In this document: positions 1 through 64,000 of the stretch, one piece after another | How positions within the stretch are numbered: position 1 is the stretch's first letter | How the letters are laid out: each line of letters opens with the position of its first letter | Assembly: GCF_964355755.1 (NCBI RefSeq) | Contig: NC_092677.1 | Location: forward strand, 14,406,601 to 14,470,600 | Length of the DNA stretch: 64,000 nucleotides | Direction: 5' to 3' | DNA from: Antedon mediterranea | Taxonomy: Eukaryota > Echinodermata > Crinoidea > Comatulida > Antedonidae | Position numbers and translations under genes: made by a program | Notes under the pieces: generated by a model | What the model was told of the DNA's origin: nothing | The model's input: only the letters and a program-made list of their open reading frames with translations | Databases searched by the model: none

Positions 1-106
1 AACACTACTATTGTTATCAGTAACACACAAGACATTTCACTTTATAAACGTTCACAAAATCAGAAGCAATAATTGTTATACTAAGTATATGGGTAATTAG
101 AGTTAG

Positions 107-233
107 GGCCAACTCAGACAGAGTCGTTCGACGAGGCTCGATTTGAGTTGTCTTGAGAACTCTAAACATGTTTAATTTTCTCCAGACGAGACGACTCGTT
201 GGGCCTCGTCGTAAGACCCTGTCAGAGTTGGCC
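107..233. mobile_element. Short inverted-repeat (MITE-like) element
   Basis: The ends are imperfect inverted repeats of about 30 bases: GGCCAACTCAGACAGAGTCG at the left, and the reverse complement of the right end reads GGCCAACTCTGACAGGGTC. The interior has no frame. It has the size and form of a non-autonomous DNA transposon. A target duplication is not clear. Confidence 0.6.
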
Positions 234-691
234 GTAGAACAGAATATTTGTTTTTATATTATATATATATATATATTTAATGTGGTTTTTTCAGCGTTTT
301 ACTACAAAACATCTTATCTGATATAAGTTAATTTTAAGCAAATAATGAAAAGGTCAAGTAAAGTTATAGGCTAAAATTAATTTAACAATAGACTGTTCAT
401 TGTCTTTCTAAAATGAATATGTATAATATGTTATCGTCTTTTTAAAAATATTCTAATAAATTCATTTTCAAAATGTGTGGTAAATAACGATAAAGTATCT
501 TTAATCTTTGATGTACTAAAACATTGCTTTTTAAGTAAAAATTAAATTTCATTTTAGGTCAGAATACATATTATCTAATTCATTCATTTTCATACTTTTC
601 GTCAAACTTATATACAGTAGTATTTCTCGCTACTCAGTGGTCATGTTGGCATCCGGATCTCGGTACCAGTACTGTACTAAATTTCTACAGT

Positions 692-822
692 TTAGGAATA
701 CCATGGTAATACAGCATCACATGTGTGTTTCACATGCATTTTCTACCATAACCATTAACTTAACTTACATGATACAGACACCATGTGATACACATGCGTA
801 ATGCTGTATCATCGAATATTCC
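692..822. mobile_element. Inverted-repeat element, GGAATA...TATTCC
   Basis: Inverted ends GGAATACCATGGTAATACAG and CTGTATCATCGAATATTCC enclose about 90 bases. A related degenerate copy lies at about 10070-10196 (GATACAGCATTTCATTTG ... CCGAATATTCC), which supports a dispersed miniature element family. Confidence 0.45.
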
Positions 823-1361
823 GTTGACGGGTATACGGACTTTATGTGAAGATACAACGTCAAGAACCTGGTGATATGAGAGAGTGGTGTGTTGATAGAC
901 ACACACCAAGAGAACTGTCTAGAGTAAATCAATTGTATTCATACAGAAAATAGAAATATTATAGTATCATGGTCTTCAACATACGAATAATAACATATTT
1001 AAAAACCCACTGTACGGGAGCTTCAAGCACCACAACATAACCAAAGCGCATGCGAATGAACACATGATTACGTTAAAACTTTATAATTTTATCGTAAGAG
1101 CAAGGTAAGAATAATATTGTGTAAAACAACCTGCCCAATTTAACACAATGTTAAGGCCAATCTACACAGACAAGCGGTAACGGTAAGTTTGTTTTTAAAT
1201 AATAAAATTTGATTACAAAATTGCATCGATTGGTACAGATTTTTTTATGAATAAATTAATACATATGATTGCTGATATCAATTTGATTGGTGCACGTGCT
1301 TACAATTGAGGGACTAGTGCTGTTCCGCCATACCATGGTTGAACTATAACATGAAAGCCCA

Positions 1362-1430
1362 AGTGGTCTATGGTTAGGACATCTGCATATCAAGCAGAAG
1401 GTCCGGGTTCGAATCTATTTCTCATTGAAT
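1362..1430 (+). pseudogene. tRNA-like relic or SINE head
   Basis: The segment has an A-box-like stretch (GTGGTCTATGGTTAGGAC), a five-pair anticodon stem TCTGC/GCAGA around a seven-base loop with ATC in the anticodon position, and a B box GGTTCGAATC. The T stem and acceptor stem do not pair, so a working tRNA is unlikely. It is probably a decayed tRNA gene or the head of a tRNA-derived SINE. Confidence 0.4.
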
Positions 1431-3237
1431 TATTATGTAAATTAGGTTATATATGCAGATGTTTAGAACATTATGTACTTCCAGTACCCAAATAACGCAT
1501 GTCTATTAATATTATTATGTACAAATGGTTAATTTCTGCTGCCGATAACATTTCTAACAAGAAACATTTTACCACATAGATTTACCTCATTCAATTTTTA
1601 TATTAGGATATATATTCAGGTGTTTAGAACATTATGTAATTCTCCGTACCCAAATAACGTATTTCTGTTATTATTTACAAACGGTGTAGTGGTTAATTTC
1701 TGCTGCCGTATGACATTATTAAACACGTATAATGTTAGCAACGATTTCCACGTGGATTACCTCATTAAACTTTTATGATGCAAATTATGTTATAATGTAT
1801 ATGTTTAGAAAATGTTTAATTCCTTCCTACTTAAACTTGTCATTGGCCAACTCGCTTACGGTGCGCTTACGTTCTCGTGTTACGTCATAGTGTGAACCAA
1901 GCTTTACGACATTCCTTAAGCAGTTACACTACCTACTGGACATGCGCAGAGAGGAATAGTATTATGATACAGATACCAGCCTCACTCTAGTATGTCGTGA
2001 AATACGTGGATTTTACTACCGTTACACACACTGAAATTGGCGTCGTATGCCTACATCTTTTGGATTAATATTGAAGAATACAAATTAAAAGAAGAATGCA
2101 AGTCTAAAGATAAGGACATTAACTGGCGTAATGGTTTATTGATATACCACACGAAGGTACGGTAGGTGTTCAATTCATAGTTCTCTGTCATATAAAAACC
2201 ACTTGCAGCTGCAACGCATTGGCTTGTATGTAGGTAGACCAAGTCATCGTGTACACTACGTGAAACATTGTTTTTATTATCAAGGTAAAAATTCTATACT
2301 ACGGTTACTACACAGATACTGTTTATAAACGTCTACTTCTTAACATTCGTGTCGTCTATAGCCTATTTACCATACGTGTTTTGTCCGTTCAAAATACCCT
2401 CACTGAACGTTTTTCAGCGATAATTAGTGCACGAATTCTCTCAGCAAATCACGACCAATATATTTTTAAAATGTAAATAACTATATTTACAATCGCAGTT
2501 ATTAGTCAATAAATAAATGTAATGTAACTCAAGTGTATAGTTCTACTAAAATATTGTACTATTTATTCATTGTATATATCAACACTGCACAAGATATGAT
2601 ATAGAATGATTATTTCCTCATTAAATAGAAGAGATTTTACAATTAAACAAATATTTAAAAAAATGTATTAACAATATTAAACATCAGGTGGTTAAAATCA
2701 GTATCGAAAGTATATATATAGATAATACGATTAATTTTTTGTTTGATATACTATTTATTCAGGCTTAGGCCTATATAGCGTATAACGCATTTAGGTAAAT
2801 ATCTCAATGTGCATAACAGAAACATAATATGCCAGAACATTAAGAAACTATAAAAATTAACCTTTAAAGTGGAGGTCTAAAAATAGTATGTTTCAGATAT
2901 AATATGTCTGAACGATAAAGATGAGGATAATAATAAAAATGAGGAAACACATTTAAAAAAAATACATCTCTAAATAAAAACATTAAACATAATTTATACA
3001 GTAAAAGATTGATGTGAAACAATATTAATTAAATTACATAGTGGTTGGATGGAATTACATGTTCCTATGCTATACCACGGCGTTAGGCATAATAGGATTT
3101 TTCCAGCATACGGTTGACAGTGCATACAGTTCAGCATACTTTTGAAATAACTTTATTATATACGATAAAGTTCCCTCGTAATCAAATAATGGATTACCCT
3201 TTTTTTTGGCATGTTATTGGAATGTAAAGAAAACCAC

Positions 3238-3496
3238 TTAGAAACATGGTTTTGTTCGAAGTCTTAAAGCACCGGATCGATTTAGTTTCATCAACAGTTT
3301 GAACTCCTTTGGAAGATCGTGACCCATGTCAAATTCGTCAATAAAAAACTTTTCGTAATAGTGATAACGTGTTGGATTTCCATTTGGTAACTTACTATAT
3401 GGATAAAAGCCGTAAAGAGAGATTGTCTTACACAGTGGAGCAGCAATTGAATATAGAAATAGGCCAGACGAAGGATGTTCTGTGATGTCCCAAAAT
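3238..3496 (-). CDS. Sialyltransferase A last exon (motifs S, III, VS)
   Basis: The acceptor TTTTCTACAG precedes the exon and the stop is TAA at 3238-3240. The single leading base completes a Lys codon begun in the previous exon. It encodes residues 385-470: motif S, HYYE, the H-x4-E of motif VS, and a Cys one residue before the end, where the second ST8Sia disulfide Cys is expected. Confidence 0.9.
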
Positions 3497-6400
3497 CTGT
3501 AGAAAAAAGAGTACTATTGATTGAATAATTGAAATTATTTGTAAAGGTTTGATTTGATGTCATTTGATTACCGAAGACAGTGTAAATGGTTATCGTATGA
3601 TATTAGGATGAAACTTTCTAATTTCTGTTGTTTTCTGTAGGAAATATATCTATCTCTATATCGTCGTTTATTATCGCCATAGTGTAAACATGTCTTTAAA
3701 TAAACAAGCATGAACTGTCTTTCACGTGTATGAATTGAACGAGAATGAATTATTAGAGATCACTTACTTCATTAATTCTTCACTTAGCGGCTCCGATGGA
3801 TGCGTTATTGTTGAATTAAAATGTTTACCTATAAGACTTGTAAACTTCTGATTTAAGCTTCCATATTTTGAGAACCAAATAATTGATTTATCAATAGTTT
3901 TCATACTGTTGTATATCCTCCGGCATGAATCATTGTACTTTTTAATACATTTTAATAGAGTTTTTGTACCTTCGCCGTTCAATGTCATAAAGTCAACTTT
4001 TGAGCCAACATCTTCTTCAAAACCATCAATAGGGGCCATGTTTGATCGCATTACAAAGTCATGGGCGTCTATCTCTGGTCCGCAGTAACTTCTATCTAGA
4101 ATACCGCCATTTCCAATGACAGCACAAGACTCAAACGGTGTATGCATTTTGCTTTCTAGCTTCCGCTTGCGTTCCTCTGTCTGTTCTTCTGTATCATTTA
4201 AGATTAGTGTAGTTACTGTTCTTTCAAATGATAGCCCACTTTTGACCAGGTTTTCTCTGTATTAATTTAAAAAAGAAACACAATTTAGGTAACACTGAAA
4301 TTCGTAAACGTCTGATATCTTTCTCTCCTTTTTTCAATCTTTACTTTTCGGATACTAGAAAATTATTTCTTTAAGCAGTGTTCGCTGTTATAACTTATTT
4401 TATAACACTTAAAATTGATCCTTACCATTTAATTGGCGAATTGCGTACGTACCGTGCATTATTTCAGTTTTTCAATATTTTGAAAGATGTTGCTTTTACG
4501 TAAAAACTCATAAATGTGTATTTTCCTGAATATTTATGTATTATGTATCTTTGACATCCAGCCACTGAATTTCATTTTCCGTAAGTTGTCTTCATTTATA
4601 TTTTTATATTTTAAACATTGTTTAATTCAACTTTGTGCTGCACTTATGATATTGTTAATAGCCTTCAATATATTAAAAAATACTCAATGTACAGTTATTG
4701 ATATGCTTACCGAATATGAGTCAAGTGATCTTGGTTGATGTGCTTGTTTAGAGATTTCTGGAGATTAAATTTTATTACATTTGCTGGAGGATAGTTCTTC
4801 ACATCTCTAAGATACACAAAAACAAAATAAGTCACCAATTAAAGATAATGTGTACTATCATTTGGATATTCAAGTTCTATTCAGTTCTGGTATGAATGTC
4901 CTTTGCATTGGGTTACTGGTGCGTATCCGACAATCATAAGAATCCACTTAGGCCTGGCTCCTATAGCCTATAGCAAACAACCCACCAGTTGGCCTAGTGA
5001 AAATATCTTCACTAAAAATGCTTGCTAAAGTCATTTCATTGACATCTCAAAGTTCAACGAATCTCTAGTAACCAAGAAAAACTACTTGATGATGATGGTG
5101 GTTTGTTGGGAGGCTCCCACCTGAGATCATAGTCTGTGGATTATACCATTTGTGGAGAAGGGTATTCAATGAAAATTTCTACTTTTCGTGGTATATTTCG
5201 CTCTTCGAGGAGAAAGGCTATTGTCGGTTTATCCAGGTAAGCTAGGTAAGAAATAGACTACCAACACCACTGTTGGTTTATGTAATTTCTAAGTTTGTAC
5301 ACTATATGCTATGCTCAATATTTTATCTCTTTCTTTTTTATTTATTTTATTGTTTGTTTTATACAGTATTTCATTGTATGTATTATGCATATACTTGTAT
5401 TGTTGGGGAGACTACAGGTATTGCTTCTAGTGCGGGCCTCAGTTATTGTTAAATAACTGAATAAATGTGTATGAATGAATATACATGTGAATGCTCTGTT
5501 GGATTTTTTTACACAAACACATAAAAACTTTTATAATGTATATAATAACTCACCTTGGTGGACCTTCATGCGGATCTAATTCAAAATTTCTTAACCCGTC
5601 TGACAAACTAAAAATATGAAAAGATTGTATATTCAATTCAATTTCTTTTTACTTCGGAAATATCATCCATATTACTAAACTTATAAACAGAAAAAGAAAA
5701 ATCGTAAACTCTAAACTTAAGTATATTGATCTTCTAATATCATATTCAATTAGTGTCAAAGTTCAAACTCATATCTACCATTGTTGGGAGAATATTTTTA
5801 GACAGACTTCATCAATTGCATTAAGTGCATCGATGAGTAATGGGAAAACAGATAAATTGTCCCTCTGAAAAAAATGATTTTCCCCAGTTTTGCCATTTTG
5901 ATGTTCCATAATATAGTTATTTCACTTCGAAACTAACTTATTTACCTGAAAAAAACTGTAATTTAAAGCAAAACAAAATGTCAGATGCCAGCCAACAAGG
6001 TTTCTGGTTGAATTTAACCGTTTGTTTTGTCATTTTATAAGTGAAAACATCTTCTTTTTCCGCAGAAGTGATTAACTTTATTAAAAGTACAAAGTGGCCC
6101 TTATTTTTGTGGAACAATACATCTTTAATGTTGATTATTACACCATGCCTTTGAAACTAATCATATTCATGATGTAGGCCTATTTAATATTAAATTTGAA
6201 AGATAGCTTTAGACTCAATGGTAGTTATGATGCTTTATATATTGTCTTTGTATGCATATTTGCATGTTTCAACCAATCACAATTTCATATTTGCATGTTT
6301 CAACCAATCACAATTTCATATTTGCATGTTTCAACCAATCACAATTTCATATTTGCATGTTTCAACCAATCATAATTTCATATTTGCATGTTTCAACCAA

Positions 6401-9400
6401 TCACAATTTCATATTTGCATGTTTCAACCAATCACAATTTCATATTTGCATGTTTCAACCAATCATAATTTCGTATTTGCATGTTTCAACCAATCACAAT
6501 TTCATTTTTACCATGTTGTTTAAATGACAATTATCATATCGTATCATACATTATAATTATGTCTCCATTGCATAGAAGGTGTCTTATTTGAAGGCTATAT
6601 TAGGTATTATTAGTTTCAGATTGTAAGTGTACTTACTCTAGTTTCTTTTTATGTTGTTCTTTTTTAGGTTGTTCTTTTTTAGGTTGTTCTTTTATAGGTT
6701 GTTCTTTTTTAGGTTGTTCTTTTGGTGGCTGTCTATGAATATGGTCTCTGTAAACAAAATGAAATGAAAGCATTTTAATAAATATTAAATAACTTAAAAC
6801 CAGTACTGTACCAATTTTAACACATCGCTTAATGGTCTTTCACATCTGTTCGGGCAAGGTTCTGGTCCGGTGTCAAAAAATAAAAACAATGTTTCGTTTT
6901 CACGAGGCTACGCACATATCGATTGGTTCATAGCCGCGTGAAGCGTCCTGAAAACTGAACATTGACATTGAAAATAATGATTTTCATAACTAAAATATGA
7001 TAATGACGATAGAATTATGCAAAACTTACTTTAATTGCACTGTTTCAACTATTGGCTTAAATTGTAGCATTCCAGGACTAAAATAAAATAAATTAAATGA
7101 AACGATTATGTGTTGGACATTATTTTATTAAAACAATGTATTGTAATTCAGTAAGACGATACAACTTACCCACTATCATTTTGTTCTTCCATTGAAGTCA
7201 ATTTGGAGGAGATTCTGTTTAAAGCATTCCTGGAAAAATATAATAAATTCGTTGGATTAAAACCTTAATTAAACTAAAAAAAATATATATTACTATTTTG
7301 TTTACCAAGTTACCTCCTATACGTAGATTCACAAATGATACCACCCATCCTAACCCAACGGTACAAGTGTGTGATACACACAAAAAATCAATAATTGCAA
7401 CCCAATGTTTAAGTAAATTCTATTTTGATTAGGCAAATCCACTTCACAATTTTTATTCATGTTGCCAAGTATTATTTTTTAGTGATACAGAGTAATACAT
7501 ACTGTTTCATTCCTTTCATCCATTTTGTCTTGATGAAAGGGGGAGGGGGGGGGGGTCGGGGAAGATATATTTAGTTATTACCAACGCAACAATTTTAAAC
7601 AATTTTAATCGCTTTTAATATGTTTTCATCTTAAATTGATTTATTTAAAACATTGTTGATATGTCCCTATTATGTATATAAATGTATTTTATTCCCATGC
7701 ATATTATACTATGTGAACACTACTACAAAGAGTAAGGTAAAGTATTGTATGCATATTAAGTATAAATTGTATTACAATAAAAGTGGGACTAACCCACGAA
7801 AGAAAACAAATATAATACTGTACCTACCTTGATATTTGTTCTCTACTTCCTACTAAGTCTGGAAGATCTCGTAATTCTATACCATTTCTATACGTTGACA
7901 AATAACACAGTTAATTATGTAAACATCGAATGCTTTTTTAGTGTACATTAAGAGAAAGTAGTGTAAGAGAAAGTTATATTGTCCCCCTGAAAAAATAAAT
8001 TATTTTTATTTAAGTATATCGTGTAAGATTTAAATACAAACAAGGTTAAATCTACATAGGCCTAAACATTAAAATTAAAGGTCATACATGGTTGAAGTTA
8101 GGCCTACAGTACTATACCCTTAAGTAATATAACATTTTTGACCAATAAATTTATTAAAAATATTTTGCTTGTTACTTGTCAGTAAATTGAAAGTCAGTCC
8201 GTCAGTCAATCGTCGTTTACAGACGTGTGCATTGCCGTAATATAATGCATTTTTTAATACCCTGTTGTTTCTAATCTCAAAACTTAGGTGGGTCTTCAAT
8301 GTTATTTTTTCCGGTGATAAAGGGCCTACATATTAAATGTAAATTGTAAAATACATACCTGATTTTTTTATATAATAACTCGTCATCTTGTAAAAGTTTG
8401 GATAATAATTTTCTGTTGATAAATTAAAGTTGTTTATAAATACTTACTAGCACTAGAAACATAATTTGGCAACTACCCTACTATGCAATCAACTTTCCCA
8501 ATAACCGATTCTTCTTGAGATCCAAAAGGTTCCAAATTATTTGTTACCATTAAAAACACATCCGGAATAGCAAATACCCCTAAACAATTATCACTACAAA
8601 TCACGTCCTCGCCATGAATCATGGGATATTTTTTGTTCTATCTGATGCGTAGTTATAATTTATTTTTTGAATTATTGTACATACTATTATTTTTTGTGAT
8701 TTGATGAATAAATGTACTTGTAATATCCTACTTGAGTCCGTTTTTTCTTACAAAATAAGTATTGTTGATTAAAGTTTGCGGTACACACGTGTATAATAAT
8801 AATAATAATTTATTTGGAGAATACACTTTTACAACAGTGGCACTCGACCAAATGGAAGGTGCATCCAAGAGAAATATACAAAAAAAAAACATGATATAGA
8901 AAATAACAATTACAATAAAAAGTCGACGTAGGTCAACATGTCAAAACAATTCAACTACAGTAACAACAATACCATTGAACTGACACCTAAAAATACAAAA
9001 TTACAAGAAATAAACATATAGAATAGGTAGGAACTGTACAATATAAATTGAATTGGGCAACAACAATGTAGACCTAACACTATAATGAGATAGATATCAA
9101 TCATTTAGTGAGATAGATATCAATCATTTAGTTTGATTGATATGAATATTATCGCCTAGAACAATACATCTGTGTGCCCAAGCTCTTTTAACATAGTGCT
9201 TACAGTAACAATCAAAGATATTTGATATGGAATCGACGTCATACATATAATGATATATAATATAATAGTTCTGAAAAGACTGTTGAGTATCTGACGTTTC
9301 GATCAATAGGCCTACTTTGATCGTTCTCACTCGATCCAGATTATATATACGTGGTGTACCGCAAACTTCATATCAACATATTGATTTCATGCAACCCTTA

Positions 9401-10676
9401 AACAACAAATAAGTATAAATGTTTTTCAGTTGGTTTCAAGAGGATCAAATCGTTGGGTTAACGGAATTATAAGCATTAGTATCAGTATTATATATAAAAT
9501 TAGTAGTAGTCAATTTGTAATATGTAAATGTTTTGGGCACGGGATAACCATATTCCGTTCCCTGTGAACGTAAGCTTAACAATGATACTGTGAACTTTTG
9601 TTTGGATGGCCTCGAGTAATTTAGTTTGGTTGGGTGCGGGCGTCTGATGTCATCATGCTGACTGAATAGAAGTGCGTAATACCATAATTAATTGTTTCAT
9701 TCAATCATACACAAACAAAGAAAATTCTATGAATAGAAAACCACAGATATACGCCGGTAGTAAAGCTGATTTAGAAAGACACACTGGGCATAGTGACAAG
9801 TCAGAAAAGTTTAATGTGAAACCTAGACCTACTTAAATAGAAATACAATTATCTTCCACAATCATACGTTATCAATCAATCAATCAATTCAATCAATTTC
9901 TTTTTATTTCGGAAATACCATCCATATTAATAAACGTATAAGCATAAAAAAAATTCGTAAACTCTAAACTTAAGTATATAGAATGCTTCTCCATCATCAT
10001 TTTATCTTTACACGACGAATATACCAGATTATCAGTACTGTATCTCCGCCTACTACAATATTTGCCCAGTATTATAGGAAAATTAGGCGATACAGCATTT
10101 CATTTGTATCACATGGCTGTTAATTAAGGTTAAGAGTTAGGTTATGGAATGTGATACTAGAAATACATGTGGTGTTGTATTACCGAATATTCCTTGATAC
10201 TACTGAGCAAATCTAGATACAGTACCGAGAGTTGGTTGACATTATAAATAATCTAATATTTAACCATGGAGGTAAAACAAAATGATATGCCCATATATGG
10301 ACATGATGATGTCATATCACTACTATATTTGGGAATATCACTACCATAATTAAGCACAACTATTTGTTTTGTCTGTTTGTAAAATATGACAATAACAGAA
10401 TTCATAATTGTTTCCCAGTGCATACATACATACGTTGCTATAACTATAACATGCAAGATGATAGTTAAATAAATTTGAATTTAATACTCACTGTTGATCA
10501 AACTGGTTTCCATTTGTCATAGAGTTGATAAGCGCGTAAGTTTTCAGAATAACCTGTTCATTGCAGTCTCTATTATGCATATTGATAATCATTCCTAATA
10601 TTACCAACGTACTCGAGAACACGAGTAGTAAATATATTCCTATCCACTTTGTTTGTATTGATGACCGTCTAACCAT
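3238..10676 (-). CDS. Alpha-2,8-sialyltransferase-like protein A (GT29, ST8Sia type), ten coding exons
   Basis: This is a Golgi type II glycosyltransferase expected to move sialic acid from CMP-sialic acid onto a sialylated glycan. Coding exons in transcript order: 10492-10676, 8359-8412, 7828-7887, 7170-7229, 7030-7077, 6637-6747, 5554-5607, 4711-4806, 3771-4256, 3238-3496; total 470 residues. Residues 1-10 are a basic tail and 11-33 a membrane anchor. About 62-222 form a stem made from seven small exons, including five KEQPx units. Sialylmotif L starts at C267 (CAVIGNGG), motif S at about 393-415 (PSSGLF...LYGF), motif III is HYYE (430-433), and motif VS is H444...E449. The four Cys expected to form the two ST8Sia disulfides are present (C267, C281, C407, C469). 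ATG 10676 is chosen because acceptor GATACAG lies three bases upstream; an in-frame ATG at 10700 falls in the intron. All nine coding introns are phase 2. The GNGG form of motif L resembles ST8Sia1/5 more than ST8Sia2/4, but the exact linkage made cannot be read from the sequence. Confidence 0.88.
3771..4256 (-). CDS. Sialyltransferase A exon with sialylmotif L
   Basis: Donor AA|GTAAGT lies at the 3' side and acceptor TTAATACAG at the 5' side. The 486 bases run phase 2 to phase 2. The exon encodes the donor-sugar binding motif L (CAVIGNGG ... [12 protein letters not shown]). It also holds two N-glycosylation sequons, NDS and NST; the second sits at the same place as an NTT in paralogue B. Confidence 0.92.
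5853..6128. mobile_element. MITE, TTAAAGATGTATTGTCC family (decayed copy)
   Basis: The right end is ACAATACATCTTTAA and the left end is a decayed ATTGTCCCTCTGAAAA. It lies in the intron between sialyltransferase A exons 6637-6747 and 5554-5607. Internal sequence matches better-kept copies at 12051-12298 and 26961-27308. Confidence 0.55.
6250..6505 (+). repeat. 31-bp tandem repeat, eight units, with octamer and CCAAT motifs
   Basis: Eight nearly identical 31-base units have ATTTGCAT starting at 6258, 6289, 6320, 6351, 6382, 6413, 6444 and 6475. Each unit also holds AACCAATCA. ATTTGCAT is the POU-factor octamer and CCAAT the NF-Y core. The array lies in an intron of sialyltransferase A. Frames open through it only because 31 is not a multiple of three and the unit has few stops, so it is not coding. 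Regulatory function is inference. Confidence 0.9.
7536..7563 (+). repeat. G-run in sialyltransferase A intron
   Basis: This is a nearly uninterrupted run of G, broken by single A, TC and similar bases, in otherwise AT-rich intron. It could form a G-quadruplex on the plus strand or may simply be a slippage tract. Confidence 0.5.
7828..8412 (-). CDS. Sialyltransferase A stem exons 2 and 3
   Basis: Two small exons, 8359-8412 (54 bases) and 7828-7887 (60 bases), each have a clear acceptor (CAACAG, CGTATAG) and donor (AG|GTATGT, AG|GTAGGT). Both run phase 2 to phase 2. They encode helical, charged stem sequence, with no link to the catalytic motifs. Either could be skipped without breaking the frame. 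Confidence 0.75.
8772..9368. mobile_element. Inverted-repeat element with GTTTGCGGTACAC ends
   Basis: The left end AAGTTTGCGGTACACACGT and the right end, whose reverse complement reads AAGTTTGCGGTACACCACGT, bound about 600 bases. The inside starts with an AAT microsatellite joined to TTTATTTGGAGAATACAC, which looks like the 3' tail of a LINE read from the minus strand. The element lies in the large intron of sialyltransferase A. No coding potential is seen. Confidence 0.55.
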
Positions 10677-10793
10677 TGTCTGTATCAAAGAATAAAACAT
10701 TAAACATTAATAAACATTATTATTCATTTATTTAATGATGGCCTAGTGTGTCGCACACAATCGAACAAAATCTACAATAATGAACAAAATCAC

Positions 10794-10960
10794 TTAAGCT
10801 CTGTCTACACTATCAAACTAGTTTGACAAGAAAAGTATGATGTGCCCAAATTTGGTAGTGATATGCTTAGATATGGTAGTGATATGACATCATTATGTAT
10901 CATATATCATGGGAACATCACACGTATCACTTTAGATACGACGGCACGATGTTTTAACAT
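10794..10960. mobile_element. MITE fragment, GTCTACACTATCAAAC family
   Basis: The left end GCTCTGTCTACACTATCAAA follows TTAA, and the interior has GTGCCCAAATTTGGTAGTG. No matching right end is seen, so the copy is broken. Fuller copies are at 38461-38629 and 51705-51845, a lone end is at 47345-47375, and interior sequence recurs at 10280-10380. Confidence 0.55.
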
Positions 10961-11389
10961 TTGAAATTCTGTCGAAATATGACGTAAAAAGATTTTTTTT
11001 TTTGTATAATACTAGTATTGGTAATGTTGAAAATATTAATTCAAGTTAGGTTATGTCTTCAATTAATTAGTTCACAGAATATGACTTCTGTGTTGTAGTT
11101 TTATTGTGTCTTTATATACAGTAAAATTAAATAAATGAAATACTTGGCCTACAAAGATTCGTAATACTGTATTGTACACACATAGAACTACAATGATTCC
11201 TGAAACCATATACTGGCCACAAACAAACAAATATTTATTTACCAAGATAAATAAATGAAGCTATTTAATGGTATTTAAGGTATTTAAGTCTTTTTAGCAC
11301 AGAACTATAGATTTGTATTGAAACAAAAAGTGTATAAAATGTATCAAGTAGCAACCCCCATGAGGATAACAACTCCTAACAAGTCAATC

Positions 11390-11602
11390 TAACAAAAGGA
11401 CACCGAGCTCGCCTTGCCAAGATCTTTTGATTTTATGTCTGGCTGCGACAAATACCAACAGTACATATTCTCCAGCGAGGATCGTATCCCAGTCACAGTT
11501 AAACAGATCTCCGGAGATCGGCAGGCCGTTGTTAGATTGCGTTGCCTTGGTCAAACCATTGAGACAACCCCACTAATGCTTTGTCTATTTCCAAGTGTTT
11601 AG
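11390..11602 (+). other. GC-richer insert of unknown origin
   Basis: This segment is absent from the second copy of the promoter block and is less AT-rich than its surroundings. A 62-codon frame crosses it in the plus direction (11414-11602). A stretch around CDKYQQYIF has faint likeness to Gypsy-type RNase H regions, but the downstream residues do not fit, so I assign no family. Confidence 0.3.
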
Positions 11603-11612
11603 CCATACTTAC

Positions 11613-11690
11613 CACTGTTTTTGGTTCATGTACATGCTCAGTAGAAAATGTATACTACACGTTTAAGTATGCCTTTTTATAAAGCCCTGC
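11613..11690 (-). promoter_or_regulatory. TATA box and non-coding first exon of sialyltransferase A
   Basis: Read on the minus strand, TATAAAA at 11681-11675 is followed about 25-30 bases later by a presumed start near 11650. A short untranslated exon then ends at the donor CAGTG|GTAAGT (exon end 11613). The next acceptor on this strand with the right placement is GATACAG at 10680, just ahead of the ATG. The start site is inferred from TATA spacing. Confidence 0.6.
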
Positions 11691-12050
11691 AAGGAGAAAA
11701 ACACGTAGTGATATGACCGTGGGTACATCACATTTTTTATCACATAAGGTTTGGTAGTTTGGTACTTTAGCCTCTAATAAGACATTTTAATAAAATTATA
11801 ATTGCACCAATATTGAATTTAAACATTACTCTAATATTCCTTGGAAAAGGAATTGCAAAGAGCATTTGCCAACTAGTATTACTTGCTATTATTATATAAC
11901 AGTATTTAAGATTGTTTGCACGATAGCTTCAACAATTCCCAAGTAATCGTCCTGAATTCTGTATTTAGAATATATCAGATATACCAACAGACCTTGCCTA
12001 TTGATTTTTTAAAGAAAAATCGATATATTGGTTACGTCATAAAATCTTAT

Positions 12051-12298
12051 TAAAGATGTATTGTCCCCTGAAAAAATAGTTAAATGTTTTTGTTGAATAT
12101 TCCATTTTAATATTCACTTTAAATTGAAAGAAAAAAAAAAGGTAAAATCGACTGGTTGATTTTAACCGTTTATTTTGTCATTTTATAAGTGAAACATTAT
12201 TTTATTTTTTTTTTCTACAGAAGTTATTAACTTTATTAAAACGGCGAAATGGCCCTATTTTTTTTTTTCATTGTTTTTAGGGGACAATACATCTTTAA
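12051..12298. mobile_element. MITE, TTAAAGATGTATTGTCC family
   Basis: The inverted ends are TAAAGATGTATTGTCCCCTG and the reverse complement of GGGGACAATACATCTTTAA; the interior is AT-rich and has no frame. Relatives lie at 5853-6128, 26961-27308, 48689-49242 and 63538-63714, and a left end at about 7975-8020. Confidence 0.8.
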
Positions 12299-13639
12299 CA
12301 TCTCGAGTTATTTTATCTTCAATATGTAACTAAATGTTAATTAACACGCCCTCTGTCGGTCGTCAAATTTTGGCAAGTTTTATAATTTTGGTTAATGATG
12401 CATTCCTTAGCCTTTGGTTCACACATCTCATCCCTTCTATTGTTCTTAGCCTTTTATAAGGCCTACCTCTAATCCTACGTCACAAACCATTTCACACCTT
12501 TTCAAAGCAGACGCATTATCTCTTTATGTTTTGTAATTATAATCACAGTAGAAGAACTTTAAGTAGCTGTCTATATCATAAGTTGACATTTGCATTTCTT
12601 CTACTCTCTATTTATTCTTTATATTATTTAAAAAACTAAAATGTAAAAATAAAATATATAGTCTAGAATGTACAATCAAAGGAAATGAACCCCGATCAAA
12701 GTATTGATATTAACGTAAATTCTTTGATTACCTGACACGTCTGGGCTGACAGTAATAATGTCTATCTTATCATCAGGTTGTTCCCAATATTGCTTTTATT
12801 GAATTTTGACCTTTCTTGGCCTGAAAAGGTATGTTTTAGAAGAGTTTTGGGGTTTTGGGGATAGTTCGATATTGAGAGAGTTGACTTAATAATAAGAATA
12901 TTAATTCGTTTACCCATGTGCGTTACGGTACACCAGAATATAAGCCCTACTTATACACACACAACATAGTTAGGTCCAAAAGTGGAATAATCATACTATT
13001 TCTAGTTGTATCCCGATAATAATGTAATCTAGTATTTACTGTTAAACTAACCTTTTATAATACTGATCTAATGTAAATTGACAGCCGTTTCTTTGTACCG
13101 TATCTGACTGTAGTTGTATAGTCTTATCCTATTATTCAACAGAGATTATTACTATAAAATATAACCTAATGTTTTCTTAAAACTACTGTTACATTACCTT
13201 TATTATAGTAACTTGCCAGTAAGGTCTGTTCTAGTAGAAATTGTTTCAACCTCTAGGTAAAAGCTAGGTTATCCCTTCAAACTGTTAACTGTAAAAATGT
13301 AACATTCCACTGTGTATAACTGTACTTCAGACGAACACAAATTCTTACCAGCCATTGTCAAGTGAATGAGGTTTCGGTACAAATTCGTTCTATATAAAAG
13401 GCAAGCAATCGTTTACAGTTTACAGTATATTGTTTGATGAATGGTTCCACATGGGTAATTTTCAAAGAAAGCATTATTCTGTATGAAGCAATCAAACACG
13501 CGACCTGTAATAGTAGGCATGTTAAGGTGCATATTTTAGGCAAATCCTTCAAATTGTGATAATATTTTGAAACTTTGCACAGTTATTCATTAGGGTGTCA
13601 AAAACATGAAATGGAAGGGTTGCACAAAATTTGGTCAGG

Positions 13640-14290
13640 GAAAAGCCGCCATTTTGGATTTCAAAATGGCGGACCCCAAATTTTCACTTTTCAGGTATAT
13701 CTCTGCTAAAAAGGCACCTAGAGTTCTGATTTTAGGTGCAAATTATATGGTAGTGGGGTCACCAAACATATTGGTATAACTAAGATTTTGATTGCATGGC
13801 GGCCATGTTTGATTTCAAAATGGCGGACCCCAAATTTTCACTTTTCAGGTATATCTCTGCTAAAAAGGCACCTAGAGTTCTGATTTTAGGTGCAAATTAT
13901 ATGGTAGTGGGGTCACCAAACATATTGGTATAACTAACATTTTGATTGCATGGCGGCCATGTTGGATTTCAAAATGGCGGACTTCAAATTTTCACTTTTC
14001 AGGTATATCTCTGCTAAAAAGGCACCTAGAGTTCTGATTTTAGGTGCAAATTATATGGTAATGGGGTCACCAAACATATTAGTATAACTAACATTTTGAT
14101 TGCATGGTGGCCATCTTGGATTTCAAAATGGCGGACCCCAAATTTTCACTTTTCATGTATATCTCTGCTAAAAAGGTACACAGAGTTCTGATTTTAGGTG
14201 CAAATTATATGGTAATGGGTCACCAAACATATTGGTATAACGTCTTTGATTGCATTGCCACCGGCGGCCATTTTGAACGTAGCTCAAACT
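13640..14290 (+). repeat. 154-bp tandem repeats, left arm (four units)
   Basis: GATTTCAAAATGGCGG recurs at about 13657, 13811, 13965 and 14119, a 154-base period. Each unit holds CTCTGCTAAAAAGGCACC, TTTTAGGTGCAAATTATATG and GGGGTCACCAAACATATT. CAAAATGGCGG and the opposed GGCGGCCAT in each unit resemble YY1 sites. The plus-strand frame at 14104-14502 is a by-product of the repeat. Confidence 0.9.
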
Positions 14291-14347
14291 GTACTGGCTT
14301 TACACTATTTGTTTATGTTTATAGTTACATGCATTTAACATGGACAC

Positions 14348-15298
14348 TTATTGTAGGTCACATTTTCCCTGGCAACCACACAGCTCTGTACATCGTAAAT
14401 CACTCTTTCTGCATTTACAGCGTCCAAGATCACAGTCGGTGTGTCCACAGCGAATTAAAACCTTTGACATCTGAAAGTTCCAGCAATGAACTGTTTCACT
14501 AACATCCCCTACAGACAATGGAGTGTGGAGCACTGTGGCGCAGTTGTTAGAGCATTGGACTTGCAATCAAGAGGTTGCTGGTTCAAGCCCGGTCGGTCAC
14601 TGCAGTGTTGAGTCCTTAAGCAAGATTCTTTATCCACATTGTTCCTCCCCACCCAGATGATAGAAATGGGTACCGGTATGTAAAAAGTACTGGGAAGGTA
14701 AATCAGACTCGTTTGTGCGGGAGGAGTGGCGTACCCCCACAAACTTACACACTTAGTGGAGTCTGGCTCAAACGCTAAAGAAATGGAGATGGGCACCACG
14801 GCCATTATCATTAGCTTAGGTCTCGACACTTTACCTTACAGACAATGACATCCTATCGAAAACTGAAGTCATTCATGGCATCTTTTTCCAAGTCTCGTTA
14901 AATGTAGCTTTACCTTTTCCTTGAACAGATGAAGTTGTATCACAACCGCTAAAGGAATGAAAGAACAAGTAAGCGGCTGATGCTTGTGGTCCAAGAGAAG
15001 AAACAATCTTGTGTATTGGGATGTGCTTCCCCACTCCAAACTCGATCCAAAGCTCGTGGATCCTAGGTATTCTGTGGAAAGCTGACAATGCAATAACAAT
15101 AACATCACTGTCTACAGTCTTGACAAGAATACGCGGAAAAATTTCAGCGGCATGTTTAACATGAACAAACATACATTCATCTGCCTCTATGTTACGTGGC
15201 ATCAGCAGTTGTATATTTACAGACTGGTTTGTTGCAGCTCTTTCTCCTAGAGACCCTACAAACATTCCGTGATTTGTGTCAACTTCGATTAGTGACAC
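14348..15298 (-). pseudogene. Mobile-element protein, left-arm copy (broken)
   Basis: This minus-strand frame (14873-15298) matches a protein family seen in repeats of many invertebrate genomes: EADECMFVHVKHAA, the acidic core VKTVDSDVIVIA, ELWIEFGVGKHIPIH, FHSFSGCDTTSSV, and a Cys-rich tail CKCRKSDLRCTELCGCQG near 14370. The core looks PIN-nuclease-like, which is inference. The copy lacks the N-terminal part, is interrupted by a SINE, and has lost roughly 250 bases that the right arm keeps between VSET and NFQM. Confidence 0.7.
14521..14836 (+). mobile_element. tRNA-derived SINE with 11-bp target duplication
   Basis: The insert is flanked by perfect TACAGACAATG direct repeats (14510-14520 and 14837-14847). 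Its head is tRNA-like: A box TGGCGCAGTTGTTAGAGC and B box GGTTCAAGCCC. A 230-base body follows. It splits the left-arm protein copy, so it arrived after that copy. Confidence 0.9.
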
Positions 15299-16343
15299 GA
15301 CTAGATTTGTTTTTCGATAGATACTTTAATGACAGTTTAAAGTCTGGTACGCGTTCAAGCCGCGTTTCTGGTGTAAGGAGGGTCGTTAAAGCCAGCGGGA
15401 GCATGCCCAACAATTGGACCACATTTTTTAGATTTAATTACAACAAATCGGAGTGGTTTTCATTTATTGTAACTGAAGTAGTAGAGAACATTGGCACAAA
15501 TCACGGAATGTTTGTAGGGTCTTTGGGAGACAGAGCTGTAACAAACCAGTAAATATACAATCGCTGATGCCATGTAACATAGAAGAGGCAGATGAACGTA
15601 TGTTTGTTCACGTTAAACTTGCCGCTGAAATTTTCCACGCATTGTCAAGACTGTAAACAGTGATGTTGTTGTCAGCTTTCCACAAAATACCTGGCATCCA
15701 CGAGCTTCTGATCGAGTTTGGAGTGGGGAAGCACTTGAAGTACATCCCAATACACGAGATTGCTTCTTCTCTTGGATCACAAGCATCAGCCGCTTACTTG
15801 TTCTTTCATACCATTAGCGGTTGTGATAGAACTTCATCTGTTTAAGGAAAAGGTAAAGATACATTTAACGAGACTTTGAAAAAGATGCCATGTGTGACTC
15901 CAGTTTTTGAGAGGATGTCATTGTCTGTAGGGCATGTTAGTGAAACAGACACAGATTATCTAGAACAGTTTGTTGTAACTATGTCTACTGCAGAACATTT
16001 AATGATGCAATACGATATCTTTTTACAACAAGAGAAAGACTATTGAAAATATCCCCCAACATCTGCGGCATTAAGAGAACATGTGAAACGGAAGCCAGGA
16101 AGTGGTACGACTGTCTAGATGCATTCAGGGTTGAACAGGACCCAGCGAACTGGGGATAGAGGAAGGACGGCAACAAATTTAGTACAGCTTGGAGTTCATT
16201 GCTTGGAGAACTTTCAGATGTCACAAAGGTTTTAATTCGCTTTGGACACACCGACTGTGATCTTGGATGCTGTAAATGCAGAAAGAGTGATTTACGATGT
16301 ACAGAGCTGTGTGGTTGCCAGGGAAAATGTGACCTACAATAAG
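15290..16343 (+). pseudogene. Mobile-element protein, right-arm copy (broken)
   Basis: This is the fuller copy of the same family on the plus strand. It starts with RLDLFFDRYFNDSLKSGTR and NWTTFFRFNYNKSEWFSF, then MFVGSLGDRAVTNQ, the acidic core, IEFGVGKHLKYIPIHEIASS, FHTISGCDRTSSV and a Cys-rich end. In-frame stops and shifts at about 15550, 15650, 15845 and 16045 show it is dead. Function of the family is not known to me. Confidence 0.7.
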
Positions 16344-16399
16344 TGTCCGTGTTAAATGCATGTAATTATGAACATAAACAAACAGTGTAAAGCCAGTAC

Positions 16400-17200
16400 G
16401 GGTTGAGCTACATTCAAAATGGCCGCCATGTAATCAATGACGTTTTACTAATATGTTTGTTGACCTCAATACTATAATTATTATACTTTGTACCTAAAAT
16501 TATAACTGTAGTTTCCGTACTGAAACATTTTGAGTTCGCCATTTTGAAATTCAAAATGACCGCCATGCAATAAAAATGTCAGTTAAATACCAATATGTTT
16601 GGTGACCCCATTAACATATAATTTGCACCTAAAATCAAAACTCTAGGTGCCTTTTTAGCAGAGATATACCTGAAAAATGGAAATTTGAAATCCGCCATTT
16701 TGAAATCCAACATGGCCGCCATGGAATCAAAATGTTAGTTATACCAGTATGTTTGGTGACCCCACTACCATATAATTTGCACCTAAAATCAAAACTCTAG
16801 GTGCCTTTTTAGCAGAGATATACCTGAAAAATGGAAATTTGAAATCCGCCATTTTGAAATCCAACATGGCCGCCATGGAATCAAAATGTTAGTTATACCA
16901 GTATGTTTGGTGACCCCACTACCATATAATTTGCACCTAAAATCAGAACTTTAGGTGCCTCTTTAGCAGAGAAATACCTAAAAAGTGAAAATTTGAAGTC
17001 CGCCATTTTGAAATCCAAAATGGCTGCCATGCAATTAAAATGTTAGTTATACCAATATGTTTGGTGACCCCATTACCATATAATTTGCACCTAAATTCAG
17101 AACTCTAGGTGCCTATTTAGCAGAGATATACCTGAAAAGTGAACAATTTGGGTCCGCCATTTTGAAATCCAAAATGGCGGCTTTCCCCTGACCAAATTTT
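16400..17200 (-). repeat. 154-bp tandem repeats, right arm (five units)
   Basis: CCGCCATTTTGAAATCC or close variants recur at about 16540, 16695, 16848, 17000 and 17155. They are reverse complements of the left-arm units. The paired CCGCCATTTTG/GGCCGCCATG motifs in each unit face each other across about ten bases. Confidence 0.88.
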
Positions 17201-18210
17201 GTGCAACTCTTCTATTTCATATTTTTGACACCCTAATGAATAACTGTGCAAAGTTTCAGAATGTTATCACAATTTGAAGGATTGGGTCACTTAACAGGCC
17301 TACTATAAGGGGTTTTTGATAATGAGGGTGAGATTTTTTAGCAGTCACGCTAAAGAAAAATGATTAATTATGTTTTCTCTCTTCCCTACCTATACCTAGT
17401 TCATTTTCACTAATATTCGACACTAAAAATAAATTCTGTGAAGTCATTCACATTCGGTACCGTATCAAAAATGTTAAACACATAACATTTAATGATTGAA
17501 TTTGTTTTCGAGGAAATTTCATACTAAATTAAACACAATAATTATAGAAATAGAGTAGGATAATAAGCTGTTATAGGTGGTCTAAGCAACTCCCTGGTCT
17601 TGCTTATGTGAAAAAATATAATATGGAAATGTGGAGAAACACACTAACTCAATCATTTATTAGATCTATCTATTTTTTAAATGTAGGTTTATTGTTAGGA
17701 GGTACGGAAGCTTGAATCATAGAGATGTAAATGTACCTCCATGCTTGAATGGGTACCTAAGTATAGTATTATACCAGGGAGACAACTCTCTGATTATATA
17801 TACTGTACTATGTGTGCTAATACTACTAATAGCAAAATGTATTGGATAATAATATAATAAGTACTGTCTACAGTGTATTATTTACCTCAAGGCCAAATAG
17901 CGTAAGTATAATAGAACTAAAATGTTAATATGAGAAGGTGCTTCAGCTATTATGTGTACTTAATGGGTGAAACGAGTACCATATTTAAGTATAATGTTGA
18001 TGGTATTTGTATTGATCAGAAAAAACCTTTTAATATGAACAATTAAGGTTTGTTTCCTTGAGGACAATGATTTGACTAAACAAAAAGCACTGGATCATCC
18101 GTACCGTCAACTCACTTGCGTTGCGCCTAGAGAAACAAGGAATATAAAATGTAATAATTTTAAAAACGAATAACTGTATAATGGTCTTCATCATCCAGGG
18201 AAGGTAAAAA

Positions 18211-18590
18211 ATAAGTGAAATACCTGGTTCAAATTTGCAATACTGTATTGTACACACATAGAACTACAATGATTCCTGAAACCATATACTGGCCACAAAC
18301 AATTTAAATGTGTAGGCCTATTTATCAAGACATCTTACTAGTATTTCAGTATTTTTTCACACATAACTTAAAAACAGGTTTGTATGGAAACAAAAGTTTA
18401 TTAATCGTTGTAGCAGGGCCCATGAGGATAACATATTGTGTACGACTGCATTCTGAAGGAGAAAGGGTTTGGAGGCACGGATAGGTAAAACTTACCACTG
18501 TTTTGGGGTTCTTTTACATGCTTAGAACCATGGGTTTACGTATGTCTTTATAGACCCGAGACGCAGAAAGGCAAATTTCATATACTGTTT
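18211..18590 (-). promoter_or_regulatory. Duplicated promoter block, copy 2
   Basis: Same order as copy 1: shared intronic sequence, donor CAGTG|GTAAGT (exon end 18496), then TCTATAAAGAC about 50 bases upstream on the minus strand. No coding exon follows before the inverted-repeat element. It could be an orphan, or an alternative distal first exon for sialyltransferase A spliced across about 7.8 kb. Confidence 0.5.
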
Positions 18591-19417
18591 TCATAGTTTT
18601 TGCAAAAACAGTATTTTGTCAGTAGGACAAATATCTTTCTCAGTAGATTAGGCTAGTTGGCAAATTGTTTGCAAAACATTTAGCCTACCAATTACTTGCT
18701 ATTTTTGAATGATTTTTAAAAATAAATTAATTATCATTTATTAATTATGGGATTCATAATTTTGGAATCAAATTCAACAAACAAACGATTTTATATACGT
18801 ACCTCTGGTCCAACCGCGTAATTAAAGCTCTTTAGTTTGGATAAAAATGTGTGAATTTAATTGATTCATTCCGCTCATTATTATCATATTTTATTATGGT
18901 TTTTTTTATATGCGACAAGCAAAGACAATTTTCGAACCAGAGTGCTTGAGGAAATAAAATAATTTAATTTTATTGAATAAATAAATAAATTTAGTTAGGG
19001 AATAATCATACAGGCATTGCATTCAAATCCAACCGATGATGGTATGGTAGTAGTAGGCCTATTACTGGAAAGTCGAAGATAAATGTGTGTAGTTATAATT
19101 AATCACAACTTTATTGAAAACATCTGATAGTCGGTATACAAACAAAACCCTTTTAGATTTAGGGTGTGTTGTCTGGGATTATTTATGTTTTTTAAAGTTT
19201 GAGTAAACCTACCCGGACACGCACCTAATTCGGTAAGAGTTTAATAAGAATTTACGTTCATATATTGGCTCTATGACAATTATACGCATGGTGGAATTAG
19301 TTTTAGTAATGGCGCTTGTAGTTTTAAAAATAGTTTTTTTCAATTACATAACTTAGCATTATTAGGCTGGAAACGTATGCCTTGGCAGATTGAGATTTTA
19401 CTGACTTTATGATATTC

Positions 19418-19520
19418 ATTCAGTAATAATAATAATAATAATAATAAGATTTTTATAGCGCACATACCACTCCAGAGTGCTCAAGGCGCATTTAAAAATA
19501 AAAAAGAAATAAATCATACA
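19418..19520 (-). mobile_element. LINE 3' tail with AAT microsatellite
   Basis: Read on the minus strand, GCGCCTTGAGCACTCTGG and GTGCGCTATAAAAATCTT run into (ATT)n. This is the usual form of a truncated CR1/L2-type 3' end. No coding sequence remains. Confidence 0.5.
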
Positions 19521-19643
19521 GTAGGCTTGCACCTACACACTTGGACCACCATGCTTGGACGCAACACAACGACACGTAGCGTGACGAAAAGCAGTCCACA
19601 ATCACATCCTATCACCTCAATAATGATTACTTACGGCGTTGAA

Positions 19644-19806
19644 GCGTGGTTCCCACTAGCGACGCAACGCAAGGACGCAACGCAAGTGAATTGACCAATC
19701 ACAAGCGATGGCTTATTCGCTTTTGATTGCTAACTGTCTATAACTTCGCTTGTCATTGGTTAAAACGCTTGCGTTGCGTTTACGTCCTTGCTAGTGGGAA
19801 CCAAGC
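19644..19806. mobile_element. MITE with GCGTGGTTCCCA ends
   Basis: The inverted ends are GCGTGGTTCCCACTAGCGAC and the reverse complement of CTAGTGGGAACCAAGC. TTGAA occurs on both sides (19639-19643 and 19807-19811). A second, half-length copy begins at 19812 directly after the right TTGAA. Confidence 0.75.
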
Positions 19807-21084
19807 TTGAAGCGTGGTTCCCAATTAGCGACGCAACACAAGGACGTAACGCAATGCAAGTTAATTGACCAATCACAAGCGATGGCTTATTCGCTTGTGA
19901 AAGTAAATGCTAAATCGACTCGTGTTACATGCTTCTTGACCATGGAGTAAGTTGTGAATCTTGTCAGTGGCTTATGCAGCAGTTTTATACTAAGTACATA
20001 CAGTACTTATAAGAAATAATGCTAATTTGAAGTTCAACTTTATCCATAAAGGCCCAGATAACAACGCATAGTTCATCTTTTTTCGTTTCGTGCATTTATA
20101 ACAGAACTACAAATATGCAGTAAAGTACAAGCAAGTGTTTTCAAACAATTTAGGATGTTTATATAAAGTGAACGTAGTCTATACTTCAGAACACGAGCCA
20201 CTTAATATGTTTGAGTTTAAATAACACTTTTAGAAAAGACAAAAATGTTTGAGCATTTTTGCCACACGAACAGATTATAGTTATCAATGTTGGTGATCTG
20301 TTGATTGCTGGACAGCAAATAGGGCGTAACCATCCATGTTGTCAAACCAATTGATGGTGTTATTTTTGCTTCCGTTAACCATGGTAATGGACACAAATAG
20401 TTTAAGAACCACCACGTGGTGTGTAGAAATACGCAGTTGTTCTGATTGCTGTCTGATTCACGCAAGTTACGCATCTGCAATAAAGAGCGGCCGCGACTCA
20501 TGACGATTGCACTTTCGATGCCGTCGTGTGTGACAGGTCACCAGTATCCATCCTGTCATTGGTGTAATATTTGGCAGCATGGAGCAAACTATAATAATAG
20601 ACAATGCAAACGCCATCGAATTTAAAGAACCAGAATACAATGAAATAATAATGAACGACTTAAAGAAATCTCCTTAGGCCTATAATAAAAATCGCAATTT
20701 GGTTTAACATTAAAACAATTACCTAATTCTCAGCGCCTACAATATTTCCCCAGTATTATAGGATATTTTAATATAAATGGTAACCTTTTTTAAATAGCGG
20801 CCGACACCCGTGGTGCATACAAAAAACACATTGGTTTGTTTTTTCTCTCTTCTCATGTTCATGAAATATAGCCAAAAAAATGAACATTGGCTTGGCTATT
20901 GAATCAAAAACGTAAGTGCAAAGAAGTGATTTGACCAATTACAAGCGATGGATTATTCGATCTGTTACTCGTCACATTGGTAATTGTTTTTTATTTCATA
21001 CGCATCCAACAGCGAGCGACTCGCCAATTACAGGATGGATAAACTATTTAATACTTTATCATGCTTATAAACTAAGTCTCATTT

Positions 21085-21190
21085 GAGGCTTAGTGAGTGG
21101 AGTTGAAAGAGTCGTGAGTTACAACGGATTGAACCCCGGACCTTAGGATTGGAAGGCAAGCACGTTAACCACCAAGCTACACTTCACTAC
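21085..21190 (-). mobile_element. tRNA-Gly-like SINE fragment
   Basis: Read on the minus strand, TAGCTTGGTGGTTAACGTGC (A box), a loop with TCC in the anticodon position, and GGGGTTCAATCC (B box) resemble tRNA-Gly. The acceptor ends do not pair. A second, more decayed copy is at 39800-39910. Confidence 0.6.
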
Positions 21191-21437
21191 TTTTGCGTTA
21201 TGTCTTTGCATTGCGTCTTTAGTGACGCCAAACACAAATTGGTTTTCAATGCAGTCACGAGCCTCGTGTTGCCCAAAAGTCGTAACTGACCAATCAAATA
21301 CCAAGTATACACTTGGGGTGTAGTTGATTCAAAATCACTATTGCATTGTAACTTTCTCATAGGTGTAAATAAGTAGGCTTAATCTAGACAAAAATACTGG
21401 TTATTATGGTTTTATTATGTGTTGGATATTACATATT

Positions 21438-21750
21438 TTAATGTTTATGGAACCGTTTAAACTTTCGATTACGAGCTACATATTTTTCAATTTTTGGGCA
21501 TGCTGTTGTAACTAGTCTTATTACTCGCTTTTCTTGAAGATCTTGTAGTATTTGATATTCATTCGGTATATTATGCCCTATCACAAAATCACCTATTTTG
21601 ATGCTCGAGTAATAGTTATATGTTAGTCTGGTGCCATCTGTTGCCTTGCTAAACGGGTAGAAACCGTACAAGGATATTCTTTTACAAATTGTGGAAGCTA
21701 AAGAGTACACGAATAAGCCGGATGAAGGATAGCTAGTTGTGTTCCATAAT
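21438..21750 (-). CDS. Sialyltransferase B last exon
   Basis: Acceptor TTTCTTGCAG precedes it. It encodes motif S (PSSGLFVYSLA ... LYGFYPF), the altered motif III NYYS, the H-x4-E of motif VS, C310 and a basic tail ending RFHKH. The NTT sequon two residues into the exon is not in A. Confidence 0.88.
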
Positions 21751-23805
21751 CTGCAAGAAAAACAATACACAACATTAAATATACAATTGAAAGATTGGCA
21801 CTTATAACAAAAAGTCTAACTGACCCCTTCCCTCCCCCACCTGCATACTGAAAATTGCGATGCCAAATTTTAAAATCTAGGATACGCCACTGACACACAT
21901 TTAAACATTTTACACATGACACAACTCTACTTACTTTTGAATAAAATCTCCTAACGGATCCTGTGGATGCAGAATCGTTGTATTTACGTATTGGCTAATC
22001 TTAGATGACAATTTCAAATCAACTGTGGTATACTTTGAAAACCAGAGATACGCTTTATCAAGTAGACTTAGAGTTTGCAAAGACTCTGAACAATTTTCTG
22101 TAGGATTTGTTATACACTTCACAAGTTGTCTGGTTCCTTGGCTGTTCAAAGCCATGAAATCTACTTTATCTCCTACATCTATATCGTAGCCATGAATCGG
22201 AGCCATGTTGATACGAAATACAAAGTCATGCGCATTGATTTCGTCTCCGCAACGACTGTTACGTAAAACACCACCATTACCAACAATTGCACAGTTGTCT
22301 GGTTCTTTCATATTGAATTTATAAGGTGATTGTCTGATTCGGAACATTTTCCCGTTAATCTCCTTTATGATTTCAATCGTGTTTGATAATGTTCTTTTCC
22401 GAGATAGACCACCAGAAATAAGGTTTTGTCTAATAAGATAAAAAGTTCAAACTAATAATAGAAAGGGCCTATAACCGGACGCAAAAGAGTTTGGATTAGC
22501 ATAATATGGTTCTCGGGTGTAAATAGTAAAACTACTGGAAACCATAGAAATAGGTTTAATGTAAATACTTTCGCAAAGTTATGTGTGCTATAACCGAGAC
22601 ATGTCATCTAGGGTTGAAAGTGAAATATTTGAATCTACTTTGAAGTATAGGCCTATTATATGGATTTGAGTGTGTATAATTCTTCTGTGTCAGAAAGTGT
22701 TACAGTATTCCCCTTTGGTATGCAGTCTTTTGATGTTCGTATTTGCAATTACTTATTTAAAGATAGGGTCACCCCTTGTTATGTGAATAGAGCAAATAGA
22801 AGTGTCTTACTTAACATCGGCTGCTTTCACTGTATCGATTTGCGTAGACAAACTTTGGAGAAACCAATCTGTATACTGACTTTTTACCGGTACTTCAAAC
22901 TGATTAGTTTTCTTTACATAAGAAATGTTTCTGTTAAAAGAAGCAGACATAATGGCTATTGAAAAGTGGTAACTTTGTAACTTATTTGATTTATAATATA
23001 ATTCCAGTGAATGGGTACAAATTTAACCTTTTCTAATAACACATTTGAAATCAGCACTGCTGACTCTTATGGCAGCCCCTGCATCTAGTATCTGCCTCAG
23101 ACCTCTAGTCAAGGTGGGCACTGGACGAGAGAAACTCTTGATCAATGTTAGGACCAATCAAGGTGCTTTAAACAGTTGTATCAAACCTGTTAGTGGTGGT
23201 AATTATCGCTGTTGTTTTTGATTGAATAAAATAAAATAAAAATAAATAAAATAAGAAGTTGATGCAAAATGACATATTTTCCATATAGAAAGTAAAATCA
23301 AAAGAAATAAGTGTTTCACTTCACAAATAAGTTAAAAAACAATTATCTATAATTTTAATAATTTTTACCTCATGAGTACAAATAAAAAAAATATGTTCTT
23401 TAATATTTTGATATAATAATTAACAACACTCCATGATAGGCCTACCAATTTAACAAACCGGCATACATAATAGATGAATATTCTGCTTAGAAACTATACC
23501 ACATGTTTGTTGACATAATTCACAGTAGGTGTGTTATAAAACAATGAATTTATTCGTGCAATGGAGCAAATAATTTCATTGGGTGAAATATGTACAAGAA
23601 ACTATATATAAACCCATCCTTACCGCTTCTCGGATTGAACACGTTTGCTTTGATGTAATTGGATGAGATTATGTAACTCCTCTTGTTGTTCGCCTATTAT
23701 CTGCCGTCTGTGGGATGTCATGATAGTCGTCGTACAGAATATTATAATGGAAAATATCAAAACAACAAATATATAATTCTTTTCAGTAACCCGACGTTGT
23801 TTCAT
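21438..23805 (-). CDS. Alpha-2,8-sialyltransferase-like protein B (GT29), three coding exons
   Basis: This is a paralogue of protein A on the same strand. Coding exons are 23624-23805, 21935-22429 and 21438-21750, giving 329 residues, normal for ST8Sia. Residues 1-9 are a basic tail and 10-29 the anchor; the stem is only about 30 residues. Motif L starts at C107 (CAIVGNGG). Motif S lies at about 234-256 and motif VS is H285...E290. The disulfide Cys C107, its RCG partner, C248 and C310 are kept. The motif III position reads NYYS (271-274) where HYYD/E is usual. Nineteen mostly basic residues follow C310, where relatives normally end. ATG 23805 is chosen because acceptor TTTTTCTTCAG lies 18 bases upstream. 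Both introns are phase 2 and match two intron sites of A. Likely a Golgi enzyme; activity is uncertain because of motif III. Confidence 0.87.
21935..22429 (-). CDS. Sialyltransferase B motif L exon
   Basis: This is a 495-base phase 2-2 exon with acceptor CTTATTAG and donor AA|GTAAGT. It starts QNLISGGLS, parallel to ENLVKSGLS at the same exon start in A, then carries motif L with VFRINMAP where most ST8Sia have RCN. Sequons NCS and NTT are present. Confidence 0.9.
23050..23252 (+). repeat. LINE/SINE 3' end with TAAAA tail
   Basis: A moderately GC-rich stretch ends in TTGATTGAATAAAATAAAAT and more A-rich repeats, the form of a truncated retroelement tail. It lies in the first coding intron of sialyltransferase B. 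A similar tail is at 62310-62425. Confidence 0.4.
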
Positions 23806-23823
23806 AGTGTGGTTTGGAAAATC

Positions 23824-26800
23824 CTGAAGAAAAACATTCATATTTTCGAAAATAATATTGAGAAGAATAGTAAGCCCTGGAATAAAGCATTTAACGAGTT
23901 TTAGTTGTTTAATTAGTGAATAAATTAAACTGTTAATCAAGTTATTCACTTTCGCAAAAAAAACTCTACGAAAATGACTTCACTTCTGAACGAGAGAATC
24001 AGAATAATGGACATTCGACTGACTTTTTTCCTTTAAATTACTTTTTATTCAAGTAAAATTGGCCTGTTAAACAACAATTTTTTTAGGGCGACAATACCAG
24101 TATATATTTAATCAACTCAAAGAAAATGCAAAACTTTACTCCCAACTTAGCTTTTGTCGGAATGATGATAAGAAACATATATTGTAAAACATAAGAATAA
24201 AATAAAGTTTCTACCTATATTAGTTATGGAGATACGTAAATCCTGTGAAAATTACATAAAATCCTTTAAAAATAAGTTCAAATTCAGCATTTCCGGTCAT
24301 TTTTGGACATAAGAAAGAATATAAACATATAAATTCTGAACAATTTAAAAAAAAACTCTCTATACATTAACTACCGGTTGGCGTTCTATGGGTACCCTAT
24401 GTTTTTACCCTTAATTTGCATATTTCAGCTATTTTGCATATGTTCCCAATGTGTAAACGAGGTGTGATTTGTGGAATTTCATCTCCACATCATGTGTGTT
24501 CAAAGCTTTGTTTGCAATTTGTTTGAATTTAAATTCTAGGTTGCCTAGACTATACCTACCTGATGCATAGAAAAATACTGTATATGTATATAGCGGCCAT
24601 TTGGGGTTTATGGACATTAACCTAATTTCTTCAACTACATTTGTTCTCAATTTATAATATGTTGTTCTGATAGGTCTTTAGAGATATTTACCACAAAAAT
24701 AAATTCTGTTCTAATTTTGTCTAGATAGACCCATTATTGTGGCTACATTGACTTGCATACTACTTTGTCTGACGGTGTAGCTACTGCTCTAGAAATTATA
24801 CCAGTGACTTTTTGTGTGCTTAGCGTCAGATCAGATATTGTTTTGTAGGTACGTTTACGCCTATAGCCAATCACTCATGCGTTAAACCCAATGAGTATTT
24901 GGATCAATCCTCTACTGTATCATGAATACTTACTTTCTTACCATAGCCAGTCTCCTCTCATTATTGGACCTTAATTCTGACTAAAATTCTGCCAGAACTC
25001 CACCCATTTTGTAAACAAATCGTCTGTAATTCCGTAAACTCATGGTGCACGGTATTCTATAACATGCGGTTTGGTAAAGCCCGACGACCCGTCATCCAAA
25101 ATTGATGCTTTGTACAAACAAACCAATTGTCAACCCTTATGACGTCATCCAAACACAATGAAATTTCGAACAATTGGAAATTGAGTGTTGCATTGAAATT
25201 GAAATTGTACGTTACACCCCCATACATACGTATAGAACTGAAACATAAATCTTAGCATATAGTTATAAAATAATAAAAGTGTCACAAAATCTAAACCTAT
25301 AGGCTATTCCATTTTTAAAAAACGAAATACATGTTAGTGAGTGAATCTCAGTGGGAATGAACATACGTCATATTCAAAAAGCTAAATCAAAATGATAAAG
25401 CAAAAGAGCCAGAAAAAACTTGCCAACTTATTTTCTTATTGAAAAGTAATAATCATTAGTTTCAAAACTGATATTTTCATCAGAAAGCCCAAATAAAATT
25501 CAAGTTTTATAAAATATTTATTTAAAAACAGTGATTAAAAAAAATATAAATGTTTTATTAACATTTTTATTATATTATTTTGTTCAATTATTTTGACACA
25601 AGTTTACAAGCATAAACAACAAAAAACCCACAATTATTCATCTATTCCTATAATTTTCTGTAGATATAATTTTTTATGGCGACATTAATATCATGTTGTA
25701 GGCCTAGAGTTTCAATTAAAGTTCACATACTTTTATGGATTATTATGCGTAAAAATAGTATGGTCCTCATTAGACGTACTCGACTGGGCTGATTTTTTTA
25801 GCAGATATGATCGGTATATCTAGCTGAAAATCCTCACTATTTGTAGCCCATGCGAGCAGTGGGAGTAGATAACTGCGAAGTTTTTGCTAGGCTAGGCTAG
25901 GTTAAGCTAGCGTGACCAGTCTAGTCAAATGCGCCTACCCATTCAGCATTACATGGTATGCCATGTGTATGCTGGTTAGAAATCACTTTTTGCTGACTTC
26001 AACGGCTTTGTTTTTAATGAAAAGTCCCACATGGTGAACACTCTTAAAGCGGTTTAATCCCAGGATATGAGGATTTTAAGCCACTGATGAGTGTCAACCC
26101 AGACTGTCTTTGTAAAAACCTTCACACTAAAAATTCTAAGAAGAATAGCCTCAAAAGAAGGGTAAAACAATCACATAAACAAGAATAAGTAGTACCATGG
26201 AAGATAATTGCCTAATTGTTTGTAAATTTATAATTTTCTAATCGGTCACTTGTAGTATGGAAGGCCAAAACACTTTTCGAATAATAGAAAGTAAAACCGT
26301 GTATGGAAATTATCAAACTTATTTATAAATTTACGTTTTTTAAAACCCTGTAAAATACTTGTTGTAAAAGTTCCATTGTAACTGAAATTTAATAGATCAT
26401 CGCCTTAATGCTTACGTCATTTTTACCCTGCAGATTATGGTGTTCAACTATATTCGGATAGAGATATTCCAGTGACCTCTATGATTCTTCCGAAAGAAAG
26501 TATCCACATTTAAGGTGGGAATAAGTATAAATAATATATATTTAGTTTGAAGATTAGGATAAATATAGATTTAATTGTTTATGTTTCATTCATACAAAGC
26601 ATTCCTAAAATGACAGCTTAATATTGTTCATTTACGTGTTCGGTTTGTTGTTTTTACGGTCTTGTATTCCATACAACTTAAGTAAGGTTAATAAGTGTGT
26701 AAAAAGCGTCTCTGATTTGTGTAACCGCAACGATGTGTAGGCCTCTAAAAACACTGCTGCTCTAAATAAAATAGTATTGTAAAACATTATATTGTTATTG

Positions 26801-26960
26801 TATGTAGGCCTATTTAGGCACATGTGGCCAAGGTTTACCAATATAGTAGTAAATCACTGTCCTATCAGATAATAGTGGTAATCCCACTGAACAAGGGCTA
26901 TTTTGTGAACCAGTTCAAATCACCGGGATAACCCCCTCGAATAATGACGACCTGGGTTCT
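23824..26960. other. Intergenic, no gene seen
   Basis: An AT-rich spacer upstream of sialyltransferase B. Its promoter must lie here, but I find no convincing TATA or untranslated exon. Small frames (for example 24429-24650 and 26632-26841, minus) lack features. A retroelement-like segment at about 26850-26960 continues after the MITE at 27309. Confidence 0.6.
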
Positions 26961-27308
26961 TTAAAGATGTATTGTTCCCCAAAAACATGAAAAATGAAGA
27001 TTCATTAAATTAGTCTTGGAATAAGTTATTTTGTAGATTTAACAAAGTTAATCGCTTCTGTAGAAAAAAAATACAAACAAAAATATGTTTTTACTATGAA
27101 ATGACAAAATAAATGGTTAAATTCAACAAAAAATCCATTGGTTCAGCCAAATTGACCATTTTCTTGCTTTAAATTTAAGTTTTTCAGGTAATTAATTTTT
27201 TTTTCTAATTTTTGGTCAACGTGGATAACTATTATGTTACATTAAAATGGCATATTCAACAAACAATTGTTCAATAATTATTTATTCAGGGGGACTATAC
27301 TTCTTTAA
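26961..27308. mobile_element. MITE, TTAAAGATGTATTGTCC family, nested
   Basis: The ends TTAAAGATGTATTG and CTTCTTTAA bound 348 bases. The flanks GACCTGGGTTCTTTAAAG and GTGCACATGGACAAAC join into one older repeat, so the MITE inserted at its TTTAAAG. Confidence 0.7.
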
Positions 27309-27534
27309 AGTGCACATGGACAAACTATGTACACTGGACCTATGGGTTATAGTCCGTATCCAAGAAGACTTGTTCCACCACCAGAACTAAGAGGTCTTGA
27401 ACTCATGCCGATTTTTGGCTCGCTAGGTAAAGCCTGGTTTCCATAAATTCGCTACACGACAGAGCGTAGCCATTCTATGGAAACGCTAGAATTTATCGGG
27501 GATCTAGTACGCGAGCGCTAAATATTGGAGCGGG

Positions 27535-27745
27535 GTTGGTGAAATCTGTCCATAATAGGTAACTTTTCTGTCCATAATAGGTTACTTTCTGTCCATAATA
27601 GGGACTAGAGGGCGTTGTTGTTTGTCCATAATAGGTGACTTTCATAATTGGCTGTCCAAAATAGGTGACTTTTTGTCCACAATAGGCGAGTTTATTGGAG
27701 TAGTGCGCCATCCATTGTGTTGTCCATAATAGGTGATTTTTTTGG
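27535..27745 (-). repeat. Subterminal repeats of the 8.5-kb element, left
   Basis: Seven GTCCATAATAGG-like motifs (variants GTCCAAAATAGG, GTCCACAATAGG) are spaced about 20-35 bases apart. The same seven in the same order are inverted at 35585-35775. Frames through them translate to YYGQK-like repeats but that is a by-product. Such motifs are often transposase binding sites. Confidence 0.85.
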
Positions 27746-27979
27746 CGTACTCGTACATACGTAGTTTATTTCGCGAGTAGAAGTAATACTAATTTGCTTT
27801 CTGTTCAGACTTCGAGGCTACCTAGGAGGCCTAATTAGTATATAAATATTTAAGTCTTTCTAGCCTAGGCTAGGCCTAGCTAGGCTAGTCCTGTTAGTTA
27901 GGCTACCTCTATAGGCCTACTAGTACTACTAGCCTAGGCCTAGTCCATTTGTTATTGTCCACTAATAATATTGAAATGT

Positions 27980-29865
27980 GAAATTTATTCAGCAACAAAT
28001 AATTTAATTTGAACTTCATTTTAGGTTTGATAGTACGGACAGACATTACGCAACTTACCATACTATTGCAAGTTTAAATAAATCACCAAATCCACACGTT
28101 CTTTTACAAAAATAAAAAATACCCCATAATACTCTAATAATAATATTGATAAAGTTTTATTTTTTTAAGATAATGAAAATGTAAACTGTTATTTTTATAA
28201 ATGCATTGGTGTTTCAATGTAATTGTTGTATTTTTTTTTCTTTGGACTTATTTTGTTTTGTTAACAGTAATAATAAAAATCAATTTAATATTGAAAAAGA
28301 CATCACAGTTCAGCACTTCATTTCGTCATTTTAGGTCCTCCCCTTCTGGATCCACATAGCTCAATGACAAACCATCCCAGTCTAAAGTGTATCAACAGCA
28401 GCACATCTCATCCATTTATTATATTGTTTAATTAAATGAATCAATTTTAATGTTTAATAATAAGAAATACGACAATAAAGCAAGTTTACATACACGCAGT
28501 GTACAAGCAACACCTTTGTTCTGTATTCAGAACAGTTTATTCAAAATCTAAATCACATTTAAAAAATACTGAATTATATTAATTTTAAAAGTGTAAAAAC
28601 ATGGTTAAACTACAATTTAAAAAATAGCAAGGATAAATAAAATGCACCATAATTATTATGTTTATTACTATAATTATTGATCGATGATTATGATAAAAAA
28701 TAATATGTTGAAGTGATGTACTTTTTCATTTCAGCAGCATACTGTATATGAGCAGAATATCAAACATCTGTATGCCTATAATAAAAAAAAAAGGAAGCAT
28801 TTAAATACTATAATAATGTTTAAGTATTTTATAATGCAAGTAACTTCAATCTTAGTAATGCTGAGACAAATTTTCATGTTGTATGGTGGGAAACAGTATG
28901 GTGGGAAACAGTTATGTTTAAATATTTTATTGCATTTAAAAAAAGATATGTAGGATTGTTTTACTAAATTTAAGTTTATACCAGTTGTTAGAGTCAATTA
29001 TTACCATACTCACTATATGAAAACTGATATTAAATGTTTTAAAGACAAATGCTTTATTGAATTATGAATGCTTTAATAATATAACATTCAATTAAATTTT
29101 GAAATATTTTCTGCATGAATTTGTTAGTGGATTTATCTATTCTTTGTACTGTGATTGTAATGTTTATAATGAATGAAAAAAAAATATCTACTTTTAATTT
29201 CTTAGCAATTCAAATGAATAGAATATTTCAAATCAGAATGTTAAAAATTAATGTTCATGTATTGTCAGTTTTTCTACTACCGTACTGATAAAATTCAGTT
29301 TGTCTCTCTGAAAATGTTTGACTAAATTGTATCCTTCTTTTCCGAAGATTACTTTTGCATACAAATACTTTTTCTAAATAGGCTGCTTCTTGGGATTTTA
29401 CAGTATCTTGGTCATATTGAAAAATGTCCTAAAAGATGTAGGCCTAGTGGGTTGTATGTAAAGTATTATTCTTCAATTGTAGGTTGGGCCTATCTGTTAC
29501 TTACCCTAGTTAATGTGCATGCTACTGTACTATAACATTGATCAGAAGATACACTACACAATCTTTAATACATGCAAAAAATATGGAAAAATTGAGATTT
29601 AAATAGGTGACATAATTAATAACATACAGTAACAATAGCTCTGGCTCTACTATACTGCCAACCTACTAACTGTCCGAACTGTCTGGATAAGACTCATTCA
29701 TTCAAAAAATAATTTAAAAAAAACAAAAATTTAAATAGGTCAATCTAGCAATCTAGATGTCTGTGATTTGAAGACAAACTACCAATAGGTCTAGTAGTAG
29801 ACTAGGCTAGTAGTAGCTGATTTCAGTCTTCAAAGTATAGTAGTGGGCGGTGGTGGCAGTGGTAT
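27980..29865. other. Element interior, no gene
   Basis: Very AT-rich sequence inside the 8.5-kb element. The longest frames are under 80 codons and low in complexity. I see no promoter, RNA gene or domain. Confidence 0.6.
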
Positions 29866-30191
29866 TACACACTTAAAACTAAAGGTGCAATAAAAGGTGC
29901 AAACCTATAAAAGGGTGCTAATTTGCGCCTTTTTCTCATAAAATGGTGCAGAGTTCATAAAAGGTTTATTTTTGCACCTTTTATATCGAAAAATGCAGAC
30001 AAGTATAAAAAGGTGCAGAACTGCACCGCAAAGGCCCAAGTAGGCCATGGTGACTGTGTGACAAATAAGACCTATTAGATTAATGAACGCTTCTTGATAT
30101 GTTTAACTTAGGGCTTCTAAAAGCTTAAAAGGTGATGATAAGGACAATTTTTTTAGAATGACATTATTGTGGTAAGTTAAAACAAAAATAA

Positions 30192-31256
30192 GGCCCTGTT
30201 CAGACCCATGGCGTTAGACCGTTTTAGCGTACGACGCTAAAAGAATGTGTGTCTGAACAGTTGGGGATTAGCGTACAACGCGTCGTACAACGATTGTAGC
30301 GTTGTAGTGGAAAACGGTTGATAGGACCGTTTTAGCGTACGACGCTACTGTAAGTCAACGTTGTATCCAATCAGAACGTTTCCTGTTATGACGCGAAACA
30401 AGGTTTGACCTAGGCTGACATCTTGTATCGTCAATGTGTGAGATGGATTTCAATAACAAAAAGGCCAGAATAAATAAGGCCTAACTACAAATACAACTGT
30501 TACAAAGGCTACAAACTATTATCAACTGATTACCATTATATTTTCTAACAAATGACATAAATACATGCACCTTGTATTTAAACATAGGGACTATGATCCC
30601 ATCCGCTTTTAGGCCTAGCTAGGCCTAGGGCCATTCACGCATTTCATTCAAGCTAAAAACTAGCGTGGGACATCAAGTCACTCATTCATACAAGGCAGAC
30701 TAGACTGGACAAGTTTAATGCTGAAAACCCCCTAACTCCTAAAAAAATCAGTAAACAAACAAGGGGAGCTGTGTCCCTTTTATTAGCAAGTTAAGGGTTA
30801 TTTTACACCGACTGGACCAAAGAATATATATCTGACTGGACTGGATAGCATAATCATTTTTTTCTTCATCATTACGAGGCCTGCTTTATTTTCGTAACAC
30901 AAGAGCCTGGGGAAAATGTTTTTTACTACAAAATAAAAACAATAGAAACAGAAATTTGGCTTTACTATATTTTTCTTAAATAAATGCTGAGGTATGTTTT
31001 ATTTACGGCAAATTTTGTCATAATTGTAGGGCTGAGATCTAGGCCTATATACAGTGGAAATAATGATGAAAACACGTGGGTAAGAGCACATAAATATGCA
31101 ACTACTAGAAACAACCTGGATGACGTACTTCCGTTGTAACGATAATCGTACGCTATGGGTCTGAACACCTCGTTTTTTTCTCTGCGGTTTGTAACGTGAC
31201 CTTGATAGTAACGTTGTACGCTAAAACGGTCTAACGCCATGGGTCTGAACAGGGCC
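30192..31256. mobile_element. 1.07-kb Harbinger-type MITE
   Basis: Inverted ends of about 48 bases begin GGCCCTGTTCAGACCCATGG and are flanked by TAA (30189-30191 and 31257-31259). GTTTTAGCGTACGACGCTA is repeated inside the left end. The end sequence and TWA target are typical of PIF/Harbinger. The 91-codon minus frame at 30965-31240 runs into the inverted repeat and is not a gene. Confidence 0.88.
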
Positions 31257-31859
31257 TAAGAAAGATTAATAATAATATAGATAGGTTTGTGGGGACAGCT
31301 ATCGGAATTCGAACAAATATTTTTTTTTACGGAACATTAGAAAGTCGCTGGCTTGTAACTGAAAATTAAAGTTTAATACCTTTAACATGATAAATTCAAA
31401 GGTTCAACTGGGCACCCTATAAGGTTTAACATCAGTTAAAAGGTGCATAATAGCACCTTTTTGTACAATTTTTGTACAATTTTCGTAACGTATGCGCACG
31501 CAAGATGTCTGTAAACAATTGTTAAAATATTGAATTTCAGAGGTTATTTACTCTGGTTTGCTTAAGTCTAGAATAAGTAAACTTCTCTTTCATATTTAAA
31601 AATATTATTAGAATATCTAATATCATAATGTAGGCATCTGTTCTAAATTTATTTGAAACAGGAATTGAACAATAATTTTAAGCGCGTGCGGTTGTTAAAC
31701 ATGCAGTTTGAATTGAGGAGTTTGCGCCCAAAAAATCAGGCTATAAAATTAAACAGGCCTAGCTCCCACACCTCTCCAGTGTAGGATAGCTGTTAAAAGT
31801 ACGGTAAGTAACGAAGCTTTATAGGCATGTAGTTTGGTTGTTTTTATTAGATTAATTAT

Positions 31860-32300
31860 TGTATAGGCTTATAAGCCTAGGCTAAGGCCTAAAACTTAAA
31901 AATGATAGCTAAATAAATAAATAATAAGGCTAGCTAGAGGCCTCCTACCTAGGCCTAGCCTATCTAGGCGGCCTCTAGGCCTACTAGGCCTAGGCTAGGT
32001 TAAGCCTAAAGTAGGCAGTCTAGAGGCCTACTTAGCCTACAGTAGCCTTTCGGGCGGGGGCTAGTCCTAGACCAGGCCTAGCCTACTTACCTGGGTCTAG
32101 CTAGTAGGTTAGGCATAATAGGCTAGCTATGCCTAGCTAGGTTACTACTAGGTAGGCCTAGACCTTAAACTTAATTAAAAGCCGTCCTAGGCCTAGCTAG
32201 CCGGCTAGGCCTATAATCAATAATAGGCCTAGCTAGGCAGGCTAGGGGCCTAGTTATTAATATTAGTTATTACAGTAGCTGGGTATTATTAGGCCTAGGC
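31860..32300. repeat. TAGGCCTAG-rich low-complexity island
   Basis: A dense mix of AGGCCTA, CTAGG and GCTAGC, largely its own reverse complement. Similar smaller patches are at 27830-27950, 33355-33370, 33565-33595 and 35385-35480, and single TAGGCCTA words are scattered through the window. Confidence 0.8.
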
Positions 32301-33649
32301 CTATATTAAATTCTTATACACATTATTTTTAATTATAGTACAGCCTACATGATGTCATGGAGGGATAAAATAAGTTTAAAACATGAAAGAGCACCTCTGC
32401 TCTAATCAGCAGCAATAAAGATGTTCAGAAAAGGAGAAAGAAATGTGACCACATGCACTGTAATACTCTAGTATATAGGGCCTACTATACTACGAGCTGA
32501 GGATCGGAAAGGGAGAGGAACATACTTTAAAGTATGTGAAGCATGTGGTCAAGGTAATTTGACTTTAAAAATCAGAACAATGTCAATAATGTATTGTATG
32601 ATGTTGTCATATTAATGATAATATTAATATAATAGTTTCCCTTCCTATTTCATGCTTTTTAGGAAAGTACATAATCAGGTGAAAATGTTCGGAAAAGGTG
32701 AACCAGACATCAAGAACACTGTTTCAGATATATGGGGATAAGAAGAGAATACTGCCAAAGATGTCATCATTAGATAATTTTAACAATAGGCCTATTGTTG
32801 GTTTGAGAAGAGATGGCCACACTCTATTTAAGGTGCAGAGACTGGTAATTGCCATCTATTAATTCAGCAGTTGAATTGAATAATGTAATGTTTTAAAGTT
32901 GAATAAAATTATACCAAGCTTAATCAATATTTTTTGTATTTTAGTGATTTTTATTTGTGTACTTTTTAAACAGAAATTTGAATCTTAGAGGAGCATTATT
33001 GAACCTTTTATTAGGGTGTAAAGTTGCACCTTTATTTAGAGGTTGAATTTTGCTCCTTTGGGGAGCTGCTATTGTTGCATTTAGTTTGCACCTTTTAGGG
33101 TAGAAAATTACACCTTATATGGTGCAAATGTGAACTCCAAAGGAGCATTATAGCACCCTTTATCAGGGTTCAAAATTGCACCTTCCGTCAAAGGGGCAGT
33201 TGTGCACCTTAAAGGGAGCTGCTATTGTTGCATCGGTTTGCACCTTTTTAGGTAGAGATTTGCACCTTTTTTTTTTTTGTGTGTATAGTAAAAGACTGTA
33301 TAGTGACTAGTCCGCCAGACCTGACCTGCAGTTAGGCAGTATAGTTACGAGTAGGCCTAGGCCCTAGTCTGTAAAATAGTCATATTAAAAAAATAAAATA
33401 ATAAAAAAACAGATAATGAGGATAGGCCTAGTTGTTTGTAGTAGGAAACCTATCTACCTAATATGAGCCCATGTCATTTGTATTCCTCCCCTGCTGTAAG
33501 GTAGGCCTAGAAAAAAAAAGCTCACTTTTCATTAGTGGACAATAACAAATGGACTCCAGCTAAGCTAGTAGGCCTAGTAGTACTAGGCCTATTAAACATA
33601 TAGGAATAACACTTAAATGTATAACACACCCTATTACTAATAATAAAAA

Positions 33650-34945
33650 CCAAGATTCGATAGTACAGTGTAAACGAGATATAAAAATTCGGCAATACCG
33701 TACGTAACTTATTATTGCAATACTGTATAAAGATTCGATGTAAATGAGATATAAAGATTCGGCAATACCGTACGTAAATTAATGCAATACTGTAAAGATT
33801 CGATGTAAATTAATGAGATATAAATATTCGGCAATACCGTACGTAACTTATTATTGCAATACTGTATAAAGATTCGATGTAAATGAGATATAAAGATTCG
33901 GCAATACCGTACGTAAATTATTAATGCAATACTGTAAAGATTCGATGTAAATGAGATATAAATATTCGGCAATACCGTACGTAAATTATTATTGCAATAC
34001 TGTATAAAGATTCGATGTAAATGAGATATAAAGATTCAGCAATACCGTACATGAATTATTAATGCAATACTGTATAAAGATTTGATGTAAATTAGATATA
34101 AATATTCGGCAATACCGTACGTAAATTATTATTGCAATACTGTATAAAGATTTGATGTAAATGAGATATAAAGATTCGGCAATACCGTACGTAAATTATT
34201 AATGCAATACTGTAAAGATTCGATGTAAATGAGATATAAATATTCGGCAATACCGTACGTAAATTATTATTGCAATACTGTATAAAGATTCGATGTAAAT
34301 GAGATATAAAGATTCGGCAATACCGTACATGAATTATTAATGCAATACTGTATAAAGATTTGATGTAAATTAGATATAAATATTCGGCAATACCGTACGT
34401 AAATTATTATTGCAATACTGTATAAAGATTTGATGTAAATGAGATATAAAGATTCGGCAATACCGTACGTAAATTATTAATGCAGTACTGTAAAAAGATT
34501 CGATAGTATGTAAATGAGATATAAATATTCGGCAAAACCGTACGTAAATTATTAATGCAATACTGTATAAAGACTCGATAGTATGTAAATGAGATATAAA
34601 GATTCGGCAATACCTTAATAGTACGTAAATTATTATTGCAATACTGTAAAAAGATTCTATGAGATACAAGGATTCAGCAATACCGTACGTAAATTATTAA
34701 TGCAATACTGTATAAGGATTCGATAGTAAATGAGATATAAATGTTCGGCAATACCGTACGTAAATTATTATATTGCAATACTGTAAAAAGATTCGATAGT
34801 ATGTAAATGAGATATAAAGATTCGGCAATACCGTACGTAAATTATTATTGCAATACTGTATGAAGATTCGATAGTATGTAAATGAGATATAAATATTCGC
34901 CAATACCGTACGTAAATTATTAATGCAATACTGTATAAAGATTCG
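33650..34945. repeat. Satellite, ~69-bp units in alternating pairs
   Basis: About 18 units share GCAATACTGTA, GATTCGATGTAAATGAGATA and CGGCAATACCGTACGTAAAT. Units alternate between ATAAAGATTCGGC and ATAAATATTCGGC forms, giving a two-unit repeat of about 138 bases in the left two-thirds; the right third has diverged units with GATAGTATG. Frames here are by-products. It splits the right arm of the 8.5-kb element. Confidence 0.9.
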
Positions 34946-36040
34946 ATAGGAGAGTGCTCAAGAAACGTCGGGTCAAGAGGATAAAATAAACAAATAAATA
35001 AATAGTACGTAATAAATGAGACATAGAGGTTCAATAGTATGTAGATTATGATGCAAACGTAAATTATTAATGATTCGATAATATATAATGTAAATATATT
35101 TAGTTAGTTATTAATATTAAAATACAAATAAAATATACATTAATTTATCCGCAGGCAAACTTAATTATTATAGAAATATAAAGATTCGATAGTACATGAT
35201 TTGGCTTATATTTATTGGTTTGACCATACACACAGCTGTAACTCAACTCACCATAGGCCATGGCGTTGACAACGACAATCAAAGATTAAAGCGCACATGG
35301 CGTTCCATACAAATGACGATATTAAACTGGCGGCCGCTTTGGTTGGCGGCCGCTTCGACCATACTCCGACTGGGATAGCCTAACTAAAACAGGATTAGCC
35401 TAGGCTAGGCCTAGAGGCTAGAGAGACTTAAATAATTATACTAATTAGGCCTAGGCCTCCTACTAGCTAGGCCTAGGTAGCCTCGAAGTCTGAAGAGAAA
35501 GCAAATTAGTATTAACTAATAATACTACTGTATTACTTCTACTCGCGAAATAAACTACGTATGTACGTCGAGTACCCAACAAAATCACCTATTATGGACA
35601 AAACAATGGATGGCGCACTACTCCAATAAACTCGCCTATTGTGGACAAAAAGTCGCCTATTTTGGACAGCCAATTATGAAAGTCACCTATTATGGACAAA
35701 CAACAGCGCCCTCTAGTCCCTATTATGGACAGAAAGTCCCCTATTATGGACAGAAAAGTAACCTATTATGGACAGATTTCACCAACCCTATTGAAATATC
35801 TTTAGTACGCGTATACGATTCATCGCCGACAAAATCGGCAAAGTTGAACATGGTTGAACTTTCCGCCGATTTGACTGCGATGAATCGGGGGAGACCTCCC
35901 CGATGCGCGTCGGCGACATCTGCGCGTGTAGCGATTTTAATGGAAACCAGGCTTAACCACCTACCGTAACCACTCGGCCATTTGACTCGCTTGATAGAGG
36001 GCGCATTTTTGTTTATTTGTGTGAGGAGAACATTCGTCTA

Positions 36041-36066
36041 TGGAGGTATAACAATTTATACCTCCA
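36041..36066. repeat. Short palindrome TGGAGGTATA...TATACCTCCA
   Basis: A perfect ten-base inverted repeat around six bases, next to a sequence reading GTGGCGTTATGGCCGAGTG. A related half-site, GCGGAGGTATAATGG, occurs at 40624. It may be a small foldback element. Confidence 0.6.
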
Positions 36067-36791
36067 TGGTTCGTCTAGCTAGTGGCGTTATGGCCGAGTG
36101 TTAAATTTGGGGTTTTTTCTTCTCTGTTAATAATAATACAGATTTCTTATTTCTTGCTTATATCTTTGTTATAATCATTCTTCAAGAAGTTTGTTATGTT
36201 ATTGGCTAACGTTAGTATTTCAAGTTAGCTGGTGATTAATTGATTTGTTCATTATGGTTGCTTTTTTGTTTTTAAGTAAATGGTGTTAGAATTGTGTTTG
36301 ATTTTGGTTGCGTTGGATTGGATTTGTTTTTTCTGTTTTAGAAGTGAAAATTTGAAACTTTCAGTTTTCAAAAATGAATAATAATTGTACTAATCCTATG
36401 ATAATATTAAAGGCAATATACTAAAACAATGCAGTATATATTATAATCAAAGATTAGATCTCAATAAAAAAATTGAAATGCTAAATCATCATGTAAAATA
36501 AAGATAAGATAAGCACGGAAAATAGTCATTTCACTATTATAAAATATGCAATTATTGTTTTCACTGCTGATGTATCATTTATAATTGTTGGTTTGAATGT
36601 ACATGGTATCCACAATCCCACAATCCAAAGAACTAACCCGTATGCAAACCATTTGTTAAACAATTGTCATGGCGTATACTTTAATGAGATAAAGATAATA
36701 GAGAAGAACAACTATGGCATTCGTGAACTTCCGGTAGCAAGTAAATAAACAAAATAGTAGGCCTACATTGGCGTTTAATTGTGCATCATTG

Positions 36792-38162
36792 TTATGATGT
36801 ATGCAACCTACTTGTTGAATTTCCATGGCGTTGGACATGCACATCATTAAGAAACATAAGGGATTTGTCAATTGTAGGAATCTGGAATACAAATTCATTG
36901 TCTAATTCGAGTCGTCCCATTGATTTATACAGATCATGTGACTTGGCAGAATCTGGAACTAAAGACGATGCCAGATTGGTAAAACGCGGGTCTTTTGCAG
37001 GGTTTAGTTGAGATACTGCTTCCTTCGTTGCCCGATTACGTAAAATAGCATTTCTGGAGACTGGTCTAGGTGTTAGTCCCTTTTCTTTTGTTTTCTTCAA
37101 TGCTATGAGCTGTGATATTATTGTTTTTGTCGTCCGTGATTCGCTTCTGGTGTTTAGTAATTCCGCATCTGGTTCGGTTTTTTTCGGGGTATCCACTCGA
37201 ATTCCATTTGATATATTATTTTTTTTATTTGTCTTTGAATTGCCTTTATTTTGTTCTCGAGATACTTTCAGAGATGAGTTATGATTGATATAATTGTCAT
37301 CCCACTCTGTATCAGAATTACATTCAATAGAGAAGTCATTTATCGAGTCATCTGTATTATCGGTACAAGAAAATTCAATTTTTGGAACGGGAATATGCTG
37401 AATTCTGTTTACACTTTCCTTTGATACAACGTTCTTTGGTTCAACATGTTTTCGCACAAAATGAGATTTTCCGTTTTCCGTTTTTCTGGATTTGTATTGA
37501 TAGCCGTTTACACCGTTTGCTAATGTTGTGACGTCATCTTGTAGCCGTGGATCCGGGTTACCTGCAATAAAACGAGTTACTTCAGCAACCTCGGGATCAA
37601 TTGGTTCTTTCTTTTCACATTTTAAAGGACTCATGTAATGTGGAATAGTTCTGCTCTTTCCATTTACGTTTTGAATTTTACTTTTTGTAACTTCGCTAGG
37701 CTTACTACTTTCACATTCATCCTCTTGTAGTTTAGCTAGTTGACGCTGAGCAAAGCCTCTTTTCTTCTGCATCATAAACTTACGTTTCTGCTCTTTCTGT
37801 CCGTCAATGCCTTCGTAGCTTCTCGAAAGTCGCCTACTTTCGTAATCATTTGATACTAAAATGCATTTTCCAACGGCGCTACTTTTTGTGTTCTCCGCCG
37901 TCATCCTACCTTTGTTACGATCCATAATAATTCTTCTTGTCGTAGGCCTAGCATCTTTAACGCTAACAGTGACATCAGACTCTGATATCTGTTTATTGGT
38001 TATACGCAGTGTTACATTACCTATTTTTGAAAGTCTTAATTTCTTTGCTATTGATATTGCCGTTTGTTTGTCTATGTACTTTGCCTCTGGTTCGTAGGCG
38101 GGTTGTTTCAACGTCGATGGCTTTTTAGTTTTACTTGGACTTAAATATGAATTAAGATTCAT
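36792..38162 (-). CDS. Orphan single-exon ORF, 456 codons
   Basis: This is the longest uninterrupted non-mobile frame in the window. I do not recognise a family. The protein is hydrophilic and mostly disordered in look, rich in Lys, Ser and Asn. The first 60 residues are a basic segment containing SPSKTKKPS and IAKKLRLSKIG. Residues about 135-155 are strongly basic (KEQKRKFMMQKKRGFAQRQL), and an acidic patch lies around DDSINDFSIE. The end (ELDNEFVFQIPTIDKSLMF) is less polar and may be the conserved part. No signal peptide or membrane segment is seen. A GTAGGT near the 3' end (about 36815) could be a splice donor, so the last residues are uncertain. A nuclear or cytoskeletal adaptor is a guess; length and even composition argue it is real. 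Confidence 0.6.
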   Translation of the reverse strand: MNLNSYLSPSKTKKPSTLKQPAYEPEAKYIDKQTAISIAKKLRLSKIGNVTLRITNKQISESDVTVSVKDARPTTRRIIMDRNKGRMTAENTKSSAVGKCILVSNDYESRRLSRSYEGIDGQKEQKRKFMMQKKRGFAQRQLAKLQEDECESSKPSEVTKSKIQNVNGKSRTIPHYMSPLKCEKKEPIDPEVAEVTRFIAGNPDPRLQDDVTTLANGVNGYQYKSRKTENGKSHFVRKHVEPKNVVSKESVNRIQHIPVPKIEFSCTDNTDDSINDFSIECNSDTEWDDNYINHNSSLKVSREQNKGNSKTNKKNNISNGIRVDTPKKTEPDAELLNTRSESRTTKTIISQLIALKKTKEKGLTPRPVSRNAILRNRATKEAVSQLNPAKDPRFTNLASSLVPDSAKSHDLYKSMGRLELDNEFVFQIPTIDKSLMFLNDVHVQRHGNSTSRLHTS

Positions 38163-38460
38163 GTCTATTTTGAATTTGCTGTATATTCAGTCACGCTTAG
38201 TATGGCCGTGCTTATCGGTATTTATTGATCGATTCACAATATCTAAATGAGGAGAACAAAAAATATATAATAATATTATTTTTCCGTAAATATATTCTGG
38301 TTAAGTTTTAGTTTAAAATTGTTTATGATGCAATATACGTGTTGTAAGAAGCGGGAACTAACTATTTTATAAAACTCATAGGCAGTATAAAACAATAATT
38401 TGAGTGTAATAGTTTTTAGCGTAACGTTAATAATTACGCATAACAAAATCAAACTATCAT

Positions 38461-38629
38461 TTAAGTTTAGCCTTGTCTACACTATCAAACGTTATGTGAC
38501 AAAAATGTGATGTGCCCAATATGGACATGATGATGTCATATCACTATTACATTTTTGCATATCACTACCATATTTGGGCACATTTTTTTTGTCAAACTAC
38601 AGTAGTTTGATAGTGTAGATAGAGCTTTA
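38461..38629. mobile_element. MITE, GTCTACACTATCAAAC family
   Basis: Inverted ends GTCTACACTATCAAAC and GTTTGATAGTGTAGA enclose a symmetrical interior (GTGCCCAATATGGACATGA ... CCATATTTGGGCACA). TTA lies at each outer side (38461-38463 and 38627-38629), but the left end has four extra bases, so exact ends are unsure. Confidence 0.7.
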
Positions 38630-39799
38630 CACCATTATACTGTTTTCACATTACCTGATACTTTGACCCTTATCTAGTTAGTTTGAACTTGTAAGCTTAA
38701 TTGATGTGGGAGGTCGTGTTGCCAAGTAACCAATAATAGGCAGAGGATTTTACGACATGTAACTTTGACAGGTGTGCGCCGAATGTTTTATTTTGACTAT
38801 TATTAATTGTTACTGTGTTCATAATTATTATATTATACTATTAATAAAAAGAACAGAGCTTTTTGTCATCATCTTTGCTTTATACATATAGTCTACTAGT
38901 TAAGGAAGTAACGGTCTTTTCATCACTTTCTCGATTGCATGATTAGTCCAATGCCTATAAAAATAAACCTTTACAATGCTGTTGTTGCTACTAACACTAT
39001 ACGTACCTATATGCCTAATGTATACCTTTTTTTTATATCCTAATATATTTTATGACTAGTAATTCATTTACTTTATTCAGTAGTCGTTATTTTTATCTTA
39101 ATAATAACATTGAAGTCCTAAAAGATGCATTATTTCTAGCCACAAAACCGTAACTCACCAAAATTAGAATCCAAATAATAACTTCATAGAGTTAGTCTGG
39201 GTCCTCTATTATGCTTGCTATCCTCGGTGAGACTATTGTTGTCATTAAATTTACTCGTGGGACGCATCGAACAAATACTATTGAGCGGTGGTCTTGGTAA
39301 CCGCTTTGTCTTTATTGTGTACTGTGTGAATCTCTCGCCTGCTTTGCATGACAGTGGGGTATCTGATGTAAACAGTGTAGCTAAAAAGAGACTAGCTGTA
39401 AAGTACACCATGTAACGTATTTATATATTTTTACCTCAAAGAGTCTAGCTGCTGTGAACATGTGACGTTATTATATCATTTAACTAAAACGAGACTACTG
39501 TGGTCTGTGGCGGGCTTTGTTTATTAAATTGTTTCATATAAATTAAAAACATTAAACCATATCTGTATGATTAAACTTAGATCCCGTTGTCATTTTACGT
39601 TTTTTTTTTACGGTATATGCATATCTATTTTATTAATACTGCATTGATTGTATTCATTTCTCTGTGGTTATAAAATTGAGAAAAAATTGCGCTCTTTTTA
39701 TACAGGCGCTATGCTTGTGACGGTATATGAGGCAATATGAGAGACATAATAACTATTCTAAAATATTATAAGATGTTAATTTTTGATTTTTTTTTTCAT

Positions 39800-39910
39800 T
39801 TGAGGCTTATATGGAGTGGAGGTAAAAGAGTCATGAGTTACAACCCTGGCACTAAGTCAGGATTGAACCATGAACCTTGGGATTAGGAGGCAAGCACCAA
39901 GCTATACATA
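39800..39910 (-). mobile_element. tRNA-Gly-like SINE, decayed copy
   Basis: Same order of sequence as the copy at 21085-21190 (GAGTTACAAC, GATTGAACC, GGAGGCAAGCAC) with small gaps. The tRNA boxes are damaged. Confidence 0.5.
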
Positions 39911-41270
39911 CTTATAAGTTTGTAATTTAATTATACGTTTCATTTTTTTATAATTAAGAAAAAAGAACATTTCAATTGTATTTTGTAAAAACTTTCTCCT
40001 CATTGAAGAGGGTTGAAGTAAATAAAAATGGCACATTACTAAATGACTAATGATCTATAAAACTTTATTTTCAAAATATATCTCATGCCATAGAATTCAT
40101 GAGGGAACTAATGCGCTCCTAACATTTTAAACACCTATTTGATTGACTAATACTCTATAAGCAAATTTAAATTTTACTTGTTATTCTTATTTATATTAAA
40201 ATGAAAACTTTTTTTCGAGCAGCCTAAATCATCCCTCTTTGTTCAAATACTGACCAAGTCCTACTTCCCTGGCGGTAAAAATGCAATAGTAAAACAGTAA
40301 GCTCTATTAATTTTCCTCGAGTTATTCAGTACTAGCCTACTGTTAGGCCTAATAACATACTAACCGAGACTTGAGCCTAAATAACTTAAAAATATTATCT
40401 GAGGTAGTATTTTTAGTGATTTCTTCTTTCTATGTACATTATTCATAATTATTACTATTCCGACGCGATCGATATGTAACCAAGATAATACCGGTCACCT
40501 TCTCATGGCAACACTGTCTACAATAAATCTGTCGTTATTGTCACCTTTTGTTTTCAACAAACTCGATTCGATTTTTAAAAACCTTCACAATAATAATTAG
40601 TATCATCATTGATTATGCCTCGCAGCGGAGGTATAATGGTATTTTTTTAGTGAAATCATGAAATCGAGCAACATATTTACGTTTTTGTACTTTTCTGATT
40701 CAGTATTTCAATCGTTCTTAATATTAAATTAATATTAAGGCCTGTAAACAAACTTCGGAAGTACCTAAAGCAAGACTTATTTAATCTAAAAAGTACGTCA
40801 ATATAATTAACTTTCAATTAACTATTATTATTATACTGTAGACCTATAAGTTTCTTGACCAACTGATTTAAAAGTGTTTTTCAAAATATTTCATTTATTT
40901 TATGTTTTGGAGTTTTTTTTCTAACATATTCAAAGATTATTCAATAACATGGGCTATTACGGTTCTGTTATAACTTCATCTAATATTTATTAATTCATCA
41001 TCCACTTCCGTATATTCATGTGTGCTTCATCAGCAGTACCTGATTCCTTCTGTTTGTTATCGCTTTTATTTACATTCAATGCTGAGGTCATTGTTTCGTT
41101 GCAGAGTGTGTGCTCTTGCCTTCAGGGGCAATATCTTGTTTTTGCAAATTCACCTGTCTTAGGCCTATCACATACCACTTTTGTTCACCTTAGCTTTTGA
41201 AAGGTGAACAAAGGAGAATTTGCCTTCTTTTTTTAGAAGACGGTCACCTGCCCTTTCCGAACTTTCTGAC

Positions 41271-44200
41271 TCAAGCTAGAAGGTCACCGATCCTTTGAAA
41301 AAAAGAAGGAACGGTTGATTGGTTGTCTTCCTCGTCATTCTCATCGTCTGATTCTGGAACATAATCAAGCTGGGCGTGCCCAACTATCCTCGTACGACGT
41401 TGGTATGCTTGTGTAGGTCTAGGCCTTATCTGTACACCAGCTTGCTTTAAACCTACGGATGTTAGCTTCTCTTGAAATTCAGTAACATTTTTGTTCCTGA
41501 TTTCCCGCTTCTTGACAATTTTTGACTTTTCTTTGCCGTTAATACTTCCATTTATCACGTCAAGCGAATCACCAAATTCAAGTACGGTATCAAAGATCTC
41601 ATCACATGTATCGACGCAGTTTGAAATAGCCCCCTCAACGTTGCGAAATAGTTCAATCATTTCATTCCTATCATGAGAAGTATAATTCCAATCAAATTTA
41701 AAATCGAATTTATAAATTACAAATTATTAATAGGTTAGGCTAAGCAATTTTCTGAAATCATGCCGTTTGTAGCTTTACAAAATAACCAAAACAATATTTT
41801 ATTTGTATTTACCTAAACTCGGTTACATCAGACCGTATATCAATGACGTCGGTCTGTGTTACGGCATCGTCTGTGTCAAAGGCAGACGACCGCTTGTCAG
41901 AAATGAAGCGGGCAACTAAATTATCCATTACTTCCTAGAAGCACAAACATATTGAAATGTTATGAAATCTATTTATTAATAATAATCAATGTTATGAATG
42001 TATGTAGTGTATATAAAATATCATACCTGATATTCCTGGTTCTTCTTCTTTATTTTGTCCTTGTATTTCTGTTGATAAATAGTTTATTTCTCAATATAGT
42101 GGTAAGATTGTATGTGTATATACTAGTAGAGGGACTATTAGATGGGTCACAGTTTGAGAGGTTTAGGTTGAGAGAAATTTACCCCAGTGGTTTTGCAGGG
42201 TGAAAATACATGTTGCAATGTTCGTCATGATAGTCTCGATTATACACGTCGACTTTACTTAATATTCGTATTGTAAAAAAACATTTTGGTACAAACGTTA
42301 TGTTTATACACATGGTCTTCTCAATGTTGTAAAGGTAATGGTACTTGCTTATAATTTTAAATGTTTAAACTAAAATGTAATAATGCATACCTTTTTCATC
42401 TCCTTCTCAGCCTTATGACAGAATGCTCTGTTTAAAATGCCTCTGCATAATTCAAATATATCTCTTGGAGGCGGAAGAATGTTAAATGGAATCGGGAGCG
42501 CGATTTGTTTGTTGAAATAAGAAATCCATATGGCTGATCGACTAAACTTCCATTCGATATCAGAATTATCCTATAAAACAAATATCATAAGTTCGAAATG
42601 GCGTTATGAATTACCGTAGTTTAAAACAGAGACTAAGAATGGTATTTTATAGGCCTATTGGCCAAATATAATTTTGCCAAGTATTATTACTTGCTTTGTT
42701 TGTATAAGCACGATAGCGCCTACAATGTTGAAGTTATCATTCTGAAATTCTCAAAATGTATGTGTACATAGGTATATACATACATGCCTATTATTGATAT
42801 ATTGGTCACGTCACAAAAGCTTATTATATTAAAATTTCACTTTCCTGTATCGTCCATATGAGATATAGCACGCCCTCTGTATTCTTTTAACATTAATATC
42901 AAGTGGTGAGCCTTCTATCTCCGAATATAGGTTTCCCTAATATATTAACTACTTCACTAAGTTTGTGAGTGCTTTCACGTTATCACAGCACATCATTTAA
43001 CTGTAGTATTACATATTTGTTCCCACTTGGAAGCAATCCAATAGTAGGCGCAATGGGAACCAAACCTTAATCCGTGACCGCTGTCAGCATATTGGTAAAC
43101 TCTCATTCTCGCTCTGTCGGATAGAATGTTGTACATGATTTTTAAAGGCCAATTTACACGAGCGGTAAGAGTAAGCGGTAAACGGGGAAAATAGAGAATC
43201 CGGTATGTTATGACGGAGTGGACGGGTGGTTGAGCTAAAACCCGTCCAAGATAGACTCCGTATTCTATGGGACACGCTACGCGCTTTTTCGTTTACCGTT
43301 ACCAATTATCTGTAAAATGGCCTTAATGTCTTTATAACCTTAGCGTGCGAATATTTGTTTACCTGTATTTGACTGAAAGTGTTACTCATCATGGCTATAA
43401 GTACATTAAGCAGAATGATAACTGCCATCACAATATACACTGCGTACATAAGTGTACCCACACCTTCCGTTATGGAATGATCTGTACCTGTATCTAAAAT
43501 GCCTAGGTCGCCTAATCCAACCAGTCCCCAAAATAAGGTTTCCATCCCTTCTGCAAAGCTAAGAACAGTTGTTACTATGTTATTCATTATTATTACAGTA
43601 TCACAAATTAGTGGATAGCTTATAATTACTAGTATGTTTGTTATTATAACTTGTCACGTTTTAACAAAATGTGTAGAATTTTAAATTGTACAAGAAAATT
43701 TATCAGAAATATATACGGGGAATCCCTGCAGTGGCAGTAGCAGAAGCAGTCGTAGAAGCAGCCGAGCAATAGTAGTAGTAGGCGCAGTGGTAGCAGCAGT
43801 GGTAGCAGCAGTAGTAGCATCATTCGCATTAGCAGCCACATTAGCAGCCGCATTATCAGCAGTATTATCAGCAGTATTGGCAGAAGTAGCATTAGCAGTA
43901 GCCACAACAGTAGCTGAATCAGTAGGTACAGCAGCAGCAGCAAACGTAGAAGTAACATAAGAAGTAGTAGTGATAGTGTTATAAATAAGCAGAATCTATG
44001 GAAGAAGTATTTTAGTAACCTTAATAGTATAGTTAAAACAATTACCCGGCAAATGGATTTTGGAAACATCCTGTTTGCTCGCCTCCATCTTCAATGCATT
44101 TTAGAATTGTAGCTGAGGCATATGGGTAATAAAGCTGTGTCATACCCATTGCAAACGCCCACCATATGACGATGAAAATAACCATGAATCTGGCAATATC

Positions 44201-47200
44201 CGAAGTCATTCTCTCTAATGATATCTCGAGAGGACCTATGGAACGACTACTAGTAATCAGCTGCAGAAGTCTAAGAAAACTGCAGATATTACCAATAGCA
44301 AATGCAGCTTCGGCAATCAGGTTAGGGTCATCATTTTTCCATTCACGTCTGCTTAGGAAAAAACTATAGCTTGAGAAATATTGAGATATAAAATCAAATT
44401 CTTCACTATTAAAAGAGTAAGAATTTTCTGATGAACTGGTATAATCACTTAAATTTCGAATTTCAATTGTATCTGTAACCTCCAGATAACCACTTTGGAA
44501 TTCCGATGTCAGTAAACTGTCAATTGTCTCTTTTAGTTTGCCGTCGTCCACTGATTGTCCACCGCAGTCACTTATAAGAAGCCGTAAAGTCTGAATCGCG
44601 AGTTGGTATTCCTCAGACTGATCGCAGGTTTTGCTGTCGTTTTTCAAAACAGTTCCATTGCCGTATGCAACGTAACGACCATTTTCGTATAGATAACAAT
44701 CTTTGCCGTTGTAGTTATAATAACCGCCATCGATTACACACTGATTTAATTCACAGACTCTTCTTTCGAGATTTACTAAACAACATGCAAACAAACTTCC
44801 ATACAGTATGTAGTTATTGTAGCAGCTTGGTATTTCACGACATACCTCTCCATCCCATGCTGTATTATCAGCACACAATGTGGCATCTGATACGTCAGTC
44901 CATGTATAAGTAGTACTATTGAAATACCGCTGTACACATTTTTCTCCATCAAATGTTGAGCCATCATTGCACTGCCTGTAAGATAATGTATCGGTAAAAT
45001 GTATAGGTATTGGTTAGTTTCACGCTTTACATAATATAAAACATAAACAAAATGATACCGTTTACCTATTCAAACAATCGCCGTAAAAGCTTAAATCGGG
45101 ATCACAGCATATACTGAATTCATGATGTGTGTAGTAGGCTGCATAGCACGGTGGACCATGTTCAAAGAAATTGCATCTTTCCTGATTGGCAACATATATA
45201 TCGCCTTCTCGTTGTATCTGAAATTTAATTTTAAAATATACATAAACATTATTTATTCGTTGTCCGTAAAAGCCGGAACTTGTATTTGTAATTTGATGAT
45301 GAATTTAAAACGAGAGCATTAAACAAAGGAGCATTATAAAAACCAGAAGAAAAGGTATGTTCTAAAATTGCTGCTAAATATACAGTATTTAGCATTGTGT
45401 GATATTTTTGTTACTTACAATCCAAAATAAAGTTAGAGCACTCATTACACTGTAAATGAGAACAGTTTTTAATTTTTACCTCAAAGTATGCAGCAACTTT
45501 TAATAAAATCCACACTGAATAAAGAAGAATTTGCGCCGTCTCTATAAGGTTCCATTTGTCTTTCATGTACTTTTTAAACCCACATTCCCATATTTGTTTG
45601 CTTTCCTGTACTGTCATTCCTAAATGCAATGGGCAGTTTACAGTATTTTTTATTATTTCGTTCATAAGATTGATAAGATGTTTATTACATTACAATTACA
45701 TTGTAATTACATTGTAGTTATAGTACAATTGCATTGTAATTATAGTACAATTGCATTACAATTACAATTAAAATGACATTTAAAAAGTCACCGTGCAATT
45801 ACATTACATGTACAATTACATTACAGGTACAATTACATTCCAATAACATTGTAATTACATTATAATTAAATTACAAATTGTATTAAATTACATAAACAAC
45901 TACATTACAGGTACAATTACATTACAATAACATTGTAATAACATTGTAATTACAATTACATTACAATTAAATTACAGTGACATTCCAAGTCACAGTACAA
46001 TTAAATTACAATTACATTGTATTTACATTATTATTAGCATTACAATGCAATGTTACATCAAAATATGAAATACATTACTAACCTATGACCCAAATGTATA
46101 ACACGATTGATGTTACAGAAGGTAACCTGCCTCGTTCTCTGTCGTAGAACTGTTCTATTTCGAGTTGTTCTGCCTTTGTAAACGAGAAGTTGGTTGCAGG
46201 CGCTGGGTCCTGGTTATATAATGTGCTTATAATCAGTAAAGAAAGAAACGTAAAGTACGAAAATGTTTCAAATAAGAATCTCACATGTCTGAAAGGCAAT
46301 TAAAACAATATGATTATTATTATTTTGAGATAGTCTTAAAATTTAAACAAATTAAATTATAGTTATTTTGGAAAAAGTTACGAAAACAATAAATATCACT
46401 AACGGTGTATGGACAAATTTCTTAATCCATCCAAACGGAAATAACAGGTATAATACAGAAAATATCGGAAAGCTGCATCCAATGAGTATACTTCCAACAG
46501 CATCACGTGCTACTGAGTAATCTCGCCAACCAATAGGTAGTCCTTCGTACCAACGTTTTGTCATTATTAGTTGGCTGTTGGGGTGTGCAACAAACTGAAA
46601 GACATGTAAATGATAAGCTTATAATGAATACACCTATGTTTATACGTCCTTTCACAAATGATTTCATAAATTGAAAACGTAAACTTTGATCTCACCGCTT
46701 TCTGTTTGTGTTCAATCGCCCTTTCTAGTTTCAGCAATTGGTTGTCAGAGACTGTTGTGTAGTCTTCTCCCCAGACTTTCAAATCGTGCGTCAAGACAGT
46801 TTCGAGTTCATTCGATCCACGTAACTGGTCAAGAAGACTACAACAGAAATTTGAAACCTGTAAATAACGATATGCAAGGCTATAATATTCATTTATTATC
46901 GAACATTAAGTTATTACCATTAATGTCATTACAATGTCAACGTGAACATAGAAACAGTGCAGACCTCGACCAAATTGGTCACCTAGAGGTGTGTGATGAG
47001 TGCAGCAGGTCACCTAGAGGTGTGTGATGAGTGCAGCAGGTCACCTAGAGGTGTATGATGAGTGCAGCAGCTGCTTACCTGATTCTTAAGTTCTTCATAC
47101 TCGGCTCTAAATTCATACTCCCTGTCTTGAAGTTTCTCTAGACGACGGCAGATGGAAAATGCTGCGTCTATGGGATCTTTACTAGTGAGAGCAATGTAGA

Positions 47201-50200
47201 ATTCACCAGAAAGTGCTTTATATATGTGGAGAATGCCAATAGAGTATTCCACTGTGTGGCACTCGTTTGGATCTTCCTGAACACCAGGATCATCAATAAG
47301 ATGCGCTCCATTCAGCAACAATGCCTGCAGTAAAATAATGTGATTAAGCTCTGTCTACACTATCAAATGTCCTTTTATGTTTTATATTAGGCATGTATTC
47401 AAAATTGTAGATAGAAATTATTCCTAAATAAAATATAATATGCTAATTTCAATACAGGTATGATCGACACGAAACAATCTCTTTTATGGACGAATTTGAA
47501 GAATTACCCATCAAGCTACAACGAGGTAAGTTAAGTTAACTTTACAATTTACAAATTTAATTAACATCTGTCTAATCTACATAAACAAATTTGCAATATC
47601 TTGAATATTCATGAGCAGTAAATCGACATATGTTAGAATAATAATCACCATTTGTATTATTGGTTGTTGCTGTTTTGCTATATATATTGTCAGTAAATCT
47701 TTTGGAATTATCTATCAGTACATTATATAATAGACGGTAAGTAAAACTTGTTTATTTGGTTCGTTTGTGACACCTCTGCAGTGAACTAGAAATTTGTTAC
47801 GAATGTCCCGCATGAGATTTTATTTTTCGTACATTAGTTGGGGAAATATCGCGGCCCGCATGGTATTGTCACTACATTTACATAAATAGACTACAGTAGA
47901 CACTTTTATCTCACATTTAATTGGATCAATTTGAATGAGTACCAATCCTATATCTATATAGATTAGAAATAGTGGGCCTACAGTATTCGAAAAATGACTT
48001 TTACTGCCCGCTGGATGTTTGCGGCCTCCTTTCATCAATATATGATGCGTGTGTTAAATTAATTTGCAATCCAACATTAATTTCAGACTATTTAAGCTTG
48101 TTTATAATAATAGGCCTACCTGGATTACGTTATTGATTATTCATCAATGTTCACGTAGAATACGTTGCAATGTTTAGAAATAGAATATTTTATAGATGGT
48201 GTAACTTACCCTGATTATATCGTGGTTATTGTTCTGGGCAGCTAAAACTAGAGGAGTAACAACCGGGTGAAAGTCGTCTGAATCCATACCAGAATTAATT
48301 ATGTTGTATTGTTTACCCTAGAATAAAATAAAATAATAACTTCTGTTGTGTAGCTTTAATCTTCTCGGATAAGGGCTATAAACTGTAGGTTCAGTTGTAC
48401 ACATCTAGTTCATGTGCACTTTAAAGAACCTAGTACATCTTTCTAGACGAGTAGGTGGTTACCCCGGTGTACTAGTACAAACACATCCACTGGTCATAGC
48501 TGGACCCTTTGGTCTTTGAATGAAGAGGTTACCCGGTATAAATACATAACCAATTCAAATTCAAAGATGAGAAGCCGTCGTATATTATATATAAGAGGAT
48601 ATTCACAATATGTGAAAAGGAATGAACAAAAACAGACACAAAATGCAGTTTTTTAAAAATACATATTGAAACACAATGATGATTCTGATTAAAGATGTAT
48701 TGTCCCTTTGACAAATTCCAAAAAGAATAAAAAATAAAGATTTCGAAACAAATGGGTCATTTTGAAGTATCTTAATAGTTATTAACTTTCACCAATTATT
48801 AGTAAAAAAAGAATCATTTAACTGAAATACAGACGTTTTTTGTTTAAAAAAATTACTTTGACTTCTAGTCAATGTTCTCGATCAAAACATATCTCATAAT
48901 GCAACGCGCTTGTTTGGCTACTCTGTATGCATAATCATAAAACTTCCTCGCGATCTGTGTGAAAACACCTTCTCAACCGTGACGAGTTGTAAACAATCCT
49001 AATTAGCATCATGCATAATGCATACTCGTGGTTTGAAATCTCTGTTTACTTTCGATCGCGACGATTTTCCAGACGAAATGTAATCAAATTAATTTACCTG
49101 TTCATTACGTAAAATTGTTGTTTTTGGCTCGATTTTCCGACTTAAATTGAATAACTTTAATATTACTTTGATATGGCCAATTTAAATTTAGAATATTTTG
49201 ACCTTCATTTTTTTTGTGTTTCAAGGGACAATACATCTTTAAATAATGAAGAATTTAAATAAATGAGTTTATCTCACAAAAGAAAAAAATCCTATTGACA
49301 ACATGATAGACCGCTTAATAATCTTTTTTTTTTCTTAGTTAGTATGCATAGATATTCTATAAACATTTTCAACTACAAAAAGACAGCTATATATGTTTTA
49401 TTCGTTGGCTATTTGAAATGTATGTAAACCAAAATTGTTTTATTCGTTGGCTATTTGAAATGTATGTAAACCAAAATTGTATTATCCAATATACTTTTTG
49501 TCGGAAAATTGACAAACTAGCTTTTTTCTTATATGGACAATCCATAAACAATGTATAAGCACATACTTCAAGAATTTATAAATAGGATAACACAAACAGG
49601 TTTTTTAATCAGATAAAACCGTTTCTTTGATACCTGTGTCGACTTTGCAAAGTTCAAAATGATATCAACCGTCTTCATGTTCTGCATGTCAATCGCCCTC
49701 AGTAGAGAGTCGCCTGGATGAATACCGCCATCTAACATCAGTTTGATTACCTCTTTATAAATAAACAATAATTTTCGTATTATTGAGTTATTCTGAATTT
49801 GAAGTAGCAAATTAATTTTATTTAAAGTGGTTTGTTTTAAACAATTTAACATTCATTTTGTTCATAATTACAAATCAATAGGTATGCTGGGCTTATTGTG
49901 CAATTGGGACTGGACAGTGCACGTTAAAGAACTTGGTACAATAATCGTAAAGAGTAAGGGTATCGTCTCCCGGTGTGCTGATCTGTTAGGCGCTGCACTG
50001 TTGGCTGCCGTGGGTCCGTGGAGGGCCTAATCCGAATTTCCTCAGTTTCCCGTTAAGCTTGAGAACCAGAATGATACATTTCATTTTCAAAGCTGCATGA
50101 ACAAAAAATTCAAACGAAACACAGTCTATTTATGTCAGTTAGTAAACAATTCTTATGCTACGATTGAAAGTTTACCACCATAAATTTAAGTGCCACTGAA

Positions 50201-51023
50201 CATAATTTAAGACGATACTGAGAACGTACCAATTAGCCATATTATCCCATCTCATTTATATTAATAGCGAAACCAACGCAGTTGAAAATCTTATCCCAAA
50301 AACAAGATTACGTAATCTCATCTAAGCCTACCTGCAACTATTATCAGTGAATATATATAATTCATTAGCCCTAATGGACATTTTCCTACCTGCATTTGAA
50401 TTCTTTACCGCAAGTTGAAGCGCAGTATCGCCGTTCTTATCTCGGCAGCTGACATCGAAGGACTCCTGGTGCAGTAACGCATATGAGACTGCTTCTATGT
50501 CTCCCTTTTCTGCTGCCCGCAAAAAAACCTCTTCGAGGGTACCGTCAGTTGGCATTTCTTGTTCATTTTCTTTCTTATGCGTTTTATAGGATATACGCCT
50601 CAACGTATGTAATTGAATGTCTTTACTATAATGGGAACTATAATTGGAACTATTTTAAATTAACAGTATAAATGTTGAATTAAAAATGCACAAAAATACG
50701 AGTTATATTAGGACTTCATTTACCTCACCACTAAATCATTAAATTATGAATCTTAAATGTTTTTAATATACTATAATTATGATATCATTAATATTATTCA
50801 TTTTTTTAACATATATTAGGCCTATACATATTTCGTTTCATACTTATACTCTCCCAATCCCACTTGCATGACTTCGGTGTATGATATACATGTCACCTAC
50901 GTAGGCTACAGTTTAAAATATCATATTGATATAATTCAATTTTAATGTAATTTTTAAAATACCGATAATGATGATACATTATGAGTAAACTTACCTTTGG
51001 CCCTTTCGATTATATTCAGTCAT
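41271..51023 (-). CDS. TRPC-like cation channel with large extracellular Cys-rich insertion, 15 exons
   Basis: A plasma-membrane non-selective or Ca2+-permeable channel subunit of the TRPC type. Exons in transcript order: 50995-51023, 50390-50598, 49634-49752, 48210-48317, 47079-47324, 46696-46857, 46404-46594, 46083-46288, 45480-45619, 45066-45217, 44046-44975, 43363-43558, 42391-42570, 41813-41934, 41271-41667. All phases agree, giving about 1,128 residues. Ankyrin repeats and the TRPC linker (IALTSKDPIDAAF, YEELKNQ) are in exons 2-6. S1 is about 356-380, S2 412-427, S3 446-470, S4 738-760, S5 780-803, pore 836-850 (LFWGLVGLGDL), S6 863-890, TRP box IEWKFSR about 900. Residues 471-735 replace the usual short S3-S4 loop. 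The acidic C-tail ends IGDLLA. The first exon is inferred from a phase match; without it the protein would start at ATG 50555. Confidence 0.88.
43146..43322. mobile_element. MITE with AAGGCCAATTTACA ends, in TRPC intron
   Basis: The ends AAGGCCAATTTACACGAGCGG and, reverse complemented, AAGGCCATTTTACAG are inverted, with GCGGTAA/TTACCGT inside. It lies between exons 43363-43558 and 42391-42570. A lone left end is at 1151. The 73-codon minus frame here (43084-43305) is from the element. Confidence 0.65.
43363..43558 (-). CDS. TRPC-like channel pore and S6 exon
   Basis: Encodes the pore helix and filter (METLFWGLVGLGDLG), the turret after it, S6 (MYAVYIVMAVIILLNVLIAM) and the start of the cytoplasmic gate. 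LFW and NVLIAMMSN are TRPC hallmarks. Phase 2 at the start, phase 0 at the end. The Asp in GLGDL aligns with the acidic filter residue of fly TRP rather than the Asn common in vertebrate TRPC. Confidence 0.9.
43726..43960. repeat. AGC/AGT trinucleotide tract in TRPC intron
   Basis: About 230 bases of AGCAGTAGTAGC-like triplets lie in the intron between the Cys-rich exon and the pore exon. Minus-strand frames read as long Leu or Ala/Thr runs and are not coding: real exons with correct splice phase lie on both sides. Confidence 0.8.
44046..44975 (-). CDS. TRPC-like channel exon: Cys-rich ectodomain, S4, S5
   Basis: A single 930-base exon. Roughly the first 215 residues are extracellular, with 12 Cys in short loops (QCNDGSTFDGEKC, CADNTAWDGEVC, LFACC, ELNQC) and several N-glycosylation sequons (NST, NGT, NDS). 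Then comes DPNLIAEAAFAIGNI, the TRPC S4 entry, and GPLEISLERM, the S4-S5 linker. Acceptor TCTTACAG and donor GG|GTAAT fit. I do not recognise the ectodomain as any named fold. Confidence 0.88.
45066..45217 (-). CDS. TRPC-like channel exon: first part of ectodomain
   Basis: 152 bases between AAATTTCAG and AG|GTAAAC, joined in frame to the S3 exon (ending AAYFE) and the Cys-rich exon. It adds five Cys (RCNFF, PPCY, ICCD, DCL), for 17 in the insertion. Confidence 0.85.
45670..46060. repeat. ATTACA/TGTAAT low-complexity tract in TRPC intron
   Basis: Nearly 400 bases built from ACATTACAATTACATTGTAA and its complement, so much of it can fold on itself. It lies in the intron between exons 46083-46288 and 45480-45619, leaving about 20 bases of ordinary intron before the upstream exon. 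Confidence 0.8.
46977..47069. repeat. Three 31-bp tandem units beside a TRPC splice donor
   Basis: GGTCACCTAGAGGTGTGTGA begins units at 46977, 47008 and 47039. The last unit ends nine bases from the donor of exon 47079-47324 (minus strand), so the start of that intron is made of the repeat. Confidence 0.85.
48689..49242. mobile_element. MITE, TTAAAGATGTATTGTCC family, 554-bp form
   Basis: Ends TTAAAGATGTATTGTCCC and GGGACAATACATCTTTAA are perfect inverted repeats. It lies in the TRPC intron between exons 49634-49752 and 48210-48317, and is twice the length of the other copies, with extra interior around TCGATCGCGACGA. Confidence 0.85.
49880..50040 (+). repeat. Retroelement-like tail in TRPC intron
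   Basis: A moderately GC-rich stretch with GTGCACGTTAAAGAACTTGG and GGCGCTGCACTGTTGGCTGC, similar in style to 48395-48540 and 26850-26960/27309-27420. These look like copies of one SINE or LINE 3' family, but I cannot name it. Confidence 0.35.
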
Positions 51024-52506
51024 ACTTTTTTTTAGTTTGTGATCTTCTCCTGGTAGTCTTATCTTGTAATTGCTAGTTTTCTCTGTAATTGGTAATTTAC
51101 TTTCATACTATATCCTGTGATCCACTTATACTAATAATAATATCATGCTCCATTTCGTATATTGTTGAGATTTCTAACGAGTGCCTATGCCTTATTAAGT
51201 AATGTAAACACCGTCTTTTCGTAGACAGTTGTACTTGTAAAGGCTTAAAATATGTCTTTCTCCTTTTTGTGAGATTCACTCACCTTTACATTCTTCATTA
51301 CAAAATATACGAACGCCAAGCTAGTTATCTTACATTTTAATATAACCTTCATTATAATTTTCTATCATAAATTAAATATATGTATTTCGTTTTAGTTTCT
51401 GTTGTATCCGAATTTGTTTTTTTTTCCTTCTTATATATCTGGTAGATCTCCTCGTATTGAAGCTTTTAAAATGTTGATAGATAAATAAATTGTACGTCAT
51501 TGGAAACTTTCTTGTGAAATGAGGTGCAATTATTATGTTAACACTACAGCCAACCCTTACTAAGGGGACATCCATAATAAGGGGACAAGTTTGTGGGGCC
51601 AGAAGGTGTCCACTTAATATGGGACTGTATATTATATTTATTCATTTTGTAATATGCCAAAGAATATAGTATGTTTATAGTCATTTTTTGGTTTCTGATT
51701 TTCAAACTCTGTCTACACTATCAAACTAGTTTGATAAAAAAAAGTGTAATGTGCCCAACTATGGTAGTGATATGCCAAAATATAATCATATCCATTATGG
51801 GCAAATTAATTTTGTCATATAAAGTTTGATTGTGTAGACAGAGCTTTACACTCTAGGATCATGTTAAATATATATCACACCGCCTACACAAAAAGCCCTT
51901 TCATATTAATTAATGCATTTTCGTGGGCTATAAATTATGTATTAATTTATTCTACAGATACCAAATAATTAATACGAACTTTATATTGACTGACACAGTA
52001 TTAATTTCGAGGTCAAATACATCCGTATTTTATAATAATATTACGAACCTGTTGCACGAATTCATACACACTGTACAATTAATAAAACAAATGCTGTATA
52101 GTAAGCACTATTTATTGGTATGTTTTATGACTATATGCATGTAACTGAAGAATTCTATAAAGTCTATCCTTTGGTATCTTCTACTCTTTAACTGTCAAAA
52201 CAAGGACTAAGTGTCACCGTTGTACTTATCACGGGAAGCGTAATAAACCCCTCATACACGATGGTACGCAAGATTAATTGTCATTATTTGGGACAATTTC
52301 ACCGAATAAAGTTTTTTAAATATGCGTAACTGTTCAGGCTTATATTACACCTTATGTGAGTTTTTATATAGGGTAAAAGTACCCTCATCATTACATAAGC
52401 CTTCGATAATGGTGGTATAACTTTGGTAATCATGGCATCGACAACCGGTCTTTAACAGCCTGCAAGTAATGTCTTTATGATTGCGGGAACAAGAAGCACT
52501 TTCGAA
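51024..52506. promoter_or_regulatory. Intergenic space between divergent TRPC-like genes
   Basis: About 1.5 kb separates the proposed first exon of the minus-strand channel from the first proposed exon of the plus-strand one, so both promoters should lie here. No TATA box is obvious. A MITE occupies 51705-51845. The short plus frame at 51923-52144 has no features. Confidence 0.4.
51705..51845. mobile_element. MITE, GTCTACACTATCAAAC family
   Basis: Inverted ends CTCTGTCTACACTATCAAAC and GTTTGATTGTGTAGACAGAG, with GTGCCCAACTATGGTAGTGA in the interior. About 140 bases and no frame. Confidence 0.75.
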
Positions 52507-52557
52507 ATGTCTCGACGAAGGAAATCAACTTCATTAGCTGCTAAGAAAAAGGAAAAT
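52507..52557 (+). CDS. Possible alternative first exon 1a of second TRPC-like gene
   Basis: ATG opens 17 basic codons (MSRRRKSTSLAAKKKEN) followed at once by a strong donor GTAAGC in phase 0. The first clear exon of the second channel (61933) begins in phase 0 after a strong acceptor. The link across about 9.4 kb is inference; it could start another gene. Confidence 0.35.
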
Positions 52558-52999
52558 GTAAGCTAGAGTACAGTTTACTTAGTATGATTGTTTTGTAAAC
52601 ATCACGTTTGCTACACCATTCAATTTTCTGTATTTAAATATGTAAATTTGTATTACTGGAATATTTGTACTCAAATATCAGAGAATAGATTTGCATATTA
52701 ATTGGTTTATAGTTTAGCAAAGCAAATTTACCTTTTGTTGTCCTAATCGCTATTTCAGTAATTGTTTAGCATTCGTTACACATTGATATCTGTTATGTAG
52801 ACGGTATGAACGTTCGAGAAAGTAGTTGTTTTTTTTTGACTCGATACGATTGAATTTCAGTTTCAGGACATAGTTATCTTGATTTATGAATCGGTTTTGC
52901 AAATGGCGCTCTATCTTAGGACTTTACTTTTTAAGATTGCTTTGAAAGAAATGTCATAATTTTGTTAACAAATAATCAAAACAATGTCAGATTTACACG

Positions 53000-53044
53000 A
53001 TGTCTAAAAAAGGTACAAGTAACTCTAAGAAGAAAAGTAAAAGG
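53000..53044 (+). CDS. Possible alternative first exon 1b of second TRPC-like gene
   Basis: ATG opens 15 basic codons (MSKKGTSNSKKKSKR) followed by the donor GTAAGA in phase 0. It resembles exon 1a in start, length, charge and phase, so the two may be duplicated alternative first exons. A short upstream ATG frame ends inside it. Confidence 0.35.
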
Positions 53045-55744
53045 GTAAGACGCTTTAATAATATTATTTGCTTGCTTGCTTACTTTGAGGAGTTACCAAA
53101 GGAGTTCTTGCAATGTTGTATACCGTTGACTGTACAGTAAACACAGCACGGTTCGTATTTTATCTTCTATTTTACCTATATTGCTTATACTGTATTTTAA
53201 TTATTGTTTAAATATAGAATAACACGATTACATGAATTTTATTTTATATTAAATTGATTTTAGGCCTATAAGTATATTTTCGTTCTACTATATAAATTAA
53301 TATACTTTTTAATATAAGTTCGTTTTCATCACTCATTTTATTGCAGGTTAATATGTTTCAGCAATATAATTTTTATCATCCGTGGGAATTTTAACATTGG
53401 CTAGATTTAAAAACAAAGGGGTGTGAACGACATCACATTTCGTGAACTATTTTTAGTTGCCATCAGGCCCCGTGTACTGCAATAATCAAATACATTGTAT
53501 TCTGAACAACAGTGTGATGCTCACCTTTCAACCAATGTTACGTTACAATTAAGCTCTAGACAGTCGTTCGTTCACATCTATGTTTAGTGTGTACATAAGA
53601 ACGCCTGCATATAACAATAACCAAATATACTGTAGTATATAAACAACAGTGACAAAATTTCAACAACAACAATAATTTTACATACAGATTGTTTGAAGTT
53701 ACGAGTGTCAGACAACATTCTCAGATTTATTATTTTAATAATTTAACTCAACGTCTCATCAGACGATAAATATTAAAAGTTGTGTCACCTGAGTAAGTAA
53801 GCGAGGGGGCAAGCAATAAGTAAGTGAACGAGTAAGTAAACAAGTAAGCAAGAAACCAAGTATGTAAGCAAGTAATTAAGTAAGTAAGTAAGCAAGGAAG
53901 TAAGCAAGTAATTAAGCAAGAAAGCAAGTAAGTAAGCAAATAATTAAGCAAGAAGACAAGTAAGTAAGCAAGCAAGAAAGTAAATAAGCAAGTAAGTAAG
54001 CATGAAGTCAAGTAAGTAAGTAAGCAAGTAAGTAGGCCTAAGCAAGTAATTAAACAAGAAGGCAAGTAAGCAATCAAGAAGCAAGTAAGTAAGCAAGTAA
54101 GCAAGCAAGTAAGTAAGCAAGTAAGTAGGCCTAAGCAAGTAATTAAACAAGAAGGCAAGTAAGCATGTAAGTAAGCAAGTAAGCAAACAAGTAAGCAAGA
54201 AAATAAGTAATAAAATAAATAATAAGTGTAGCATTCCCTTATTGAGGGGAACATTTCCCGTTTACAAGGAAATAACAACTTCAAAATGCAAAGCATTCCC
54301 ATACACTTTATTGGTTTTTACTTCACTTAAAGCTGGGCTTGGGGGAGGAAAACCCACCCTTGTGCCGGGGTACTTATATTATATAAGTGAATATTTTACT
54401 AACAGGTAGGCCTACACAGATGATCTATGGGAGGTTGTTTACTATTATAATGTTTTTCACAGTCTATTGTTTTTATGTATACGGACGCATTGTGTGATAC
54501 GTGACTATACGATTCGTACATTTCATACTACCAGCAGGTTGAATTCATTGAAACGTCCTTTTACTTTATACTACGACGTTAATACATATTTCGTAATGAT
54601 CATAAAGCCTTGAAATATTAGATAGCCGGTGGATATATTATCTGAAAACTTAAAGGAGGCCTACAAACTTATAACCAAACGTAAGAGTGGTTTTATAAAT
54701 CTAATTTCGGTTGCTGTAAAGGTAAAATATATCGTCTAATATTTTTTTCTAATTTTATAGTATATATGTATACTGTTTTTGTATTTATTGTTTGATGTCT
54801 GATTTTGTTGTGATATGATGTGTGTTTTTTTATTATGTTTTTAGCAAGACAGTTCAATAGGGTTGACAATGATGTACATATTTTTCTGTTTTCTTTCTTT
54901 CCTATTTAAACTATATACTTTTGTATAGAAAAGTATTTAAAAATATATAATAATGGAATTTTTCATTAACAATGTGCAAAATGTATACATTTCATTCTAA
55001 AATGTTACGTCACATATATATTTATTTCTATAGGCCTACTGATATTTTTAATTGATATTATATATTTCCGTTCGCAGAATATTGTCATCCATTTACAAAT
55101 TAATTAATTCAGCATTATATATGAAATGGTTTAAATTCCCTCTCTTTTACAATATATGCAGAGTATAATAGGACGTGCGTACTATACGTTGGTGATGATA
55201 CTATTGGTCATCATAGTGTTTTATCACGTTTTTTGTTTTTCAATGTTATTAGCAGAGTCAACATACGTCCATTATAATTCATTTCGAATGCACTAACTAA
55301 TAAAAACCACAAGACCCAGTAAATATATAATTTAATCAAAGGAAAGAAGATGGAATATATTTCATTTGTCTCTCTGTGTGTGACAAACAAATGTTCCACA
55401 ACCTTGAATTAAAAAATTATTACCGTACCGTACATATTTTTTAAACTCAACATAGTAAACATTAGGATACATCTATAATTGTAATAGTGATCGATTGGTT
55501 ATTTTTTTATCAATTTGTATTACTGTAAATAATGCGACAATTCAGCAATTTGTATTTAAATTTTTCATTGTTGCTTTTACTGAATAAAGATATGGAGAAA
55601 GATATGTATTTAATATCGAATGTAATAATAGTCTCTTAATAAATGACATAAATGTTGCTCTTCTGCGTAACTTAATCCATCGATCTTTCTAATAATACTA
55701 TACTATACCATATAGATTTATAACATCTATTTATATATTATAGA
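53045..55744. other. Presumed intron, no gene seen
   Basis: AT-rich sequence with one long tetranucleotide tract (53790-54230). Minus-strand frames of 184 and 96 codons at 53748-54302 are Leu/Cys/Thr repeats from that tract. The 62-codon frame at 55211-55399 lacks features. Confidence 0.6.
53790..54230. repeat. AAGT/AAGC tetranucleotide tract
   Basis: Over 400 bases of AAGTAAGCAAGTAAGT with a duplicated block containing AGTAGGCCTAAGCAAGTAAT (at about 54029 and 54124). On the plus strand it holds many GTAAGT words, the splice donor consensus, but in no coding context. Confidence 0.9.
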
Positions 55745-56010
55745 ATATAAAATTTTCCACAAAAAAAGACCAAAGCGCTGTACAATAATTTGAGCAGTAT
55801 ACATGGACAAATAAAACATCTAAATTATTCTTAGGGAAAAGAAAATTTAACAAATTAACAATTTCTTAAAATATTGTACACTTAGAGGAGCTATAATACG
55901 CACATTAATAGGTAGATTATTCCATAACTTAGTAGGTCCAATGGCAGAAAATGTTTTATCACCAAATAGTCTACTAGTTTTAGAAACAACAAGAAGAGTA
56001 ATATATATAT
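55745..56010 (-). pseudogene. Truncated LINE, ORF2 C-terminus
   Basis: On the minus strand (about 55865-55985) a frame reads TSRLFGDKTFSAIGPTKLW and NNLPINVRIIAPLSVQYFKK, the usual C-terminal end of CR1/L2/RTE-like reverse transcriptase ORFs (FG...FS..GP.LWN.LP..IR). The rest is lost. It lies just upstream of the Tx1-type LINE. Confidence 0.6.
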
Positions 56011-56254
56011 ATAGTAATATAATAATATAGGGCGTTGTGATTTCACTTAACCAAGGTATAGTTTTTTACAGCTCCTGAAATATAGTTAAAATTTGACGTT
56101 TTCTAAATCTCGATTGATTTCTAAGTGAGTATAATACAGTGAATAAGTCAAGTTAAACCAAGTCTTTGTTAAGGTGGAAGTTTTTACCTGAAAGAAATAC
56201 TAGGAAAAAACAATTTGTATATCGTTCACGTCTAAGCCCGGTGAAAGCCAAACA

Positions 56255-57580
56255 ATGGCGTCAAAAACCCATAGAAACGGGACTAACAAAGGAATGTACA
56301 GTGCTGCACAGGCTGACGGTGACGAAATCAGCAGGATGAACGGGCAAACAGTAAACAAAGAACGTAGTGTAGTGAAGCCAATCTTTTTGAAGGCTGATCA
56401 AATACCAACAGGAAAAAGCTTTTTCAAAGATGAAGACCTATGTATAGCCCTACTAAAAATAATTGCTGCAGAAAGTATAATCGGTGTTCAAAAAATACGG
56501 AACCTATGGCGAATTTATCTAAATAATAGAAATGATAGAGTGAAACTAATTACGAATGGACTAAACATTAGGAATTGTAATATTACAATTCATGATAAAA
56601 ATCCTTATTTGGCATACAACAACATGGAAACAACGAGAATAGTCATAAAGGATATACCATTATCGGTTGCTGACGTAGAGATTGCTAGCAAGTTGAAAGC
56701 GCTAGGATGCAAACCAATAGGAGATGTTACAAGGCTAAAAATAAGGGTTAATGGTCAATTAACCAGCTGGCTAAACGGTGACAGAGCTGTCGTTGTAGAA
56801 AAGCTAAAATCGCAAATACCAAGACAGATAATAATAAATGGTTTTAGAGCACGGGCTTTTCATGACGGTCAGGAAGTGAAATGCAACAAATGTACAAAGA
56901 CTGGGCATTTAGCTTTTCAATGCAAAGCTGATATAATCTGTTTCAAGTGTCATTTACCAGGGCATACTAGGGACAGATGTAATGTTGAAGCGCATAATGT
57001 ATCATCATCTGGTTCACCTGGTGCATACATTAATAAAGTTTGGGAATCGGTTTTTAACTTTGAAAACCCAAAAAATAATAATGCTAACGATAACCACTAC
57101 GGGAAAAGAGCTACGGTACAATCTGATACAGAAACACATGATGAAGTGTTTAGTATTGATGGAAGTAGTGAATCATCAGATGATGAAAATGCGCAGAAAG
57201 AAACAAGTGTGATCACTATAGAACAACACACAAACCAAAATGAGCAGGAAGATGATGACAGAGAGGAGCAGAGGGAAGAGCAGGAAGTGGACGAAAGAGA
57301 GGAGGAGGAAGTTGAAGAAGGAGAGGAACAAGAAGTACCGGGAAGAAAGTACCAGAAAGCTGAAGAAAGAGAGGAGCAGGAAGTTGGGGAAAGAGAGGAG
57401 CATGAACAGAAGAAGGTAACTGACTACTTTGAAAAAAGTATGCAAAAAAGTAAAAGTGTTAGCACAAACAAGAAAGCAGCGAGAGATCTGAAGGAACAGT
57501 CCGGAAATGAAGGCAGGACAGAAGAAAAAACAAAGAGTATTGAAAAAAGAAGTTTAAGAAAGAGAAACAAAAACAAGTAA
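56255..57580 (+). CDS. LINE ORF1 protein, zinc-knuckle RNA-binding
   Basis: 441 residues, intact. It presumably binds the element RNA. Residues about 60-200 form a folded N-terminal region of the kind found in Tx1-group ORF1. Two CCHC knuckles follow: CNKCTKTGHLAFQC (about 210-223) and CFKCHLPGHTRDRC (about 229-242), both C-x2-C-x4-H-x4-C. Residues about 330-395 are Glu/Arg repeats (REEQEVDEREEEE), and the end is Lys/Arg-rich. ORF2 starts 65 bases after the stop. Minus and +1 frames over the acidic repeat are shadows. Confidence 0.88.
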   Translation: MASKTHRNGTNKGMYSAAQADGDEISRMNGQTVNKERSVVKPIFLKADQIPTGKSFFKDEDLCIALLKIIAAESIIGVQKIRNLWRIYLNNRNDRVKLITNGLNIRNCNITIHDKNPYLAYNNMETTRIVIKDIPLSVADVEIASKLKALGCKPIGDVTRLKIRVNGQLTSWLNGDRAVVVEKLKSQIPRQIIINGFRARAFHDGQEVKCNKCTKTGHLAFQCKADIICFKCHLPGHTRDRCNVEAHNVSSSGSPGAYINKVWESVFNFENPKNNNANDNHYGKRATVQSDTETHDEVFSIDGSSESSDDENAQKETSVITIEQHTNQNEQEDDDREEQREEQEVDEREEEEVEEGEEQEVPGRKYQKAEEREEQEVGEREEHEQKKVTDYFEKSMQKSKSVSTNKKAARDLKEQSGNEGRTEEKTKSIEKRSLRKRNKNK

Positions 57581-57645
57581 TTTAATCTTAATAATATGTA
57601 TTCTAAATATTGTAATTTCCCTAGGAAGCTCTTTACTCTAATCTT

Positions 57646-60600
57646 ATGAATTTACATTGTATAACACTAAACGTTAGAGGAGCTAGAAATATAAATAAGC
57701 AACATAAGCTATTCCAATGGGTAAAAGATCAAAAAGCGGATATATGTCTGCTTCAGGAAACCCATCTAACAAATGAGATTATTAATAAATCAAACTTTGT
57801 TTGGGAAGGTGAAGCGATCCATAGTATAGGTAATTCACATAGTAGAGGAGTGTCGATACTATTACGAAAAGGTCTTGAATGCAAAATTGTTAAAAAGTTA
57901 ACTGATATTGATGGAAGATATATATTTCTTAATCTAATGATAAATGAAAAGGAATTGGACATTATAAATATTTATGCTCCTAATGAAAGCAAAAATAGAA
58001 GTGCATTCTTTAGGACCATACACAAATGTTACAATGACTTTGATGGAGGGAAGGGTAATTCTATCATTCTAGGTGGAGATCTGAATTGCATCATGAATAG
58101 TGACATTGACCAAAAAGGTAGCGCAAATAGGTCTGATAAATCTGTTTTTACGATTAAAAACCTAATGAAAAATTTAAATTTAAATGATATTTGGAGATCC
58201 AAAAACATGAATAAGCGACAATTTACGTGGCGTAAGAGATTTAACAACATTTTCCGTAGGCTGGATTACTGGTTAATATCAGAAGATCTCTTTTTAAATG
58301 GAGATGTTTTAGCCTGTGACATTCGTCCAGCTATTCTCACAGATCACCAGGCGGTATCAATTAAAATAGATTTGCATGAAAAAAAACGCGGTCCTGGTTT
58401 ATGGATGTTCAACAATAGCTTTCTGAAAGATGAAACATTTACAAAATTAGTAATTAAAATAATTGATGTTTCAATACTAAAAAATAATAGAGAACCTGTA
58501 AGTGCAAGTTTGTTATGGGAGCTTGTAAAAACAAAAATAAAAGAATTTTCAATTGCATACGGAAAACAAAAAAATAAAAACCAGAATAAAAAGAAAGAAA
58601 AATTACAAAAACAAATAAAAAACTTAAATGAAACAATTATGAATACTCAAAATTGTGATATAACCATTGAAAATAAAATTGAAAACAAAAAAATAGAGCT
58701 TGAAAACATTTATAATGTAGAAGCAAAAGGCGCGCAAATTAGGTCCAGAGTAAAATGGATAGAGGAAGGCGAGTGGAATACAAAATACTTTCTTGGGTTA
58801 GAAAGATCCAAAAGTAAAAAGAAACACATAAAAAGTTTAATTACTAAAGATGGGAGCTTAGCAACGAGCCCAATTGATATTTTAAAGGAACAAATACAAC
58901 ATTTCGAAGGTTTATACGCAAAAAATGTTATAAACCCTGGAAAAATTAATAAATACCTTTGTAATTCTATTATAAACAAGCTTTCAGAAATAGAAAAAGA
59001 AAATTGTGAAGGTTACGTCACTATTGATGAATGTAAAAAGGCCATTTCAATGATGGAAAAAAATAAAACACCTGGATCGGATGGTCTAAGTGTTGAATTT
59101 TATGTGTTCTTTTGGAATAATATTAAACATTTAATTTGCGATGCGTTAAATGAAAGTTATAATTCTCAAGAATTATCCTTTTCGCAAAAACGAGGTGTAA
59201 TCACCCTTTTGTTCAAGGATGGAGAAAGAGAAAATTTGAATAATTGGCGTCCCATTACCCTATTAAACACCGATTACAAAATTCTTGCACATGTATTAAG
59301 TAACAGACTTAAAATGGTTATTAAATCAATAGTAAGTTCAGACCAAAAAGGTTATATAAAAGGCCGTTTCGCTGGTGAAAACATTCGGTTAATAGAAGAC
59401 CTGCTTTATTATACAGAGTGTAATGATATCGAAGGGGCAATAATTACCGTAGATTTTAAGAAGGCTTTTGACTCTATTAGTAGAGATTTTATGTTCAATG
59501 TTCTAGAAAAGTTTAACTTTGGAATGTTCTTTTGTAACTGGGTAAAAGTATTATACAATAACGTTGAATGTGTCACAGTTAACAATGGTTGGGTTTCAAA
59601 CAATTTAAAAATGGAAAGAGGTATTAGACAAGGTTGTCCTCTATCTGCTCTGTTATTTATTTTAGTGGTTGAAGTAATGGCATCTAGAATAAGAAACAAA
59701 GATGACTATAAGGGTATTAAACTTCCAAATAATGAAAATAACATAGAAGCTAGAATAAGCCAATTAGCCGATGATACTGTTTTGTATGTTGGTAATGACA
59801 AAAGTATTAAACCAGCAGTCAGTGTAATTGAACGTTTTTGTGAAGTATCTGGAATGACACTAAATAAAAAAAAAACCAATGCTTTTTGGATTGGTAAATG
59901 GAAGAACAGAATAGATAGACCTTTAGAATTAAATTGGGTAAAACACCCGATCAAAATTTTAGGCATATATGTAGGGTATAATACAGAAGAATGTACCAGA
60001 AAAAACTGGGATGTTAAATTAATAGAGCTAGAAAAGACTTTAAAACAATGGAATGCTAGAAATCTCTCAATTTTTGGTAGAATAATAATCCTGAAAAGTC
60101 TTGCACTATCTAAATTAACATATGCTGCAAATATCACTGATGTTCCAAAATATGTATATACACAAGTTACAAATCTAATATATAATTTTATTTGGAACAA
60201 TAAAAGGGAAAAGATAAAAAGAAAAACTCTAATTGGTGATGTTGAGATGGGAGGCATTCAAATTCCTGATTTTACTCTTCATGTTAACGCAATCATGTGT
60301 GGCTGGTTAAAAAGAATTATGAATGATGATGGTGCTAAATGGAAAAATATTCCAATGTATTATATTAAAAAAATATGTGATGTTAATGTTTTACTTAATA
60401 TGTCATGTTATAACATTATTGATGTTAATTCTGATAAAATTCCACTGTTTTACAAAAATATGATAAAAGCCTACATAAATTATAACAGAATCTCTAAAAA
60501 AAACCCTGAAACTTATAACGATATAATGAATGAGCAACTGTGGGGAAACCACTACGTTAAACTAAAAAAAAAACGCTTTTCTACAAGCATTGGATTGACA

Positions 60601-61406
60601 GTGGCATTATCAGTATTAAAGACATTGTTAATAAGAACACTTTTTTAACATCGAACGAAATACTGGTGAAACTACAATGTAAAACAAACTGGTTAAATGA
60701 GTATTTGTGCATTATTAAGGCAATACCAATTCAATGGAAACGTATTATTAAGGAGGTAGATATTTTCAATTGTGATGATAATGATGAAGTAGTTGGGACT
60801 AAGTATGAGATTAATACTACCAAACTAATATACTCATGGTTTGTGAAAGAATATTTCATTATTCCAATGTCACAACTAAAATGGGAAGAGTACTTCAATG
60901 ATAACAACATTGATTGGAAAACTTCTTGGTTACGGAAAGTATGTAAAATGAAAGATAAGAAACTAGCACAATTCAATTATAAGATGTTACATAGAATACT
61001 GCCTACCAACAAACGGCTGTATCAGTGGAAAGTTAAGGAAACACAAACGTGTGACAAATGTGGAGAAATTGAAAATGAAAATCATTTGTTTTTTAGTTGT
61101 AGATTTATTCAGAAATATTGGAGGAAAATGCTTAGTATCTTTGTGAGTTTAAATCACAATAATATATCATTTAAACAATTAATACTAGGAACGGGAGATA
61201 AGCTAATAGATTATATTTACACTTTTGCAGCATTTACTATTTATAGAATAAAAATGTTATCTGCACTAAATAAGCCAGTGGGTAAATCTTTATGGAATTC
61301 ATTTAAAAGCAATATGTTATATAACATTGAATGTGAAACATATAACAATAAAGAAACAAGTATAGAAAAATGGGTAGCTTTAAGAAATAAGATTATGATA
61401 ATATAA
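57646..61406 (+). CDS. LINE ORF2: endonuclease and reverse transcriptase, one frameshift
   Basis: Apurinic-type endonuclease comes first (LNVRGARN, LLQETHL, IYAPNE, GGDLNCI, RRLDYWL, LTDHQAV; residues 1 to about 235). Reverse transcriptase follows (KTPGSDGLSVEF, WRPITLLNTDYKI, DFKKAFDSI, RQGCPLSALLF, QLADDTVLYV with the catalytic DD near residue 708). The 1,000-codon frame stops at 60648. The protein continues in another frame from about 60575 (WIDSGIISIKDI onward, ATG at 60666) to 61406, with a C-terminal zinc motif CDKCGEIENENHLFFSC. The break maps to an A10 run at 60564-60573. Apart from that shift no stop interrupts it, so the copy is young or the shift is a sequencing slip. Tx1 group is my best call from the LADD box and the C-terminal motif. 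Confidence 0.88.
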
Positions 61407-61932
61407 ATTCTAACTTGATACGATTAACCGAAAAGGAATTACAGTAATACGGGTTACTGGTGGTACTGAGCTATTATTGTTTTTTTTTTTTATCATGTAT
61501 ATAAATATATTGTATAATCCGGGTTGTAAAATGAAAACAAACAAATGAAAATGTGTGAACTATTTTAAAACGGGATAGATGATAATGATGATCCTGTCAA
61601 GTGTATAACAAAATATAAGAAAATTAATGAAAAAAGGAGTAATACAGAATTCATATATGTAAAAATGTTACTTATGAACTGTAACGACATTTACAAGTTA
61701 AATAATACGATTTTATGTAATATGAGATAATATGAATGTGAATAAAAGTGGTGTTTGCGCCACAAAAGAGAAGAAAAAAAAAAGAAGAGTAATATCTTGT
61801 GTGGATCTGAGTCCCTGGCGAACAGGGTTATACTTCTGAATTAGTTCCTGTAAATAGACGGGTGCTTAACCATTGATGCAGTTTGTATATGATAATAATA
61901 TATTGTTTATTACTTTCCCCCTCGATTTTTAG

Positions 61933-62684
61933 GAGTCACGCTATACTTCTATGATGGAAGAGGAGGTAGATCAAGATACCCTTCGTCAACTGTACTTAAA
62001 GGGAGCCGAAAGTGGTGATCTGGATGCTGTGGAATTCGCTCTTTCTCATTGTGACTTTGATAAAAACTGTACAAACCCAGATGGTAAAAATGCACTAGCA
62101 GTGGCAATTAAATCAAACAACATAGGTAAATAGGTGATATATTTTGAAATGTTTCAAACCTTTCTCTAAGTTCTTGCATAAATTGTTATATTGTGTAGAT
62201 CAATTAATGATAATTTAATGCAAATAAACGACAAATTAAGGTATATTCCGCTTTTAATAATTTCACGGTACTGCCATTTTCTATATTATGAATTAAAATT
62301 CTCTATTCCAAGATGAGCGTCCACCACCCAAATGAAGGGTCATTTGCCTCGACAGCCCCGTTCAACTTTTTTGTTTGTGATTGTCGAAAGATTGAAAATA
62401 AAAATAAATAAATAAAATAAGTATCCGAGTAATTACCGATACAATTTTTAAAATTTGTTTAAACTAAACATTCCTCTGAAAGCTCATCTCTTAAATTATA
62501 AAGGTGGTAAAAATGTTTATTTTGTCAACAATGGTTTCTAAAATCAATCCCCTAATTCTTTTCAGAAATAGTAAAAGTTCTTTTACAAAACGATGTGAAC
62601 GTTGGGGACGCACTCTTGCGAGCGGTGGATATGCAGAACGTTAAAGTAGTTGACATTTTACTCGAATATGCTCGATCACCACAG
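61933..62684 (+). CDS. Second TRPC-like channel, ankyrin-region exons (partial, runs off the window)
   Basis: Exons 61933-62125 and 62566-62684 are a paralogue of the minus-strand channel. The first follows a strong acceptor (CTCGATTTTTAG) and includes ATG 61951 (MMEEEVDQDTLRQLYLKGAE); the frame is open upstream to the acceptor in phase 0. The split Glu codon (phase 1) and the 119-base length of the next exon match exons 2-3 of the other gene. Protein matches include AVDMQNVKVVDILLEYARS against AIDMQNMKTVDIILNFAKS. The next exon should encode a TPLVLAA-like segment; I do not find it before 64000. Confidence 0.8.
62310..62425 (+). repeat. Retroelement 3' tail in TRPC intron
   Basis: CCACCACCCAAATGAAGGGT ... 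GATTGTCGAAAGATTGAAAA runs into (ATAAA)n. This is the form of a truncated LINE or SINE 3' end between the two ankyrin-region exons. Confidence 0.45.
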
Positions 62685-64000
62685 GTAAATATTTTTCGTA
62701 AAATGGAAAGAATAAAATAATATAATTATTTGAATAATAATATGCATAATATCTGTCAAATTAAAATATGTGTTTTTAAGGTAGAGTAAATCATTTATAC
62801 TGTTGCTTAATGTATGTTTAATTATATACTGTACGCTTAATCCCAAAAATATCCATATCTCTTTTTCTTCCAATGTATTGCCCTTTAAAATATAACGGTA
62901 AGTGTCTTCCCGTTTAAATAACACCACAATTTAAATTATCATCATTTATCATCATCATCATCATCATTGTTGTTTGTGTTATATTGTTCAACTTTGTGAA
63001 AATATGCCGTGTCATTAAATTTGTTTGGGTTTCATCTGCAATTTGAAAAACATACGGGTATCAATTTTTATGTTTTTTAAGTCTAACTAATAATGGTAAA
63101 CATAATAAGCATAAATATTTTGTTATGTCAATAATATTCATATTTTGAATAGCTAGCCACGGAAAATGGGTAGGCCTACATTTGTTCGTATAACACCTGG
63201 CTCAAGGTAATAAGACAATATTTCATGACTGTATTGCCTTAATGAATATACTAGTTACGCCAATCTTGGTAGGCCTAACTTTGTTAACACGGTAATACAC
63301 GTTCGTAGTTTTTGTGCACAGTTTTCCTTGTATAATAACATCGGAAGGATTATTTAAAATATTTCATATTTTATCATTATGAAAATACTGATTACGATTA
63401 ATAGCTCTTCGAATACTAACACCTGGTGCTCATTGAATATTGAATTATATTATATTACATGGTTACATAAATAATTTGGTATGTTGCTTCAAGTCATTCT
63501 GAATAGGCCTACTAACGTTTATTTTCAAAATTATTACCTGAAAAAATGTAATTTTAAGCAAAAAATATTGTTTATTTTTTTCTTGTTATAAGTGAAATAA
63601 TTAATTTTTTTGTTGTTTTTTTCTACAAAAGTAAATAACGTTATTGAAACTATTAAAAGCCTGATTTTATTAATTTCATTTTTCATGATTTTGGAAGGAC
63701 AACGCATCTTTAATTTTAGTCTTCATTTTAATTTCTGAGCTTTGATATAGCTTATCAAAGCTTAATACATTATCTAGGGGGTTTCGGATGATGTTTGAGG
63801 AAATGAACTGGTAAAAATTGTCTAAACCTTGCCTAAAATAAAAAGTATAATCATTATTATTCATGTAACCCTTATTTCCCCAACAATTAAATACAATGGC
63901 AGCCAAAAGCTGCAATTAATTATTTTTTAACAATTAAACTATGCTAAAATATTAATTAAATAAATAAATAACAACAATACTATCATATCATTACTGATAC
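62685..64000. other. Presumed intron of second TRPC-like gene
   Basis: AT-rich, with a decayed MITE at 63538-63714 (TTACCTGAAAAAATG ... GGACAACGCATCTTTAA). No exon is supported. Confidence 0.5.

Follow-up and report, generated by a model that had tools for sequence, protein, structure and literature searches.

Control of TRPC channels normally comes from within the cell, through PLC, lipids, and calcium. The locus described here, from the crinoid Antedon mediterranea, raises the question of whether such a channel can also carry a large domain on its outer face and, if so, how that domain arose and what it might do; the locus lies in a 64,000-nucleotide stretch of contig NC_092677.1 (positions 14,406,601 to 14,470,600; hereafter the window, to which coordinates refer unless a chromosome label is given). 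A sequence-only reading had claimed that two exons place about 265 residues, with 17 Cys and several N-glycosylation sequons, in frame between S3 and S4 of a TRPC-like channel, and had taken their exon boundary as consistent with exon capture. The analysis below bears out a TRPC scaffold whose S3–S4 ectodomain is large, rich in Cys, and potentially glycosylated; it does not support exon capture.

The gene consists of 15 coding exons (50555–41271, minus strand) that form one open frame of 1118 residues, with canonical GT-AG ends at every intron and compatible phases throughout. Pfam searches detect N-terminal ankyrin repeats (Ank_2, E = 1.3e-11), followed by TRP_2 (36.5 bits against a cut-off of 27) and a six-transmembrane ion transport domain (Ion_trans, E = 1.2e-19). 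Among solved structures in PDB, TRPC4, TRPC5, and TRP-gamma score best (E about 1e-131 to 1e-127; zebrafish TRPC4, E = 1e-131); the top matches are all TRPC or TRP-gamma, with TRPM and NompC far behind. The exon at 43363–43558 (minus strand), placed by the gene model and the TRPC4 alignment, encodes the pore helix with its LFW motif (LFWGL) and S6 (ILLNVLIAMM); LFWGL and the TRP box (EWKFSR) align with those of TRPC4. Because pore, S6, and TRP box are all intact, the gene looks like that of a functional TRPC channel and not a pseudogene. Ankyrin repeats, TRP_2, six transmembrane helices, LFW, and EWKF are common to the window protein and TRPC4/TRPC5, TRPC1, TRPC3/6, and Drosophila TRP-gamma, but TRPC4-type channels lack the extra residues, about 253 in number, that the window protein has between S3 and S4.

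These residues lie between AAYFE, the end of S3, and DPNLIAEA, the start of S4, and they amount to 266 amino acids with 17 Cys and 4 N-glycosylation sequons, close to what had been claimed; in the present model they are residues 447–712, not the 471–735 given earlier. The S3 exon (exon 8, 45480–45619, minus strand) ends in LLKVAAYFE at position 45480 with a phase-0 junction that is homologous in paralogs. Exon 9 (45066–45217, minus strand; 152 bp) encodes residues 447–496, ends two bases into codon 497, and includes the first half of a Cys module described below; exon 10 (44046–44975, minus strand; 930 bp) encodes the rest of the insert in its first two-thirds (44975–44330), fused, according to the gene model and the TRPC4 alignment, to S4–S5 (44329–44046). 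Both exons are flanked by AG/GT and are joined in frame to the exons at 45619–45480 and 43558–43363 (phase 0, then phase 2). In the TRPC4 alignment, residues 446 and 700 of the window protein fall on the adjacent TRPC4 residues 458|459, which gives the net insertion of about 253 residues. A short S3–S4 loop is usual in TRPC channels and not a defining feature of them; the loop has about 15 residues in TRPC4 and 18–20 in two plain TRPC paralogs of the same genome, against 266 in the window gene. From the known topology of TRPC channels, the loop should be extracellular.

The insert has the character of coding sequence. No stop interrupts its frame, against 2 and 4 stops in the two alternative frames of exon 9 and 10 and 22 in those of exon 10, and the base composition of both exons is coding-like (GC1>GC2>GC3). 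Exon 9 begins in phase 0 and ends in phase 2, and skipping the 152 bp of this asymmetric exon would shift the frame; it is therefore not an optional cassette and can neither move nor be skipped alone. Within exon 10, a polypyrimidine-rich AG near 44350 might have been what is left of the old S4 acceptor, or a splice site for a short-loop form; it was rejected since its phase does not fit exon 8.

Of the 17 Cys, 16 are arranged in two tandem 8-Cys modules of near-identical spacing, a module duplication within a single loop. Module A (C461–C531; C-x8-C-x12-CC-x9-C-x4-C-x10-C-x20-C; spacings 9,13,1,10,5,11,21) lies at 44873–45175 (minus strand) and is split by the intron 45065–44976; module B (C542–C614; C-x5-C-x12-CC-x8-C-x4-C-x13-C-x23-C; spacings 6,13,1,9,5,14,24) lies at 44624–44842 (minus strand) and has no intron inside it. 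The spacings repeat at lag 8, and a likeness as close, counted over any lag, arises in about 6 of 10,000 permutations (p about 6e-4). The residues themselves point the same way less strongly (PxCYxxY...CC...DG...G..C; p 0.016, or 0.064 when the Cys are kept in place), and the MAFFT alignment of the two modules places two Cys one residue out of register, making its identity figure unreliable. The modules are probably disulphide-bonded. They are followed by a C-terminal stalk of about 98 residues (residues 615–712; 44330–44623, minus strand) that carries the seventeenth Cys (634) and a sequon (671) and leads into S4.

No relative of this arrangement was found. The order C-C-CC-C-C resembles that of a knottin, but the insert and its pieces gave nothing meaningful against Pfam, NCBIfam, or PDB: an EGF_TEN match (0.23) is not meaningful, and matches to RNA polymerase and haemagglutinin are due to chance. 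AlphaFold2 gave a pLDDT of 31.9 for the insert alone and 42.7 for module B when module A was the sole related sequence supplied, both too low for a usable model. A search of the whole genome (354 Mb, 18 contigs) at E<=10 returned no second copy or donor of the insert, only the insert itself, and a scan of the fetched paralog loci for the Cys framework located the module in the window gene alone, where module A is split by its intron; one other match in the window is low-complexity sequence. In the literature searched, the coverage of which was incomplete, no description of long TRPC S3–S4 loops or of crinoid TRPCs was found. Elsewhere in the assembly, a precursor exon for crinotocin, the vasopressin/oxytocin-type peptide, was observed at C4:25447225 (MQECCRILLVLFALVSLSTACFWRTCPVGGKR); it has the Trp-Arg motif that is reported to be crinoid-specific (PMC9793003), which marks this as the genome of a crinoid, most likely a feather star.

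Enlargement of the S3–S4 loop is not peculiar to the window gene. The genome has 12 TRP_2 (TRPC) loci, ten of which were inspected at the sequence level together with the neighboring gene. In a tree built from conserved segments, in which two members (L030 and L032) have less than half of the columns filled, eight TRPC genes including the window gene form one clade (support 100/99), outside of which fall four more conventional TRPC genes, among them the TRPC4-like L034, and zebrafish TRPC4. The window gene pairs (98/98) with its head-to-head neighbor L024 (C8:14.471 Mb, in C8:14470000–14480000), whose exon 2 lies in the window (62562–62681, plus strand), about 12 kb from exon 1 of the window gene at 50555. 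Counted from the exon junction, S3–S4 loops have 266 residues in the window gene, 144 in L025, 106 in L028, 97 in L026, 93 in L033, 92 in L032, and 74 in L030; the exception within the clade is L024, with 16 residues, and the conventional L034 and L031 have 20 and 18. The loop of L027 is about 40 residues as estimated by eye, and the comparison was made without L029. Enlarged loops are thus present in seven of the eight clade members, which makes the finding independent of one odd gene model.

Several repetitive elements and a further open frame accompany the two TRPC genes. A LINE-type retrotransposon lies between them (56204–60648, plus strand), with an ORF1 containing zinc knuckles and an ORF2 of 1007 aa with endonuclease and reverse transcriptase, both open. 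The window also contains an open frame of 464 aa without a Pfam match (36792–38186, minus strand), two 154-bp tandem arrays (13648–14241 and 16537–17178) whose consensus units look mutually inverted, and an 18-copy array of a 70-bp unit (33669–34947).

The six enlarged-loop paralogs listed above resemble the window gene in their clade and in their enlarged loop, which the S4 exon encodes downstream of a phase-0 acceptor: in each, that exon is longer at its 5′ end by the extra residues, and the added stretch has no stop. They differ from it in having 0–2 Cys and no Cys-rich modules, and no additional exon was identified in them, although the probable S3 exon of L032 is about 3.7 kb upstream and an intermediate exon is possible in that long intron. 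Every enlarged loop has sequons. A heptad repeat is strong in L025 (coiled-coil-like) and weaker in L028, with no such signal in the window insert. Clear homology (z 12) links the loop of L026 with that of L033; most of the others cannot be aligned with one another or with the window insert. Judged from junctions and loop lengths, the window gene is the extreme member of a clade whose S3–S4 loops appear to have grown just 3′ of an ancestral intron, either by a single gain with loss in L024 or by repeated growth.

Together, the window insert and the six enlarged sister loops suggest that a part of the channel has been turned into an outward-facing sensor or tether. With moderate confidence, we favor the reading that this is a crinoid TRPC channel whose S3–S4 loop is an ectodomain, most likely an extracellular receptor or a tether that acts on gating. 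In this arrangement, the two tandem modules, probably disulphide-bonded, would sit on a stalk running into S4, and the tetramer would bear four copies on its rim, atop the voltage-sensor-like S1–S4 domains, each tied to both S3 and S4. A soluble or matrix partner binding to the ectodomain, or tension borne by it, would then shift S3 relative to S4, and this shift would bias opening of a normal TRPC pore. A sensor role for the insert is plausible; a binding role is weakened by the failure of the insert to match any known binding fold, and a function common to the clade loops is no more than possible given that the others are not Cys-rich and mostly cannot be aligned with the window insert.

Other TRP-superfamily channels offer a partial parallel. 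PKD2/PKD2L1 and TRPML also carry a large folded extracellular domain, but theirs is a polycystin/mucolipin fold located between S1 and S2, and the window insert lies between S3 and S4 and is neither by sequence. In PKD2L1, the S3–S4 linker couples to and interacts with the extracellular domain (PMC5864754), a precedent for contact between linker and ectodomain, even though the ectodomain there lies between S1 and S2. A channel of the polycystin/TRPML type was itself considered and rejected: the window protein has no polycystin/mucolipin domain between S1 and S2, the insert has no Pfam match, and the best stretch of the match to PF08016 (PKD_channel), residues 389–462, falls inside the membrane domain.

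The same features could serve structure and not sensing. A glycosylated, disulphide-rich collar might aid folding, tetramer choice, or protease protection, perhaps with the odd seventeenth Cys bridging subunits by a disulphide, while gating proceeded from inside as in ordinary TRPCs. The odd Cys count and the four sequons would fit such a collar, and the coiled-coil-like loop of L025, less clearly that of L028, would suit oligomerization. We consider it rather unlikely here, as no heptad signal is seen in the insert of the window gene itself, and the sister L024 manages without an enlarged loop.

A separate matter, compatible with either function, is whether the insert is an existing secreted domain acquired by exon capture, as the sequence-only reading had suggested from its phase-0 boundary at the S3 end. 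Exon 9 is indeed additional, not being seen in the paralogs, and the modules resemble a compact secreted Cys-rich domain. The boundary does not help to decide: the same phase-0 junction follows S3 in the short-loop L024 and the conventional L034, so the intron is ancestral and its phase is uninformative on capture. The insert is mostly an extension of the S4 exon, as in the six paralogs; no donor copy was found in the genome at E<=10, neither Pfam nor PDB has a match, and the asymmetric exon 9 is immobile and unskippable on its own. Capture is thus an improbable origin. The clade pattern is better matched by enlargement of the S4 exon on its 5′ side, beside the old intron, and then by duplication of the module and gain of a further intron.

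Alternatively, the loop might be weakly constrained and drifting: in this clade it would tolerate growth through recruited intron sequence or tandem repeats, and the domain would have no specific role. Paralog loops differ in length and are mostly unrelated in sequence, and they share as their starting point one conserved intron, which in L025 contains a minisatellite. Against drift, the pair of matching 8-Cys modules with their 16 Cys, the stop-free frame, the four sequons, and the coding-like composition all speak for a domain that is folded and under selection, and the L026 and L033 loops are mutually conserved, which together leave drift a small chance. In this exon structure, read from genomic DNA, it is very improbable that the two exons are part of a different gene or are never spliced to those of the channel, because exon 10 carries both the insert and S4–S5 in one frame, each of the four junctions has canonical ends and a fitting phase, and no alternative S4 exon is present between S3 and the pore.

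What seemed one odd channel becomes a clade of TRPC channels with enlarged S3–S4 loops. A broader view, offered tentatively, is that in a crinoid TRPC subfamily the S3–S4 loop is a fast-diversifying ectodomain that acts directly on S4 and yields ligand- or matrix-gated channels; the ectodomain might be coiled-coil-like in some members and built of tandem Cys modules in the window gene. If folded, an ectodomain set directly between S3 and S4 would give outside signals an uncommon way to the gate, and the paralogs, whose loops range from 16 to 266 residues on a shared scaffold, provide a natural series in which the origin and role of such domains can be tested.
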